Below, piece after piece: positions 1 through 52,669 of a stretch of 52,669 nucleotides of DNA. The DNA is from a virus. Each line of letters begins with the position of its first letter. Positions within the stretch are counted from its first letter, which is position 1. A model generated the notes under the pieces. That model made no database searches and had not been told where the DNA came from. It saw only the letters and a program-made list of their open reading frames with translations. The stretch is taken from the IMG/VR virus record IMGVR_UViG_3300027969_002501, positions 1 to 52,669 of that record; one strand, 5' to 3'. The translations under genes were made by a program, and so were the position numbers.

Positions 1-1379
1 AATGCTGTCATGTAATCATTCATGATTTGTGTTAAACCTTCTACGTCATCACCAAATGATTCACCCAACGTAGTAAAGCCACGCAAGTCAGTCATAACAA
101 TTGAAAGCTCTCGACGCTCACCGCCTAGTTTAATAAGCTCTGGATTTTTTTGTAGTCGTTCTACAATAGTTGGGTTAACATAACTGCCAAACTGTCGCTT
201 TATTTGTTGCTTTTGGAGGAACTCTGAAACAAACTTAACTCCGTAGGCATGCAAAGCGACCAAGACTGTGCAAACTGCAAAGGCAGTAGCATCAAATAAG
301 AATAAAAAGTTAGTGAAAGCATACTGACTACCAACGATACCGCCAGCAACCAATACAACAACCGACGCAAGTCCAACATAAGTCCACCTTGTTAAAAATA
401 GTAATAATAATCCTGCGGCTAAGATAGCAATGATCTCTAAACCGTCTGCATAGTCTGGACGTTGTATAACAACTCCGTTGGCCATAGTTGTAATAACTGC
501 GGCTTGTAACTGGTGTGGAAACACTGCACCTACAGCAGTTGGTACTGGATTACTGATACCGGCCGCTGTTGGACCCACTACAACAATAGCCTTGTCAAAA
601 TCTTTAGGCAAGTCCATCAAACTATATGACTTGTTTGTTTGACTCCAATCAATCCATATGCGTCCAAGATTATCTGTAGTAACAGGACCAAACTTAGGTA
701 TGCGCATTTTCTCAACGCCACCTTCAAATAGTTTTATTTGAAATGTTGAATCGCCTGCGGCTACCCGTAATGTTTCCATAGCCATACTAGGGTATAGTTT
801 ATCATTGACTGATACAATTAGTGGCATACGGCGGTTAACACCATCCACTTCTGGTAATGTGTTTACAATTCCAACACCCGCGGCATTATTTTCTAACTGT
901 GGTAAATTGGCAATTATGCCAGGATACTGTACAATTTGGTCTTGCCACTCTGGGCCTAACACTGCTGATCCAGGTGTACGTGGAGTATTTTTAGTCTTAT
1001 CGCTGGGAACGCTGGGAAGTATTACCGGATAATGTTTAAGAGCGGCGGATAAATCGCGATCCCCGCCAGTACGATCGCGATCAGCCATAAGCACATTGAG
1101 CACAATAAGGCCAGCGTTGCGACGATAAAGATCTTCAATAATTTCAGCATAGTTAACCCTCGGTAGTGGCCATTGGCCATATTTGTCCAGAGCGGCTTCG
1201 TCTATATTGACTGTAACAATAGTATCTGGTGCAGGAACAGCTCTTGGTTGTGTAACTAGTGTGTCAAAGTAACGTAGTCTTACGCTTTCAACGAATGAAG
1301 GATCTGCTACACGTATGCCCACTACCAACGCTAAGGTTAACAGTGCAGTCCATGGGCTTAATAAGATTTTTTTCAGCAT
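1..1379 (-). CDS. CHASE2-domain adenylate/guanylate cyclase, 3' end cut off by window edge
   Basis: A class III nucleotide cyclase with an extracytoplasmic CHASE2 sensor, acting in the inner membrane. The visible 459 residues show an N-terminal membrane anchor (LLSPWTALLTLALVVGI), a CHASE2 domain (about 30-300, with VNIDEAALDKYGQWPLPR), three membrane helices (about 310-385), then the start of the cyclase domain. The segment LSIVMTDLRGFTTLGESFG carries the metal-binding Asp of the xxxDxxGFT signature. The window ends about 35 residues into the catalytic domain, so activity cannot be judged. A late-promoter core TAAATA lies 4 bases before the ATG. It follows a FecR-domain gene, and FecR/CHASE2-cyclase pairs are a common bacterial arrangement, so host acquisition is likely (inference). 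Confidence 0.88.
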   Translation of the reverse strand, partial: MLKKILLSPWTALLTLALVVGIRVADPSFVESVRLRYFDTLVTQPRAVPAPDTIVTVNIDEAALDKYGQWPLPRVNYAEIIEDLYRRNAGLIVLNVLMADRDRTGGDRDLSAALKHYPVILPSVPSDKTKNTPRTPGSAVLGPEWQDQIVQYPGIIANLPQLENNAAGVGIVNTLPEVDGVNRRMPLIVSVNDKLYPSMAMETLRVAAGDSTFQIKLFEGGVEKMRIPKFGPVTTDNLGRIWIDWSQTNKSYSLMDLPKDFDKAIVVVGPTAAGISNPVPTAVGAVFPHQLQAAVITTMANGVVIQRPDYADGLEIIAILAAGLLLLFLTRWTYVGLASVVVLVAGGIVGSQYAFTNFLFLFDATAFAVCTVLVALHAYGVKFVSEFLQKQQIKRQFGSYVNPTIVERLQKNPELIKLGGERRELSIVMTDLRGFTTLGESFGDDVEGLTQIMNDYMTA

Positions 1380-1383
1380 AACA

Positions 1384-1389
1384 TATTTA
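1384..1389 (-). promoter_or_regulatory. T4-type late promoter core, cyclase gene
   Basis: Reads CATAAATATGTTATG on the minus strand. TAAATA is 4 bases from the cyclase ATG, so the transcript would be leaderless or nearly so. Confidence 0.5.
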
Positions 1390-1397
1390 TGCTGTTT

Positions 1398-1556
1398 TTA
1401 CTTGATGATTTTACTTAAGATCCAAACTATAGGAAACCATCCTAGTAGAAAAACAGGTACTAAGATCATGCCCTGTATGAGTTTAGTTCGCTGTTCTGCT
1501 TCACGTTCTTTAACCCGTTGCTTTTCTGATTCTATTTGTCGTTGTGTTGAATACAT
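1398..1556 (-). CDS. 52-residue single-pass membrane protein
   Basis: Begins MYSTQRQIESEKQRVKER and ends LSKIIK. A charged, probably coiled N-terminal half of about 28 residues precedes one hydrophobic helix (MILVPVFLLGWFPIVWIL). It sits between the FecR gene (3 bases away) and the cyclase gene, so it is probably co-transcribed and could be an accessory to either. I do not recognise the family. Spacing and composition support it as real; no homology could be checked. Confidence 0.6.
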   Translation of the reverse strand: MYSTQRQIESEKQRVKEREAEQRTKLIQGMILVPVFLLGWFPIVWILSKIIK

Positions 1557-1559
1557 AAT

Positions 1560-2660
1560 TTATCGTTGTGTAATAGTTAATGTACTAGTGCTACCTTTAT
1601 TTACATTCTGTATGATAGTTTGCCCGTCTTGTACTAGTGTAAATGTAGCACTTCTAGTAGTGTCAAATGTTGCTGTGGCATTGTGTGTGCCTGCTTTGTA
1701 CAGGGTTACCTTGCTGGAATCATCGTTGAAATAATATAGTAGCCCTAGCGATTTATTAGCACTATATCCTGGAAGTACTGGTATATCCATTTCATTGCTT
1801 AATAAACTTGCGTTCTGCCTATCCAATTCATTTAATGCGTTGTATGCCAACAAGTCAACGTTAAGGTCGTTTCGATCCAGTTCTCGATTGTTGTCCAACT
1901 TATTTTCATCCAATGCTGAAAATTTCAACAAGTCAACATCCAGAGCATTAAAGTCTAAGATGCTTTTTTCTTTCTTATTGGCGCCTGCTTGACTATCGTC
2001 CTGTACTTCTTTGGGTTTGCTGATAATCAACATGTTGTTAATGTTGGCTTGATCCAGTTTGACTATGACAGGTTGAGTAGGAGGCAAGTTGGCAGAACTC
2101 ACCATAGTTGCTTGATAAGGCACATCTAACAATACCATACCTGCTAGACTGCTGACTTCAATTGCGCCTGTTACACAGCCTTTGTTGTCACAACTGGGCA
2201 ACAATATAACTAAGCTACGCCCAAGTTCATCCACAGTCATAGAGAAGTCTGTACCTCTTACGGCAATGGTTGCTGTGGGAGTTTTTATTGCGACCTGCTG
2301 TGGATTATTCTTGGCAATCTGCCCGCTGGCATAGCGAGCAGTTCCCATAGCCATGTTTAGTGCTAGCTTGCCTGTGCCTTTCTTTGGATCGTAGACAAAG
2401 TCATCTATGATCAGTTTGCTGTGCTCTGTGAGTTTAACTGTGGTCTTATCGTCAAAGGTCAGCTCTGCTTTACCTCTAGCAGTGCTGACCGTGTCGTTCA
2501 TTTCTACACCTGTGTTTACACTTGAAGGTATGCTCTTCTTTTCACGTAATATCTCTGTTGGTCCTGATTGTTCAGTGACTTTGCCTACACCAGCAAAGCC
2601 ATTAATCGGACTGAGTAACGATAACGTTGTTATTAGAACCGTTGCTGGTAATAACCGCAT
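1560..2660 (-). CDS. FecR-domain secreted protein
   Basis: A 366-residue protein with a Sec signal peptide (MRLLPATVLITTLSLLSPINGFA) and a FecR domain at about 50-145. Hallmarks are GKAELTFDDKTTVKLTEHSK and the closing IKTPTATIAVRGTDFSM. Residues about 235-290 hold a Leu/Asp/Asn-rich imperfect repeat (FNALDVDLLKFSALDENKL, then DLNVDLLAYNALNELD). The C-terminus is Thr/Ser-rich and ends in a curlin-like STLTITQR. FecR domains usually act in the periplasm as sensors or anti-sigma partners; no sigma factor is visible here. The start overlaps the curlin gene by 59 bases, which implies translational coupling with curli secretion. Confidence 0.87.
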   Translation of the reverse strand: MRLLPATVLITTLSLLSPINGFAGVGKVTEQSGPTEILREKKSIPSSVNTGVEMNDTVSTARGKAELTFDDKTTVKLTEHSKLIIDDFVYDPKKGTGKLALNMAMGTARYASGQIAKNNPQQVAIKTPTATIAVRGTDFSMTVDELGRSLVILLPSCDNKGCVTGAIEVSSLAGMVLLDVPYQATMVSSANLPPTQPVIVKLDQANINNMLIISKPKEVQDDSQAGANKKEKSILDFNALDVDLLKFSALDENKLDNNRELDRNDLNVDLLAYNALNELDRQNASLLSNEMDIPVLPGYSANKSLGLLYYFNDDSSKVTLYKAGTHNATATFDTTRSATFTLVQDGQTIIQNVNKGSTSTLTITQR

Positions 2661-3291
2661 TTTTAGTCAGTGCTCCGCTTTGTGTCAGTGTTACTGCGTT
2701 AGCCGCACCGCTTGTGCCGCTACCAGAAACTGTTATTTCACCTGAATGTAGTCCTGCACCCGTTGCGGTATGTGTTACATTGTTCCAATTTCCGTTAATG
2801 GCAATTGTACTTTTCACAACACCGCCAGTCAACATCTGTATTGTGTTGTTGCTGTTACCTGTGATTTGAGAACTGATTGTGCTGGCATTACAGCTAGCAC
2901 TCAACGCCGTACCACATCCAATAGTCTGCGTATTGCTACTACCGTCAGCTGACACTAACACAGTAGTTCCAGTACCGGGATTGTTAACAATGAGGCTAGC
3001 AATGTTACCAGAACCAATTTGACTTATAGTCACATCATTAAGATCGCCTAAAATTAGCGCAGGATCGTCAACATTTCCGAGTCCGCCAACGTTACCGTTG
3101 ACCATGTTGCCAGCGCCAGTTTGTGTGATAGAAACTATAGCATTATCTCCAATCTGTTCCACATAAACATCATTGGCCCAGGCTCCCGATGACAACATTC
3201 CAGATGCCATTAGTATTGCAAGTATTTTTCTCGACAACTTGCCACCGCCTTTTAAACTTTTGTTCATAATTCTAAGATTTGGGTTGAACAT
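2602..3291 (-). CDS. Curlin-repeat secreted amyloid-like subunit
   Basis: A 229-residue exported protein. The signal peptide is preceded by a basic region (KGGGKLSRKILAILMASGML, cleavage near GAWA-ND). It then has repeated curlin-type strands with Gln/Asn and Gly: YVEQIGDNAIVSITQTGAGN, VTISQIGSGNIASLIV, AVTLTQSGALTKNAVITS, NNNVIVTQ. Curlin (CsgA/CsgB) subunits leave the cell through CsgG and polymerise into amyloid fibres. It is longer and more irregular than E. coli CsgA (151 residues), and I cannot say whether it is a CsgA- or CsgB-type subunit. A second possible start is eight codons in (MNKSLKGG). It lies directly downstream of csgG. Confidence 0.8.
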   Translation of the reverse strand: MFNPNLRIMNKSLKGGGKLSRKILAILMASGMLSSGAWANDVYVEQIGDNAIVSITQTGAGNMVNGNVGGLGNVDDPALILGDLNDVTISQIGSGNIASLIVNNPGTGTTVLVSADGSSNTQTIGCGTALSASCNASTISSQITGNSNNTIQMLTGGVVKSTIAINGNWNNVTHTATGAGLHSGEITVSGSGTSGAANAVTLTQSGALTKNAVITSNGSNNNVIVTQSD

Positions 3292-3374
3292 CTTATTTGT
3301 AATTGTTTACAAACGCTTAGTTTATACCCCGCATCGCTCCTTGGCCGCTGGCCATTATTGTTGTTTACCTCTTT

Positions 3375-3380
3375 TATTTA
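3375..3380 (-). promoter_or_regulatory. Possible late promoter, curlin gene
   Basis: TTAAATAAAAG on the minus strand, 83 bases before the curlin ATG, inside the 185-base gap between csgG and curlin. It sits within an AT-rich stretch, so it is a weaker call than the promoters adjacent to ATGs. Nothing else was seen in this gap. Confidence 0.35.
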
Positions 3381-3476
3381 AATACATCTACCACTTAATA
3401 ATACTCCGCTGTTATTTTCTCGTTACTCACAGGTGTAAAAAAATTTACACTGTTGAAAAATCAACACCGTGTACTA

Positions 3477-4619
3477 CTACTGCTGTTTGTTAGTCAGTAC
3501 ATCCTGCTTAACAAAACCTTTACGCATGTCTGCGTCTCTTACTAAATGCCAAAGTTCTGGGCCTGGTGAAATGATTATTAGTTCAGTTCCTTTCTTTAAC
3601 AACCAAGTTCTTTGACTTTTGTCGTTTGCTTCTTTATAAAGATATGCGTCTTCTTTCAATACTCGTGTACCAAATAAATCCACAGGGTCTTTAGGTTGCT
3701 CTTTCTTTACTACTGCCGGCACAACAGGCATAACCTTTGATACCAATTCTGTTTCTGGTTTAGTTTCAGAGATAGGTTGAGTTTGAACTACAACATCTTT
3801 CTTCTCCTCTACTTTAATTTCTTGTTTTATTTCTACTTGTCCAGCTTTTTTAAATCTCCAAATGCCTTTCTTTTCGCCTTCAACAATCATATCGTAAACT
3901 GCCTGTTCAATGGCCACACGTACCGCATAGGTTGTAGGCTCATTCAGTGCCATGCCATTTTCCAATTCTAATGCTTTGGTTCCTGCGTCCACAAAACGTA
4001 ACATGCCCACGTTGTGTTGTGTGCTAAAAATAGTCTTGCTTACAGCATTAGATAACAATACTTCGCCACTGTTAACACTAATCAATCGCATTGATATAAC
4101 AATTTCATCTACACGATACTGTTGACTGCCACCAATACCTAAAAATCTAGCACCGTTACCTCCCGACCTTATATTGCTATCATAACCAATAATACCACCT
4201 TCAATCATTACTCCTGCTACTGTCATTGGTTTAAGTGGTCTAGCATCCTTGCCTTCGTAAACTTCTCGTTGGTTGCGTATCAACTGACGTTCTTTAATTA
4301 GATTATCTAGTCCAACACGTTCAACTACTTTAAACCAATTTTTTGAATCTTGTAGTGATTTAATTAAAAATACTTCGGCGCCTTGTGTTACTGCTTTACT
4401 AAACACTGCTAACTTGTCGTTAGGTTTCATCTGTCCTGTTTTGTCTTGGAACCCATAAACGGCAATAGTTATAGGAGGTCCATCTAACTCTGGTATCTTG
4501 GTAGTTAAACTTTCCCTTGGTTGTAGGGCCACTGGTTCTTCCTTGCCCGCATCCATCTGCACATGGGCACAGCCAGATAATGCTGTTGCTATTACAAATG
4601 ATAATATAAGTCTTTTCAT
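3477..4619 (-). CDS. csgG: CsgG-family curli secretion channel lipoprotein with C-terminal SH3-like domain
   Basis: CsgG forms the nonameric outer-membrane pore that exports curlin. The 380-residue product has a lipoprotein signal with lipobox ALSGC (Cys at about 17). The CsgG domain spans about 48-265. Matching blocks are ITIAVYGFQDKTGQMKPN, DNLIKERQLIRNQREV, VAGVMIEGGIIGYDSNI, RSGGNGARFLGIGGSQQY and SGEVLLSNAVSKTI. E. coli CsgG is about 277 residues. The extra C-terminal part is a Lys/Glu/Pro linker and a bacterial SH3-like module (LKEDAYLYKEANDKSQRTWL to FVKQDVL), which might tether the channel to peptidoglycan (inference). Its ATG overlaps the csgF stop by one base. Confidence 0.93.
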   Translation of the reverse strand: MKRLILSFVIATALSGCAHVQMDAGKEEPVALQPRESLTTKIPELDGPPITIAVYGFQDKTGQMKPNDKLAVFSKAVTQGAEVFLIKSLQDSKNWFKVVERVGLDNLIKERQLIRNQREVYEGKDARPLKPMTVAGVMIEGGIIGYDSNIRSGGNGARFLGIGGSQQYRVDEIVISMRLISVNSGEVLLSNAVSKTIFSTQHNVGMLRFVDAGTKALELENGMALNEPTTYAVRVAIEQAVYDMIVEGEKKGIWRFKKAGQVEIKQEIKVEEKKDVVVQTQPISETKPETELVSKVMPVVPAVVKKEQPKDPVDLFGTRVLKEDAYLYKEANDKSQRTWLLKKGTELIIISPGPELWHLVRDADMRKGFVKQDVLTNKQQ

Positions 4620-5071
4620 TAGAATGCAAAGCTCGCTATAGGTACAGTGATCTCAGTTCGGCCTCCGTTGGCGTCAAGTATGGTCAATGTAACATCAGTG
4701 GCTGATTTGACCCAACTGATAGTACTGCCTTGAAAGTTCATAGTTCCACTAGTAGCACTGCCTTCGGTAAACATCTGATCTGCTAGTTGTTTGGATAATT
4801 GTGCGTAGATACGTGCTTCCACGTTGACCAAGAACTTGGCCAAGTTGGTGCTTTTGGCCGCAGTTTCTGCTTTGGCTATGGCCGCAAGTTCTTCTGCTTT
4901 GATTTCTTTTTTCTTGGCTTCTTCCAACTGGTGAATAGTAAGAACGTGCTGACTGAATCCGTTGCCTGGTATAAAGGCTGGACTTTGAAAGTTATGTATT
5001 AACTCGGCAGAAAACGCTATTGATGTCAAAGACACAGTAGCTACAAATACTATTATTTGTGATTTGGACAT
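4619..5071 (-). CDS. csgF: CsgF-family curli assembly protein
   Basis: CsgF binds the outer face of CsgG and couples secretion to curlin nucleation. The 150-residue product has a signal peptide (about 22 residues). It carries the conserved CsgF N-terminal segment (LIHNFQSPAFIPGNGFSQH), a helical middle (EEAKKKEIKAEELAAIAKAE) and the C-terminal beta region (DVTLTILDANGGRTEITVPI). It is first in the operon, with a purine-rich ribosome site (GGGAGCG) and a late promoter 32 bases upstream. CsgE, the specificity adaptor, was not found in this window. Confidence 0.9.
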   Translation of the reverse strand: MSKSQIIVFVATVSLTSIAFSAELIHNFQSPAFIPGNGFSQHVLTIHQLEEAKKKEIKAEELAAIAKAETAAKSTNLAKFLVNVEARIYAQLSKQLADQMFTEGSATSGTMNFQGSTISWVKSATDVTLTILDANGGRTEITVPIASFAF

Positions 5072-5102
5072 GACGATTCGCTCCCGCTATAATCCTTATT
5101 AG

Positions 5103-5108
5103 TATTTA
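5103..5108 (-). promoter_or_regulatory. Late promoter of curli operon
   Basis: TAGTAAATACTAATAAGG on the minus strand, 31 bases before the csgF ATG. It resembles the other TAAATA promoters in this window and places the curli cluster under phage late control. Confidence 0.5.
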
Positions 5109-5138
5109 CTACTAATAATGATTTTTTAAGTGTGCATA

Positions 5139-6698
5139 TTACACTTGGGGAATATGATCGTCTGGGTGTGTTACTTGGCTTAAAGTTGGATCGATTGTTA
5201 AGTCTATAGCAGGAGCTTGAGTTGCAGTTGACTTTTTAGCTAAAGGGCGGCCTTGATTCTTTGGTTTGATTTTATCAGGAGATTGTATTGCTGTTTTTGG
5301 TTCTTTGACAGTTTTCTTAGTTACTTCTGGTTCAAGGGGTAGTAACGCTAATTCGTCTAATAGCGGACCGCCTGCAACGTTTGTTCTAACGGTAGTGCCT
5401 GATTTTGTAGTCCACATTCTGCAAAGAGAAGTATCTTTAAATTTTACATTTCCTTTAGCATCGGTATACTGGATTCTTCCATGAATATTGATGCCCATAT
5501 TACTGGGAGGAGCACTACCCACTAGGTCAACTTTTGATAATGCTTCTACTAATCTGCTATCTATTTTCATTAATTTATAGCCTGGGCTATTAGGATCAAC
5601 AACTAGTTTTACAATGTCTACCGATTCAACAGCACCTGTTTTTTCATCATAGTTGTTACTGTATCGAATTAATCCGTTAGCAATGGATTTTACTAACGCG
5701 GCTTCTTTTTGGGCACTGTCTCCACCTGCTAGTCTTTGTACGATTGGAATAACGTTGGCCCATACTTGTCGAAGTGCTACTATATGTTGATCTGTTGTAG
5801 TTCCCCACAATCTTTGATATTGACTTGCATCATAACCAAATACTGTTTTAAAGAACGCTAATTGTTTACTCCATTCGTGGCCGCTAGCTTGTCCCAATTG
5901 GCTGTTGCCTGTTTTAACACTTAACAAGTTTATTTTCTTGTTATCAAGGTGTAAGACAAGATCTGCTTTAGTTCCTTTATTATCGCTTATACCGTCTGAA
6001 ATAACTTGTATGGTATTTGTATTAGGATCTTTAGAAGCTTGGGCTAAACCTGCTTTAATTTTTGCTTCTTCTCTGGAGTATCGTAATGCAGATAAAATAA
6101 CAGCTCTTGTTGCACCTTCAATTGACCCAGGATCGTTTACTAGTTTAATAAACTCTTTAACAGCTTCTCCAGGACATTTAATATCAATTTTTAATATATC
6201 TTCCTTGCCTTGCAAGTGTGTTAGCTTGCCAGTCCACGACAGTCTAAGTGCTGAACCTGCTTTACCTTTGGCATTTAAAACTTGCCCAAGTGTCAGTGCT
6301 TGTGCTAGATTCATAAAATCTATAGGATCAACATCTTTGCCACCACCTAAGAATCGTGTAGCTACTGCAACTCCTAGACTAATTTCTCCAATGTATCCAA
6401 GATTAGCTTTATCACCACCTTTGATAGCTAGAGTTTTTTCTAAGGAAGTTAAGTTGATAGGTTCACCGTCTTCTGTTTTTAATGTAATTGGCTGACCTGG
6501 TTCTGCGTTATTTAGAATATCGATTGAGGATTTATCTAATACTACAGTATCCCCAAATTTGTCTTTTTTGCCCGGTACAACTTCTAACGGTGTTCCAGCA
6601 TCAATCATCGCAATCATATTGGCGCGATAATTGTGGTTAGTTTTAAATATGTCTGCAACCTTTAGGTTGGTTTCGTTGATAATGTCTAATATACGCAT
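5139..6698 (-). CDS. Capsid-tagged protein with possible PD-(D/E)XK-type nuclease domain
   Basis: A 519-residue protein starting with the tag MRILDIINE, then TN. The tag resembles the T4 capsid-targeting peptide, so it is probably packed in the head and trimmed after Glu9. The segment GTKADLVLHLDNKKINLLSV followed by KTG (about 244-266) has the Asp-x(13-15)-(S/D/E)xK layout of restriction-like nucleases, here with SVK in place of (D/E)xK. The last 75 residues are Lys/Pro-rich and probably disordered. The ATG is 6 bases from a late core, with no ribosome site. The nuclease call is tentative; the tag and late expression are seen directly. Confidence 0.6.
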   Translation of the reverse strand: MRILDIINETNLKVADIFKTNHNYRANMIAMIDAGTPLEVVPGKKDKFGDTVVLDKSSIDILNNAEPGQPITLKTEDGEPINLTSLEKTLAIKGGDKANLGYIGEISLGVAVATRFLGGGKDVDPIDFMNLAQALTLGQVLNAKGKAGSALRLSWTGKLTHLQGKEDILKIDIKCPGEAVKEFIKLVNDPGSIEGATRAVILSALRYSREEAKIKAGLAQASKDPNTNTIQVISDGISDNKGTKADLVLHLDNKKINLLSVKTGNSQLGQASGHEWSKQLAFFKTVFGYDASQYQRLWGTTTDQHIVALRQVWANVIPIVQRLAGGDSAQKEAALVKSIANGLIRYSNNYDEKTGAVESVDIVKLVVDPNSPGYKLMKIDSRLVEALSKVDLVGSAPPSNMGINIHGRIQYTDAKGNVKFKDTSLCRMWTTKSGTTVRTNVAGGPLLDELALLPLEPEVTKKTVKEPKTAIQSPDKIKPKNQGRPLAKKSTATQAPAIDLTIDPTLSQVTHPDDHIPQV

Positions 6699-6704
6699 AG
6701 TAAA

Positions 6705-6710
6705 TATTTA
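6705..6710 (-). promoter_or_regulatory. Late promoter, capsid-tagged gene; palindromic core
   Basis: GCTAAATATTTACTATG on the minus strand, 6 bases between core and ATG. TAAATATTTA is a palindrome, so a plus-strand core is also present at 6701-6706. The bilin reductase stop codon lies just upstream. Confidence 0.6.
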
Positions 6711-7388
6711 GCGTATTTCAGGAAACAAACATTCCTGTATGAAATGCTGTACATCCGCCTCACTTAACCCTAAACTAACCATTACACGGGGTGTATGGGG
6801 GTTGCACTTTTGATTTTGTGCGTAATAGTTCTGAGCTTCTGTAGTGTCTTGTGCTGTGTTGTTTGTTTCAGCTACTGTGCTTAGATAGTGTGCAACTGTG
6901 GTTTTTGCTAGATTTGTAATTTGTTCTAGTTCTTCTGGATCTTGTACATTGGCCGCGGCTACCATACTACCACTAAAAATGTTAGTAGCCCACTCTGGTA
7001 ATGCACGTTCTCTGCGCCATTCTAGTTTGGCTACTTCATCGTGAAACCATTGCATCATGGGATGGTCAGGATCACCTGCCTTGCTGTAATCGTGGAAACA
7101 GCCGGTAATCTTATTCTTACCAGCAATAACATCAAAGCCGTAAATTGGTGCTGGATTGTGTGTATGTGGAAAGATGCAACAATGCATCATCCAAAGTCCT
7201 TTAGACTCTCTAGCATCTACTACATCAACGTGTGCCCTACGATAACTATCGCTAGTCCACACACGATTAACCCAACCGGGCTGATTAAATCGATCCATCC
7301 CCGGTTCAAAGACTTCTTTGCCAGTAGCATCAAAACTATCTTCTAGTAACTGCTGTATACTTATTAGTGTATTCCAGACTTTACTCAT
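6708..7388 (-). CDS. Ferredoxin-dependent bilin reductase (PcyA/PcyX-like)
   Basis: Enzymes of this family reduce biliverdin, the heme oxygenase product, to coloured bilins using ferredoxin. The 226-residue length fits phage-type members. Family-like blocks are VDVVDARESKGLWMMHCCIF, APIYGFDVIAGKNKITGCFH and the C-terminal NPHTPRVMVSLGLSEADVQH with CLFPEI. The Asp in YGFDV probably matches the catalytic Asp of PcyA (inference). The start overlaps the heme oxygenase stop by 8 bases, so translation is coupled. Phage genes of this kind, including PcyX, are known from aquatic metagenomes; which bilin is made cannot be read from sequence. Confidence 0.85.
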   Translation of the reverse strand: MSKVWNTLISIQQLLEDSFDATGKEVFEPGMDRFNQPGWVNRVWTSDSYRRAHVDVVDARESKGLWMMHCCIFPHTHNPAPIYGFDVIAGKNKITGCFHDYSKAGDPDHPMMQWFHDEVAKLEWRRERALPEWATNIFSGSMVAAANVQDPEELEQITNLAKTTVAHYLSTVAETNNTAQDTTEAQNYYAQNQKCNPHTPRVMVSLGLSEADVQHFIQECLFPEIR

Positions 7389-7923
7389 TAACAGCCTTTT
7401 CTAAGTCGTCAAACATATCTGCCGCAAACTTAAAACATACTGCGGCTTCGTCTGCTAGACTATCATCCAGTTTAGCACGTAGGACGTTTTTAATTTCTAC
7501 AGGATCTCCGTCAAACTGATAATACTTACCGGAGCCTGGAACACGTTTGGCAATCATTTGTCCGCCTGACAAGTCACCAAAATGTCTAACATACAAATGC
7601 GCCAGTATTTTCTTAGGATCGTCTTTGATACTCATCAAATGATCATGATATACTTTTACGCTAGGAACTTCAGTAGGCATATCTTCGCCAGTCCATAACT
7701 CGTTAAAGTCTTCTAGGATAGCAGGAGCTCTGCGAATTGTAGGATAATCATTCATCAAGCCATGCATCATAGCAATAGCTTCTAACATGTCGTAACACTT
7801 GTGCTGATTATACAGATACGTAGCGTATGCTTCAGGCGTGATTTTACCTGAAAACAATACTTTGACAAACGGGCGTGTCTCAGCGTATTTGTGATGCTCC
7901 CATGTTAAGTCTTTTAAACTCAT
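7381..7923 (-). CDS. ho: Heme oxygenase
   Basis: Opens heme to biliverdin, Fe2+ and CO, using electrons from ferredoxin or a similar donor. At 180 residues it is a compact HO. Visible motifs are the proximal His region (LTWEHHKYAETRPF) and the distal-helix signature HLYVRHFGDLSGGQMIAK with the flexible GDLSGG. The start overlaps the clpS stop (ATGA) and the end overlaps the bilin reductase start, so the three genes form a coupled operon. The likely path is heme to biliverdin to bilin. Released iron could serve phage iron enzymes (inference). Confidence 0.92.
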   Translation of the reverse strand: MSLKDLTWEHHKYAETRPFVKVLFSGKITPEAYATYLYNQHKCYDMLEAIAMMHGLMNDYPTIRRAPAILEDFNELWTGEDMPTEVPSVKVYHDHLMSIKDDPKKILAHLYVRHFGDLSGGQMIAKRVPGSGKYYQFDGDPVEIKNVLRAKLDDSLADEAAVCFKFAADMFDDLEKAVNE

Positions 7924-8222
7924 TCTTCTTCCAATTTAATTTGTAATGGAAATCCGTTAGCACGGGCAAGTTGTGTTGATTCAACAGCCTTTGCTTCTGC
8001 AATTTCAAAACTGTATACACCTGCAATGCCAGCGCCTGTTTCGTGTACAGTAATCATAATATCCCTAGCAGTTGTATCTGTGTGCTTAAAGATTTCAATA
8101 AGTACCCCTACCACAAAATCCATAGGGGTAGCGTCATCGTTCAATAGGATTACCTTCCAACGTTTAGGTTCCTGTACAGTAACCTTAATTTTTTCGTCTA
8201 GTTGGATATCAGTGCCTGCCAT
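7920..8222 (-). CDS. clpS: ClpS, N-end-rule adaptor of ClpAP
   Basis: ClpS delivers proteins with destabilising N-terminal residues to the ClpAP protease. The 100-residue product has the family core WKVILLNDDATPMDFVVGVL, with the Asp-Asp and Met of the N-degron pocket, and VHETGAGIAGVYSFEIAEAK. It is first in a late operon with heme oxygenase and bilin reductase, separated by a 4-base ATGA overlap. A phage adaptor could redirect host ClpAP, for example toward host proteins or trimmed phage proteins; this is inference. Host ClpS usually neighbours clpA, so the linkage to heme oxygenase is unusual. Confidence 0.93.
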   Translation of the reverse strand: MAGTDIQLDEKIKVTVQEPKRWKVILLNDDATPMDFVVGVLIEIFKHTDTTARDIMITVHETGAGIAGVYSFEIAEAKAVESTQLARANGFPLQIKLEEE

Positions 8223-8239
8223 TTTGTTTCTCCGGGGTT

Positions 8240-8263
8240 AGTGGAAGGGTTGCCCCTTCCACT
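8240..8263. other. Hairpin in clpS leader
   Basis: A perfect 10-base inverted repeat AGTGGAAGGG / CCCTTCCACT with a 4-base loop (GCAA on the minus-strand RNA, a GNRA type). It lies between the late core at 8266 and the clpS ribosome site. No T-run follows on either strand, so a protective or regulatory leader hairpin is more likely than a terminator. Confidence 0.6.
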
Positions 8264-8265
8264 GT

Positions 8266-8271
8266 TATTTA
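8266..8271 (-). promoter_or_regulatory. Late promoter, clpS-ho-bilin reductase operon
   Basis: ATGTAAATAACAGTGG on the minus strand, just after the hsp20 coding end and 43 bases before clpS. Confidence 0.5.
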
Positions 8272-8273
8272 CA

Positions 8274-8705
8274 TTATTTAATTTCGATTTGACGTGGTTT
8301 TAAAGCTTCTGGTACTACACGTTGAATATCAATTTGTAGCATACCATGTTCAACTTTAGCACCTCTTACAATCATGTACTCGGCTAGAGTAAATGTTTGT
8401 TCAAAGTCACGAGCGGCCAATCCACGATGTAAGTATTCGATTTGTCCAGTGTCAACATTTGGACGATCCTTAATACCGCGAATTGTTAGCTGGTCTTGAT
8501 CTACTTCAACTGTAACTTCTTCTTTGGTGAAGCCTGCTACAGCAACTTCAATGCCATATGTATCATCACTATACTTCACAATGTTGTGTGGAGGATAGTT
8601 TCCGTTTTGGTGATGTGGTGCGCTGAAATAGCGATCAAATCCTACTAGTGCTTTGCTCAGTTGTGCTAGAGCGGCTGTGTCAATAGTTCTTAGTTGCATT
8701 GTCAT
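8274..8705 (-). CDS. hsp20: Small heat-shock protein Hsp20 (IbpA-like)
   Basis: An ATP-independent holdase. The 143-residue product has an alpha-crystallin domain (about 40-130): YGIEVAVAGFTKEEVTVEVD, QDQLTIRGIKDR, YLHRGLAARDFEQTFTLAEY and ALKPRQIEIK. T4-like aquatic phages commonly carry hsp20, where it may assist capsid or tail assembly. The leader AAAGGAGAAATTT gives a good ribosome site. The upstream RNA has a 7-base hairpin (8735-8758) and shares a TTCTTGCTTAAT-AAAGGAGAA segment with dnaK. Initiation at Met3 is also possible. Confidence 0.93.
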   Translation of the reverse strand: MTMQLRTIDTAALAQLSKALVGFDRYFSAPHHQNGNYPPHNIVKYSDDTYGIEVAVAGFTKEEVTVEVDQDQLTIRGIKDRPNVDTGQIEYLHRGLAARDFEQTFTLAEYMIVRGAKVEHGMLQIDIQRVVPEALKPRQIEIK

Positions 8706-8772
8706 AAATTTCTCCTTTATTAAGCAAGAACTTTGCAGGACCCATTTAGGCGTCCTGCATGTTTATATTATA

Positions 8773-10683
8773 TTACTTTGCTGTCTGTGTGTCAACTTCT
8801 GTGAAGCTCGCATCAACAGTTTGGCCATCTTTTGGTTGTTCTGTTTGTGCGGCATTCTTTGCGGCCTCGGCGGCCTGTTTCTTTTCAAACACCGGTTTAC
8901 CTGATTCAAAAAGATTCTGTACTGACTTTTGGATAGCTTCTGGATCTTCTCCGGCAACTGCTTCGTCAACACTTTTAAGTGCAGTTTCAACAGTAGTCTT
9001 TTCTTCTTCAGTCAATTGTTCTTTAACTTCTTCAAAGTCTTTCTTAAAGCTATGAGTAGCACCGTCAGCTTGATTACGTGCTTCGATGAGCTCTTTAGCT
9101 TTCTTATCGGACTCTGCGTTTTGTTCGGCTTCTTGCACCATACGTTCAATATCTTCCTTGCTTAGTCCGCCATCACTCTTAATAGTGATTTTGTTTTCTT
9201 TGCCAGTAGTTTTATCTTTAGCACTGATGTTCATAATGCCGTTAGCATCAATGTCAAATGTAACTTCAATTTGTGGCATACCGCGTGGCTGTGGTTGAAT
9301 GCCGTCTAAGTTAAACTCGCCTAGTGCTTTATTAAATTTGTATAGTTCACGTTCACCTTGCCCAACTTTAATAGTTACAGCAGGCTGATTGTCTTCAGCA
9401 GTACTAAATGTTTGGCTAGCTTTGGTTGGGATAGTTGTGTTCTTTTGAATAACTTTAGTAAACACACCGCCCATTGTTTCAATACCCAAGCTCAATGGAG
9501 TAACGTCTAACAACAGTACGTCTGTCTTGTCGCCTGCTAGCACAGCACCTTGTACTGCGGCACCTGCGGCAACAGCTTCGTCTGGGTTAACGTCTTTACG
9601 TGGAGCCTTGCCAAACAGCTTCTCAACTGCTTCTTGTACTTTGGGCATACGTGTTTGTCCGCCAACAAGAATAACTTCATCAATATCGGCCGCTGTTACT
9701 TTAGCATCTGACATGGCAATCTTACATGGCTCGATTGAACGCTTGATTAAGTCTTCGACCATTTGTTCGAACTTAGCACGAGTTAGTTTAACATTCAAGT
9801 GCTTAGGACCACTTGCATCTGCTGTGATGTATGGCAAGTTAACATCTGTGCTGGCCGCACTAGACAATTCAATCTTGGCCTTTTCAGCTGAGTCTTTCAA
9901 ACGTTGTAGTGCTAGTTGGTCTTGTTTAAGATCAATGCCGTTTTCTTTCTTGAATACTGCTACCAAGTGATCCATAATTGCTTGGTCAAAGTCTTCACCA
10001 CCAAGGAATGTATCACCGTTTGTTGACAATACTTCAATTTGTTTGTCGCCATCAATGTTGGCAATTTCAATAATGCTGATATCAAATGTACCACCACCCA
10101 AGTCGTATACCGCAATCTTGCGATCCTTCTTGTCTTGTTTGTCCACGCCATATGCTAGTGCGGCCGCTGTGGGCTCATTGATAATACGCAACACTTCTAA
10201 GCCAGCAATCTTACCAGCGTCCTTAGTTGCTTGACGTTGGCTGTCGTTGAAGTAAGCTGGTACTGTGATAACAGCCTGTGTTACTTCGTGACCAAGATAG
10301 TCTTCAGCTGTCTTTTTCATCTTACGCAATACTTCAGCACTTACTTGTTGTGGAGCAAGTTTTTGATCATTAGCTTCAATCCATGCATCTCCATTGTCAG
10401 CTCGGACAATGTTGTATGGCATCAGGCCAATATCTTTCTGTACTTCTTTTTCGTCAAACTTGCGGCCAATGAGGCGCTTGCTTGCGTAGATTGTATTTTT
10501 TGGGTTTGTTACTGCTTGTCGTTTAGCTGTAGCACCGACGAGAATTTCGTCTTTGGTGTAAGCCACGATTGATGGTGTTGTTCTAGCACCTTCGCTGTTT
10601 TCAATTATTTTAGCAACTCCGTTTTCTAGGATTGCTACACAGCTATTTGTTGTACCTAAGTCGATACCGATGATTTTGCTCAT
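8773..10683 (-). CDS. dnaK: DnaK (Hsp70) chaperone, full length
   Basis: A 636-residue ATP-driven chaperone with all Hsp70 signatures. These are [29 protein letters not shown] and [14 protein letters not shown], then the substrate domain ([14 protein letters not shown]) and a lid ending [15 protein letters not shown]. Sequence texture ([36 protein letters not shown]) looks betaproteobacterial, suggesting capture from the host. Complete DnaK is rare in phages. Neither DnaJ nor GrpE is in the window, so it would use host co-chaperones. It has its own late core at 10740-10745, a leader hairpin and a strong AAAGGAGAA ribosome site. Confidence 0.97.
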
Positions 10684-10739
10684 ATTGTTCTCCTTTAATT
10701 AAGCAAGAATATGTAGGCCCTTACGGCGCACTACAAATT

Positions 10740-10745
10740 TATTTA
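10740..10745 (-). promoter_or_regulatory. Late promoter, dnaK
   Basis: GATAAATAAATTTGTAG on the minus strand, in the 64-base gap between the MazG-like gene and dnaK. The leader contains a TGTAG/CTACA hairpin (10712-10735) with an inner GTAA loop. Confidence 0.5.
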
Positions 10746-10747
10746 TC

Positions 10748-11032
10748 TCAGATATTCTCTGAATTAAAGATATTGGACCATTTTTTTAACTTTTCAATCT
10801 TAGCTATTTTTGCAGATTCCAAAGATGTGCTGGAAATAACTTGCATATCTAGCAAAATATCTATCATAGCCAATAAATCGCCAAGTTCTTCTTCTAAGTG
10901 TTCGCAATTAGTTTTGGGCTTGCCGGGCTTTAAATTATCTAGCCCAAACCTATGGCACTTGCTAACTGCTTGAATTACTTCTGCACATTCTTCTGAAAGA
11001 ATGTTCATTACTTCGCGTTCACGTTCGTTCAT
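10748..11032 (-). CDS. MazG-like NTP pyrophosphohydrolase
   Basis: A 94-residue all-alpha NTP-PPase-like protein. The metal-binding pattern is clear: EECAEVIQAVSKCHRFG followed by HLEEELGDLLAMIDILLD. Such enzymes hydrolyse (d)NTPs or alarmones, and phage MazG has been proposed to affect ppGpp or dNTP pools. I chose the Met at 11032 because it gives a normal family length and starts two bases after the exonuclease stop; longer forms would run back through that gene. Confidence 0.85.
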   Translation of the reverse strand: MNEREREVMNILSEECAEVIQAVSKCHRFGLDNLKPGKPKTNCEHLEEELGDLLAMIDILLDMQVISSTSLESAKIAKIEKLKKWSNIFNSENI

Positions 11033-11033
11033 A

Positions 11034-11618
11034 TTATCTTTCGTTTTTAAAAGGTGTAATGTAATTACCTTCTCTTGTCGTACTGCTACGCAAAAGTGTA
11101 TATACATTTTGAATGCCAACTGCTTGATTGTATGCATCTTGTAACGCATGGTGAGCTGTTACAGTTGGACGGCGTGGATCAATGCCTAAGTCAAAGGCAG
11201 TACGTACATCACGTATTTGCCAAAAACTCCATGGGATCGCCTTGTTGAGTTTGCGATATGCTGTTTCGCAAATTGGAATGTCAAAGCAAGCACCGTTGGC
11301 CCACACACGCTTTGCGCCCCAGCAAAACTTATAAAGTTTTTCCATAGCGTCACGTATATGAATTCGGCCTTCTGTTCCAAAGGCTTCATCTTGTGCTTCT
11401 TGGCTTTGTTGTGCCCACCATGCTATAGTGTCATCGTTAACTGCGAGTCCAAGTTCGTCACAGCTATCCAAATCTACTCTAACATAGAAAGAATCCATTG
11501 CAGGTTCTTCAATGTCTTTCCCAAACGGGTCAAACTTTACAGCACCAATTGTTAGAATTGTAGCATCAGTTGAAGTTGCTAGCGTTTCCAAATCAATCAT
11601 AATATCCGTATTGGCCAT
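11034..11618 (-). CDS. 3'-5' exoribonuclease, Rv2179c-like (DEDDh)
   Basis: A 194-residue DEDDh exonuclease. Acidic residues appear in IMIDLETLATSTDATILTIG (Asp9, Glu11), in the middle motif ACFDIPICETAYR and in the C-terminal TAHHALQDAYNQAVG (His and Asp). The family includes Rv2179c and phage DexA-like exonucleases, acting on RNA or single-stranded DNA. It has a near-consensus sigma70 promoter upstream, so it is probably early, and the MazG-like gene follows in the same operon. Confidence 0.88.
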   Translation of the reverse strand: MANTDIMIDLETLATSTDATILTIGAVKFDPFGKDIEEPAMDSFYVRVDLDSCDELGLAVNDDTIAWWAQQSQEAQDEAFGTEGRIHIRDAMEKLYKFCWGAKRVWANGACFDIPICETAYRKLNKAIPWSFWQIRDVRTAFDLGIDPRRPTVTAHHALQDAYNQAVGIQNVYTLLRSSTTREGNYITPFKNER

Positions 11619-11646
11619 TTAAATTCTTTCTTAATTGTGAACTTAA

Positions 11647-11675
11647 ATTATAACAGATACTATGCGCTACGTCAA
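11647..11675 (-). promoter_or_regulatory. Sigma70-type promoter, exonuclease/mazG
   Basis: TTGACG-N17-TATAAT on the minus strand, 28 bases before the exonuclease ATG. Confidence 0.75.
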
Positions 11676-11908
11676 TACATTTTCTTAGGTAATTGCTCTT
11701 TTTCCAGCTTCTTTTTATATCGATTTATTGCGGCTGATTTTTTACGTTTGCGTTCAGTCGTTGGCTTTTCGTAAAACTCTTTTTTACGTAGTGTATCCAA
11801 AAGCCCACTGTCTTCAATCTTACGCTTAAATCGTCGTAATGCTTGTGTTATGTTTTCATTATCTTTGACAGTAACACGATTACCATCATAGCGTTTTTCT
11901 CTACTCAT
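11672..11908 (-). CDS. rpsU: Ribosomal protein bS21
   Basis: A 78-residue basic small-subunit protein. The family core [20 protein letters not shown] then [16 protein letters not shown] and the C-terminal [10 protein letters not shown] closely resemble betaproteobacterial bS21. bS21 sits near the anti-Shine-Dalgarno region of 16S rRNA, and phage copies are thought to swap into host ribosomes and bias initiation. The start chosen gives GAGG nine bases upstream; it overlaps the preceding gene by 8 bases. An in-frame Met three codons earlier is less well placed. Confidence 0.93.
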
Positions 11909-12308
11909 CTGCTTCATCCTCGTTGTCTTCGTTTTTAACTTGTTGAACTATCCAATCCAAATCGTAAATTCTGTTTTTGTTGATTAAACCATAAGGTGTA
12001 ATCTCGTCGTTAGTTATATAGTGTGTATTTGGTTGGGCTAACAAATAAGTGACAAATTTATGAGTAATCATATCACAGTTATCTACGTCAATGATAATAA
12101 CATCACATTGGTTGGCTACACTTAATAACCAATCAATATCTTGTTCGTTGTCGTCGTATACAAACACATTAATTTCTTCCATAATATGACTTAATATGGT
12201 TTGAAACTGTTGCTTAACATATAGTGATGGTTTCACTAATAAGTAGCCTAAGTTCATGTTGAACAATTTATCAGGCGGTGTTATCAGATTGATCTTTCCT
12301 AAGCTCAT
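11901..12308 (-). CDS. Conserved phage protein, unknown function
   Basis: About 135 residues with a Rossmann-like alternation: [40 protein letters not shown] and [19 protein letters not shown]. It has a very acidic tail ([10 protein letters not shown]). It resembles hypothetical proteins I associate with T4-like aquatic phages but carries no motif that fixes a function. The start is uncertain: this ATG has AAGGA only one base away, and a TTG lies five codons upstream. Confidence 0.65.
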
Positions 12309-12465
12309 ATATCCTTCTTGCAAAATATTCTAATGTTTCTTCATCGTACCCGTAAAAACGAGCACCATTTACTTTACAATCTTCCACAAAATTATAAAGT
12401 TTAGGTTCTAAATCCTTGTTTACTTGTATGCTTTGAAATCCATCTCGACCGTATTCCACATGCAA
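12271..12465 (-). CDS. Unknown protein, start unresolved; probable continuation of upstream gene
   Basis: The 64 residues from a TTG codon (LHVEYGRDGFQSIQVNKDLE to [10 protein letters not shown]) are well-behaved coding sequence. The same frame stays open upstream to at least the A9 tract at 12613-12621. The extra segment also looks coding (IISNDYVQNAEQGASTLWSR) but has no ATG or GTG. It runs past the stop of the membrane-protein gene in the -1 frame. The best explanation is a frameshift, programmed or an assembly indel, that would fuse it to the C-terminus of that protein. Confidence 0.55.
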   Translation of the reverse strand: MHVEYGRDGFQSIQVNKDLEPKLYNFVEDCKVNGARFYGYDEETLEYFARRIYELRKDQSDNTA

Positions 12466-12557
12466 TTGACTACGGGGTTTTAGATCGGTGTTTCTTTCAG
12501 TGATCCTTGACCATAATGTACTAGCGCCTTGTTCAGCGTTTTGTACATAGTCATTAC

Positions 12558-13802
12558 TTATGATCGGTTTCTGATCTGTATCGATCCGTCTGGAGCCTTG
12601 GTCATATAAGTCTTTTTTTTTGATTCGTCGGGTTCTATAACTTCTGTAAGATCAGGCTTAGTGCGCTCATTGTTATGTTCAACAAGTTCAGGAAGTATTT
12701 GATATTTACGAGCTTCCTTCTCGACTACCTCTTTGTGTGCCTCTGCTTCTGCCTCTGCAATCATATTGTTCCATTGCTCTATTGGCTGTGGAATTTCTTG
12801 ATCTGACGATTCCTGTCCAGTTATATCACCTCCTAGTGCTGTAACAGGCGTTTCGCTTGGTGCCTCAATTTGATTAATATTTGTAGTTTGATCTGCTGTT
12901 GTGATTGGCTCAGGATAATCCGGTTCGTGATGGTCATCCAAAATGGTATATTCAACTTCGGGTTCTTTGATTGCTTCTGCAACTTCTTGTATAGGTTCGT
13001 CTACAATTTCTTCCAGTTTGGCTGGTTCAATTACTGCGGGTTCTTCTTTGCGCCAACCAAAGGTCATTTGTGCGGCCAATAACATGATAACTGCTAGAGG
13101 ATCAAATACAACTACAATAAGAACAATGATCCATGTTACTGCTTTTTCCAACATGTTTTCATCTGCGCCAGAGTTGCCGTAGATAAACTTGGCAATGTAT
13201 TTGATTGGGCCTACTTCTGCCTCAACCTTGCGTACTTCTGCCGCGATTGGAGCACGTTCTTGGCTAACGGCGGCAATAGTTTTCTGTTCGGCTGTGATCT
13301 CAGACTGAAGCCTTGCACGTTCTTTTTGCTGACTACGTCTAATTTGAACAGCTTTCTCGGCACCCTTTTCGTCACTGCTTCGGCCCATGACTTGGTCCAC
13401 AGCTTCATCCATTTGTTTAAGAGCTTTGCGGTTTGCATCTATGTTGTCTCTGCTGGTTTTAATCTTTTCGTCGTAGATAGCAATCTTACTTTGAACATCG
13501 CCTGACACTAAGTTTTGGTCGTTGTGTGCTTTACTAAGGAATCCAAAGATACCCATTGAAGTAATGAGCATCAGCACCATGACCGCAGTGATCATGTAAT
13601 ATTTCATGAAACGTGGAGCACGTTCCCAATTGGCTTTTAGCCAGCTAGCGCATACTAACTTGCCTACTTCTAAAGCTGATCCCATAATAATGATTGGAAT
13701 AGCCGCGGCAGAAAATATTGCGGTCAAGCCTACTACAGAATAGTAGATTGCGACCGCAGATATTGTTAAACCAGTTAATAGGAGTAAGTACGCGAGTATC
13801 AT
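12558..13802 (-). CDS. Multi-pass membrane protein with central coiled coil
   Basis: 414 residues. There are three N-terminal membrane helices (LAYLLLLTGLTISAVAIYYS, a second at about 25-45, a third at about 70-90). A long polar coiled coil follows (about 105-200: KIAIYDEKIKTSRDNIDANR, RRSQQKERARLQSEITAEQK). Then comes another hydrophobic hairpin (TWIIVLIVVVFDPLAVIMLL) and an acidic, probably disordered tail. It resembles conserved membrane proteins of T4-like aquatic phages whose role is unknown. The 3' end carries TCA-A9-G and is followed by an open -1 frame. Confidence 0.75.
   Translation of the reverse strand: MILAYLLLLTGLTISAVAIYYSVVGLTAIFSAAAIPIIIMGSALEVGKLVCASWLKANWERAPRFMKYYMITAVMVLMLITSMGIFGFLSKAHNDQNLVSGDVQSKIAIYDEKIKTSRDNIDANRKALKQMDEAVDQVMGRSSDEKGAEKAVQIRRSQQKERARLQSEITAEQKTIAAVSQERAPIAAEVRKVEAEVGPIKYIAKFIYGNSGADENMLEKAVTWIIVLIVVVFDPLAVIMLLAAQMTFGWRKEEPAVIEPAKLEEIVDEPIQEVAEAIKEPEVEYTILDDHHEPDYPEPITTADQTTNINQIEAPSETPVTALGGDITGQESSDQEIPQPIEQWNNMIAEAEAEAHKEVVEKEARKYQILPELVEHNNERTKPDLTEVIEPDESKKKTYMTKAPDGSIQIRNRS
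12613..12621 (-). other. A9 tract near 3' end of membrane-protein gene (possible -1 frameshift site)
   Basis: Read TCA AAA AAA AAG ACT in frame. Slipping by -1 here, or one additional A, would join the membrane protein to the open frame that ends at 12271. The same TCA-A9-G context occurs at 25346-25354. Confidence 0.45.
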
Positions 13803-13809
13803 CCAGTCC

Positions 13810-14409
13810 TTAATCGAATAAAGTTGATTCGTCGATTTGGGTTACAGTTAATACACCAAGTGTCTGTGCGGCTGTTTGGGCCGATGCTGTAACTGTAATT
13901 GATTGTTGCGTATCAACAGAATTGCCGCCATCGTATACACGAACTGTAGCTGTTGTGTTATCACGGATACCTTGAGCTACTGCATTTTTTACCACCAATG
14001 CAGTTGTAGTCATAGCCGCGCCGTTGATATCGTTGCCAACAGTAGTAGCACCTTGCACAGAACCTGTAATGGCCGCAAATAATGGACGCTCAAATAATAC
14101 TGTAAATTCTAAACTAGTTGCTTGAGCACTTCCGTTAGCTTCTGTAATTGTAATATTACGAACTTGGCAATCACTTAATGCTTGCAGGCGATTAACTATG
14201 TTGCGGAAACGCATGTTGCCTCTAGCACGGGCTTTACCCAATACTAGTGTAGTTGGCAACGTTGCAAAACTATCTGACGAGTTTGGTGTAACTCCGCCGT
14301 TATTATTACCGTCCGCTGTTGGGAAGTATGTCCCACTAGACATGTCGATAATAACTTTGTACATTTCAGCTTGTAGCTGATTGGTGTCTTGTTGAAATCC
14401 TGATGGCAT
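13810..14409 (-). CDS. Probable virion structural protein
   Basis: 199 residues beginning MPSGFQQDTNQLQAEMYKVI, a start I associate with uncharacterised structural proteins of T4-like aquatic phages. Composition is Thr/Ala/Gly-rich with many predicted beta strands (TLVLGKARARGNMRFRNIVN, SLEFTVLFERPLFAAI). It has its own late promoter and an AGGAG ribosome site. The exact position in the virion is unknown. Confidence 0.68.
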   Translation of the reverse strand: MPSGFQQDTNQLQAEMYKVIIDMSSGTYFPTADGNNNGGVTPNSSDSFATLPTTLVLGKARARGNMRFRNIVNRLQALSDCQVRNITITEANGSAQATSLEFTVLFERPLFAAITGSVQGATTVGNDINGAAMTTTALVVKNAVAQGIRDNTTATVRVYDGGNSVDTQQSITVTASAQTAAQTLGVLTVTQIDESTLFD

Positions 14410-14433
14410 TATTATGCTCCTATTAATATCATA

Positions 14434-14439
14434 TATTTA
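14434..14439 (-). promoter_or_regulatory. Late promoter, structural gene
   Basis: GATAAATATATG on the minus strand, 24 bases before the ATG. A 7-base inverted repeat AGCCCTA/TAGGGCT (14449-14478) lies just upstream, downstream of the holin-like gene; it lacks a T-run, so I do not call a terminator. Confidence 0.6.
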
Positions 14440-14492
14440 TCAGCAATTAGCCCTAATGTCTAATTCTACACTAGGGCTATGCTGAAAGCAAG

Positions 14493-14840
14493 TTATTTGA
14501 ACACTATTAATGCCAAAAGTGCGGCTTGTACAAAGAATCCAAATCCTATTGTAACAATATTTAATAGATCCTTTTGGATAGTTGCTTTAATAAACAAGGC
14601 AAATAATCCCGCCCAAACAAACAGGACTAGATCCACAGGAGGCATTTTTTCAGTCAGTCCTGTCAATACCGCTACCATAGTTGGGATTGTGGCCAGATGC
14701 ATTAGAATGCCTGCTATCCAGCCCATTGTTTCTGCGCTAACATGTGGTGCATGTTCTTTAACGTTTTTAACCCACAAATCTAAATTAAAAAGATCACTAA
14801 TGTTAGTTTTGATGCGTTCTGCTAAAATATTCAAATTCAT
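14493..14840 (-). CDS. Small three-helix membrane protein, holin candidate
   Basis: 115 residues. An amphipathic N-terminus (about 1-40) is followed by three hydrophobic helices: WIAGILMHLATIPTMVAVLT, LVLFVWAGLFALFI and LLNIVTIGFGFFVQAALLAL. It starts 8 bases after the SleB-type hydrolase, the normal place for a holin. I infer a role in membrane permeabilisation from size, topology and neighbour; no holin family was confirmed. Confidence 0.65.
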   Translation of the reverse strand: MNLNILAERIKTNISDLFNLDLWVKNVKEHAPHVSAETMGWIAGILMHLATIPTMVAVLTGLTEKMPPVDLVLFVWAGLFALFIKATIQKDLLNIVTIGFGFFVQAALLALIVFK

Positions 14841-14848
14841 GTTATCTC

Positions 14849-15379
14849 CTAATTATAAAAAATGTGTCGGCCGATTTTGGCCACGGGTTGTTTGCCCCAT
14901 TTAGGGTTGATATAATCGCCATGGAAGTAAAGTGCATTTTTAATTGATGGCAATCTAAATCCTTCAAGCAATACTTTTTTGGCTACTTCCATGCTTTCTG
15001 TGTATACAGGACCATTCATAGGCTTTTTAGCACTAGGGCCTTCGCAGTACCAGCTGAACTGGCAAAGCACTTTTTCATATACAACATTCTTTTGATATAC
15101 TACTTGGCAGATGTCACTGGGAAATTGTCCGCTTTCTGCACGATTGATTGTTACCTGAGCAACTGCGACCTTGCCTTCAAAAGACTCATAGCCTGCTTCA
15201 TGGTAGATATTACGAGCTAGACAGTCTAGTTGCTTCTGTCTCAATTCTGCTGTAATTGGGCTCACGTTTTCGCGAGCATGTCGTAGGGTGTCCAGTTTGT
15301 AATTTACTGCCTTAACCCCTGCTAGTCCTACAAGCATCATTGCTAAAATAAAGACTACTGTTTTGATAATGCGTATCAT
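14849..15379 (-). CDS. SleB-family cell wall hydrolase (endolysin candidate)
   Basis: 176 residues with an N-terminal anchor or signal-arrest helix (TVVFILAMMLVGLAGVKAV) and a Hydrolase_2/SleB domain (about 52-176). Characteristic blocks are CLARNIYHEAGYESFEGKVA with the catalytic-type Glu, VAQVTINRAESGQFPSDICQ, CQFSWYCEG and NALYFHGDYINPKW. It would cut peptidoglycan glycan strands at lysis. AAAGGAG lies 9 bases upstream. Together with the holin-like gene it forms a lysis pair. Confidence 0.88.
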   Translation of the reverse strand: MIRIIKTVVFILAMMLVGLAGVKAVNYKLDTLRHARENVSPITAELRQKQLDCLARNIYHEAGYESFEGKVAVAQVTINRAESGQFPSDICQVVYQKNVVYEKVLCQFSWYCEGPSAKKPMNGPVYTESMEVAKKVLLEGFRLPSIKNALYFHGDYINPKWGKQPVAKIGRHIFYN

Positions 15380-15403
15380 ATGATTTTTCTCCTTTACGCT
15401 GGA

Positions 15404-15544
15404 TCACGGAATCGCTAGTTCCGTCATTATAAAATATGGCTCTGATACATCTCCTTGTGCGTTAAAAGCCTTACTGCTTTGTTGTACTCCAAACCTTTTG
15501 AGGTACAATATATAGTTATGCCATGATAGCCGGTATAAAAACAT
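15404..15544 (-). CDS. 46-residue unknown protein
   Basis: Begins MFLYRLSWHNYILYLKRFGV and ends FIMTELAIP, filling what would otherwise be a 176-base gap. The residue mix is protein-like and similar short phage proteins with a YRLSW-type start exist to my recollection. No function is known. A weak ribosome site makes the call moderate. Confidence 0.5.
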   Translation of the reverse strand: MFLYRLSWHNYILYLKRFGVQQSSKAFNAQGDVSEPYFIMTELAIP

Positions 15545-15555
15545 AAGTTTAATGG

Positions 15556-15942
15556 TTATCTACGCATTTTACTAATATCTACTGCTTGTTCGTCGCTAAA
15601 GACGGGTACAGCGTTGCTTTTATGCATAGTAGCAATGCCTTTTACCATAGTGCCTGTGTAAACTTTTGGTGTAGGCAATATACAAGCACCACCGCTAAAT
15701 GGTAAACTTGGGTGTTTGACATCAGTACCATATCTACTGTATGGTTTATTATCGGGTTTCCAAACTTCGCTGGTCATAGCACGATTGCGTTTCTTTTCTT
15801 CTGCTTCAATGCCCCAACGCTTCTGTAGCTCTTTCCAACTTTCTTCCTGCTCACGAGCCTTTCTAGCATGTTCTGCACTAGCGAATTTCTTTTTACCTTT
15901 TTTCTTGCCGGTGGTACTGAGCCACGGACCTTCTAAATGCAT
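15556..15942 (-). CDS. Conserved phage protein, unknown function
   Basis: 128 residues. The very conserved ends MHLEGPWLSTTGKKKGKKKF and GIATMHKSNAVPVFSDEQAV with DISKMRR mark a hypothetical protein found in many phages. The middle is basic and helical (SAEHARKAREQEESWKELQK). No enzymatic motif. The ATG at 15942 starts the conserved part; codons upstream are probably not translated. A strong sigma70 promoter suggests early expression. Confidence 0.8.
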   Translation of the reverse strand: MHLEGPWLSTTGKKKGKKKFASAEHARKAREQEESWKELQKRWGIEAEEKKRNRAMTSEVWKPDNKPYSRYGTDVKHPSLPFSGGACILPTPKVYTGTMVKGIATMHKSNAVPVFSDEQAVDISKMRR

Positions 15943-15980
15943 ACTCAAAATAATCTCCAAAAGTTATAACATTAACTAGT

Positions 15981-16009
15981 ATTATACAGTTATCTGTAGT
16001 TAAAGTCAA
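15981..16009 (-). promoter_or_regulatory. Sigma70-type promoter
   Basis: TTGACT-N17-TATAAT on the minus strand, 38 bases before the gene starting at 15942. Confidence 0.75.
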
Positions 16010-16020
16010 GTATTTTTGGT

Positions 16021-16347
16021 TTAAACTCTGAACGATTCGCCGCAACCACATCGATCACGTTCATTTGGGTTTTGGAAGTCAAACCCTTCATTGAGTCCAT
16101 TGCGGACCCAATCTACTGTTAGTCCATTTAAATATGCTTGTGACTTAGCATCTACCAACACAACAAAATCTCGTTGGGCATAATTGGTTACACCCGGTTC
16201 TGCGGTGTATTCGTCTACATATTCGATAGTGTATGCTAATCCACTACATCCAGTAGTTCTCACACCCAATCGAATGCCAACGCCTCGACCACGTTTTTCT
16301 AAATTCTGCTTGATTTTTTTAGTGGCTGTTTCGGTTACGGTAATCAT
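16021..16347 (-). CDS. iscA: IscA-type iron-sulfur carrier
   Basis: A-type carriers receive or deliver Fe-S clusters. The 108-residue product has the three conserved cysteines in GVRTTGCSGLAYTIEYVDEY and DRCGCGESFRV. The first 29 bases overlap iscU, so the pair is coupled. It could mature Fe-S proteins during infection or be linked to iron released by the phage heme oxygenase (inference). Confidence 0.93.
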   Translation of the reverse strand: MITVTETATKKIKQNLEKRGRGVGIRLGVRTTGCSGLAYTIEYVDEYTAEPGVTNYAQRDFVVLVDAKSQAYLNGLTVDWVRNGLNEGFDFQNPNERDRCGCGESFRV

Positions 16348-16705
16348 TTACAGCGGCCTTGATAGCATCTTCTGCAAGTATCGAGCAGTGAATTTTAACG
16401 GGCGGTAACGCCAATTCACTAGCGATATCTGAGTTCTTAATGGCCTGTGCCTCGTCCAAGTTCTTGCCCTTGAGCCACTCGGTGACAAGACTAGAACTAG
16501 CAATAGCACTACCACACCCATAAGTCTTAAACTTTGCATCTGTAATAATACCCGTATCATGATCTACTTTTATCTGTAGTTTCATTACATCGCCACAAGC
16601 GGGCGCACCGACCATACCAGTACCAATGTCAGGATCATCTTTTGAGAATGATCCAACATTCCTTGGATTTTCGTAGTGGTCGATTACCTTATCGCTGTAT
16701 GCCAT
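16319..16705 (-). CDS. iscU: IscU-type Fe-S cluster scaffold
   Basis: 128 residues with all ligand motifs: GAPACGDVMKLQI (Cys and Asp), KTYGCGSAIASSSLVTEWLK and PPVKIHCSILAEDAIKAAV. The LPPVK motif recognised by the HscA chaperone is present. It builds 2Fe-2S clusters with a host cysteine desulfurase, since no IscS is visible. The ATG is 4 bases after a late core, so the message would be leaderless. Confidence 0.95.
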   Translation of the reverse strand: MAYSDKVIDHYENPRNVGSFSKDDPDIGTGMVGAPACGDVMKLQIKVDHDTGIITDAKFKTYGCGSAIASSSLVTEWLKGKNLDEAQAIKNSDIASELALPPVKIHCSILAEDAIKAAVNDYRNRNSH

Positions 16706-16709
16706 ACAG

Positions 16710-16715
16710 TATTTA
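16710..16715 (-). promoter_or_regulatory. Late promoter, iscU-iscA
   Basis: TATAAATACTGTATG on the minus strand, an exact T4 TATAAATA consensus 4 bases from the ATG. Confidence 0.75.
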
Positions 16716-16720
16716 TAGTA

Positions 16721-16915
16721 TTATTTTACTTCTTTGCGTGTGTTTTTAACTGCTGTGACATCGTTACGAGTTTCTTTGCATAACTTAGCCAAATCTTGAC
16801 AATGCTTGCGCACACGAGTTCCTGCCGCACCGACTTCTTTGTCGTAAAACTTTTCAAAATCATTTTCCATTGCTTCGATGATTGCAGTGAATTCTGCGAA
16901 TTTATTTGTAGCCAT
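16721..16915 (-). CDS. Histone H1/Hc1-like small protein
   Basis: 64 residues: MATNKFAEFTAIIEAMENDF, then AAGTRVRKHCQDLAKLCKET and a Lys-rich end. The helical start plus AGTRVRKxxQDLKKL pattern matches the Hc1-like histone H1 family found in chlamydiae and phages. It may bind DNA or be a structural helper. The start at 16915 has a strong AAAGGAG, and the family begins there. Confidence 0.72.
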   Translation of the reverse strand: MATNKFAEFTAIIEAMENDFEKFYDKEVGAAGTRVRKHCQDLAKLCKETRNDVTAVKNTRKEVK

Positions 16916-16954
16916 ATATTTCTCCTTTAAGGCAAGTACCAAGTACTTATACCT

Positions 16955-16983
16955 AGTGTACAGGGGTAGAAAATAAAGGTCAA
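16955..16983 (-). promoter_or_regulatory. Probable sigma70-type promoter, histone-like gene
   Basis: TTGACC-N17-TACACT on the minus strand, 39 bases before the ATG. The spacing is ideal, the -10 is weaker. Confidence 0.5.
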
Positions 16984-16992
16984 CTAAATTGA

Positions 16993-17250
16993 TTAAGTTT
17001 CTTTAGGGACAGTATCTTGGATGCGCTTGCCGTCACCTAGTGAATTGCCAGTCCGTGCAGTTTTGCGGCCTTCGATGTATACTTGATGATCTGCTTCAGG
17101 CGCCAATATTGCATGACCTGAAGTGGATATAGAACCTTCCAATGCTACAGGTTTGCCATTGAGCGTTACAGTCTTGGCACCATTACCTACAAGATGTCCG
17201 CCGCCAGTTAACGTGGATATATCTATAATAGCAGTATCTCGATTTATCAT
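16993..17250 (-). CDS. PAAR-domain tail spike tip protein
   Basis: PAAR proteins cap the central spike of contractile tails and help pierce the outer membrane; T4 gp5.4 is one. The 85-residue length fits. The pattern is GGHLVGNGAKTVTLNGKPVA, GSISTSGHAILAPEADHQVY and IEGRKTARTGNSLGDGKRI. It overlaps the preceding structural gene by 4 bases (ATGA). Confidence 0.8.
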   Translation of the reverse strand: MINRDTAIIDISTLTGGGHLVGNGAKTVTLNGKPVALEGSISTSGHAILAPEADHQVYIEGRKTARTGNSLGDGKRIQDTVPKET

Positions 17251-17966
17251 ACTGCTAACGGATTGGCACGTCTTTGATAAATTGCGTTAATTTCATCTTT
17301 GATTTTACGTGCTGTTTTTTCATCTGCATAAAGCAATTGAGTTTGAAGTTTGCCTATAGCATAATAGTCTGTTACAAATTTACCAAATGCTGTTTGAGCA
17401 ATCCATTGCTGTGATATTGCAAAGCCTTTAGTTAGCGCACCAGTAACATACTCTTGTACTATATTTGTACCCGCTACCTGGGCATTAATTGTGCCTATTG
17501 CAACTACGCTTTTCTTCGTAGATGCTTCAAATTCTTCTGGTTCTACAACAATTGGGGGTTTGCCGGCTTCCATCAGAGCCTGGTTAGTAGCCTTTTGTTG
17601 AAATTGATTGTTATTTGCTTGATCAATAAATGCCATGGTTTGAATCGTTTTGGTTTCTATCGAAACATAGTGTATATTGGCTAAAGCTGTAAGCATATCT
17701 GCTTGACCTTTGTTTATTGAACTTATTGCGGTTTCTAAAGATTCAAATTTATCAGCTATTTTTGATAGCTTTTCATTCATTAACTCAATACTCTTTGCTT
17801 GTCCGGATACAATTTGCGTTAATCCTGGAGTTGCCGCGGCTGTAGGACCAAATAGACCTTCAAGGGCAAGCGTTTGCGCCGCAATGGCCGCCGCGGTAGT
17901 ATCGACAATAGTATATGTGCCAGTGCCGCCTATTGGTAATACTGTGGTTACTGTGACTATTGCCAT
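17247..17966 (-). CDS. Probable tail or baseplate structural protein
   Basis: 239 residues. An Ala/Thr-rich start leads into a helical, coiled-coil-like region (KSIELMNEKLSKIADKFESL). A C-terminal helical end holds KIKDEINAIYQRRANPLAV. It is coupled to the PAAR gene by an ATGA overlap, so a tail role is likely. No family assigned. It has its own late promoter and an AGGAG ribosome site. Confidence 0.62.
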   Translation of the reverse strand: MAIVTVTTVLPIGGTGTYTIVDTTAAAIAAQTLALEGLFGPTAAATPGLTQIVSGQAKSIELMNEKLSKIADKFESLETAISSINKGQADMLTALANIHYVSIETKTIQTMAFIDQANNNQFQQKATNQALMEAGKPPIVVEPEEFEASTKKSVVAIGTINAQVAGTNIVQEYVTGALTKGFAISQQWIAQTAFGKFVTDYYAIGKLQTQLLYADEKTARKIKDEINAIYQRRANPLAV

Positions 17967-17986
17967 TTATACTTCTCCTAATATAA

Positions 17987-17992
17987 TATTTA
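17987..17992 (-). promoter_or_regulatory. Late promoter, tail protein/PAAR
   Basis: GTATAAATATTATATTAGG on the minus strand, 20 bases before the ATG; full TATAAATA. Confidence 0.75.
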
Positions 17993-18280
17993 TACCAGTT
18001 TTATGCCTGTGGTATTTTGGATGTATGTATCCGAGGCATCTTTACCACACTGTGCAAGTACCATAATGGTAGTACGGGAAATTTGTATATCCGCATCAGG
18101 CTCTGTAGTAAACAAAAAGGGAACAAGGGCAATACCCTTTTGTCCTGCGGTTAGTACCAATGGTTTACTAACTGTAATATTCATTGGGTTTTCTTCAACT
18201 AGTTTGGCAACAATTTCCTCGCCCGCAGTTGTTTTAATTGTTACTACTTCACCTATTGCTATACCTTTGTTAATTAACAT
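17990..18280 (-). CDS. LSm/Hfq-like beta-barrel phage protein
   Basis: 96 residues from MLINKGIAIGEVVTIKTTAG. The hydrophobic strand pattern with EEIVAKLVEENPMNITVSKP resembles LSm-type barrels (sense of 'G-E-x-x-x-K-L' turn then 'I-x-V-S-K-P'). The rest (TTEPDADIQISRTTIMVLAQ) is typical of a conserved T4-like phage protein. RNA binding is possible but not shown. AAGGAT precedes the chosen ATG. The gene ends over the next late promoter. Confidence 0.6.
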   Translation of the reverse strand: MLINKGIAIGEVVTIKTTAGEEIVAKLVEENPMNITVSKPLVLTAGQKGIALVPFLFTTEPDADIQISRTTIMVLAQCGKDASDTYIQNTTGIKLV

Positions 18281-18281
18281 A

Positions 18282-18524
18282 TTATCCTTTGAGTGTGTTA
18301 AAAAATTCTTCGTCTTTACCAGCAAGGCCTTGATAGCCGCCTGGAAGGAGTACGCCGTCCTTGAAAATTTGCGGAACTGAGCGCAGGCCTTGATCCATTA
18401 GGAACTCACGTGCATCTGGTTCGTCTTCCATTTTGATTACTCTAAATGGAATTGCTTTGCTTTCCAATAATGCCTTTGCTCTATCACAAAATGGGCAATT
18501 ATTTTTACTGTATACTGTAATCAT
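18282..18524 (-). CDS. grx: Glutaredoxin
   Basis: 80 residues with the dithiol active site NCPFCDRAKALLESK and the cis-Pro motif RSVPQIFKDG, followed by the GSH-site-like GGYQGLAG. It most likely regenerates the phage ribonucleotide reductase, as NrdC does in T4; it lies 9 bases after nrdB. Confidence 0.94.
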   Translation of the reverse strand: MITVYSKNNCPFCDRAKALLESKAIPFRVIKMEDEPDAREFLMDQGLRSVPQIFKDGVLLPGGYQGLAGKDEEFFNTLKG

Positions 18525-18533
18525 GTTTCTCTC

Positions 18534-19634
18534 TTATAATGCTGGTAATGCGTCATAGTCTAACGTATCGCTCATAACACCAATAACATAATTAGTGCTT
18601 TCGCTTTCTTGTAGTGCAGTTTGTTTATTGCTTGTGTTAACGTGCTTGTTAAACCAAGGAATAGGTGTGGACTTTGGCGCAGGGTTATTATACTTAATAC
18701 CAATATCTTTTAGTGCGCCAACTGCTGTGTAGTCTACAAAGTCTTTGAGAATGTTAGCGTTCAATCCAATAACTGGACCTTTGTTAAACAAATAGTCTGC
18801 CCATTGTTTTTCTTCTCGAATCACATCCATGTACAAATTATATACTTCTTGTTCACATTCTGCTTTAATTTCGGCAAACCTAGTATCCTCTTTGACCACT
18901 TGATTAATCAAATAAGCAGTCCAACCCTTGTGTAGGATTTCATCTTGTAGGATCAATTGGATAATGTTACCATTGCCCATAAAGATTTTATTCTCTACCA
19001 TAGCTAGACTTGTAGCAAAACTAACCATAAAGCGGAATGCCTCTAAAGCATAGCTGGCATGTAGTGCCATGTAAATTGCTTTAATGTGTGTACGTTCGTT
19101 AATCTTCTCACCCATTTGCTTACGGCAGTTGACCATATGCAAGTCTTCATAGTAGTTACCTACACTAGATGCCATGTCAATAATTTCTTGTGTATCATGG
19201 ATTGTGTTGAACACATCTTTAGGTACGTTGTAGATATTACGAATGATATGACTGTAACTCTTGCTGTGAATGTTAGTTTCAAAGAATGTCCAGTTGTAAA
19301 TCAATGCTTCTAGTTCTGGCAATGACACTACAGGCATAAAGATCTGACTTGGTCCACGTCCTTGCAAACTGTCTAATGCTGTTTGTCTTAATAGGTTACT
19401 GGTAAAGATATGTTTGATAGCATCACTGGCATCTTTAAAGTCATTGCTGTCTTTGGTAAGACTAATCTCTTCTGGTTGCCAAAAGAAACCACGTGCCGTT
19501 GCTTCAAAATCTGCTATCTTTTTATACTTAACTTCTTCAAAACGTTGAATGGTAACTGGACCTGCTGGATCTAGAAACATCTTACGATTAAGATAGTCTG
19601 TCTTTGTTTTTAAATTATATTGTTCTTTACTCAT
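18534..19634 (-). CDS. nrdB: Class Ia ribonucleotide reductase small subunit
   Basis: 366 residues, the di-iron/tyrosyl-radical subunit. Ligand motifs are present: FWQPEEI, the LPELEALIYNWTFFETNIHS then KSYSHIIRN block with the radical Tyr region, and LILQDEILHKGW. The C-terminal SDTLDYDALPAL peptide would bind NrdA. The start overlaps the nrdA stop by ATGA. The spacing FFETNIHS has one residue more than E. coli SETIHS, as in many phage enzymes; I would not treat it as a defect. Confidence 0.96.
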   Translation of the reverse strand: MSKEQYNLKTKTDYLNRKMFLDPAGPVTIQRFEEVKYKKIADFEATARGFFWQPEEISLTKDSNDFKDASDAIKHIFTSNLLRQTALDSLQGRGPSQIFMPVVSLPELEALIYNWTFFETNIHSKSYSHIIRNIYNVPKDVFNTIHDTQEIIDMASSVGNYYEDLHMVNCRKQMGEKINERTHIKAIYMALHASYALEAFRFMVSFATSLAMVENKIFMGNGNIIQLILQDEILHKGWTAYLINQVVKEDTRFAEIKAECEQEVYNLYMDVIREEKQWADYLFNKGPVIGLNANILKDFVDYTAVGALKDIGIKYNNPAPKSTPIPWFNKHVNTSNKQTALQESESTNYVIGVMSDTLDYDALPAL

Positions 19635-21973
19635 AGTTTGCAACTCTCGCAATCATCTTCCAATTCGTCATAATGGAACCCGTTAACTTGAACTCCATTG
19701 ATTTGTGTTTGTTCAGGAGTAGGTTCTTCTACTGCTTTACTGCCAGCTTTATTGATTAGGCTGTAGTAGAATGTTTTTAATCCCCACAACTGTGCTTGCA
19801 TCAAGTTCTTGGCAATCAATGTAGTTGGAACTTTACGTCCTGGAAAGTGTGCAGGATTATAAAAGGTATTTGTACTGATACTTTGATCAACATAGGCCGC
19901 TAATACAGCACTTGTCTTTAAGTAGCCGTCACAGTCTTTCTGCTCCCACATTAATTGATACTTGTTCTTGAGTTTATGATACTCAGGGACAACTTGGACA
20001 AAGGAACCTGCTTTGCTTTCCTTAACTGAAATAAGCGACATAGGCATTTCAATGCCATTAGTGCTATTAATAACAACACTAGAACTTTCAACAGGGGCAA
20101 TAGCCATAAGTGTAGCATTTCTAACTCCATGCAATTTCATTTGTTCACGTAATGGTTCCCAGTCAAGTTCTGGAGTAAAGTCCGCTAATTCGTTTGCGCC
20201 TTTAGCACGTAATTCCCAAGGAAATATGCCTTTGCCGTATCGTGTATGTGCGCTATGCAAACATGGGCCACGCTCACGGGCAAGTTCAACTGTTGCTTCT
20301 GTTAGATAGAACGCTTGATGCTCCATCCACGATTTAACATCTTGCAAAGCATCCTTCTCTCCATATTTGAGTCCACGCTTGGCATGCCAGTAGGCTAAGT
20401 TAGTAACACCAATGCCTAGTGGTTGGATCTCGTCATTGGATAATTTACTTTGTATTGACAAGAAGTCCTGGTAATCTAAAATATTACATAGGCTACGCTG
20501 TAGAATACGGCAAGCACGGCGCATGTCTTCTGGATTACGGAACGCTCCCCAGTTAATAGATCCTAATGTACATAACGCTATGCGGCCATCGGCATCATCA
20601 AGGCGTTTGAATGATTTAGTTGGTAATAGAATCTCGCAACATAAATTGCTTTGATAAATTGTATGGTACTCAGGATCAAACGGTCCTTGGTTCATCACGT
20701 TGTCAATAAACACTAGATAGATACGCCCTGTATCAGTACGCTCTTTCAATATGCCCGACTTGAATACTTCTTCAGCACTCATTGTTTTAGTACGCAAGTC
20801 TTTACGTTTTTCGTATTTTACATATAGTTGTTCAAACAAGGCGGTGTTTTTGTAAAATGCTTCGTACAAATCAGGCACTTCATTTGGGTCGAAAAAGGTG
20901 ATGTTTTCCTTATTTTTAAATCGTCTCCAAAAGAAAGCGGACAGGACAACTCCGTAGTCCATGTGTCTAACACGAGTCTCTTCAGTACCCTGGTTATTTT
21001 TAAGAACAATAAGATCATCAAACTGATGATGCCAAATTGGATAGAATACTGTAGCACTAGCGTTACGGATACCTCCTTGACTGCAACTACGTAGGTCGCC
21101 AAACCATTTCTTTAAGAATGGAATCATACCAGTGTGCATGATTTCTCCACCTCTGATGGGACTGCCTAATGGACGTAGACGGCCAATCTCCAAACCAATG
21201 CCAGCACGTTTGCTAGCATACTTGGCCATCATTTCTCCGGATGCAAATATGCTATCCAAATCATCGTCACTACGGATAAGAACACATGAACTAAACTGCT
21301 TAGTTGGAGTTCCCAAGCCAGCAAGAACAGGAGTAGCAAGAGTAAATAGCCCATCACTGGCCGCATTATAATACTCTTTAATATAGCGCATCCTTGCGCT
21401 GTTAGGTTCTTCTTTATGGAACACAGTAGCCGCGGCAACCATATATCTAATTTGTGGAGTTTCATACGTTTGTTTTGTACTACGGTTTTTAACCAAATAT
21501 TTCTCTATTAATTGTTCAATAGCCGCATAACCATACTGTTCATCTTTTTCATGATCCAGCATGTCATCCATTCGGTTCCAGTCTTCTTCTGTATACCATT
21601 CCAGCAGTTCGTTAGTGTACAAGCCAGTAGCCACATTCTTCTTAACAATTTCATACAAATGTGGAACTGTGTAACTACCGTATACATCTTTGCGTAGCAT
21701 ACTCAGTCGTTGTTTGCCTGCTACATATTGATAGTTAACATGTCCAACATCTGGATTTTGCTCCACGTCAATCAAGTCGACTATCGCTCTAAGTGTAATG
21801 CCGTCAATTTCTTTAGTTGTTATGCCATCATAAAAATGTAATTGGGCTTTGATTTCAATCATCGATTGGCTAACATCTGCAATGCCCTGGCAAACTTTTG
21901 CTACCTGCGCTTGCCATTTATCGATTGTTAACGGCTCTTTTTGTCCGTTTCTTTTAATTACTGTTATGTTCAT
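19631..21973 (-). CDS. nrdA: Class Ia ribonucleotide reductase large subunit
   Basis: 780 residues, converts NDPs to dNDPs. It has an N-terminal ATP-cone (NITVIKRNGQKEPLTIDKWQ), the first redox Cys (QFSSCVLIRSDD), the active-site loop SNLCCEILLP with Cys-x-Glu, and a C-terminal Cys pair (DDCESCKL) for re-reduction by glutaredoxin. The start at 21973 fits the ATP-cone; a Met six codons upstream is less likely. It is first in the nrdA-nrdB-grx operon, which has a late-type core but may also be read from elsewhere. Confidence 0.97.
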   Translation of the reverse strand: MNITVIKRNGQKEPLTIDKWQAQVAKVCQGIADVSQSMIEIKAQLHFYDGITTKEIDGITLRAIVDLIDVEQNPDVGHVNYQYVAGKQRLSMLRKDVYGSYTVPHLYEIVKKNVATGLYTNELLEWYTEEDWNRMDDMLDHEKDEQYGYAAIEQLIEKYLVKNRSTKQTYETPQIRYMVAAATVFHKEEPNSARMRYIKEYYNAASDGLFTLATPVLAGLGTPTKQFSSCVLIRSDDDLDSIFASGEMMAKYASKRAGIGLEIGRLRPLGSPIRGGEIMHTGMIPFLKKWFGDLRSCSQGGIRNASATVFYPIWHHQFDDLIVLKNNQGTEETRVRHMDYGVVLSAFFWRRFKNKENITFFDPNEVPDLYEAFYKNTALFEQLYVKYEKRKDLRTKTMSAEEVFKSGILKERTDTGRIYLVFIDNVMNQGPFDPEYHTIYQSNLCCEILLPTKSFKRLDDADGRIALCTLGSINWGAFRNPEDMRRACRILQRSLCNILDYQDFLSIQSKLSNDEIQPLGIGVTNLAYWHAKRGLKYGEKDALQDVKSWMEHQAFYLTEATVELARERGPCLHSAHTRYGKGIFPWELRAKGANELADFTPELDWEPLREQMKLHGVRNATLMAIAPVESSSVVINSTNGIEMPMSLISVKESKAGSFVQVVPEYHKLKNKYQLMWEQKDCDGYLKTSAVLAAYVDQSISTNTFYNPAHFPGRKVPTTLIAKNLMQAQLWGLKTFYYSLINKAGSKAVEEPTPEQTQINGVQVNGFHYDELEDDCESCKL

Positions 21974-22009
21974 TGTGTCCGCTTTTTGCAAGTTATATTG
22001 ATTAGGAAG

Positions 22010-22015
22010 TATTTA
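22010..22015 (-). promoter_or_regulatory. Late-type promoter, nrdA operon
   Basis: AACTAAATACTTCC on the minus strand, 36 bases before the nrdA ATG. Late control of nrd genes would be unusual for T4-like phages, so another, early promoter may exist in the 150-base AT-rich gap up to 22166, in which I saw nothing clear. Confidence 0.45.
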
Positions 22016-22166
22016 GTTGCCAGGTTATAACTTGCCATTCTTATCCGAAATGTTTGTTTTTCTAATTATTTCACTAGGTTACGCACGATTTTTTTAGGTG
22101 GCGATCCTATATCTTTCGTACATAATGAATTATATACGTAGTTTTAGTTATTGTCTATCGGATTGA

Positions 22167-24233
22167 TTATACTACAGCAGAATATGAATAAATCACAATT
22201 CCAGTGTCGCCTGAACTAGAATTCACATAAGACACATTCAAACTTCTATTTAAGATTTGTGCGCTGAATTGTAATAGTGTATCTTCTGATGTACTTGCAT
22301 ATTGCACATAATCATATTCATCACTAACTGAAACTAATCCATTAATAATATCTGCCATAATAGTCAATTGCCCACGGCGACTTTGTGCTCGATTTGTACT
22401 ACGGTATACATAATTAATGATGTAACCAACACCGTCTGTTGGAATTGGTAATCGGAATGCAAATGTAGGACTTGTAATATTGCTTATGGAAATTCGATTA
22501 ATACCGTAACTATTATAAGAAACTAAACCGCTAACTTCTGGATAATACGGAACACTAAACACCAGCGTTCCACTAGGTGTTGAGTTTGGAGCTGAACTTA
22601 TTGTCAATGTAGTTGAATTTACAACAGTACTTACAATTTGGCTACTAGTAAACCCAGTGCCTGATACTACCATTCCAACAGCAATACCTGAAGTACTGCT
22701 TACTACTAATGTTGTTCCAGCTGAACCGCCTGAGGTATATGTTGCGCTAACACTTGGGATTACAGTAGCTAGGTCTTGTGATCGTCTGCTTTGATCGTTT
22801 ATACTAGCATTGCCTGGCGTTGCATAATAAATTTGTGGGTAGGCCGCTGTTGTTATATTTGAGCCGCCGTTGTTACCAACATTGGCAATACGAGAACTTT
22901 GGCTAGTGTTACCAGTTCCATTATAAACATAAATTGCATGTTGTCTAACAGAATCAAAATAACATTCAATAATTTCATTATAACTTGGGCCATATAACTG
23001 GCCAGCACTGGCTAAATCTGTAGTTCGGCCAAATATAATACCGCTACGTGTATCAGTTATTGATAAACCTTTGAATTTATTATATTGAATATCAGTATTT
23101 GAATTCACCGCATAACTAAAACCAGTTATGTCTATGTTTTCAAATAAATTTCGTTGGCAAGATACTAATCTACTAAATGCTATTAAAAATATACCAGCAC
23201 TAGTTTCAGTAAATGTTCCTCCCCATGCTCCCTGTATGTACAAATTTTCAAACTGACTATCACGAACTCCGTCTAATTGTAGACCGGGTTGATCGACAAC
23301 AGTATTAATCATAGACAGATTTTTAATACTGATGTTGCGTGGTTGATTCAGGTAAGTTGCTTTTGGTGCTGGAGATGTTGTAAATGTTAACACGCCGCTT
23401 GGGCTGGTTGGTTGCGCACTAACTGTAATAGTTGTTGAATCAACTACTTCAATAACTGTTTGTCCAGTAAAACCTGTACCTGTAATTACCATACCTGGCA
23501 CAATACCAGTAGTTCCAGCAAGAGCATCTGCTCTAGTTAGTCTAACAGTTGTACCTGCTGATCCAATTGGATTGTATGTTGCTTTAGCTACAGTATCCAT
23601 ATCGCCGTAACGAGGTATACCAGGCAATGCTGTATCGTTTACAAATCGAAATACTGCACCAGGACTGCTGTTTGTATTATTAAACTGAATAATAGTTTTT
23701 TCTTTGCCTGAACCTTCAATAGTAGCATAACTAGGTAATTGTATTGTGGCAGAAATGATATACTTGCCTGGAGGGAATTTTAATGTTACACGGCCGCTAA
23801 CTGAAGACAAATTAAGATTGTTTAAGAATAACTGATTAATAGCAAGCTGGATAGCCGATGTATCGTCTGTAGCGCCATCACCTAATGCACCAAAATCGTG
23901 TACGCTGGATTGCAGTTCATCTAGCTTGTATTGCAAGCCTCGGACATACGGATAGTTTGCGCCCTGTGTTCCAGTAACGATTGTATAATCGTTTTTCTTG
24001 TATTGATATGAAATTAAGTCAAGAATATTACCATTAGAACTTAAATCATTTTGTGTAAGAATCTTTGTATTACCTACAAACGGTGCACCTTCTGCTACAC
24101 TACCGTTACCAATCCATAGGTTTTGTGCATCGACACTCCACGCCATTTCGCCACTAGCTAATTGTGGTAATCCACTGCCTGAATTTTCTTTACCACGTCT
24201 AACCTGGATTCTCGAGATTTGCACTACAGCCAT
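22167..24233 (-). CDS. Tailspike/tail fibre with pectate-lyase-like beta-helix
   Basis: 688 residues. The N-terminal module (VQISRIQVRRGKENSGSGLP and LASGEMAWSVDAQNLWIGNG) is a phage fibre repeat that attaches to the tail. The next part has the Pectate_lyase_3 entry signature (DFGALGDGATDDTSAIQLAI) and a right-handed beta-helix to about 630. Two copies of a small beta domain are inserted (about 223-285 and 495-555), each containing GxVVxGTGFTxxxxV and TTxTxS with PSGxLxF. It probably binds or degrades surface polysaccharide. It has its own late promoter. Confidence 0.85.
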   Translation of the reverse strand: MAVVQISRIQVRRGKENSGSGLPQLASGEMAWSVDAQNLWIGNGSVAEGAPFVGNTKILTQNDLSSNGNILDLISYQYKKNDYTIVTGTQGANYPYVRGLQYKLDELQSSVHDFGALGDGATDDTSAIQLAINQLFLNNLNLSSVSGRVTLKFPPGKYIISATIQLPSYATIEGSGKEKTIIQFNNTNSSPGAVFRFVNDTALPGIPRYGDMDTVAKATYNPIGSAGTTVRLTRADALAGTTGIVPGMVITGTGFTGQTVIEVVDSTTITVSAQPTSPSGVLTFTTSPAPKATYLNQPRNISIKNLSMINTVVDQPGLQLDGVRDSQFENLYIQGAWGGTFTETSAGIFLIAFSRLVSCQRNLFENIDITGFSYAVNSNTDIQYNKFKGLSITDTRSGIIFGRTTDLASAGQLYGPSYNEIIECYFDSVRQHAIYVYNGTGNTSQSSRIANVGNNGGSNITTAAYPQIYYATPGNASINDQSRRSQDLATVIPSVSATYTSGGSAGTTLVVSSTSGIAVGMVVSGTGFTSSQIVSTVVNSTTLTISSAPNSTPSGTLVFSVPYYPEVSGLVSYNSYGINRISISNITSPTFAFRLPIPTDGVGYIINYVYRSTNRAQSRRGQLTIMADIINGLVSVSDEYDYVQYASTSEDTLLQFSAQILNRSLNVSYVNSSSGDTGIVIYSYSAVV

Positions 24234-24254
24234 AATAATATCCTCTATATAGGA

Positions 24255-24260
24255 TATTTA
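24255..24260 (-). promoter_or_regulatory. Late promoter, tailspike
   Basis: GATAAATATCC on the minus strand, 21 bases before the tailspike ATG, placed directly after the exonuclease stop. Confidence 0.65.
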
Positions 24261-24977
24261 TCAGTTTTGATTGTAGTATTGCTCCACTCGGTTCCACCAC
24301 TGTTTTTCCCAGTGTCCAAACATGTCTGGGGTTAGAATAAACTCTTGATAAGCAGGTTCGCCCCATATCATAGGCTTAATTTCGTGAGGTTTAACACACA
24401 TAAACACCACACCTTTTTGTATGTTAGTGCCATGTACTTTGTTATGTGCCAGTGCATAGGCTACCATTTGCAAGTAGTAGTCTTCAATCCACTCATCTTT
24501 CTTAGGCTTGTTAGTTTGCTTATGGTCCATGATAGCCGGATCATTTAAATGCAAGCCCACACAGTCTGTTGTACCTGCATACAATCCTGGATAATATAAG
24601 CCAACCTCTACACCCCATATTTCGTTCACATTCTTAAGCCCGTGTTCAATAATATGGTTAGCCATCTTATGGCTTTGTACGCTATATGGATTAGTACCTG
24701 GAGGATTGATAACACCCTGCACAATATAATCTTCTAGAAACTTGTGCATACGTGTTCCACGGCCGGCCGCTTCAGTTACAATTTCTTGTGCTTTCTTTTC
24801 GCCAACAGCTTTTTTCCAATTGAGAAGGGCTTGTACCTTTTCCCACGGTTTAGTCTTGTCTAGGATTGTTGTGACAGATGGTAGTTTACCTCCGTCTGGC
24901 GTTGCGTATAAACGCTTGCCTTCTACGCTCTCCCTATTTAAAGGAGTGTAGTCATATCGTTCTTTGAGTAGTGTCAT
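24261..24977 (-). CDS. PD-(D/E)XK exonuclease (RecB/MGME1-like)
   Basis: 238 residues. Nuclease motifs are GRGTRMHKFLEDYI (His and helix), YAGTTDCVGLHLNDPAIMDH with the metal Asp, DHKQTNKPKK (DxK) and the following EDYYLQMVAYALAHN (QxxxY). These are typical of RecB-like exonucleases of T4-like aquatic phages, probably used in recombination or host DNA breakdown. Its sigma70 promoter ends 6 bases before the ATG and carries a palindromic operator, so it is an early, leaderless, possibly repressed gene. Confidence 0.88.
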   Translation of the reverse strand: MTLLKERYDYTPLNRESVEGKRLYATPDGGKLPSVTTILDKTKPWEKVQALLNWKKAVGEKKAQEIVTEAAGRGTRMHKFLEDYIVQGVINPPGTNPYSVQSHKMANHIIEHGLKNVNEIWGVEVGLYYPGLYAGTTDCVGLHLNDPAIMDHKQTNKPKKDEWIEDYYLQMVAYALAHNKVHGTNIQKGVVFMCVKPHEIKPMIWGEPAYQEFILTPDMFGHWEKQWWNRVEQYYNQN

Positions 24978-25003
24978 AGCGCAATTATACTATCAATTGC
25001 GCT
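24978..25003. promoter_or_regulatory. Perfect 9-base palindrome over exonuclease -10 (operator candidate)
   Basis: AGCGCAATT and AATTGCGCT with an 8-base centre (ATACTATC), covering the -10 box and reaching the start codon. A dimeric repressor bound here would block the promoter. The repeat is perfect on both arms. Confidence 0.6.
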
Positions 25004-25012
25004 ATGTGTCAA
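24984..25012 (-). promoter_or_regulatory. Consensus sigma70 promoter, leaderless exonuclease gene
   Basis: TTGACA-N17-TATAAT on the minus strand, then 6 bases to ATG, so transcription should start at or beside the ATG. Confidence 0.85.
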
Positions 25013-25015
25013 CTA

Positions 25016-25321
25016 TTATTGTGCTCGTTTTGTAGCAGACATTGCTGTACGGTCTAATACATCCGGCCCAGGTTGTCCTTGTACTTCTGGATTCTCTTCT
25101 GGACTGTTGGTATCAATGACTAATCCGTTTTTGTCGAATTTTTTAATTATTCCACTGGCTTTGAGCGGATCGTTAGGATCATTCCAACGTGCGACAAATC
25201 TTTTATATTCAATGCCAGGTGCGTGTCTTTGAGCTAATTCTTGACTCAGTGCGCTCCAACTTAATGGAGCGACTGAACCTTTGTTTATTGCACCGGCCTG
25301 TACAGCCTGAAGTGTTGCCAA
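25016..25321 (-). CDS. Unknown protein, likely -1-frame continuation of upstream gene
   Basis: From the TTG codon: MATLQAVQAGAINKGSVAPL and so on (101 residues), including QELAQRHAPGIEYKRFVARW and IIKKFDKNGLVIDTNSPEEN. The frame is open upstream through VTEDIDPLL to the A9 tract that ends the preceding gene, with no ATG. A -1 slip there would make one long protein ending in this domain. The separate TTG start has no good ribosome site. Function unknown; a head or scaffold role is inferred from the neighbour. Confidence 0.6.
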   Translation of the reverse strand: MATLQAVQAGAINKGSVAPLSWSALSQELAQRHAPGIEYKRFVARWNDPNDPLKASGIIKKFDKNGLVIDTNSPEENPEVQGQPGPDVLDRTAMSATKRAQ

Positions 25322-25341
25322 TAATGGATCTATGTCTTCAG

Positions 25342-26370
25342 TTACTTTTTTTTTGATTGCGCTAACATTATGCCTAGTTTACGGCTATAGTTTGATTCTC
25401 TCATTTCGCGGCCTGCTGGGCTTGCTGGTTCTTCTTCGCCTGCATCCATTCCTACATCCATACCTGCATCCATCTCTGGTTCGCCACCTGGCATGCCTGG
25501 AGTTGTAGGAGCTGATCCCATCATCTCTCCGCCGCCTTGGCCTGATGCAATTGACAATCCTGAGCTTAATGCACCACGTGCCTTTTCTAAGCCTGCATAA
25601 ATTTCTTCTAGTGCAGGACGAACTGCTTGTGTATATTGTTCAGCAACATCTGAACCTAATTCTTCTCTTATAGAGTCTAATAGTTGTAATAGTTGTTCGG
25701 CTTTCATAGCTGACACATCGTCAAGCCAGCCTGTAATACGATCAACCATGTCCTTTGTGGACATAATGATTTTGGCTTTTTCTTCTTCGCCTTCTTCTAG
25801 ATATACAATGTGGTTTGCTACGCTTTCTCGTAGATCGTATCGTGTTACTAATTCTGCGGCTAATTCGCCTTGGTCGCTTTCGCCTAAGTTGATGCGTCGG
25901 ATAGCATCAGCAATCCAACTAGTTGGAACTGAATGTTCTCTAGCTTTGATAGCTAGTTTACCTAAATAAATGTTATGGTCCATACTTTCCTCTGCTTTTT
26001 TCTTAAATTTGTTTTTGCGTAATGCCGCAAAGTCTGATTTTTCAAGTTTGCCGTTTTTATTAACGTCTAATTTCTCTTGCTTGCCTGGCAAATTATCTGC
26101 GCCTTCTTCCATTGCGGCTTCGCGTTCTAAAATTTCTTGATTGATAACATCATGTAGCATACGTACTTTTTGGTACTGTGGGCTAGAGTTAACACTGTCA
26201 AAGCTTTCGCTAACTTCAAACTGGCTCATTTCTGTGCGCATTTTGTTGCGGGCATCTTCTAACTGGGCATCGCTGAACTTTTCCAAGTTCAATTTGTAGC
26301 CCAACTGCTTGGCCATATTTTCGTTAAGTCTTTTACTTGTAACGGGTTGAGAAAGTTCTCTAATGTTCAT
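25342..26370 (-). CDS. Conserved T4-like phage protein, probable head/scaffold component
   Basis: 342 residues, strongly charged and helical. It begins MNI RELSQP, a tag-like start lacking the Glu. Other features are an EF-hand-like segment (DVNKNGKLEKSDF), KAKIIMSTKDMVDRITGWLD and a helical block (MKAEQLLQLLDSIREELGSD). A low-complexity Gly/Met/Pro/Asp stretch (GGEPEMDAGMDVGMDAGEEE) precedes the end. Similar proteins in T4-like aquatic phages are annotated as structural or scaffolding; I cannot prove which. The 3' end reads TCA-A9-G-TAA. Confidence 0.68.
   Translation of the reverse strand: MNIRELSQPVTSKRLNENMAKQLGYKLNLEKFSDAQLEDARNKMRTEMSQFEVSESFDSVNSSPQYQKVRMLHDVINQEILEREAAMEEGADNLPGKQEKLDVNKNGKLEKSDFAALRKNKFKKKAEESMDHNIYLGKLAIKAREHSVPTSWIADAIRRINLGESDQGELAAELVTRYDLRESVANHIVYLEEGEEEKAKIIMSTKDMVDRITGWLDDVSAMKAEQLLQLLDSIREELGSDVAEQYTQAVRPALEEIYAGLEKARGALSSGLSIASGQGGGEMMGSAPTTPGMPGGEPEMDAGMDVGMDAGEEEPASPAGREMRESNYSRKLGIMLAQSKKK
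25346..25354 (-). other. A9 tract at gene end (possible -1 frameshift site)
   Basis: TCA AAA AAA AAG TAA in frame. A -1 slip on the A run, or a missed tenth A in assembly, continues translation into the frame ending at 25016. The context is the same as at 12613-12621. Confidence 0.5.
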
Positions 26371-26395
26371 GATTATATCCTAAGCTATCATCTAA

Positions 26396-26401
26396 TATTT
26401 A
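26396..26401 (-). promoter_or_regulatory. Late promoter, scaffold-like gene
   Basis: GTATAAATATTAGATG on the minus strand, full TATAAATA, 25 bases before the ATG. Confidence 0.75.
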
Positions 26402-26875
26402 TACAAAAGCCCAACGAAATAACTTGGAGATTTCCTCTTTGTAATGGTTGGCTTTCCATGTACTGTCTTCTAGCTTATTTAACAGAATCATGTACCTGTC
26501 ATTATCTTTAGCAAGTTTAATGTTGTGCTGATAAACACTGGTTCTATAGAAATTGCTCCAGTATTTGTTGTCCAAGGTCTTGATCTCATTAAAGCGTTGC
26601 AGTTGCATTTGACTTAATGCTTTGGCCGCTACTAGCGCACAGGTTTGTAAGTTGAACTCACCGTGCGAATAGTTAGTGGTTTGCTTGGAATAAATGTGCC
26701 AAGTGTCGTCTTTGTTCTTCTTAACAATATAGTCCTTATAAGCCACACTACCATCCGGTAACGGTATCAAAGGCACTATCTTTTTAAATTCAATATCAAG
26801 TACATCGGCTAGTTTTTTAACATCTGTCCGTGTTGCTTGTTGTTTATGTTTAGGCTTGTTTTTTGGCTTGTTCAT
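26399..26875 (-). CDS. Conserved phage protein, unknown function
   Basis: 158 residues with a Lys/Asn-rich start (MNKPKNKPKHKQQATRTDVK). The middle holds IPLPDGSVAYKDYIVKKNKD and CALVAAKALSQMQLQRFNEI, and the C-terminus is helical. It overlaps the preceding small gene by 26 bases. Its 3' end covers the late promoter of the next gene. I recognise the pattern only as a T4-like phage hypothetical protein. Confidence 0.6.
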   Translation of the reverse strand: MNKPKNKPKHKQQATRTDVKKLADVLDIEFKKIVPLIPLPDGSVAYKDYIVKKNKDDTWHIYSKQTTNYSHGEFNLQTCALVAAKALSQMQLQRFNEIKTLDNKYWSNFYRTSVYQHNIKLAKDNDRYMILLNKLEDSTWKANHYKEEISKLFRWAFV

Positions 26876-27065
26876 TGGCTACCACTTTAGGATTAACTTG
26901 TCCTATCTTAGTTACCAGACTTTTGCGGATTAGGGCCTCGATCCTGAATTGATCATGTTCGCTTAAACTAGATAGCGGAACTGGTTTTGATAGCTTTCTA
27001 AGTATTTCAGCTTCTTCGTTAGTTGTGAAGATACCAAACTCTCCAATAAGCTCGTTTATTTTCAT
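26850..27065 (-). CDS. Capsid-tagged small protein
   Basis: 71 residues starting MKINELIGE then FGIFTT. The first nine residues fit the window's head-targeting tag ([ILV]xE at 7-9). The rest (TNEEAEILRKLSKPVPLSSL, RIEALIRKSLVTKIG) looks like a small winged-helix-type fold, by eye only. The start overlaps the preceding gene stop. Confidence 0.62.
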   Translation of the reverse strand: MKINELIGEFGIFTTNEEAEILRKLSKPVPLSSLSEHDQFRIEALIRKSLVTKIGQVNPKVVANEQAKKQA

Positions 27066-27748
27066 TTAAGACCCGATAACATTTTAATGCGTGACACTTC
27101 TGCTGATTCTTCTAACTTGTGCATATTAGCTGGGTTTGGACGCTGACCTGGCTGTGGCAACGGTTGGCTCCTGCTGTCAAAACTTGGAGCAGGATTTCTT
27201 GTTGCAGGCAGATGCATTATGCCAGTAATTTCAGCAAATGCGTTTGGCCCAATTTTCCATTTGTGTCCGGTGTTTAATGCTAGATATTTTTTGCCTTTAA
27301 AAACAACATAACCCATTCTGTTACCTGCATTAGCCGGATCTGCAATGTATGCCTGATCAACTTCTCTTCTAGTGCTAGTGATTTCAATAGGATCGCCATC
27401 TGATGCAAATAGTTGCGCACCTTTTCGTATTGCATTAACTGTGTTTGAAACGTTAGACGGTTCTTCTTGTACCTTAATGTCTTGCCCCATGGCAACTGGA
27501 GCTTGTCCAGGAGTGCCGGTTGGTGCTGGTGTTGGAGTTTGATTGGTTTGACTGTCTTGTTGTGTATTAATCATAGGCTTGCCATCCGGGCCTGTGCTGA
27601 TCATATTTGATGGAACCATTTGTTTAATACCATTGGACATTGTTACTGTCACCATACCCGGTGCACCACCCATACCCGGTTGTTGGGCAGTTATTTTACC
27701 CATTTGTGGCATTTGCCCGTCTTCACTTACAATGTCTTTAACTTTCAT
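27062..27748 (-). CDS. Capsid-tagged protein, unknown function
   Basis: 228 residues: tag MKVKDIVSE, a low-complexity Gly/Met/Pro/Gln stretch (about 10-85), a globular part (ASDGDPIEITSTRREVDQAY, KYLALNTGHKWKIGPNAFAE) and a Pro-rich tail ending SRIKMLSGLK. The tag predicts packing in the head and cleavage after Glu9. It has a ribosome site TGGAGAA. Function unknown. Confidence 0.62.
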   Translation of the reverse strand: MKVKDIVSEDGQMPQMGKITAQQPGMGGAPGMVTVTMSNGIKQMVPSNMISTGPDGKPMINTQQDSQTNQTPTPAPTGTPGQAPVAMGQDIKVQEEPSNVSNTVNAIRKGAQLFASDGDPIEITSTRREVDQAYIADPANAGNRMGYVVFKGKKYLALNTGHKWKIGPNAFAEITGIMHLPATRNPAPSFDSRSQPLPQPGQRPNPANMHKLEESAEVSRIKMLSGLK

Positions 27749-28439
27749 ATGTGTTCTCCAAACTTAATTTGGAATCCTTTAATTTAGTAATCTTGTTGTG
27801 TATTGCGCCAATCTTGCCACGACTGCGTAGTAATTTAAATGCTAGGTTCTCTACACTAAACTCGCCGCCTCGGGCTAATCCTGCTTGGCGTAACTTCTTT
27901 AAATCAGCCGCAACATCTTCTAGTGTATTTAAGTCATTTGACTTGAGAGCTTTGTTAATCATAATAGCATAACTGCGGGCTTTTTGACGTACTTCCTTGT
28001 CTGATACTTCTGGAGTCTTATGCTCAGGCTTGGTAATCCACTGATTGTTCAGCACACTGAATATGCCAGCTGAATGATGTGTTTGTTTGGCATCCTGCAC
28101 ATATACTTCTACATCAATGCCATGCAACTGTATCTTGTGTTTGAAATTGTAGTTGTTTTTCTTAGCATCAAACAGTTCACGCACAACAGGATCATCTGGC
28201 ATGGTAACTATTAGATGTAGGTCTACATCGCTGTATTCGCTGTAACCATAACTGGCGTTGCTTCCGCTAATGGTTATGTCTTTTAAATTGATTTGGGGAA
28301 GAGCAATAAAGTGGACGAAGTCTTTGGCTATTGCAAGTAATTTGTGACGCACATCTTGTTTTAAGAATGTGCCAGTCCACAGTTTAGGATTCAGTGTGCT
28401 GTGATATGTAACAGCTTTTACAAATTCGTTTATATGCAT
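27738..28439 (-). CDS. Nucleotidyltransferase-fold protein with tag-like start
   Basis: 233 residues. The polymerase-beta-type core is visible: ITISGSNASYGYSEYSDVDL HLIV (GS...DxD; written with a break) and the third acidic residue in GIDVEVYVQD. A helical C-terminus follows. The start MHINEFVKA resembles the head-targeting tag but lacks the Glu at position 9, so cleavage would differ or not occur. Such enzymes add nucleotides to tRNA, proteins or antibiotics; substrate unknown. ATG 7 bases after a late core. Confidence 0.72.
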   Translation of the reverse strand: MHINEFVKAVTYHSTLNPKLWTGTFLKQDVRHKLLAIAKDFVHFIALPQINLKDITISGSNASYGYSEYSDVDLHLIVTMPDDPVVRELFDAKKNNYNFKHKIQLHGIDVEVYVQDAKQTHHSAGIFSVLNNQWITKPEHKTPEVSDKEVRQKARSYAIMINKALKSNDLNTLEDVAADLKKLRQAGLARGGEFSVENLAFKLLRSRGKIGAIHNKITKLKDSKLSLENTYES

Positions 28440-28445
28440 TGTGCA

Positions 28446-28865
28446 TTATTTAAACAAAGCAAGTAAAGTGGTTGCATGACCTGATACAAATCCAAGTGCG
28501 GCAATTGCGCCAGCTGTCATATAAATCCATTTGGTTTTAAATTGCTCCAGATCTTTGACTTTCTTATCTAGCGCCACATGTGCTAGTTGATCTTCTGCAT
28601 GTAACTTGTCTGCGTGTTCAAAGAACTTTGTGCTGTTAGCACGATACTCATCTTGCATTTTTTCCAGCTTGTCTGCCAGCATCTCGCGGGTGTTGTCCAA
28701 ACAGTCATGCATGTCCTTGACGTCGGCGCGAATGTCTTTTTGAGAGTCTTTGATTGATTCGATGCAGACTATCATAGCATCTACTTTGGTTTCTACTACA
28801 GCTACACGTTCAGGCATAGTAGCCAATTGTGCTTGTGCTGATCGTGTGGTTTCTTTAACTGCCAT
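28446..28865 (-). CDS. Coiled-coil protein with C-terminal membrane helix
   Basis: 139 residues: a long heptad region (about 20-110, DAMIVCIESIKDSQKDIRAD, CLDNTREMLADKLEKMQDEY) and a C-terminal helix (IYMTAGAIAALGFVSGHATT). The layout is like XhlA-type hemolysin/holin accessory proteins, suggesting a membrane-tethered lysis or tail role (inference). GTATAAATG precedes the start. Confidence 0.6.
   Translation of the reverse strand: MAVKETTRSAQAQLATMPERVAVVETKVDAMIVCIESIKDSQKDIRADVKDMHDCLDNTREMLADKLEKMQDEYRANSTKFFEHADKLHAEDQLAHVALDKKVKDLEQFKTKWIYMTAGAIAALGFVSGHATTLLALFK
28447..28452 (-). promoter_or_regulatory. Late promoter, nucleotidyltransferase gene
   Basis: TTTAAATAATGCACAATG on the minus strand, 7 bases from the ATG; overlaps the end of the coiled-coil gene. 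Confidence 0.55.
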
Positions 28866-28971
28866 TTATACGCTCATCCGTTAGTTATGTAAATTAATGT
28901 GTCCGGGCTTGTTCCCAGTGTATGATTAATTGCCTAATTGTGAGCCTAGTAGTAAATGACTTTACTATGAG

Positions 28972-28977
28972 TATTTA
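28972..28977 (-). promoter_or_regulatory. Possible late promoter, coiled-coil gene
   Basis: AATAAATACTCATAG on the minus strand, about 107 bases upstream of the gene starting at 28865, directly after the stop of the next gene. Confidence 0.4.
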
Positions 28978-29379
28978 TTATTTTTGATGAAAAACAATAT
29001 TTCGGTTAGGACCGTCAGTGACAAACACAGCGTAGTTTTGTTCTATGTCTTCTGTAAGATTAGCAATATATGGAACACCGTTGAACATTTCCATCAAGTA
29101 GCCCACAGGGTCTTTGTTTTCTTCAAACACAAAATCTTGCTCTGTGTAAAAATCAAAACGCCATATGCGGGCAATATGGTCGAATTCAAAGCCACATGCT
29201 TTGCCACCAATGTCAAATACTTCGGGCCCGTGCCTGTATGTTATGTTGGAACGTATACCAATAGTTTGCACCACAGTATTGAAGTTTTGTTCTTGCCAAC
29301 GTTCAAGCTCGCGACCCGGCTCATTTCTAAATTGTCCAGTGTGCGTGATATCAACAGTTGTATAGAGTTTATATTCCAT
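28978..29379 (-). CDS. Conserved T4-like phage protein, unknown function
   Basis: 133 residues from MEYKLYTTVDITHTGQFRNE. Conserved-looking parts are RWQEQNFNTVVQTIGIRSNI, IARIWRFDFYTEQDFVFEEN and EDIEQNYAVFVTDGPNRNI. I recall similar hypothetical proteins in T4-like aquatic phages. The start is fixed by the late core 4 bases upstream; codons further upstream run through the terminator. Confidence 0.68.
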   Translation of the reverse strand: MEYKLYTTVDITHTGQFRNEPGRELERWQEQNFNTVVQTIGIRSNITYRHGPEVFDIGGKACGFEFDHIARIWRFDFYTEQDFVFEENKDPVGYLMEMFNGVPYIANLTEDIEQNYAVFVTDGPNRNIVFHQK

Positions 29380-29383
29380 CTTG

Positions 29384-29389
29384 TATTTA
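29384..29389 (-). promoter_or_regulatory. Late promoter, leaderless gene
   Basis: AGTTAAATACAAGATGG on the minus strand, 4 bases to ATG. Confidence 0.65.
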
Positions 29390-29412
29390 ACTGCGTAGTT
29401 AATAGAGGCCAA

Positions 29413-29434
29413 CAAAAAAGGACCCGAAGGTCCT
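29413..29434 (-). terminator. Intrinsic terminator after structural gene
   Basis: AGGACC-TTCG-GGTCCT followed by TTTTTTG on the minus strand: a 6-base stem with a UUCG loop. It ends the transcript of the gene 29468-29920. Confidence 0.9.
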
Positions 29435-29467
29435 AATCTGCTTCCCATCCCTGAGAATGTTTAACTA

Positions 29468-29920
29468 TTAAGCAATTGAAACGCCTGTTGCTGTCAATGC
29501 AGTAACAGTAGTTGCGGCTGAACCACCTTTAGCTAATGCTGAAGTGATTGCGGCTTCCATTAAACCAAAACCTGTCAATGATTGTGTGTTACCACTATCA
29601 GCACCGTTTACTGTATCTGAAGATACTGCAACTGCAAAGCCAGTTGAATTTGGTGTTGTAGCATAGTAAACTTCACCGAAGTTTTGCAATGTACGTAATG
29701 CAATTGAATAATCGCTGTTGCTGTTACCATAAGTTGTGCTGAAGTTAACTGCTGTTGATCCGTCTGATCCAACTGCTGTAACTTTAACAAAAATTAAATC
29801 ACGTGTACCGAATGCACTGAATGGGCCTGCGTATGTACGTGCTTGTGATGATTCTGTGTATGATGGTCCAACAATACGACCGTAGTTTGTTGCGACTGTA
29901 GTTCCTAGTAATGATGGCAT
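29468..29920 (-). CDS. Probable virion structural protein
   Basis: 150 residues, Ala/Thr/Ser/Gly-rich and low in charge. It begins MPSLLGTTVATNYGRIVGPS, has TRDLIFVKVTAVGSDGSTAV and VYYATTPNSTGFAVAVSSDT in the middle, and ends TVTALTATGVSIA. It has a dedicated late promoter, a strong GAGGAGA ribosome site and a strong terminator, the setting of an abundant virion protein such as a tail tube, sheath accessory or decoration protein. The family is not recognised. Confidence 0.68.
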   Translation of the reverse strand: MPSLLGTTVATNYGRIVGPSYTESSQARTYAGPFSAFGTRDLIFVKVTAVGSDGSTAVNFSTTYGNSNSDYSIALRTLQNFGEVYYATTPNSTGFAVAVSSDTVNGADSGNTQSLTGFGLMEAAITSALAKGGSAATTVTALTATGVSIA

Positions 29921-29978
29921 AATAATCTCCTCTGAATATGCTTATCAAATGACCACGACTCTGTGGCCTTTGTAATTT

Positions 29979-29984
29979 TATTTA
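29979..29984 (-). promoter_or_regulatory. Late promoter, monocistronic structural gene
   Basis: GGCTAAATAAAATTAC on the minus strand, about 58 bases before the ATG. Confidence 0.65.
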
Positions 29985-30006
29985 GCCATTTTGGTAAAAA
30001 TGGCGT

Positions 30007-30933
30007 TTATAGGGTTATTTTTTGAGAGATAAGTCGGAACCAGTCTGCTGATCCTTCTTTAATGAAACGATCTGGATACTTCTTCTGCATATCGCCTTTA
30101 AACTGTGCTAAACGCGGGTTGTCTATGCCTTGCGGAATGTGTGCTAGTATACGATCCACTGTGGCTAGCCAGTCCTGATTAGCACCAGGATCGTTGAATA
30201 AACGCTGTGCTATTTTATGTATGTCGCGTTCTAACACTTCGCCATCCGCACGATTCTTTAATGACCCGCCCATGCCATAGTATAAGAATGTACGTTCTAA
30301 ATGATTAGGTACGCTGTTGGCTAGACTGGATAAGGCAAATTGTTGATCCTGCCCGTCCCACTTGTAGTCTTTAGCATAGTCGTGTTCATGATGTTTGACT
30401 GTACTGCTGGCATGTTCCGTGGTCGGAAAGTCCACTTGATAGTAAGATGGAACACTAGTACCCAGTGCTGGCACATCCACTTCCTCACCTGTTGGAATAC
30501 CCAAATGCACTTGTTCACCTGTTTGGGTAACTGCATCAAATGACTGTTTGAGATACTGCGCAAATGCCGCACGTACTTGGCCATCATCTGCACCTGCATC
30601 TAGTCCTAGCTTAGGAGCAATTTCTTTACTGCTGATATGAATGTCAATATCGCCAGCTGTGGTCTTAACACTGCCCATTTTGTAGTATGGATGGCTAGGA
30701 TGCCAACTGCCAGCCGAACCGCTGGTCCAATGTCCTTTGGTACCTAACTCATCCAATATGGGCTGTACTTGTTTAACAATGTTATTGTATGCTTCACGTG
30801 GGATACGTACAATAATGCCCCGAACATTAGTTGGATCAATCTTCTTTTTGGGTTTGGCTGAGTCGCCCAAACGTGTGTCGTTTAGTTCTTCTATTCCATA
30901 CAGGCCAGCTGGCTCTAATGCAAAACCACTCAT
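30007..30933 (-). CDS. Phage protein with possible nucleotidyltransferase-like core
   Basis: 308 residues. The segment YYKMGSVKTTAGDIDIHISS (GS-x7-DxD) plus a later acidic YYQVDF is the pattern of the polymerase-beta NTase fold. Conserved-looking C-terminal parts are LERTFLYYGMGGSLKNRADG and LATVDRILAHIPQGIDNPRL. It overlaps the preceding small gene by ATGA. The NTase call is tentative; no substrate is suggested. Confidence 0.55.
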   Translation of the reverse strand: MSGFALEPAGLYGIEELNDTRLGDSAKPKKKIDPTNVRGIIVRIPREAYNNIVKQVQPILDELGTKGHWTSGSAGSWHPSHPYYKMGSVKTTAGDIDIHISSKEIAPKLGLDAGADDGQVRAAFAQYLKQSFDAVTQTGEQVHLGIPTGEEVDVPALGTSVPSYYQVDFPTTEHASSTVKHHEHDYAKDYKWDGQDQQFALSSLANSVPNHLERTFLYYGMGGSLKNRADGEVLERDIHKIAQRLFNDPGANQDWLATVDRILAHIPQGIDNPRLAQFKGDMQKKYPDRFIKEGSADWFRLISQKITL

Positions 30934-31181
30934 TCTTTGCCTTCTTGTATTTTTTTAATGCCGCGTTTGAATTTAGTAACATCGTTAGATTTGATGCTGT
31001 TGATAAAACGGCGTTCTAATTCAGCGGCCGTTTCCACATCATAGTTTTCACGTATAAGTTTCAATAAGTTAACAGCACTATCGATCAAATTGGAACCGCG
31101 ACTTTCTATGATCAAATCAGTGTCTCGTTTGACTCCTAAATCGCTTAGTTCTTGTAATATACTACGGGTGCTCTTACGCAT
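30930..31181 (-). CDS. Conserved small phage protein
   Basis: 83 residues: MRKSTRSILQELSDLGVKRD, then IIESRGSNLIDSAVNLLKLI and a basic C-terminus. ILQE near the start resembles the head-targeting cleavage motif but the spacing is longer than in the other tagged proteins. Function unknown. A late core lies 20 bases upstream. Confidence 0.62.
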   Translation of the reverse strand: MRKSTRSILQELSDLGVKRDTDLIIESRGSNLIDSAVNLLKLIRENYDVETAAELERRFINSIKSNDVTKFKRGIKKIQEGKE

Positions 31182-31201
31182 ATTGTTAATCTCTCTTACT
31201 G

Positions 31202-31207
31202 TATTTA
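31202..31207 (-). promoter_or_regulatory. Late promoter, small gene/NTase-like gene
   Basis: AATAAATACAGTAAGAG on the minus strand. Confidence 0.6.
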
Positions 31208-31278
31208 TTTGATTGTAACATTTGTTGAAACGGAAATCAAGCGGGTTGGTTTTAATCTTAGTGTAATACTAACAGGGC

Positions 31279-31284
31279 TAAATA
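31279..31284 (+). promoter_or_regulatory. Late promoter, plus-strand microprotein genes
   Basis: GGGCTAAATACTCAG on the plus strand, 47 bases before the ATG at 31332. It opens the plus-strand island. Confidence 0.6.
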
Positions 31285-31331
31285 CTCAGTAGAAACCATG
31301 AGTAGCTACACACACTTACAGAGGAAACACA

Positions 31332-31508
31332 ATGAAATTCTTATCAAACCGTATGATAGCCATTATGGAACGTTTAGCAGAAATGTTCCCAGGTTCATCA
31401 TATCAATCAAGTCTAGATGCTTATCTAGCAGACAAAGGCATTACCGATGCCGCACAATTAGAAAACTATATCCAACAGTTTAACTATCAAAAGGAAAAAT
31501 ACCTATGA
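31332..31508 (+). CDS. 58-residue protein, DUF3563-like
   Basis: MKFLSNRMIAIMERLAEMFP then SYQSSLDAYLADKGITDAAQ. The pattern of a short helix followed by YLADxxxTDxAxLENYIQQF resembles DUF3563 proteins of betaproteobacteria, which have no known function. AGAGGA lies 8 bases upstream. The next gene overlaps by ATGA. Confidence 0.65.
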   Translation: MKFLSNRMIAIMERLAEMFPGSSYQSSLDAYLADKGITDAAQLENYIQQFNYQKEKYL

Positions 31509-31606
31509 AAATCATTAGAAACACTTGGGAATTTTTGATTGCCCTTGCTGAATCATTACACGAGTATCGTAGTCGTAAAGGATATCACAATGGCGGCTAT
31601 TATTAA
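31505..31606 (+). CDS. 33-residue microprotein
   Basis: MKIIRNTWEFLIALAESLHE then YRSRKGYHNGGYY. An amphipathic helix and a basic, aromatic tail. It has AAGGA in the right place and overlaps the previous gene by 4 bases, which supports translation. The family is unknown; it resembles short DUF1127-like or YjiS-type proteins only loosely. Confidence 0.55.
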   Translation: MKIIRNTWEFLIALAESLHEYRSRKGYHNGGYY

Positions 31607-31697
31607 ACAGCTAGAGTACTACGAACAACACTATGGTGAAAAGATAGCCGCTTGGGCTATTGCGGCCATGGTAGTTTATCTAGTCATAGCACAGTAA
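31590..31697 (+). CDS. 35-residue single-helix membrane microprotein
   Basis: MAAIIKQLEYYEQHYGEKIA then AWAIAAMVVYLVIAQ. A polar N-terminus and one hydrophobic helix. AAAGGAT precedes the ATG; it overlaps the previous gene by 17 bases. Probably an inner-membrane microprotein. Confidence 0.55.
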   Translation: MAAIIKQLEYYEQHYGEKIAAWAIAAMVVYLVIAQ

Positions 31698-31722
31698 ACG
31701 AACAGATAAGTTCGTAAATTAG

Positions 31723-31751
31723 TTGCTTTTTTAACGAAAGGCATATATAAT
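31723..31751 (+). promoter_or_regulatory. Sigma70-type promoter, phasin-like gene
   Basis: TTGCTT-N17-TATAAT on the plus strand, 57 bases before the phasin-like ATG. Confidence 0.75.
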
Positions 31752-31808
31752 AACTGTAACAGCAAAATGTTGTTACTGACACACAAACATTACACACAGG
31801 AGAATAAT

Positions 31809-32015
31809 ATGTTTAATCAAACTATCGACGCCATTCAAACTGGCAAGAAAACCATCGTTAACACATTCGTTACCGACAAAGAAATCCAATCAAAATTGGT
31901 CACACTGATTGAAGCACAAACTAAGTTTTATCAAGGTTGGGTTGACACAACTCTAACACTTGCACAAACACTAGTTGCCAATGCTAAAAACTCAGTTTAC
32001 AAAGGAGCAAAATAA
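31809..32015 (+). CDS. Phasin-like protein
   Basis: 68 residues, helical: MFNQTIDAIQTGKKTIVNTF, LVTLIEAQTKFYQGWVDTTL. The pattern resembles the phasin (Phasin_2) family of betaproteobacteria, which coats polyhydroxyalkanoate granules, but it is shorter than host phasins. In a phage it may tap carbon storage or simply be a helical chaperone. ACAGGAG is 7 bases upstream of the chosen ATG. It has its own sigma70 promoter. Confidence 0.5.
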   Translation: MFNQTIDAIQTGKKTIVNTFVTDKEIQSKLVTLIEAQTKFYQGWVDTTLTLAQTLVANAKNSVYKGAK

Positions 32016-32281
32016 TGTCCTTTGATACGCCAAAACTACCAGAAGTTAAGTTCAGCAAGAACGGTTACGAAATTCGTTCAGACGTGTTGGCCATGGCCAA
32101 AGACGCTGTCATGGAAGAATATCATATGAAGTTTCGTGGCTGGGAAATGTCAGTTCAGAAAGATGAAAAGACAGGTCAAGTTGTTACCCAAGTAGGTATG
32201 CCAGAATTTCCAGGTCTAGACAAGATCATGGAAGCCGCGGAAAAGTTCTATGGGTTCGTAAATACGGGCACAAAGAAGTAA
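32015..32281 (+). CDS. Conserved small phage protein, phasin-coupled
   Basis: 88 residues: MSFDTPKLPEVKFSKNGYEI, then AKDAVMEEYHMKFRGWEMSV and EKFYGFVNTGTKK. The start shares one base with the preceding stop (TAATG). I recognise the ends from aquatic phage hypothetical proteins. Function unknown. Confidence 0.7.
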   Translation: MSFDTPKLPEVKFSKNGYEIRSDVLAMAKDAVMEEYHMKFRGWEMSVQKDEKTGQVVTQVGMPEFPGLDKIMEAAEKFYGFVNTGTKK

Positions 32282-32317
32282 GCATAGCTTGTTCGCCAGA
32301 GTAGCGTAACACTCAGT

Positions 32318-32345
32318 AAAAAAGGACCTCTGGGTCCTTTTTTTT
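32318..32345 (+). terminator. Strong intrinsic terminator between convergent genes
   Basis: AGGACC-TCTG-GGTCCT followed by eight T, preceded by six A, so it works in both directions. It ends the phasin operon on the plus strand and the capsid-tagged genes on the minus strand. Confidence 0.92.
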
Positions 32346-32754
32346 ATCCTATTGCATCTTGTTCAAACAAGTCCGGATGTTCTTTGCCCCAATTGCGCAT
32401 GATAACAGCGGCCTTAGCATTGGCTTCGTTTTCTTGTGGGCTACCTGTGGCACCTGCATTTTCATCCATCAATTGATCTTCTAAGTCTTGTTTGTAATGC
32501 ACCATCTCATGTGCCAGTGTGCGACACACATCCATAATATGGCGATTCTTCACAGTAACATCAATGTGACGTTCGCCTGGCATATATCCGCCAAAGCTCT
32601 TACGGTCAACACTGGTATTACTGTCAAAGATAAAATGAAACTTTGGCAGTGTTTTGAGTTCCAATGACTCGGCCGCATACTTTACAAATTCATGCAGTAT
32701 GTTAAACGTGGCACGTTTGTCCAGACTTTCCGTTAATATGTGACGTACTTTCAT
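32344..32754 (-). CDS. Capsid-tagged zinc metallopeptidase (HExxH)
   Basis: 136 residues. The tag is MKVRHILTE, then SL. The zinc motif LAHEMVHYKQDLEDQLMDEN has His-Glu-x-x-His and a later Glu (ENEANA) that may be the third ligand. If packaged and injected, it could cut host or phage proteins at the start of infection (inference). The start overlaps the preceding tagged gene by TAATG. Confidence 0.75.
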   Translation of the reverse strand: MKVRHILTESLDKRATFNILHEFVKYAAESLELKTLPKFHFIFDSNTSVDRKSFGGYMPGERHIDVTVKNRHIMDVCRTLAHEMVHYKQDLEDQLMDENAGATGSPQENEANAKAAVIMRNWGKEHPDLFEQDAIG

Positions 32755-33137
32755 TATACACCGTACCGGTTACGTTTAGGTTTAGCTACTGGACTGACTG
32801 CATACACATCAGTTTCTGTACTTTGACTACTGGCAATACGAGTGGCTTTGACACCCATCATCTTGTCGGCCAGTCGAATAGTTTCTTCATCTTCCACACT
32901 GAATGGTACTATTGCTAGATTCTCTGCCCATGCACTTTCTTGTTCAAATTCAACTTCGTGATCTCTATTGGCTCTTGCACCTGCTAAGGCAATGCCGTAA
33001 CGATATTGCATATAGGGATCAGTATTACGTAAGTCACGCTGTACAAATGCTCCGGGCAAACTGTTGCTGACCTGTGCGTCTACTTTGCCAAAAGTGCCGT
33101 GTAACTTAGTTTCTGGTAGGAATTCTTTTGCTCTCAT
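32754..33137 (-). CDS. Capsid-tagged protein, unknown function
   Basis: 127 residues starting MRAKEFLPE then TKLHGT. The C-terminus VYAVSPVAKPKRNRYGV resembles a conserved ending of T4-like aquatic phage proteins with the same kind of start. The start at 33137 is fixed by the tag and by the late core 5 bases upstream. The tag ends in LPE, so proline lies at the P2 position of a predicted cut; whether a gp21-like protease accepts this is untested. Confidence 0.68.
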   Translation of the reverse strand: MRAKEFLPETKLHGTFGKVDAQVSNSLPGAFVQRDLRNTDPYMQYRYGIALAGARANRDHEVEFEQESAWAENLAIVPFSVEDEETIRLADKMMGVKATRIASSQSTETDVYAVSPVAKPKRNRYGV

Positions 33138-33142
33138 ATCTA

Positions 33143-33155
33143 TATTTAGTAAATA
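33143..33155. promoter_or_regulatory. Divergent palindromic late promoter
   Basis: TATTTAGTAAATA: a perfect palindrome around one base holding TAAATA on both strands. Plus strand: 7 bases to the 5-aminolevulinate synthase ATG. Minus strand: 5 bases to the capsid-tagged gene ATG. Confidence 0.7.
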
Positions 33156-33162
33156 GCTTACT

Positions 33163-34356
33163 ATGATAAACAAAGAACCCTTTCAAAAACTGATAGCAGA
33201 TTTAAAAGACAACGGCAAATATCGTGTGTTCAACGATATTCTGCGTGAAAACGGCAAATTTCCACAGGCTATTTGGTACGGCCCGTACAACATTAAGAAC
33301 ATTACCAACTGGTGTAGCAATGACTACTTAGGCATGGGCCAGCACAAAGTTGTGCTAGATGCTATGCATACTGCCTTGGACATGACAGGTGCAGGATCAG
33401 GTGGTACACGCAACATTGCAGGCACCAGCCACTATCATGTGGCACTTGAACACGAGCTAGCCACATTGCACAAGAAAGAAAAGGCTCTGTTGTTTAGTAG
33501 TGCCTATGTGGCCAACGAGTGGACATTGATAGCACTTGCTAAGATTATTCCCAACATTGAATACATCAGCGATGAAAACAATCACAACAGTATCATTGTA
33601 GGCATCCAACATAGCAAGGCTAAAAAAGTTGTGTTTAAGCACAATGACTTAGAAGATCTAGATCAGAAACTTAAGATTAGTTTTGCACAAGGCAATACAC
33701 CTTGTGTAGTATTTGAAAGTGTTTACAGTATGGATGGTGATTGCGGACACATCAAAGAGATATGTCGCCTTGCAGAAAAATACAAAGCAATAACATACAT
33801 CGATGAAGTACATGCTGTTGGCTTGTACGGTCCAAAAGGCGGCGGCAAATTAGAACAACTTGGACTACAAGACAAGGTTGACATAGTCAACGGTACCTTG
33901 GGAAAGGCCTTTGGCGTCCAAGGTGGTTACATTGCCTGTGACAGCATAGTAGCAGATGCTATCCGTTCAGTGGCCGCGGGTTTTATCTTTACAACGTCAA
34001 TGAGTCCAGTTACGTGTGCTGGCGCATTGGCCGCCATTAAGTATCTTAAGGATCATAACGAAATACGTGAGAAACATCAAGAACGTGCTCGTAAACTAAA
34101 GCATCGATTGGGTGTTGCTGGTATTGAAGTTATGGCTTGTGCTACAGAACACATCGTTCCTGTGCTAGTTGGAGATGCTAAAAAATGTAAAGCTATGAGC
34201 GATGCATTATTAAATGATCACAACATATATGTACAGCCAATTAATTTTCCTACTGTGGATGTAGGAACGGAGAGGTTACGTTTTGCACCTACTCCGTTTC
34301 ACGATGATGGAATGATCGAAGATTTGATCAAAGCCCTTGTGGCTGTAAGTTTATAA
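33163..34356 (+). CDS. hemA: 5-aminolevulinate synthase (Shemin pathway)
   Basis: Condenses glycine and succinyl-CoA to 5-aminolevulinate, the first tetrapyrrole precursor. The 397-residue length and motifs match PLP-dependent [49 protein letters not shown] with the cofactor Asp/His, and [20 protein letters not shown] with the PLP lysine at 248. It is one of few plus-strand genes in this part and sits alone, about 25 kb from heme oxygenase. Betaproteobacteria usually make 5-ALA from glutamate, so the enzyme would add a parallel route. Phage ALAS genes are known from aquatic metagenomes. Confidence 0.96.
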
Positions 34357-34714
34357 CTTCGTCTGGACTAAGTTTACAAACGTCATCTTCGTACTCTGCT
34401 GATCCAGACTCCATTAGCACACTGCCTGGAACTAACGCTTCAACTTGAAATGGTTTTAGTGGCGGCACAGCAATCACATCGCCTTGTTTGATTACATTCT
34501 CTTTGGCAACACCTGTGTCTGTATCAATCCAACGAACAATAAATGTTCCTTCGTGAACAAACCAGCTTTTGTGTCTTAACTTTTGAAATTGAATTGCAGT
34601 TTTTACGCCGCTGGCTTTAAAAATTAATAACTTGCCACAGTACTGTTCCGAACTACACCAAATTATCTCTGTGCCCCATGTTGTTTCTGTTGCACCGGTA
34701 TCACGAATTTTCAT
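34328..34714 (-). CDS. Cupin-domain protein
   Basis: 128 residues with a single cupin barrel. The glycine turns and strands are [37 protein letters not shown] and [20 protein letters not shown]. Cupins bind metals or sugars; the phage role is unknown. The metal His set is incomplete by eye. The 3' end overlaps the convergent ALAS gene by 29 bases. An AGGAG ribosome site is present. Confidence 0.75.
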
Positions 34715-34734
34715 ATAGTAGTCTCCTAAACTAC

Positions 34735-34905
34735 TTATACGTCACTCTTAGGCGGGCAACAGAATCTAGGATCACACCAATCATAATTTGGATCATAATC
34801 TTGGCCGTTGTAACCAGCATAGGCTAGGCTCATGCCGATGCCATAAATGGCTAGGCCTGTGATAAATTTATTACACAGGACTGTAAGGATTTTTCGGAGT
34901 GTCAT
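34735..34905 (-). CDS. 56-residue exported Cys-rich small protein
   Basis: MTLRKILTVLCNKFITGLAI then a signal-like helix and a Tyr/Asp/Cys tail (NYDWCDPRFCCPPKSDV). I chose the ATG 8 bases after GAGGA. The CxxxxCC tail could be disulfide-bonded in the periplasm. No family recognised. Confidence 0.5.
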   Translation of the reverse strand: MTLRKILTVLCNKFITGLAIYGIGMSLAYAGYNGQDYDPNYDWCDPRFCCPPKSDV

Positions 34906-34943
34906 AACCATCGTCCTCTGGGTATACTGGATAGTTGTTTGGA

Positions 34944-35756
34944 TCAGTCTTCTGACTTGCCACATTTAGCACGTTTAGCATTTGTAAGAGCTCCAAAGTT
35001 TACAGGCCATTCTTGTCCTGGTTGTAGTTCAACAGCGCCTGCTGGGAACTTATATTGTACACCGGCTTCTTTCTGAATGTCAGCTACTGGTACACGGAAC
35101 TTGGTCAAGTCGTTGCCAAGATTAACGTATGGCTTGGTGTGTGGAAATCTCCATCCAGCAATTTGTTTTGTTTGATTATTGATTACAATTTTGTAGTAAC
35201 CGTGTGGAACGATAACGCCATTACCAATGTATGGATCACCAGCGCCATATAATGCTCCCACGAATATCGTGTAGCTCTGGTTGCCCTGAACTGCCCAACC
35301 GCGGACTGATGTTTCCAGTAATTTCCAAATTCCACGATTCAATGATCCATGTTGTGGGTACATGTTTGTCATTAGGAACGATTCGTATTCTACGATCTCG
35401 CTCCACGAAAGGTCCCCGTCTGGTGCGGCATGGCCTTTATCGTAACCAGTGCCAGCATAATCTGACGGGGTAGCTCCTCCTTGAATTGATCGATCAGCAA
35501 CGAACGCATTGGTACGTGGCCAGCATCCTAGTGCATTTTGTGGTAGTAGTGTGTAGGCAACATAGGCAGGAATCTTAACAGGAGCATCGTATGCTACTAG
35601 ATATGCTTCGCGGCAAATTGGTTGTGCTGTACGAGCTGTTTGTGCCCAGCCATACGGACTATGTACTTTACAAGCATCAACTGGTAATGGAGCACGTTGC
35701 TCCCAAGCAAAGGCTTGTGTAGATAATAATGCTAATAGAACTAATAATTTCTTCAT
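34944..35756 (-). CDS. Secreted DNA/RNA non-specific endonuclease (NUC family)
   Basis: 270 residues with a signal peptide (MKKLLVLLALLSTQAFA). The Serratia-type nuclease motif is present as GYDKGHAAPDGDLSWSE (DRGH variant, with Lys for Arg), and the metal Asn lies in NMYPQHGSLNRGIWKLLETS. Target is the periplasm or outside. It may recycle nucleotides, block superinfecting DNA in the periplasm, or be a captured host gene. It is under a late promoter. Confidence 0.88.
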   Translation of the reverse strand: MKKLLVLLALLSTQAFAWEQRAPLPVDACKVHSPYGWAQTARTAQPICREAYLVAYDAPVKIPAYVAYTLLPQNALGCWPRTNAFVADRSIQGGATPSDYAGTGYDKGHAAPDGDLSWSEIVEYESFLMTNMYPQHGSLNRGIWKLLETSVRGWAVQGNQSYTIFVGALYGAGDPYIGNGVIVPHGYYKIVINNQTKQIAGWRFPHTKPYVNLGNDLTKFRVPVADIQKEAGVQYKFPAGAVELQPGQEWPVNFGALTNAKRAKCGKSED

Positions 35757-35784
35757 TGAGTAGTACCTTATAATTAAGTACTAC

Positions 35785-35790
35785 TATTTA
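35785..35790 (-). promoter_or_regulatory. Late promoter, secreted nuclease
   Basis: AGGTAAATAGTAG on the minus strand, 28 bases before the nuclease ATG. Confidence 0.55.
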
Positions 35791-35791
35791 C

Positions 35792-36211
35792 CTAGAAACT
35801 GTTATTGAACCAACCTATCTTACGGCCTTCTGCAATGCGTTGATCGTGCTCTTCCACACTGCCGGGCCATCGCCATGCCCACACTGCTACAAACAACATG
35901 AAGATGCCTGTATAAATTACGCCTTTAACGGGAACAGTAAAGCTCATGATAAGCAAACTAGTACCCATCATGACTAACATAAAGTATTTCATCTTTGTAG
36001 GGAACACACGCTTGGTATTCCAGTTGGTTAGGAATGGCCCAAACAATGGGTGACTGTAAAGCCAACGATGCATACGTTCGTTGCCCTTGCTAAAACAATA
36101 GGCCGCCGCAACAATAAAACAACTATATGGAATGCCAGGAGTTATAACTCCGATATATGCCATACCTAAACTTAGAAATCCCAAGCAATTCCAAAATAGT
36201 TTTTTCAATTC
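35792..36211 (-). CDS. DUF454 (YbaN-like) inner-membrane protein
   Basis: 139 residues from a TTG start (LKKLFWNCLGFLSLGMAYIG). The DUF454 pattern is KxxWNxLGFxxLGxAxIGxxxPGxP, then CFSKGNERMHRWLYSHPLFG. Three to four membrane helices. The family's function is unknown. The TTG overlaps the HNH gene stop (TTGA), and the family's usual start falls exactly there. Confidence 0.78.
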   Translation of the reverse strand, partial: ELKKLFWNCLGFLSLGMAYIGVITPGIPYSCFIVAAAYCFSKGNERMHRWLYSHPLFGPFLTNWNTKRVFPTKMKYFMLVMMGTSLLIMSFTVPVKGVIYTGIFMLFVAVWAWRWPGSVEEHDQRIAEGRKIGWFNNSF

Positions 36212-36714
36212 ATATACTCCGCCCAAATAGGGTGTTGTAGTTGGAATGGTTCCTTCTTACGCTTGCCTACCAGTTCATAGTAGTCAGGCTTGTAAGGCTT
36301 CTTCAATGGCTTCAATCCAACTTTGTCACTCTTGTGACTGTTACATGGACCACATGCTGTTACACAGTTGTCCCATGTAGTCTTTCCACCCTTACTTACA
36401 GGATGTACGTGATCCAATGTACTTACTTTTTTATCCACATGCTTGGCGCAATACTGGCAAACACCCTCGTCACGTAGGTATACGTTAGCACGGCTGAAAC
36501 GAACTGCGCTCTTGATTTTCATGTATTCTGTTAACATGATAACTGAAGGCACAGGTGTTTCCCAACGTGATGAACGCACGATCCAATCGTCGTGCCAAGC
36601 TAGCACACGGGCCTTTTCCAGGACCATGTATTTGATTGCTTCTTGCCAGCCAATCGTGCTTAAAGGAAGGTAGCTAACAGGAAGGCCGTCAGCGTTTAAA
36701 ACTAAAGTGCTCAT
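36205..36714 (-). CDS. HNH endonuclease
   Basis: 169 residues with zinc-binding HNH domain: CQYCAKHV, STLDHVHPVSKGGKTTWDNC and ACGPCNSHKSDK. The N-terminal half (TLVLNADGLPVSYLPLSTIG) matches a widespread HNH family in bacteria and phages. It is probably a free-standing nuclease. It has both a sigma70 promoter and an overlapping late core. Confidence 0.9.
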   Translation of the reverse strand: MSTLVLNADGLPVSYLPLSTIGWQEAIKYMVLEKARVLAWHDDWIVRSSRWETPVPSVIMLTEYMKIKSAVRFSRANVYLRDEGVCQYCAKHVDKKVSTLDHVHPVSKGGKTTWDNCVTACGPCNSHKSDKVGLKPLKKPYKPDYYELVGKRKKEPFQLQHPIWAEYMN

Positions 36715-36770
36715 AATTGATTCTCTTGATTGTGTTTACAGACCCAACCAAAAAGTATAACGAAGTCATC

Positions 36771-36799
36771 ATTATACTAGAATATTTAACCTAAGTCAA
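36771..36799 (-). promoter_or_regulatory. Sigma70 promoter with embedded late core, HNH gene
   Basis: TTGACT-N17-TATAAT on the minus strand. The 17-base spacer contains GGTTAAATATTC (late core 36783-36788), so the gene could be read early and late from one site. Confidence 0.7.
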
Positions 36800-37339
36800 T
36801 ATGTTTTGTGCGAATTCCTGCCCGGAACGCTCTAATGTTTGCATCCATTGATCTTTAAGATCCACGCTGAAAATCATATCAAGGTCACTTTTGGCTGTAC
36901 ACCAACTAACACTTTGATCAAAAGGAGGAAGACCTTTGATTTCACTTATCAATTGATTTGGGCTCCAACCGCATACACCTAAAAACATGCGCCATTGTTT
37001 TGGGCGATCACCTAATGCCAATCTGGGTAGTATTTCTTCTGCACTACTAATACATATATCTTGATTAATACGCATTGTATTACTGCATGTCCAATCTGGT
37101 GTATGCAGGAAGCTGAGATTCTTTACATTGATTGGGCCGCCTAGATATAAAAATCCCGGCACATCCATATGGAAACCTAGTTGACTTGCAAACTCATTCA
37201 CAGTCATCTGACTGCGCTTGTTTAACACAAGTCCCATGCTACCATTGTCGTGATGTTCTGTTACAATAATAACTGTCTTGTACCAGAAGTTGCCTTTAAC
37301 TGAAGGCGGAGCGATTAATAAATTACCTGTTATATCCAT
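36791..37339 (-). CDS. YqgE/AlgH family protein
   Basis: 182 residues with the family pattern: MDITGNLLIAPPSVKGNFWY, TVIIVTEHHDNGSMGLVLNK and GFLYLGGPINVKNLSFLHTP. Then GVCGWSPNQLISEI. The function of YqgE/AlgH is poorly defined (proposed regulatory). ATG 4 bases after a late core. Confidence 0.9.
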   Translation of the reverse strand: MDITGNLLIAPPSVKGNFWYKTVIIVTEHHDNGSMGLVLNKRSQMTVNEFASQLGFHMDVPGFLYLGGPINVKNLSFLHTPDWTCSNTMRINQDICISSAEEILPRLALGDRPKQWRMFLGVCGWSPNQLISEIKGLPPFDQSVSWCTAKSDLDMIFSVDLKDQWMQTLERSGQEFAQNILT

Positions 37340-37343
37340 GAGG

Positions 37344-37349
37344 TATTTA
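37344..37349 (-). promoter_or_regulatory. Late promoter, yqgE
   Basis: ATGTAAATACCTCATG on the minus strand, 4 bases to ATG. Confidence 0.6.
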
Positions 37350-37354
37350 CATCC

Positions 37355-38776
37355 CTAGGCAGACAGTGTAGTATTAAAGTGACTTCCTGCGATTTGTTGA
37401 CCGCCTTGTTTTTGTAATTTATGTAACCAACCAATATCTGTTCCTGGACCATAGGCCGCAGGATTAGTAGCAGAGAAGTTTCGTTGATTGCGACTCACAC
37501 TTGGCAAATATTTTATTGCACCAGTACAAATGCCATGCAGTTGTCTAGCGTTAGGGCCACGAACAAAGTTTGCACTAGGTTTATGTCCATCTGCTCTAGT
37601 TCCAGTAACTGCTTGAAATTGATTACGTGCTTTCAATGCACCTATAACTCCATTCTTGCCGTAGTCTCTTGCACGATTAAGTATACTGCCCATGACCATT
37701 GCATAAGACTTTGCACTATAAGCACTTTCAGCACTTGTAGCTCTAACTAACCAATCCCACTCGCTATCAGTCATTGGCCTGCCAAGATAATCTTCTGCTG
37801 ATTTTCTAGCCTTTTCAGTTAATTGATCTTTTGGAATATTGCCATAATCTTCAATATCAGAATCATCAACGTCAGTTACTCCAGCAAGTTTACCTTTAAC
37901 ATCTGCTTGTGTACTCTTTTCAAATTTGATACCTTTACTAGCAATGAGTTTGTTTAAGGCACCAACTGTCTCGGGCCCCGGATCACCATCTACTTCTAAA
38001 CCGTTATCTCTTTGAAATTGTTTTACTGCTCCACTTGTTTCAGGACCCCGTACTCCATCTACTCCATGTCGAGGTAATTTATATCCTAATGCTAATAGTG
38101 CTCGCTGTATATCTGCCACAGCAATACCAACTCGTCCTTGCGGAACTGCTATAGATAATTGTGTATTAATATTTTGTTTTGGTTCAGCTTGTTGTGCCGA
38201 TTGAGGAACAATAGCTTGTACAGGTTTAACTGCCATACCAGCTTGTTTTAATTTTGCATAGCCGCCGTACGGATGTATACCATCTCCTTTACCGCTATGC
38301 ATTGCTGGATCAAAGTCTTCTAAAGGACCAAGAAAAGTTGCGCCCGAATCACTGGCCATTGATTCTAATTGTTGGTTAATACCTGTTAGGTCAACAACAT
38401 ATTTTTTACCGCCAGTCCAACTTGTACCAGGTTGTGGTTTTGATTTAGTACTGCCAGTACCAACTAATGCTACTGTAGCACCTGCATCTTTGAGAGCTTT
38501 TAACTGTTGAGCTACTGCACCAAGGCCGCCGTTGCCAGGCTTTCTAATACCACCTTCTAATTCAATAGGTGCGCTATTACTTGCTCCACTGCTAAGAATA
38601 ACTGTGGCACCTTTGGCTTTGCCTGACGCAACAAACGCATTAACTCTTCTCAACGTTTCAGTACAATTGATGCCGCCTTTGGCATAAGGTTCAGCGCCTC
38701 CAATACCAACAGCAATACTGTCGCCTATAATAACAACATTATTTGATGCTTCTAAAATAATATCTAATATTCTCAT
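37355..38776 (-). CDS. Capsid-tagged SGNH hydrolase + peptidoglycan-binding + SleB-like hydrolase
   Basis: 473 residues in five parts. (1) Tag MRILDIILE. (2) SGNH/GDSL domain (about 13-190): NNVVIIGDSIAVGIGG, SSGASNSAPIELEGGI and the Asp-x-x-His motif GDGIHPYGG. (3) A linker. (4) PGB1-type domain (about 218-290): VADIQRALLALGYKLP and GPETVGALNKL. (5) A C-terminal cell-wall-hydrolase-like domain (about 320-473): LVRATSAESAYSAKSYAMVM and LNRARDYGKNG. If packaged, it would be injected or released to modify peptidoglycan at entry. The start overlaps the preceding tagged gene. Confidence 0.82.
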   Translation of the reverse strand: MRILDIILEASNNVVIIGDSIAVGIGGAEPYAKGGINCTETLRRVNAFVASGKAKGATVILSSGASNSAPIELEGGIRKPGNGGLGAVAQQLKALKDAGATVALVGTGSTKSKPQPGTSWTGGKKYVVDLTGINQQLESMASDSGATFLGPLEDFDPAMHSGKGDGIHPYGGYAKLKQAGMAVKPVQAIVPQSAQQAEPKQNINTQLSIAVPQGRVGIAVADIQRALLALGYKLPRHGVDGVRGPETSGAVKQFQRDNGLEVDGDPGPETVGALNKLIASKGIKFEKSTQADVKGKLAGVTDVDDSDIEDYGNIPKDQLTEKARKSAEDYLGRPMTDSEWDWLVRATSAESAYSAKSYAMVMGSILNRARDYGKNGVIGALKARNQFQAVTGTRADGHKPSANFVRGPNARQLHGICTGAIKYLPSVSRNQRNFSATNPAAYGPGTDIGWLHKLQKQGGQQIAGSHFNTTLSA

Positions 38777-39129
38777 TTCTGACCTTTGCGGGTACCGTAG
38801 TCTGGCAATGGACCACCGTGCGCTTTTCCTTTAATTTTTTTGCCGCCAACGGTGACACGCACCTTACTGTCACCGTGGCCAATCAAATGACTCTTCTTAC
38901 CATCTCTGGCACGTAGGCCCTGGCTTTTACAACTGGCCAGCGCACTTGCGCCTAATGACTCATCGCTAACGTTACTCACGCACAATTTACGGCTGGTTGG
39001 GCCGTGTTCTTCAATTTCTATGTATGTAGGCACTGCTTCGTGCCCGCGGGCTGGTCTAGCACCTGGACGCTGGCTTCTTCTTTGGGCAGTACCAAAGGCT
39101 TCTTCTTTAATAAATTCGTTTGCTCGCAT
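38773..39129 (-). CDS. Capsid-tagged basic protein
   Basis: 118 residues: tag MRANEFIKE then EAFGTAQRRSQRPGARPARG, a strongly basic stretch. A region with Cys (RKLCVSNVSDESLGASALAS) and a Lys/Gly-rich tail follow. Charge and tag fit an internal head protein that contacts DNA. ATG 7 bases after a late core. Confidence 0.68.
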   Translation of the reverse strand: MRANEFIKEEAFGTAQRRSQRPGARPARGHEAVPTYIEIEEHGPTSRKLCVSNVSDESLGASALASCKSQGLRARDGKKSHLIGHGDSKVRVTVGGKKIKGKAHGGPLPDYGTRKGQK

Positions 39130-39136
39130 AGTAATG

Positions 39137-39142
39137 TATTTA
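39137..39142 (-). promoter_or_regulatory. Late promoter of the two-gene capsid-cargo operon
   Basis: CAATAAATACATTACTATG on the minus strand, 7 bases to ATG. It serves the basic protein and the SGNH/PGB/SleB gene. Confidence 0.65.
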
Positions 39143-39958
39143 TTGGTTTAGGTACTCGAATACATTTAACCATTTGCGTTTGCCCACAGTATCCTTTAAA
39201 TGCGTTAAATCGGCCTTAGTTTTGCTACGAAAACGTGCTAGTTCTTGTTGCGGAACTGGTTCAAACTCTATTTCTACACCTTCTTGTTCTGCTATTTCTT
39301 CTGCTATGTCCAAAAAACTGTGTGCTAGTCCTGCTCCGCAATTCCAGATTCCGGATCCTTTAACTGTTTTAATAAAATCAATGTGTAGACGACAAACATC
39401 GCCAACCCAAGTCCAATCACGCTTAACATGTTCTGCATTCTCCCATACAGTTATTTTACCTTCTTTTTGTGCTTGCTTGCGCCACTTGACGATAGCGTTG
39501 GCACGTTTCCCCCTAAGGTGCATATACTTGCCATATACATTAAAGTAACGGAAGCCTTGTACCATAATCTTTACATCTTGTTGTGGCCACCAACGATCAA
39601 ACAGATACTTACTCCAAGCATAAGGAGTTTGTGGTAAACATGTTGCTGTTTCGGTAAAGTCTTTATTATCGCCATATACGCTACTGCTACTGGCATACTG
39701 CAAGTTAACTCCGTGAGCATTGCACTCATTAAACAGCCATTGGCTAAACTCCAAGTTCTGTCGCATGATGGCTTCTACATCTGTACAGGTCATATCAGCA
39801 ATAGCACCCAGATGTATTACCCAATCGTACCCACTAACATTAGGGCGTTCAATTGGATGCCATTCATAGCCGTCAATATGCCATCCTTCTTCGGCCGCAC
39901 ACCATGCCAGCATGTTTTTGCCAATAAAGCCTTCGTGGCCGGTTACTAGTATTTTCAT
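39140..39958 (-). CDS. NAD-dependent sugar epimerase, HldD-like
   Basis: 272 residues, SDR fold. Nucleotide site MKILVTGHEGFIGKNMLAW, catalytic TPYAWSKYLFDRWW (YxxxK), and HldD-like QGFRYFNVYGKYMHLRGKRA with VKRDWTWVGDVCRLHIDFIK. HldD epimerises ADP-D-glycero-D-manno-heptose for LPS core. Phage copies may alter host or phage glycans. The Met at 39958 begins the Rossmann motif and lies 4 bases from a late core. Confidence 0.85.
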   Translation of the reverse strand: MKILVTGHEGFIGKNMLAWCAAEEGWHIDGYEWHPIERPNVSGYDWVIHLGAIADMTCTDVEAIMRQNLEFSQWLFNECNAHGVNLQYASSSSVYGDNKDFTETATCLPQTPYAWSKYLFDRWWPQQDVKIMVQGFRYFNVYGKYMHLRGKRANAIVKWRKQAQKEGKITVWENAEHVKRDWTWVGDVCRLHIDFIKTVKGSGIWNCGAGLAHSFLDIAEEIAEQEGVEIEFEPVPQQELARFRSKTKADLTHLKDTVGKRKWLNVFEYLNQ

Positions 39959-39962
39959 ATGG

Positions 39963-39968
39963 TATTTA
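39963..39968 (-). promoter_or_regulatory. Late promoter, epimerase
   Basis: CATTAAATACCATATG on the minus strand, 4 bases to ATG. Confidence 0.65.
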
Positions 39969-39984
39969 ATGTATAATCGCACAG

Positions 39985-40015
39985 TCGTAAAAAAAGGCCG
40001 CCTAAGCGACCTTTT
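39985..40015 (-). terminator. Intrinsic terminator after HTH gene
   Basis: AAAAAGGTCGC-TTAG-GCGGCCTTTTTTT on the minus strand (written in parts), a long stem with one G-U pair and a U-tract. It closes the early HTH transcript and insulates the late epimerase promoter. Confidence 0.85.
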
Positions 40016-40034
40016 TATGGCTACACTTTAAAAA

Positions 40035-40307
40035 TTAAAGTGTGATGCCCAATGCCTTAGCTTTGTAGCCAAGTGCAACGATTTCACGTGATGGATTACC
40101 CATTTCGTATTCAGTAACAGTAACACCGTTACCAGCAATACGGCTCTTGCTGTAAACAGCATAACCTGATTGACGAATGCGTGATGCCTCAGCCGCAATG
40201 TTCTTGATACCGAAACGCTTTACAGCATCGGAAGCAGTTACCTTGTCGCCGTTGTACAATGCATTGAACAACTTATAGGTCTTAGTTTCTTTAGAGATGA
40301 ATTTCAT
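40035..40307 (-). CDS. Helix-turn-helix DNA-binding protein
   Basis: 90 residues. KLFNALYNGDKVTASDAVKR and FGIKNIAAEASRIRQSGYAV form a winged HTH-like unit with a conserved ending SREIVALGYKAKALG. This is a common small regulator in T4-like aquatic phages. It has a sigma70 promoter and, in the leader, a GTTATTG/CAATAAC hairpin (40322-40341), so it may be early and post-transcriptionally controlled. The target is unknown. Confidence 0.72.
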   Translation of the reverse strand: MKFISKETKTYKLFNALYNGDKVTASDAVKRFGIKNIAAEASRIRQSGYAVYSKSRIAGNGVTVTEYEMGNPSREIVALGYKAKALGITL

Positions 40308-40355
40308 TTTAAGTTTCCTTTGTTATTGTGCAGGCAATAACCTGCTACATTTGTA

Positions 40356-40384
40356 AGTATATTACAATGTGCAACGGAACTCAA
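40356..40384 (-). promoter_or_regulatory. Sigma70-type promoter, HTH gene
   Basis: TTGAGT-N17-TATACT on the minus strand. Confidence 0.6.
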
Positions 40385-40728
40385 GTAGTTTGAGTATCTT
40401 TAGTTAACTCAGGATGCCAAAACTTCTTACCAGGATGGCGTTTGGTAGCTTCAATCATGGCCAAGTGTATGCTTTGAGCTTGGGCTAGGAATTGTCCACT
40501 TACCTTTTCGTAAGCATAGACTACATTGTTTTCTTTCTCAATTCGAACTTCAACAGCATCCTCAGGCAGGCCAAGTTCTTCGTTGTCATTGATCGTTTTG
40601 ATTTGTTCCAGCATCTTGATAAACTTCTCAGGATGTTTGGCAATGTTGTTAAGGAATCTGATTTGAGCCCAATGAATACCTGCCCAAAATGCCACGCCTA
40701 ACGCAATAAAATAATATAGTATGTCCAT
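40381..40728 (-). CDS. Membrane-anchored small protein
   Basis: 115 residues: MDILYYFIALGVAFWAGIHW anchor, then a helical and mixed domain (KMLEQIKTINDNEELGLPED, KENNVVYAYEKVSGQFLAQA). Function unknown. It begins just after the zinc-finger gene. Confidence 0.6.
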   Translation of the reverse strand: MDILYYFIALGVAFWAGIHWAQIRFLNNIAKHPEKFIKMLEQIKTINDNEELGLPEDAVEVRIEKENNVVYAYEKVSGQFLAQAQSIHLAMIEATKRHPGKKFWHPELTKDTQTT

Positions 40729-40729
40729 T

Positions 40730-41023
40730 TTATACACTCACATGTTTAATATATTTAAACAAATCTCGTTTGTCTTTGGGTTCCCACCACTTACCAGCTT
40801 CGCCGCAACGATCATCACGACTAGGATTGCCAATACGGGCAACACCGCATGAATCATATTTGGCTGGCACTTTCTTTTCACCTAGCACCAAATCAGGTTC
40901 TACATGTGCCGGCTTGTAACTTTTACGGCAACTATAGGCAAACGATGCCGAGCCATGAGTTAGCCAATCTGTTACACGTCTAAAACTATGTTTACAATCT
41001 TTACATAATACAGTTTCACTCAT
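40730..41023 (-). CDS. Small zinc-ribbon-like protein
   Basis: 97 residues: CxxC in VLCKDCKHSF and further Cys (YSCRKSYK, YDSCGVAR, DDRCGEAGKWWEPK). Four or more Cys suggest zinc binding. Overlaps the preceding gene by 8 bases. Confidence 0.6.
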   Translation of the reverse strand: MSETVLCKDCKHSFRRVTDWLTHGSASFAYSCRKSYKPAHVEPDLVLGEKKVPAKYDSCGVARIGNPSRDDRCGEAGKWWEPKDKRDLFKYIKHVSV

Positions 41024-41489
41024 AATTTTCTTTCTGATCGATGGTTAATTTACAAATAAGCATGAAGTTATCATAGCTCTTCTTCACAGCAGGATGCTCC
41101 AATAGCTTTTCTGCTTCTATGCTCATGGCCGCAACTCCAGCTTGAACAGCCTCATACGCACTACCGTGTGTATACATATAACGATGTTCTTTTGGTATAC
41201 AACTTTTAATTGCGTCCCACATGCGTTTTTCTTTTTCTGTAAACTTGCTCCAATTTGCCGGGCGTAGTTCGCTAGCCTCCATTAGCTTCTTACTAATGGC
41301 TTCTTCAGCATAACGCCCTGCGGCCATCATTGGAGCAAAGTCTGGATTGATATGGTATCTGCGACTACTGCCGCCTGGATAACTTAGTACTAGATGTGCG
41401 CCTTTAGGTAATGAATCAAGTAGTGTACTGTCGTACTCACTCACAGGCACGTACTTTCGTCCGACCTTCTTGTAAAATACTTCTTTCAT
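41016..41489 (-). CDS. Conserved phage protein, unknown function
   Basis: 157 residues beginning MKEVFYKKVGRKYVPVSEYD, a start I recall from many phages, with SYPGGSSRRYHINPDFAPMM and AGRYAEEAISKKLMEASELR. No motif of known function. The start shares one base with the preceding stop. Confidence 0.7.
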   Translation of the reverse strand: MKEVFYKKVGRKYVPVSEYDSTLLDSLPKGAHLVLSYPGGSSRRYHINPDFAPMMAAGRYAEEAISKKLMEASELRPANWSKFTEKEKRMWDAIKSCIPKEHRYMYTHGSAYEAVQAGVAAMSIEAEKLLEHPAVKKSYDNFMLICKLTIDQKENYE

Positions 41490-41749
41490 TACAAGCCTTT
41501 CTGTTTACGCTCGTAGAGTCCTTGGCAATAAATGCAACGGGTAATACCACGCATGGCTAATCTACGTTGCTCTGGAATGTCTTCACCACAATCTTCACAT
41601 TCGGATAGACTAGGCTGACTGCGTTGTTTGGCCAATATAGCCTGTACTTTGGCTACGGCATTTTGGTTAGTGATAATGCTATTAAGTTGAGCAACTTCTT
41701 GCTCTTCATTAACGCCCGATTCGTAATTGTAATTGTCTTTGTTATCCAT
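41489..41749 (-). CDS. DksA/TraR-type C4 zinc-finger protein
   Basis: 86 residues. The C-terminal finger CEDCGEDIPEQRRLAMRGIT then RCIYCQ has the TraR spacing. TraR-like proteins bind the RNA polymerase secondary channel without ppGpp and shift host transcription. Perfect sigma70 promoter and ATG 6 bases after the -10, so it is a leaderless early gene. Confidence 0.87.
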   Translation of the reverse strand: MDNKDNYNYESGVNEEQEVAQLNSIITNQNAVAKVQAILAKQRSQPSLSECEDCGEDIPEQRRLAMRGITRCIYCQGLYERKQKGL

Positions 41750-41755
41750 GTCGTT

Positions 41756-41784
41756 ATTATACTACCTTGTTCCTGTATTGTCAA
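41756..41784 (-). promoter_or_regulatory. Consensus sigma70 promoter, leaderless traR-like gene
   Basis: TTGACA-N17-TATAAT on the minus strand, 6 bases to ATG. Confidence 0.88.
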
Positions 41785-42124
41785 CTTGATCGGCCCACTT
41801 AAGGACCCAATATGTGTAATCTGCTCCTTGGAGCCAGGCTTGTACGCAATAGTCTATGTGATACTGCGCTGGATTTGAGTTTCTATGCCACATTGGTGTT
41901 TGAACACTCTTTTCCATAACAAACTTTCCCATTTCGCTAGATTGCCATTCCCAAAGTGGTTGAGCCGCGTATAGGTCAGGATCTTCAACATCGCCCATTG
42001 TGAATCTGTGTACTATAACTGAATGAACTTCGTCTACACGATCACCAACCATCATGTACTTATTCAATTTGACGTCTTTTGGCTCGCCTAGGTAGTTGTC
42101 AGCTGGATATTTGGTTATAGCCAT
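41762..42124 (-). CDS. Small phage protein with FxLRW-like end
   Basis: 120 residues: MAITKYPADNYLGEPKDVKL to DYTYWVLKWADQVDNTGTR. It ends in a variant (WVLKWAD) of the motif shared by neighbouring small proteins. Overlaps the preceding gene by 10 bases. Function unknown. Confidence 0.62.
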   Translation of the reverse strand: MAITKYPADNYLGEPKDVKLNKYMMVGDRVDEVHSVIVHRFTMGDVEDPDLYAAQPLWEWQSSEMGKFVMEKSVQTPMWHRNSNPAQYHIDYCVQAWLQGADYTYWVLKWADQVDNTGTR

Positions 42125-42369
42125 CTCAGTGCAAACCAATTGGCATCTTCTTCATCTTCAAAGATCCAAACCAGTCCCATTGTTTCAAAATGTCCTTTGA
42201 TGTGTTTGGCTGTCCAGGCGTCTAATTCGAGTCCTTGTTCCCAAGTCATTGGACTCAGTATAACTCGGCGCCATCCCAATTCGCACAGCATGTCTGAGAG
42301 TATGCCAAAGTCTATCTCATCCGCCATTCGTTTGCCGGCGCGGTTGATAATGTCTTGTTCTATATTCAT
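42115..42369 (-). CDS. Small phage protein, FxLRW family
   Basis: 84 residues, ending VWIFEDEEDANWFALRWL, the clearest version of the motif. Helical N-terminal half. Overlaps its upstream neighbour by ATGA. Function unknown. Confidence 0.65.
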   Translation of the reverse strand: MNIEQDIINRAGKRMADEIDFGILSDMLCELGWRRVILSPMTWEQGLELDAWTAKHIKGHFETMGLVWIFEDEEDANWFALRWL

Positions 42370-42746
42370 TTACGTGCCAACTCCAACAGCATTATATATT
42401 TTTGATAGGCATTATCCACTGCGGGATTCCCATTGCGTACCATACTGTCCCTGCGTTCATGATCCCAACACTTCTTACCATACTCAGCATCTTTCATGAG
42501 ATGTTGTATGTGTTCCTGTTCTGCCACTAGCCTTGCCAAGTTGTCCGAAGTCAAATGTATGGCCTTCATGGGAATGATCTTGGTTTCCATTCGCCAATCG
42601 TCAATGGAGCAAACATCACGATAATAAGGTGTTGGTCTCACATACTGATTGTATTCGCGGCTGTCTTCGATACGGCACTCGAATTTGGAGATAAAATTGT
42701 CAAAGTCTTCATCACTGTCTTTTTGTTTGGCGTAGTTATGTCTCAT
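42366..42746 (-). CDS. Small phage protein, unknown
   Basis: 126 residues (MRHNYAKQKDSDEDFDNFIS ... NPAVDNAYQKYIMLLELARK). The ending NPAVxxAYQKYxMLLxLA resembles the segment NNPALEKAYKAILRAE in the protein at 47415. The ATG follows AGGTGGAG. It overlaps the upstream gene by 4 bases. Confidence 0.6.
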   Translation of the reverse strand: MRHNYAKQKDSDEDFDNFISKFECRIEDSREYNQYVRPTPYYRDVCSIDDWRMETKIIPMKAIHLTSDNLARLVAEQEHIQHLMKDAEYGKKCWDHERRDSMVRNGNPAVDNAYQKYIMLLELARK

Positions 42747-43105
42747 GAGCTCCACCTAATTAAGAACATAGTGATTTGTTTTTCACTTTTAAACTTCCAA
42801 ACATTAAAACTAGTACGTGTACCACAGTTACACTCAGTAGTCCAGGCGTGTATTGGATCCATATCACTTTCATTTAGTCCACGTTCAAAGCCACGTGGCC
42901 CTACTTCATCTGTATAGGCCTGTAATTTAAGGCCAGGCAAACGTTGCCATTTGATCTTTGGCTTAAAGTTACGACCTAGGGTGGCGGCCCACATTTTATG
43001 ACCTAGGGTGGCGGCCTGCATGTTTGTATAGGTAGACTTGCCCATTTGCCGTCCTGTCAGTTGAACTAGACCGCGACCTTTGAAGCGAGTATTTGAGTCA
43101 ACCAT
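42743..43105 (-). CDS. Small phage protein, FxLRW family, with internal duplication
   Basis: 120 residues from MVDSNTRFKGRGLVQLTGRQ, ending VWKFKSEKQITMFLIRWSS. A 27-base tandem repeat encodes AATLGHKMW-AATLGRNFK. Ribosome site GGAAGG 9 bases away. The start lies 40 bases inside the HAD gene. Confidence 0.55.
   Translation of the reverse strand: MVDSNTRFKGRGLVQLTGRQMGKSTYTNMQAATLGHKMWAATLGRNFKPKIKWQRLPGLKLQAYTDEVGPRGFERGLNESDMDPIHAWTTECNCGTRTSFNVWKFKSEKQITMFLIRWSS
42973..43016. repeat. Short tandem repeat, period 27
   Basis: GACCTAGGGTGGCGGCC occurs at 42973 and at 43000. The 27-base period keeps the reading frame. Confidence 0.8.
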
Positions 43106-43572
43106 GGCCTGCATCCTTCCCAAGTACGATAAATGTGTGCGTGTCCACCAGCCGCAGTCCATTCTTCACAGTTGCTGGTGCGATCATCAATTAAGATATC
43201 GCCAGGAGCGCAATGGCGCCACTTGTCATGACTGAATGGACCAAACAGCACAGGTATACGCTCAAAGCGTTCTATTGCCCACAACACTTTGTCCCAGGCC
43301 GCAAACGGCATACTGTAATCGTGTGGCAGTGCTGTGAGGAAACGTACTTCATCTGCTATCCCAACAGCCACAGCATTGCGACAGAATTCAACTAATTCGT
43401 GTGCGCCTTCTTTAATTGGCAAGTCACGATAGAAATGACTATTACGTTTAACACGGGCCCAATCTTCTTTGGGTATGCGTTCGCTGTCTTTGTTCCAACG
43501 CATCTTAAGAAAGTCTTGCGCGGCTGTGTGCCAATCGGCAACAACATCATCCATATCTAAATATATAATCAT
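43066..43572 (-). CDS. HAD-family 5'(3')-deoxyribonucleotidase-like protein
   Basis: 168 residues with HAD motif I MIIYLDMDDVVADW (DxDxxxxD) and motif IV GDILIDDRTSNCEEWTAAGG. The order and spacing match 5'-nucleotidase, NT5C-type enzymes of phages, which dephosphorylate (d)NMPs. It would adjust nucleotide pools with MazG and Nrd. Confidence 0.85.
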   Translation of the reverse strand: MIIYLDMDDVVADWHTAAQDFLKMRWNKDSERIPKEDWARVKRNSHFYRDLPIKEGAHELVEFCRNAVAVGIADEVRFLTALPHDYSMPFAAWDKVLWAIERFERIPVLFGPFSHDKWRHCAPGDILIDDRTSNCEEWTAAGGHAHIYRTWEGCRPWLTQILASKVAV

Positions 43573-43790
43573 TCTTCTGCCTTTGGTTTAACTAAACTAT
43601 CACTCCAACGAAGTACAAACCAATCTCTATGTGCTTCTTTCTTAAAACTCCAAAGTGTTTCGGTCATACTCATACCAACACCTTCTGCTTCTGCCCATGC
43701 TTGCATTTCTTCCAACACTTCAGCAGTGATCTCTTCTTTAGTAAATGTTAACCCTGGCAATCGAAACATGCCCACTTCTACATGTTTCAT
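43569..43790 (-). CDS. Small phage protein, FxLRW family
   Basis: 73 residues, ending WSFKKEAHRDWFVLRWSDSL plus a short Lys/Glu tail. Overlaps both neighbours by 4 bases. Function unknown. Confidence 0.62.
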   Translation of the reverse strand: MKHVEVGMFRLPGLTFTKEEITAEVLEEMQAWAEAEGVGMSMTETLWSFKKEAHRDWFVLRWSDSLVKPKAEE

Positions 43791-44041
43791 TTAATGTCAT
43801 CCGATGTAGATGGAAAGTGACTGATAATCAAATCCAATGCCGCGATAGTTTGCATGTTAATGCCCACATCTCCAGGATGCATCCAATAGCCATTTGGGTT
43901 GCTGTCACTTTTGGGATTCTTCTTCCACTGTTTCAATTCTTTTTTAAGATACGCACGATAGTCTTTGAGATTGAGACTGGTGATACGATCCGCCGTTTCA
44001 CCATCAATCCATTGATAAGGTTTGTGTTTGGCTTTACTCAT
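43787..44041 (-). CDS. Conserved small phage protein
   Basis: 84 residues: YQWIDGETADRITSLNLKDY, RAYLKKELKQWKKNPKSDSN and GYWMHPGDVGINMQTIAALD. The WIDGETADRI...YLKKEL pattern is one I recall from T4-like phages. Function unknown. Confidence 0.65.
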   Translation of the reverse strand: MSKAKHKPYQWIDGETADRITSLNLKDYRAYLKKELKQWKKNPKSDSNPNGYWMHPGDVGINMQTIAALDLIISHFPSTSDDIK

Positions 44042-44390
44042 GTCGTTTTCCTATAATTTCACTGTACTTCAATAAAAACATTGTGCGTTTACGTTCGTTG
44101 TAAAAGTCCAAATGTATTTGAAACTCGGAATAGCCTTTTTGTGGCTCCCAGTCCAACATTGTAAACGGATCGTTCTTTTTAGTCAAGGTGCTTTGACGTT
44201 GTTGATGTTCTCTGTACTCTCGTTCGTATTCGCCTTTGGGCTTTTCAAGCCAAGCTGTGTGTTCACGCACAGTAAATCCCAGCACTTGTTTCATTTTGCC
44301 ACGTATCATAAACACAGTGCGTGGATGTTCCTTATGCAAGTCTGCCAGGATGCTTTGCCATTGACTAGTTGATAAAACTATTGGTTTCAT
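44034..44390 (-). CDS. Conserved small phage protein, FxLRW-like end
   Basis: 118 residues: VFMIRGKMKQVLGFTVREHT, YEREYREHQQRQSTLTKKND and DFYNERKRTMFLLKYSEIIG. MFLLKY is a diverged form of the shared ending. Function unknown. Overlaps both neighbours. Confidence 0.62.
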   Translation of the reverse strand: MKPIVLSTSQWQSILADLHKEHPRTVFMIRGKMKQVLGFTVREHTAWLEKPKGEYEREYREHQQRQSTLTKKNDPFTMLDWEPQKGYSEFQIHLDFYNERKRTMFLLKYSEIIGKRHE

Positions 44391-44631
44391 AATCCCAGTG
44401 CCTTACATCATAAAAGTGTAGTTCGACTTCAAAACTTATTAGGCCAATCATAACCCTGACACCTGCATGATCTCCCGTTGGTTTGAATTGAAAATCCAAA
44501 GTGATAATATCACTGGTTCGATATCCGTTAAACTCTATGGCCTTGTGCTGTGTAAGCAGTTTGCTCTTGTTCCATAAGATAGTCCATCTATCACTCCATG
44601 GATTAGAGATATTGAAATTCAAATTAATCAT
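44365..44631 (-). CDS. Conserved small phage protein
   Basis: 88 residues: MINLNFNISNPWSDRWTILW, FKPTGDHAGVRVMIGLISFE and ELHFYDVRHWDYETNSFIN. The start MINLNFxxSNPxSDRW and HAGVR...DxRHWxY are typical of a widespread phage hypothetical. Function unknown. Four codons upstream is another Met. Confidence 0.7.
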   Translation of the reverse strand: MINLNFNISNPWSDRWTILWNKSKLLTQHKAIEFNGYRTSDIITLDFQFKPTGDHAGVRVMIGLISFEVELHFYDVRHWDYETNSFIN

Positions 44632-44996
44632 ACTATCATCCAAACCAATCCTAAGTAAGTTAAACTATGTGCTAATTGATCAGCACCCAACCAAGCCCAA
44701 AACTTTGGGTTTTCAGTTGTGTAGTTGTATCGCTTGTTAATGTTAATCTTTGCCCAGTCAATATGATAGTGTAGCACAAAGTCTATAAAGCCTAGCATAA
44801 TAGCCATCAATGGATCCGAAATAAACAACCACATGACTAAAAATGTACCAATACCATGCTTTAGGCTGTGCATGACGCCATGTGCATTGCCATATATGCC
44901 CTTGCCCACAACTTCTTCCATGCTTTGGTTAACAAAGTCAATGTACCAATGCTTAATAAACAATAATGCCAATACTACAAATATACTATCAAACAT
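44628..44996 (-). CDS. DUF3307 membrane protein
   Basis: 122 residues, three to four membrane helices. The His/Asp pattern of DUF3307 is present: NAHGVMHSLKHGIGTFLVMW, DFVLHYHIDWAK and LGADQLAHSLTYLGL. The family's activity is unknown. Confidence 0.78.
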   Translation of the reverse strand: MFDSIFVVLALLFIKHWYIDFVNQSMEEVVGKGIYGNAHGVMHSLKHGIGTFLVMWLFISDPLMAIMLGFIDFVLHYHIDWAKININKRYNYTTENPKFWAWLGADQLAHSLTYLGLVWMIV

Positions 44997-45005
44997 TTTA
45001 AACTC

Positions 45006-45182
45006 CTATACCATTTCATCTATGTTAGCACCCTTGCCTGGATCCGGGGGGCGCATCTGTTTTATCTCTTCCTGCCTCGCCTCAATCACTTTCAGCTGTT
45101 GCTGTTTGATTGTTTGTTGCTGGGTCAGCTTGGCCAACTCAATATTATGAGCCATGGCTGGATCAATTCCGCCTACTTTCAT
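45006..45182 (-). CDS. 58-residue coiled-coil microprotein
   Basis: MKVGGIDPAMAHNIELAKLT, a Gln/Lys/Glu helix (QQQTIKQQQLKVIEARQEEI) and a polar tail ending NIDEMV. It overlaps its upstream gene by ATGA, the same style as the rest of the operon, which supports it. Confidence 0.55.
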   Translation of the reverse strand: MKVGGIDPAMAHNIELAKLTQQQTIKQQQLKVIEARQEEIKQMRPPDPGKGANIDEMV

Positions 45183-45376
45183 TTGGCGAACCTCGGCATC
45201 ACATTGTGGCCTGTGTATTGAAAACTATCCAGCATGGGTAATAGGCCATGCAAATCATCAGCAGGATGTCGTTGTATCACGGGGTGACCATCACCATCAG
45301 TCAGCATGAAATACAGCTTCTCTGTGCCTTCTTCAATTTGATATTCAAAGATATATTCTAAATCTTCAAGAGTCAT
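45179..45376 (-). CDS. Small unknown protein
   Basis: 65 residues (MTLEDLEYIFEYQIEEGTEK, LYFMLTDGDGHPVIQRHPAD). ATGA overlaps on both sides. No family recognised. Confidence 0.58.
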   Translation of the reverse strand: MTLEDLEYIFEYQIEEGTEKLYFMLTDGDGHPVIQRHPADDLHGLLPMLDSFQYTGHNVMPRFAK

Positions 45377-45609
45377 GTTACTCGTCCTTGAGTTGTTTTG
45401 ATTTCAGCATCAATGCAAGTACCTTCCAAAATGGTAATATCACCTTTGGTGCCTTGTTTCTCTGCTTCTTTAACCAAATTGCGCATGTGCTGTTTTTGCA
45501 TGTCCAAACTGGCTACACATTGAGCTTCAATTTTGTAGTGTGTTTTGCCCTGCATGAATTCACAGTTGCCGTTAAGGCATATAAACAACACGGGTATAAA
45601 GATAGTCAT
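45373..45609 (-). CDS. Small exported protein
   Basis: 78 residues with a short signal-like start (MTIFIPVLFICLNGNCEFMQ) and three Cys (CLNGNCEF, QCVASLD, EGTCIDAEI). Similar NGxCEF proteins occur in phages. ATGA overlap upstream. Confidence 0.6.
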   Translation of the reverse strand: MTIFIPVLFICLNGNCEFMQGKTHYKIEAQCVASLDMQKQHMRNLVKEAEKQGTKGDITILEGTCIDAEIKTTQGRVT

Positions 45610-45845
45610 GATCGTAATCCTTTAATCTGTTTGTATGTGGCACGTATATTGTTGTGCCATACACTATCAATCTTAATTGGCAAGTCTAAATGTATGCTCA
45701 CCATAGGGCCTTCTGTTTCATTACGCATGTTGTCAGTGTAAGCTGAGCCTACATAAGGTATGCCTTTATATGTGCCTTCTACCCTATCACCAAAAGCATA
45801 CTTGGGTTTAGGACGATTGGCTGTAAAGTATTCATCTTGTGTCAT
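45606..45845 (-). CDS. Small phage protein with SH3-like pattern
   Basis: 79 residues: YAFGDRVEGTYKGIPYVGSA and GPMVSIHLDLPIKIDSVWHN. The GDRVxGxxxGIPxVG pattern suggests a small beta-barrel. Function unknown. Confidence 0.62.
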   Translation of the reverse strand: MTQDEYFTANRPKPKYAFGDRVEGTYKGIPYVGSAYTDNMRNETEGPMVSIHLDLPIKIDSVWHNNIRATYKQIKGLRS

Positions 45846-46078
45846 TCGTCAACTCCGAAATGTTCTTTAACAAACAATTTAATTTCCTGAATTGGTAACT
45901 CGTCATCGTCACCATATCGTTTTATCATACTATGAATTAAATCTTGCACAATCAACTCGGCGAACTTTGGCAAAAAGATTTCGTTATAGAGTCGTCTGTT
46001 TCTACGACTTTCATCTTCATATTCTGCCTTAATTTCTTCTTCAGCCCGTGACCAAAGTTCTCGAATTCGTTCGTTCAT
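45842..46078 (-). CDS. Conserved small phage protein
   Basis: 78 residues from MNERIRELWSRAEEEIKAEY, then KFAELIVQDLIHSMIKRYGD and FVKEHFGVDE. The MNERIREL...KFAELIVxxxI...HFGV pattern is common in T4-like phages. The Met at 46078 overlaps the previous stop by ATGA. Confidence 0.7.
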   Translation of the reverse strand: MNERIRELWSRAEEEIKAEYEDESRRNRRLYNEIFLPKFAELIVQDLIHSMIKRYGDDDELPIQEIKLFVKEHFGVDE

Positions 46079-46296
46079 AGTCGCTCTCCGCAATGTGGAC
46101 ACTTCTTAGCTGATGCTGAACGCATTTCTTTCAGTGTTTTGTTGAGCTTACGTGCATCACTAGTGAGCCTGCGCATGTTCTTACGGTCCCTGTCGCTTTT
46201 GGCCTTGCCCAGCTCTTCTTTAAGGTGTAGCTTCATTTTGGCCAGCCTGCCCTCGAAGATTTCAATAAAGCCTGTTATACCAGTTGACTCACTCAT
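46075..46296 (-). CDS. Small basic protein with C-terminal CxxC
   Basis: 73 residues, Lys/Arg-rich helices (RLAKMKLHLKEELGKAKSDR) and an end KKCPHCGERL. It may bind zinc as a dimer or with the partner protein. ATGA overlap upstream. Confidence 0.6.
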   Translation of the reverse strand: MSESTGITGFIEIFEGRLAKMKLHLKEELGKAKSDRDRKNMRRLTSDARKLNKTLKEMRSASAKKCPHCGERL

Positions 46297-46604
46297 ACAA
46301 CCTCCACTGCTTTAATATTACGGGCTTGAGTGGTAACATACACCCCTACCCTGCGATGTACTTGGTCAAAACCTGTTCCTAATTTTCCAGCATCTAATGG
46401 CAAGTTATACACACTTAACCAAGTTTTTATCACACTGGAAATATCAGCCACTGTTAAATTATTAGCCATCAATATCATAAGATCATCAACAGTCTTGTGA
46501 AAATCTTCATCATCTAGTCTAGACAATATTTTAGCTCGATCGTGGGCAAACCAATGTATATCACATTTTAATGTATCCCAAAATACTCGTTGTTCAGGTG
46601 TCAT
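46293..46604 (-). CDS. Small unknown protein
   Basis: 103 residues (MTPEQRVFWDTLKCDIHWFA, LMANNLTVADISSVIKTWLS). Mostly helical. ATGA overlap upstream. No family recognised. Confidence 0.55.
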   Translation of the reverse strand: MTPEQRVFWDTLKCDIHWFAHDRAKILSRLDDEDFHKTVDDLMILMANNLTVADISSVIKTWLSVYNLPLDAGKLGTGFDQVHRRVGVYVTTQARNIKAVEVV

Positions 46605-46984
46605 ACTAACTCCTCTTCACCTTTAAGGGCCAGCCATGTTTCTTCTTGAGCTGTGTATATTAGCCTATTACGTTCCAATATGGCCCTACGTTCATCTGGG
46701 TCAAGGTCGCACCAAGCATTGACTCGATCGTAATTGCCGTATGCTTCGGGTGGTACATGACTGTACAGCCAACCTGCCAAGGCCTTGAACGCTTCAACTG
46801 TATTGCTAGGATGGCTACTGCGAATTGCACCAATAAAGTCATTGGCCAGTACAGCACCAAAGCATGAGCCAGGCTCATAGCCATACACCAAATAGTTAGC
46901 CATAGGGTCAGCAAAGTCCTGGGGTACTTCCCACTCTTTGAATGTTCTATACAGTCGCTCACGACTAAAATGTGTTATGTTCAT
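46601..46984 (-). CDS. Conserved T4-like phage protein
   Basis: 127 residues with NYLVYGYEPGSCFGAVLAND and FIGAIRSSHPSNTVEAFKAL, followed by VPPEAYGNYDRVNAWC. The YGYEPGxxxxAVLAND motif is one I recall from T4-like phage hypotheticals. Function unknown. Confidence 0.7.
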   Translation of the reverse strand: MNITHFSRERLYRTFKEWEVPQDFADPMANYLVYGYEPGSCFGAVLANDFIGAIRSSHPSNTVEAFKALAGWLYSHVPPEAYGNYDRVNAWCDLDPDERRAILERNRLIYTAQEETWLALKGEEELV

Positions 46985-47133
46985 TTTGTACTCATTTGGT
47001 GACGATATTCACGCTTTAACCAATACTTGTACATGGCAAAGTATTGCTCCTGTGTATAAGGAAGCTCACGGACTTCTAGATGTTCGTCGCAGTTCTGCAA
47101 CCAAAGTTCATGTACCCATTGTCTGAAACCCAT
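46981..47133 (-). CDS. 50-residue protein, first gene of the early operon
   Basis: MGFRQWVHELWLQNCDEHLE, then YTQEQYFAMYKYWLKREYRH. Similar small phage proteins (FKKWVYELF...YKYWLKREY) exist. TGGAGG is 6 bases upstream and a sigma70 promoter is 25 bases upstream. Overlaps the next gene by ATGA. Confidence 0.65.
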   Translation of the reverse strand: MGFRQWVHELWLQNCDEHLEVRELPYTQEQYFAMYKYWLKREYRHQMSTK

Positions 47134-47157
47134 AACGCCTCCATTTAACATAGCACG

Positions 47158-47186
47158 ATTATAGCAGGGTTAGACCGTGTAGTCAA
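47158..47186 (-). promoter_or_regulatory. Sigma70 promoter of the small-gene operon
   Basis: TTGACT-N17-TATAAT on the minus strand. It would drive the ATGA-linked genes from 47133 leftward. Confidence 0.85.
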
Positions 47187-47418
47187 TCCAAGTGAGTGTC
47201 AAAAAGGTAACCCATTTGTTCGAACGGGCGTGTAGGGTATAGGCGCCACGGCTATTTGATGTAATGAACCAATCCTTGTATTTGACGCCCAAATGTGCTG
47301 TACACCAAGCACTGAACTCTTGATATTCAGTTGTGTACGTGGGCCCAAATTTAACTGTTATTCGATAGTCAAACCGTTTGAGATAGTCCCAATAGGCCTC
47401 ACTTTGGTGTGTGTTCAT
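47170..47418 (-). CDS. Small phage protein, diverged FxLRW-like end
   Basis: 82 residues, ending TLHARSNKWVTFLTLTWIDY, a loose match to the shared motif. ATGA overlap upstream. The 3' end covers the -35 box of the operon promoter. Confidence 0.58.
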   Translation of the reverse strand: MNTHQSEAYWDYLKRFDYRITVKFGPTYTTEYQEFSAWCTAHLGVKYKDWFITSNSRGAYTLHARSNKWVTFLTLTWIDYTV

Positions 47419-47807
47419 GGGCTATTGAAATTATATCCCACAACAATACCATGCTCATCCGCTTCCACAAATTTGCTGAGTATGTCAAAGTTTTGCTCTG
47501 CACGTAGTATGGCCTTATATGCCTTTTCCAATGCAGGATTGTTTTCGATTAGGGTAGCACGATTTTGTTCCAATTGACGCTGGGTACGTGCCCATTGTAT
47601 GATGTCTAGTACGTCTTGATCTAGGGTCACAGTGGCATAACTGGTGGCAAGCTGTTGCCAGCTGGTGCCGTTGAACACTTCCAAGTCAGTATTGTTAACA
47701 CGTAGCATACCCTGGATAGGGTTGTTGGCATTGGGTCCAATATAGGGTAGGCTGGTGTTGCCTGCTGATACTGTGATCCCACATGTGCCCATTAAACCTT
47801 TAATCAT
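47415..47807 (-). CDS. Conserved phage protein
   Basis: 130 residues. An N-terminal phage segment (GMLRVNNTDLEVFNGTSWQQ) typical of virion-associated or fibre-like proteins is followed by a helical C-terminal region (RATLIENNPALEKAYKAILR). Function unknown. Confidence 0.65.
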   Translation of the reverse strand: MIKGLMGTCGITVSAGNTSLPYIGPNANNPIQGMLRVNNTDLEVFNGTSWQQLATSYATVTLDQDVLDIIQWARTQRQLEQNRATLIENNPALEKAYKAILRAEQNFDILSKFVEADEHGIVVGYNFNSP

Positions 47808-47860
47808 ATGTCAAATCCTTTCAGCCTAGTATAAAGAACTTTGTGGGCGTTAGCAATCGT

Positions 47861-48658
47861 TTAGAGCAAACGTATGCTGTCAGCTATGTCACGTGCCCAA
47901 AGGCCCAGGGTCAATGGGCCAGGGTGTCCAAAGTATCCACCTGCTCCGTTGGGCTGTAGGTCACGGGCATGATCTTTGACAGCTTCAAAGTAAGGAGCCA
48001 TTTGCATTTCCTTAGGGTCATGGTGCCAATGACGCATGACAACAGGCACGTTCTTAGTTTTCCACAAGGCCTCTGCACCCATGATGGCCATACGTGCGTA
48101 CAGTTCAGCATGATGTGGGGCACGTACCCAATACTCATAGAACTTGAGGATACCTTCATGGCGCCCGTTTAGCAAATGTGGTATTAGGCTATTGGGAGCC
48201 CCTTCATCAAAGTAAGTCATGCGTGTCAGCTCGGGTATAACAATGGTGACTGTTTTGGGTAGCCACCCCAGCTCTATCAAGCGCATGGTATTGTACATGA
48301 TGACTTGACAGCTACCCCCAGCATAGCCTAGATTAACTGTGGGCTCACCCAGCTGTTGGGCCAGCTGATGGGTAATGGTATCCTTTTCATCTACACCCAC
48401 TCCTGTAACATGGCTACAACCCATGACTGCATGGGTGTTGGGCCAATCAACGTCTGCCCAGTCTACACTGCGATAACCCTCTTGATTCCAGCGATACTCC
48501 ACAGGCCTGTTTTCCCAAACCCACCCGGGAGGCCTACGTTCAAGATTGGCCTTGTACAGTTCTTCTGTGTCACTGCCACACCAAGCACTGGATTGTTGCC
48601 AACGTGGTAGTAAGTTAGGACTATTTTGATATGCGAATGTTTTGCTGTATTTGTTCAT
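47861..48658 (-). CDS. SGNH/GDSL-hydrolase-like protein
   Basis: 265 residues. Nucleophile-like block VMGCSHVTGVGVDEKDTITH, the glycine block NLGYAGGSCQVIMYNT and the C-terminal GYFGHPGPLTLGLWARDIAD where the Asp/His of the triad may lie. A typical serine elbow GDS is replaced by GCSH, as in some phage homologues. ATG 5 bases from a late core, alone on its transcript. Confidence 0.7.
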   Translation of the reverse strand: MNKYSKTFAYQNSPNLLPRWQQSSAWCGSDTEELYKANLERRPPGWVWENRPVEYRWNQEGYRSVDWADVDWPNTHAVMGCSHVTGVGVDEKDTITHQLAQQLGEPTVNLGYAGGSCQVIMYNTMRLIELGWLPKTVTIVIPELTRMTYFDEGAPNSLIPHLLNGRHEGILKFYEYWVRAPHHAELYARMAIMGAEALWKTKNVPVVMRHWHHDPKEMQMAPYFEAVKDHARDLQPNGAGGYFGHPGPLTLGLWARDIADSIRLL

Positions 48659-48663
48659 GCCAG

Positions 48664-48669
48664 TATTTA
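48664..48669 (-). promoter_or_regulatory. Late promoter, SGNH-like gene
   Basis: GATTAAATACTGGCATG on the minus strand, 5 bases to ATG. Confidence 0.65.
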
Positions 48670-48701
48670 ATCTCCCACTGCACTCGCGGCATAATTATTG
48701 T

Positions 48702-48980
48702 ATGATTACCAATACCATAGCCTACATAAAGACTGACTACAATGAAAGACCCATGCGTTTCCTTTTGGAACTAACAGCATGGGCCATGAGCATTGGCTGT
48801 ACCATATGGATGGGCATGACCTTACCCAACCCTCCGTTCATATACCTATATCCCCTGTTTATGATACAGTGCTCAATATTTGGATGGGCGGCATGGACAC
48901 GTGGTTCAACAGGCATGGTGGCCAACTATGCACTAATAACAACCATAGACATAATAGCTTACATAAGGATGATCACATAA
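48702..48980 (+). CDS. Small membrane protein
   Basis: 92 residues: MITNTIAYIKTDYNERPMRF, then three hydrophobic segments (LTAWAMSIGCTIWMGMTLPN, IYLYPLFMIQCSIFGWAAWT, ALITTIDIIAYIRMIT). Resembles phage hypotheticals. A weak CATAAT lies 6 bases before the ATG, the spacing of the leaderless genes. Confidence 0.68.
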   Translation: MITNTIAYIKTDYNERPMRFLLELTAWAMSIGCTIWMGMTLPNPPFIYLYPLFMIQCSIFGWAAWTRGSTGMVANYALITTIDIIAYIRMIT

Positions 48981-49168
48981 TGGCATTACCCCGTGGAATG
49001 AGCAAGTACTGGAGTACAACACAAGGGCATGAGTTTGAACTGTTAAGCGTGTACACTCCCTTTGAAGATACAGATGAATGGGCACGTTATAGGGACATAT
49101 TGAACGATAAGATATACCAATGCAGGCTTGAAGCGTTTCTCAGCCGATTTCGAGCCCAACCAGATTAG
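48980..49168 (+). CDS. Small conserved protein
   Basis: 62 residues: MALPRGMSKYWSTTQGHEFE, LLSVYTPFEDTDEWARYRDI and CRLEAFLSRFRAQPD. The ATG shares a base with the previous stop (TAATG). Function unknown. Confidence 0.65.
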   Translation: MALPRGMSKYWSTTQGHEFELLSVYTPFEDTDEWARYRDILNDKIYQCRLEAFLSRFRAQPD

Positions 49169-49235
49169 CCCCAGCCGCGAAGCGGTAGCGACAAAAATTT
49201 TGAGCTATCAGCCCCGAATATCACCAACTCCATGC

Positions 49236-49262
49236 GCTAGTCAGTACAAGGTCCCGACTAGC
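49236..49262. other. Inverted repeat upstream of lipoprotein promoter
   Basis: GCTAGTC/GACTAGC, 7-base arms 13 bases apart, in the 145-base gap between genes. A control site or hairpin; no T-run follows. Confidence 0.4.
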
Positions 49263-49278
49263 TTTGGGTATTGACTGA

Positions 49279-49307
49279 TTGACATAGTTCCGTTATTCTG
49301 TTATAGT
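49279..49307 (+). promoter_or_regulatory. Sigma70 promoter, leaderless lipoprotein gene
   Basis: TTGACA-N17-TATAGT on the plus strand, 6 bases to the ATG at 49314. Confidence 0.85.
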
Positions 49308-49313
49308 ATGTGT

Positions 49314-49562
49314 ATGAAAACTTACCTAATCAAAAGAATAGTCTTTATCACCCTAATACTGATTGTATGTGCATACCTACAGGGCTGTGCGTATACAGTA
49401 GTGTCAACAGCCAGTTTTGTCACTACAGGCAAAAGTGTGGGCGACCATGTGCTCAGTAACACAATACCTAACGCAGATTGCTCCTTGCTGAACGTAAAGG
49501 ATGATAAGTACTATTGTGAAGTGCGTGACATCAGTAAAACTTACAATAGGACGGGCATATGA
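49314..49562 (+). CDS. Outer-membrane-type lipoprotein
   Basis: 82 residues with a lipoprotein signal: MKTYLIKRIVFITLILIVCA and lipobox LQGC. The mature part (AYTVVSTASFVTTGKSVGDH, then CSLLNVKDDKYYCEVRDISK) has two Cys and matches a small lipoprotein pattern found in hosts and phages. Phage lipoproteins often block superinfection; that role is inferred. The start is fixed by the promoter spacing. Confidence 0.78.
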   Translation: MKTYLIKRIVFITLILIVCAYLQGCAYTVVSTASFVTTGKSVGDHVLSNTIPNADCSLLNVKDDKYYCEVRDISKTYNRTGI

Positions 49563-49657
49563 ACACAACAACTGAAATCATAGTATTAACAGTGCTGACA
49601 GTGGTTTTGGGCGTGGCCTGCTATACTATAGCACACATTATACTCAGAATAATTTAG
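49559..49657 (+). CDS. 32-residue membrane microprotein
   Basis: MNTTTEIIVLTVLTVVLGVA then CYTIAHIILRII: one hydrophobic helix. ATGA overlap with the lipoprotein gene supports coupled translation. Confidence 0.55.
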   Translation: MNTTTEIIVLTVLTVVLGVACYTIAHIILRII

Positions 49658-49665
49658 GATAAACA

Positions 49666-49938
49666 ATGACAGAACTAGAACCCAATCAAATATGGTGGAG
49701 TGGAGCATACAGCCCAAGCCGTGATGTATTTGTACCACATGCAGTGATTAACGAACAATACCCACAAGGCCGCCGTACAGTGGACAAGCGTCAAGCTGAA
49801 ATTTGGGCTAACGACGATGCTGAACACTTTAATAACGATGCCAACAGTGGTGCTACAGATTGGGTACCGCATGTGGAAATTGGTGATGATATATGGACTA
49901 GCAGTACTGATGATACAGTACATGCTAACCCAACTTAA
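49666..49938 (+). CDS. Small unknown protein
   Basis: 90 residues (MTELEPNQIWWSGAYSPSRD, GRRTVDKRQAEIWANDDAEH). Acidic and Trp-rich. It follows the microprotein by 8 bases. No family recognised. Confidence 0.58.
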   Translation: MTELEPNQIWWSGAYSPSRDVFVPHAVINEQYPQGRRTVDKRQAEIWANDDAEHFNNDANSGATDWVPHVEIGDDIWTSSTDDTVHANPT

Positions 49939-49947
49939 GGAGCGACT

Positions 49948-50190
49948 ATGCAAAAATACACAATATGGGCGTGGAGTAACAGCCAACAACAAAAACAGCA
50001 TCAAATCAATTTGGATGCTATGCCACCAGATGCTACACTAGCACAAGCACAACAACGTGCTGATGCATTTGCCATGACACTAAACCAACAACAGCATTTG
50101 ACAGCGACTGATTGGACAGGTGAAGTGCTACTGGAAGAAGTTGGATATCATACTATGCCTGGATACGCATTCAACGATCCCAACAAGTGA
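49948..50190 (+). CDS. Small unknown protein
   Basis: 80 residues (MQKYTIWAWSNSQQQKQHQI, LAQAQQRADAFAMTLNQQQH), Gln-rich. AAGGAG is in place. No family recognised. Confidence 0.6.
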   Translation: MQKYTIWAWSNSQQQKQHQINLDAMPPDATLAQAQQRADAFAMTLNQQQHLTATDWTGEVLLEEVGYHTMPGYAFNDPNK

Positions 50191-50191
50191 T

Positions 50192-50383
50192 ATGATTAGC
50201 AGTACATTGGCTGTTAATACACTAATAGAAGCGTGTAAAGGTACATATACTGAGCGCACATCAAGTACTATAGTTAAAGACTTTAAACCCAGTTATGATA
50301 AGGATCAAGCTGGGTTTTGTCATGATGAACTATTCAATAAAGTCCTTAGTACGTATGTGAGTCATGAATGGATCAACAAGTAA
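50192..50383 (+). CDS. Small possible protein
   Basis: 63 residues (MISSTLAVNTLIEACKGTYT, FKPSYDKDQAGFCHDELFNK). It starts one base after the previous stop, but lacks a clear ribosome site and overlaps a minus-strand candidate at its 3' end. Tentative. Confidence 0.4.
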   Translation: MISSTLAVNTLIEACKGTYTERTSSTIVKDFKPSYDKDQAGFCHDELFNKVLSTYVSHEWINK

Positions 50384-50521
50384 AGCAAAACTTAGTCTGT
50401 CTTCACGTATATAGAACTCACATACACCACGAACACTATATGCATGTACATAGCTAGCCAACTGCCATATTTGCTCTTGAATATCTTCACTAGCCCAACT
50501 ACGATAACATTTGAATAACAT
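50330..50521 (-). CDS. Small possible protein after a GC-rich repeat
   Basis: 63 residues (MLFKCYRSWASEDIQEQIWQ, HAYSVRGVCEFYIREDRLSF). The residue mix is protein-like. The ATG lies 3 bases past a copy of the repeat (as ACAGCGGGGTCT). It overlaps the convergent plus-strand candidate by 54 bases, so at most one may be real. Confidence 0.42.
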   Translation of the reverse strand: MLFKCYRSWASEDIQEQIWQLASYVHAYSVRGVCEFYIREDRLSFALLVDPFMTHIRTKDFIE

Positions 50522-50524
50522 AGT

Positions 50525-50807
50525 AGACCCCGCTGTTTGACATAGTACTTAGCATGAGGATCATATATAGGCCCCGCTGTACAGTCGACTAGCAAGCATG
50601 AACGTTTCACTTTGCCGGGGTTAAAACATATACCACAATAGACCCCGCTGTAGCAAGGCCTGCACGTATTAACAGTAAGGGAACTGCTTATATCCATAAT
50701 GGAAGCTAGACCCTTGCATGCCTATACAGTGCGTATAAGCTATAGTACAATAGACCCCGCTGTAGAGTCAAGGGGTATTGAGTGTATGGACCAAAAGACC
50801 CCGCTGT
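50525..50807. repeat. Five dispersed copies of AGACCCCGCTGT
   Basis: Copies begin at 50525, 50569 (AGGCCCCGCTGT), 50640, 50752 and 50796; two of the gaps are 44 bases. They lie in a 570-base stretch (50522-51095) without a credible long gene. Several follow an AT-rich run (ACAATAGACC). They are not a CRISPR array: spacing is irregular and units are short. Confidence 0.85.
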
Positions 50808-50910
50808 ACAGAGTATGTATTAGAACTATGCCTCTGTCTCGCTCGGGACTCACCATTCTAGAACCCTGTGCGCACGGTCAAGAGAACCATTTCCGGCTCA
50901 TTCTCCCGAT

Positions 50911-50960
50911 TCTGTCACACTTTATCACACTTTGATACACTTTTCCACACTTTTGTCAAC
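50911..50960. repeat. Ten-base-period array of CACAC-TTT units
   Basis: Five 10-base blocks: TCTGTCACAC, TTTATCACAC, TTTGATACAC, TTTTCCACAC and TTTTGTCAAC. The 10-base period puts each unit on the same face of the helix. Further units occur at 51005-51022 (TTTCACAC, TTTGCCACAC). Iteron-like; TTTTCCACA is one mismatch from a DnaA box. Confidence 0.8.
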
Positions 50961-50971
50961 CTGGCACCCCT

Positions 50972-51006
50972 ATAGATCTCCCTACAAGCAAGGTGGGGAG
51001 ATCTAT
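50972..51006. other. Perfect 11-base inverted repeat inside the iteron region
   Basis: ATAGATCTCCC and GGGAGATCTAT with a 13-base loop, lying between two sets of CACAC units. No T-run follows, so it is not a normal terminator. ATAGATCT occurs again just downstream. Candidate origin or control hairpin. Confidence 0.75.
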
Positions 51007-51085
51007 TTCACACTTTGCCACACGATAGATCTAATATACAGTACGGCTTCACATTCGTCTAACCAAGTCAAGAACCCCGAACCGT

Positions 51086-51091
51086 TAAATA
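51086..51091 (+). promoter_or_regulatory. Late-type promoter, leaderless gene
   Basis: CCGTTAAATATAGTATG on the plus strand, 4 bases to the ATG at 51096. Confidence 0.5.
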
Positions 51092-51095
51092 TAGT

Positions 51096-51284
51096 ATGAC
51101 ACTAAGCTTCATCACTGTAGCTAATATATACGTGAAAGATCGTAACTACACTGTGCATGTATCCATATGCCGTACTAATGGACATGTACATGTATTCAAG
51201 TATGATGAACAGCGTGTTACTTGCCAATATGAAATATTTGCTAATTACAATGAGGCCGCGGACTATTTAGAATTATTGCTTTAA
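51096..51284 (+). CDS. Small unknown protein
   Basis: 62 residues (MTLSFITVANIYVKDRNYTV, HVFKYDEQRVTCQYEIFANY), a mostly beta fold by eye, with a terminator downstream. No family recognised. Confidence 0.6.
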   Translation: MTLSFITVANIYVKDRNYTVHVSICRTNGHVHVFKYDEQRVTCQYEIFANYNEAADYLELLL

Positions 51285-51342
51285 AGTGTTAAGGCGGTTC
51301 AAACCAATATATTACAGCATTAGGGGCCGAGACGCCCAGCCC

Positions 51343-51375
51343 AAAACCCGTTTTGTCAACCGGGTTTTCTTTTAT
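51343..51375 (+). terminator. Intrinsic terminator
   Basis: AAAACCCG, a 10-base loop, CGGGTTTT and then CTTTTATT on the plus strand. It ends the gene at 51096. The following 200 bases (51376-51541) contain no credible gene. Confidence 0.85.
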
Positions 51376-51541
51376 TCTCTATAACCATTTTGTCAACCAG
51401 GTCTTTATGTTAGTGCTCACTAACTTAAGAAATGGCGCCCAGCCTCCACGTCCACCCCAGCTTGCTTTCGAATACAGTAATTATAACACCTTTTGGGCAG
51501 GCAGTCAAACGGCTGGGAAAGACCCGCCAAAAAGTATGTTA

Positions 51542-51570
51542 TTGACAAAGTTCTCAAAATGCGCTATAAT
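51542..51570 (+). promoter_or_regulatory. Consensus sigma70 promoter, leaderless GIY-YIG gene
   Basis: TTGACA-N17-TATAAT on the plus strand, then ACACAC and the ATG at 51577. Confidence 0.9.
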
Positions 51571-51576
51571 ACACAC

Positions 51577-51900
51577 ATGATGAAAACAAAGCGAACAGCA
51601 CGTAAAGACAGCAACTATATCATATATGCGGCCACCCACAACGGGCAGTCGTATATAGGGCTTACCCGTAAGGGCACCGTATCAGTCGCTAAAGCAGTCA
51701 AAGAGCGTTGGCGCAAGCATATCTCACGTGCAAAGCATGAGGCACGTGAGTGGGCCCTGTACAAGTACATTACAGCGGGCGCATGGGACGGCTGGGAGCA
51801 TACAGTGTTAGAGGTAGTGCGGGGACGGGCAGAGGCCTATGCATACGAGCGCGAGCTTGTCAAGCACATACAGCCCGAGCTTAATGACCAGTACCTTTGA
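51577..51900 (+). CDS. GIY-YIG nuclease-domain protein
   Basis: 107 residues. The GIY-YIG core begins NYIIYAATHNGQSYIGLTRK. A catalytic-type Arg lies in ERWRKHISRAKHEAREWALY and a Glu in AYAYERELVKHIQPELN. It lacks an obvious DNA-binding extension, so it may be a small homing or host-DNA nuclease. The start is fixed by promoter spacing (a second ATG follows directly). Confidence 0.85.
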   Translation: MMKTKRTARKDSNYIIYAATHNGQSYIGLTRKGTVSVAKAVKERWRKHISRAKHEAREWALYKYITAGAWDGWEHTVLEVVRGRAEAYAYERELVKHIQPELNDQYL

Positions 51901-51919
51901 AGGGTCTTTGCATTTTGAG

Positions 51920-51948
51920 TTGACAGTTTGGGAAATCGGCGTTATAAT
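51920..51948 (+). promoter_or_regulatory. Consensus sigma70 promoter
   Basis: TTGACA-N17-TATAAT on the plus strand, 30 bases before the ATG at 51979. Confidence 0.9.
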
Positions 51949-51978
51949 AAACACATACACAAACACACAAGGACTAAA

Positions 51979-52203
51979 ATGTTTACAAACTGCATTGCTC
52001 GCGCTAAACTAAACTACAACAAAAAACTCAAAACTTACAAATTGCTAGTAGCATTTTGCAACGCAAACGAAAGCATTACACAACGCAACAGCGCATTTGT
52101 AAGCGGAGATTTGTGTGCAGAAACTATTGCAACAGACATTGTGCGTGTACTTGCTACAGCAGAAAAAACACTACGCACAAACAACATTGTATTTGTAGAG
52201 TAA
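51979..52203 (+). CDS. Small unknown early protein
   Basis: 74 residues (MFTNCIARAKLNYNKKLKTY, VSGDLCAETIATDIVRVLAT). AAGGA precedes the ATG. No family recognised. Confidence 0.68.
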   Translation: MFTNCIARAKLNYNKKLKTYKLLVAFCNANESITQRNSAFVSGDLCAETIATDIVRVLATAEKTLRTNNIVFVE

Positions 52204-52229
52204 TTTAGTAAACTAATACATAGCGCATT

Positions 52230-52258
52230 TTGACACTTTTGCCAAAGTGTGCTATAAT
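52230..52258 (+). promoter_or_regulatory. Sigma70 promoter with operator-like spacer
   Basis: TTGACA-N17-TATAAT on the plus strand. The spacer and -35 contain ACACTTT and AAAGTGT (52233-52250), a 7-base inverted repeat of the half-site used in the 50.9 kb array. Confidence 0.88.
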
Positions 52259-52279
52259 TAGTTTTTTAAAAGGAAGCAA

Positions 52280-52546
52280 ATGTTAGAGATTACAAAATTT
52301 GACGGCGGGTTTAGTGCCCAAAACAACGATGTGCGCAACTGCGAGGCAATTGTGTTTGCAGAAAGTGTACGCACAGGCCGTACAATGTTGCAAGTAATTA
52401 ATTACGTGCTAGAAGAAGACGACAGCGATACTAATTTGCTTTGCGCTTGCGAGACGTTACAAGAACAGATTGTTAACGCATACACTAACACAATACTAGA
52501 GAGCTACTTAGACGCGGAACTGTACAAAGTACAGCACAACAAATAA
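52280..52546 (+). CDS. Small unknown early protein
   Basis: 88 residues (MLEITKFDGGFSAQNNDVRN, DTNLLCACETLQEQIVNAYT). AAAGGAAG precedes the ATG. Acidic and helical. No family recognised. Confidence 0.72.
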   Translation: MLEITKFDGGFSAQNNDVRNCEAIVFAESVRTGRTMLQVINYVLEEDDSDTNLLCACETLQEQIVNAYTNTILESYLDAELYKVQHNK

Positions 52547-52552
52547 CCCTAC

Positions 52553-52571
52553 AGCCCGTAAGGGCTTTTTA
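52553..52571 (+). terminator. Intrinsic terminator
   Basis: AGCCC-GTAA-GGGCT followed by TTTTTA on the plus strand, 7 bases after the preceding gene. Confidence 0.88.
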
Positions 52572-52577
52572 TAGCGT

Positions 52578-52606
52578 TTGACATTTTGGCAAAAGTGCGT
52601 TATAAT
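52578..52606 (+). promoter_or_regulatory. Consensus sigma70 promoter
   Basis: TTGACA-N17-TATAAT on the plus strand. The spacer reads TTTTGGCAAAAGTGCGT, similar to that at 52236. Confidence 0.9.
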
Positions 52607-52625
52607 AAGTTTTTAAGGAGCAGTA

Positions 52626-52669
52626 ATGTTAGCAACAACAAAACAAGTGCGGGCACTTGTACACGGACT
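52626..52669 (+). CDS. Start of an early gene, cut by the right edge
   Basis: MLATTKQVRALVHG... AAGGAG is 6 bases upstream and a consensus promoter precedes it. Too short to identify. Confidence 0.7.
   Translation, partial: MLATTKQVRALVHG

Follow-up and report, generated by a model that had tools for sequence, protein, structure and literature searches.

The CTS of phage T4 has a division of labour, in which residues 4 and 7, in the N-terminal part of the peptide, serve targeting and residues 8 and 10 serve processing; an Asp at position 10 blocks trimming and still permits targeting (PMC9026906). Among the proteins that use this signal, Alt is an injected ADP-ribosyltransferase, and a review has already suggested that the CTS lets T4-like phages package varied proteins (PMC9026906). 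In phiKZ-like phages and SPN3US, ejection proteins have a propeptide that was proposed to direct head entry and is removed by the prohead protease (PMC5694885), and in phage P1 an N-terminal signal of more than 9 and fewer than 30 residues routes the host-acting protein DarB to the head (PMC9024508). A literature search for CTS in jumbo phages, with incomplete coverage, returned only the SPN3US work.

Here we analyse a 52,669-base virus record, the whole of which is referred to as the window. A first-pass annotation had noticed seven gene starts sharing the nine-residue pattern M[KR]xxx[FIL][ILV]xE, plus two variants without Glu9, and had proposed that these T4-type tags sit on unrelated proteins that are packed in the capsid, trimmed and then injected; it also called for a search for a gp21-like protease and for further tagged genes. 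We consider it very probable that the tag set as a whole serves T4-type head targeting and trimming.

Results

Seven tags at gene starts

All seven starts and peptides proposed for the window are exact to the base (Table 1; genes are named by the first position of their start codon). With residues 2-26 of the 100 called proteins shuffled, only 0.02 matches to the pattern are expected, compared with the seven observed. Across four records, the window and three relatives, 16 early ATGs but no internal Met codon out of 3,360 match the strict motif, and a weight matrix of the tag scores 10 or higher at no internal Met in nine records. As in a T4-type CTS or a gp21 substrate, the proteins begin with a short N-terminal peptide ending in [LI]xE, two of the seven being doubtful in this respect; the other five (6698, 38776, 39129, 33137 and 32754) retain the [LI]xE site in their relatives. 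A wrong start codon could be suspected at 33137, where an in-frame TTG precedes the ATG by 12 codons, but in relatives of this gene the tag starts at the ATG. Given also that orthologues back the other starts and that the matches far exceed expectation, an explanation by chance matches or misplaced starts is refuted for five or more of the seven, and we give it practically no weight.

Table 1. Tags, tagged bodies and late promoter elements in the window
Gene	Feature	Position	Strand
6698	Tag MRILDIINE, predicted cut after Glu9	6672..6698	-
6698	Body of 519-aa protein, phrog_3560 relative	5139..6671	-
6698	TAAATA, T4-type late promoter element, ends 6 nt before ATG	6705..6710	-
27065	Tag-like MKINELIGE, doubtful	27039..27065	-
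27748	Tag MKVKDIVSE, mixed conservation	27722..27748	-
27748	Body, ends RIKMLSGLK; C-terminal motif common to gp22 scaffold of relatives	27062..27721	-
32754	Tag MKVRHILTE	32728..32754	-
32754	Body, zinc-protease-like, HEMVH then a Glu	32344..32727	-
33137	Tag MRAKEFLPE	33111..33137	-
33137	Body, commonest tagged family, 105 members found	32754..33110	-
33137	TAAATA late promoter element, ends 5 nt before ATG	33143..33148	-
38776	Tag MRILDIILE	38750..38776	-
38776	Body, SGNH-hydrolase-like N-terminal part and PG_binding_1 domain	37355..38749	-
39129	Tag MRANEFIKE	39103..39129	-
39129	Body, short form of tagged GH19 protein, GH19 domain absent	38773..39102	-
39129	TAAATA late promoter element, ends 7 nt before ATG	39137..39142	-

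Five tags retained in relatives

The window is syntenic with two other records, G001 (356 kb; locus L009) and G002 (116 kb), and more distantly related to G003 (233 kb); no close phage relatives were found at the DNA level. Among cultured phages, the Rak2-like giants and PA5oct come closest in gp23, with about 65-70% identity over the N-terminal 110 residues. The window also has host-like genes at 7920-8705 and 18534-21973 that match ClpS, Hsp20 and both ribonucleotide reductase subunits of PA5oct.

Orthologues of 6698 start with MRAKEFLLE (L002) and MNILDIITE (G002), and MRVIDILSE occupies the syntenic place in G001. Structure prediction for two sequences of this protein was unusable (pLDDT 31), and a nuclease-like reading of it, made from sequence alone, found no Pfam support at any E-value. 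The body of 38776 matches Pfam PG_binding_1 (E 1.4e-15) and PHROG endolysin families, and its G001 relative combines SGNH, LysM and Phage_lysozyme2 domains. With a slash marking the end of the tag, the window reads MRILDIILE/ASNNVVIIGDS at this junction and G001 reads MRFTEFKLVLKE/NKQSVVIIGDS; the G001 tag is longer, with its Glu at residue 12, not 9, and LxE still abuts the same enzyme. No relatives of 38776 were confirmed in a search by peptide patterns. The 39129 body matches residues 242-328 of G001_334319, in which residues 122-185 form a Glyco_hydro_19 domain, and tags in its relatives include MRAKDFILFE, MRAKEFTLSE and MRAKEFIVE.

Relatives of 33137 begin with M[KR]xxx[FI][ILV]xE in most of 28 loci, all fetched through the body. 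Across 50 aligned members, some of which had been chosen by the tag pattern, R2, E5, F6 and E9 never vary, and the segment following Glu9 differs in length. No relatives of 33137 were found in cultured phages, and its structure model (pLDDT 71, with a disordered tag region) was considered too poor to take into a fold search. For 32754, a weak Pfam match to Peptidase_M91 (E 0.018) accompanies orthologue tags of MKVKEILTE, MKIKELLTE and MRAKEFLAE. A homologue in cyanophage B23 (gp332) is tagged with MNYKQFLRE and a family member in S-SRM01 (164797-165195) is untagged, so the tag is gained or lost on the same kind of body.

Doubtful members and variants

The proposal of a T4-type tag on all seven proteins holds for these five and is weaker for the other two. 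Conservation at 27748 is mixed: its positional counterparts in G001 and G002 are MKIKDIVE and MKIKDILE, and L004 has MKVKQIVKP. The 27065 tag fails the orthologue test, as relatives have Asp or nothing in place of the Glu (MKINELIND, MKISELLDG). Both gp22 (G001, G003 and G009-G013) and the 27748 family (window 27062-27748) terminate in a motif like R[RK]LAGL, which in its general form, [RK]xx[AS]GL, was counted at 16 C-termini compared with 0.4 expected. The motif is possibly a second core-binding signal, and with such a scaffold-like end 27748 may be a core protein and not injected cargo. The seven could thus be a mixed set in which most are head cargo and 27748, possibly with 27065, belongs to the prohead core or scaffold and is cut or degraded without being injected. 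The shared gp22-like ending and the lost Glu in 27065 relatives speak for this division, which for the other five tags is compatible with head targeting and trimming; we regard it as a real possibility that falls somewhat short of even. Since Asp10 in T4 targets without trimming, some Glu-less tags here could, by analogy, be uncut tags.

Neither of the two variants proposed to lack Glu9 has a Glu9 tag. No [LI]xE site is conserved in relatives of 28439, and in 26370 (window 25342-26370) a conserved LNE that is not of the tag type occupies residues 15-17. A conserved LQE, likewise not of the tag type, is located at residues 9-11 of 31181 (window 30930-31181). Both 26370 and 31181 match PHROG virion structural families, and their early [LI]xE sites are possible further propeptides.

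Spread and cargo of the tag

A DNA pattern for MRAKEFIxE matched at least 120 viral contigs, and the matches listed include 127 tagged proteins, almost all of them with the tag at the start of the ORF. Applied to bacterial and archaeal genomes (257 Gb), the same pattern produced only 17 matches: 15 fall within ORFs of unrelated families, for the most part a single enzyme family, and the other two encode a protein near-identical to a viral hit (L189). Pooling the matches listed with the inventories of eight relatives gives 186 tagged proteins that BLAST separates into 51 body clusters, which answers the call for other tagged genes and bears out the claim that the bodies behind the tags are unrelated.

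By Pfam, the tagged bodies include GH19 lysozyme-like (5), M23 peptidase (2), PG-binding, LysM, DUF6321 (5), amidoligase (2), ADP-ribosyltransferase (2 kinds), GNAT (2), gamma-glutamyl cyclotransferase and Tat signal (1) families, and T4 Alt is a precedent for part of this cargo. Three tagged cell-wall enzymes (SGNH+LysM+Phage_lysozyme2; GH19; PG_binding+M23) are encoded consecutively at G001 332020-335350 (L058), together with a 33137 relative. In G012, the protein at 297068 (L276:17068-17961) has the tag MRISEIIVE/APTDVSRRGFLKGLASIAAS with a twin-arginine signal immediately after it (Pfam TAT_signal E 0.00072, below the curated cut-off), and clipping of the tag would be predicted to expose the Tat signal.

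The tag codons of 128 genes show 41 synonymous spellings, and residues rather than bases are therefore kept, which indicates selection on the peptide. TAAATA occurs in the 30 nt preceding the start in 21 of 54 tagged genes, compared with 441 of 2804 other genes (p 4e-5), and this enrichment of a T4-type late element suggests that the tagged genes are expressed late. The same enrichment would suit a recombination cassette, in which a late promoter would move between genes together with the opening codons, as DNA, and the peptide would be without a function of its own. Such a cassette is hard to reconcile with the diversity of synonymous spellings and with a promoter element at fewer than half of the tagged genes, and we consider it highly improbable. 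Across G001-G003 and G009-G013, 183 of 2,681 ORFs have the element ending 4-7 nt ahead of their start codon, a sharp peak that is absent from T4, PA5oct and 121Q. With this spacing and the T4 geometry, transcripts would start at or beside the ATG, raising the possibility of a genome-wide class of leaderless late mRNAs.

A gp21-type protease and gp23 cleavage sites in relatives

The protease search succeeded in relatives of the window and not in the window itself, which is a fragment and contains no protease, gp23 or gp22-like scaffold gene within its 52,669 bases. In G001 and G003, a gp22-like scaffold lies between an S77 protease of gp21 type and a gp23 of T4 type; because protease and gp23 are present in the syntenic G001 and the more distant G003, the window phage probably has them as well. 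Every tag-bearing record with an identified gp23 (seven, G001 among them) has an S77 protease. The one record of more than 190 kb that has no S77 is G014; gp23 is also absent from it, so we interpret it as a fragment and rejected it as a counterexample.

The gp23 proteins of relatives align at a junction LLE/SPSAGATSAGN and variants of it, where T4 gp23 has LTE65, and their cleavage-site letters are LLE, LSE, LAE and IME. A small tagged protein in G013 reads ILE/SATAGATSAGSIAT, matching LSE/SATAGATSAGNVAT of gp23 in the same genome, and another in G011 reads ITE/TATAGSTSASNIAS, matching LAE/SATAGSTSAGNVAT of its own gp23. At these two junctions, the tag shares its specificity with the gp23 site of the same genome. 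In 47 cluster representatives, the observed-to-expected ratio of [LI]xE is 0.79 in tagged bodies and 1.19 in others, and none of 5,000 length-matched draws was as low. Other spacings and LxD change less in tagged bodies, although spacing 3 is also lower, and the depletion may be partly due to tagged bodies being less helical.

Blind recovery of T4 head proteins

We scanned the T4 ORFs with a weight matrix trained solely on the tags described here, allowing one-residue length shifts. The top four are gp61.1 (MKTFKEFIKE), gp24, ipII and ipIII, three of which are known gp21 substrates or CTS carriers. In fifth place is the DNA end protector gp2 (76061-76885), which begins MAIFQIINE/ST and could be a further case of a tag on an injected protein.

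Gene 61.1 of T4 (NC_000866 18966-19130) encodes a tagged peptide of 54 aa. Its body matches the mature N-terminal arm of gp23 with a score of 69, compared with 39 for the best of 2,000 shuffles. Similar sequences are found in 1,386 phage records, a few of them annotated as major capsid protein, and the architecture recurs in two uncultured giants (G013 31018-31281 and G011 118340-118576); no relatives of the 87-aa peptide of G013 were found in cultured phages. We predict from these alignments that gp61.1 is a tagged gp21 substrate carrying a copy of the gp23 arm. In a literature search of incomplete coverage, only two papers turned up for gp61.1.

Tag-like proteins among PA5oct virion proteins

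The PA5oct record marks proteins detected by ESI-MS/MS. With a flexible tag rule, set after the virion list had been seen, five of 93 MS-flagged proteins are tagged compared with three of 400 others (p 0.0075); the strict motif alone is not significant (p 0.24). The flagged tags are MKINDIITE, MKLFEVFTLYE, MKIKDILVE and MRLNEINLIE (both with GTG starts) and MKILEFNLTE, and the protein with MKLFEVFTLYE is related in its body (E 4e-12) to L098, a tagged viral protein. The three strict matches without the MS mark include the scaffold, a protein that T4 destroys. Detection in virions is no more than supportive of head targeting. The nine-residue pattern is found in neither 2.275.O nor Atu_ph07, and in the Rak2-like 121Q, GAP32 and CBB there is nothing beyond one chance-level match, despite the gp23 of 121Q, GAP32, CBB and 2.275.O being close.

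The virion data do not distinguish parts of the particle, and several tagged bodies are cell-wall hydrolases of the kind usually located in tails. The endolysin-like look of some families counts against a head location, where such proteins are not expected. The tag could accordingly be an uncleaved docking peptide for the tail, baseplate or whiskers, or a common assembly motif, instead of a head address. Against this stand the gp23-like junctions directly behind the tag Glu, the blind recovery of T4 head substrates, the depletion of [LI]xE in tagged bodies and the retention of [LI]xE in the 38776 orthologue where the site has moved, and we judge such a docking or assembly role improbable.

Discussion

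The targeting and trimming steps of the packed, trimmed and injected cargo originally proposed draw support from the protease, the junctions, the T4 scan, the [LI]xE depletion and PA5oct, and we infer the injection step from T4. In late infection, the tag would dock its protein onto a partner, presumably the scaffold or core of the prohead. Next, the S77 protease of gp21 type would cut after the tag Glu ([LIV]xE/), which in the nine-residue tags is predicted to be Glu9, and the mature protein would stay within the capsid. It would finally exit with the DNA, as T4 Alt and the internal proteins do, and on the strength of this analogy injection into the next host cell is likely.

A broader reading is that one universal clip-off tag serves giant T4-like phages for bringing a large and exchangeable set of enzymes into the head for injection (murein hydrolases, ADP-ribosyltransferases, amidoligases, zinc-protease-like proteins and even a protein whose Tat export signal clipping would expose), together with a gp61.1-type gp23-arm peptide having an unrecognised role in head maturation. 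We put this forward tentatively, as possible but rather doubtful in its full extent. A one-line sequence rule would turn uncultured giant-phage genomes into lists of candidate injected proteins, a field in which few counter-defence and takeover functions have been assigned. The rule also yields specific, laboratory-testable predictions for T4, such as gp61.1 as a gp21 substrate.

Comparison with known systems

Like the CTS of T4 IPI, IPII, IPIII and Alt, the tags are N-terminal peptides of about 10 residues with a basic residue 2, an acidic and then aromatic or aliphatic core, Glu at P1 and Leu or Ile at P3, on unrelated bodies; T4 ipII and ipIII begin with MKTYQEFIAE, which resembles the tags here. 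In contrast to the T4 CTS, these tags have nine residues as a rule with a core of MRAKEFIxE, and far more carriers are found, in 51 body clusters with many enzymes. The gp21-cut propeptide of T4 gp24, MAKINELLRE, differs little in sequence from tags such as MKINEILKE, but gp24 is a shell protein and the carriers here mostly are not. Propeptides of phiKZ-like phages and SPN3US are mostly 80-160 residues long with other cleavage motifs, whereas these tags are 8-12 residues long and of T4 type, and the Dar proteins of P1 have no common consensus, unlike the strong common motif described here. The principle is thus known from the T4 CTS; the scale, the wealth of enzymes among the cargo, the nine-residue core and the prediction for gp61.1 are new.
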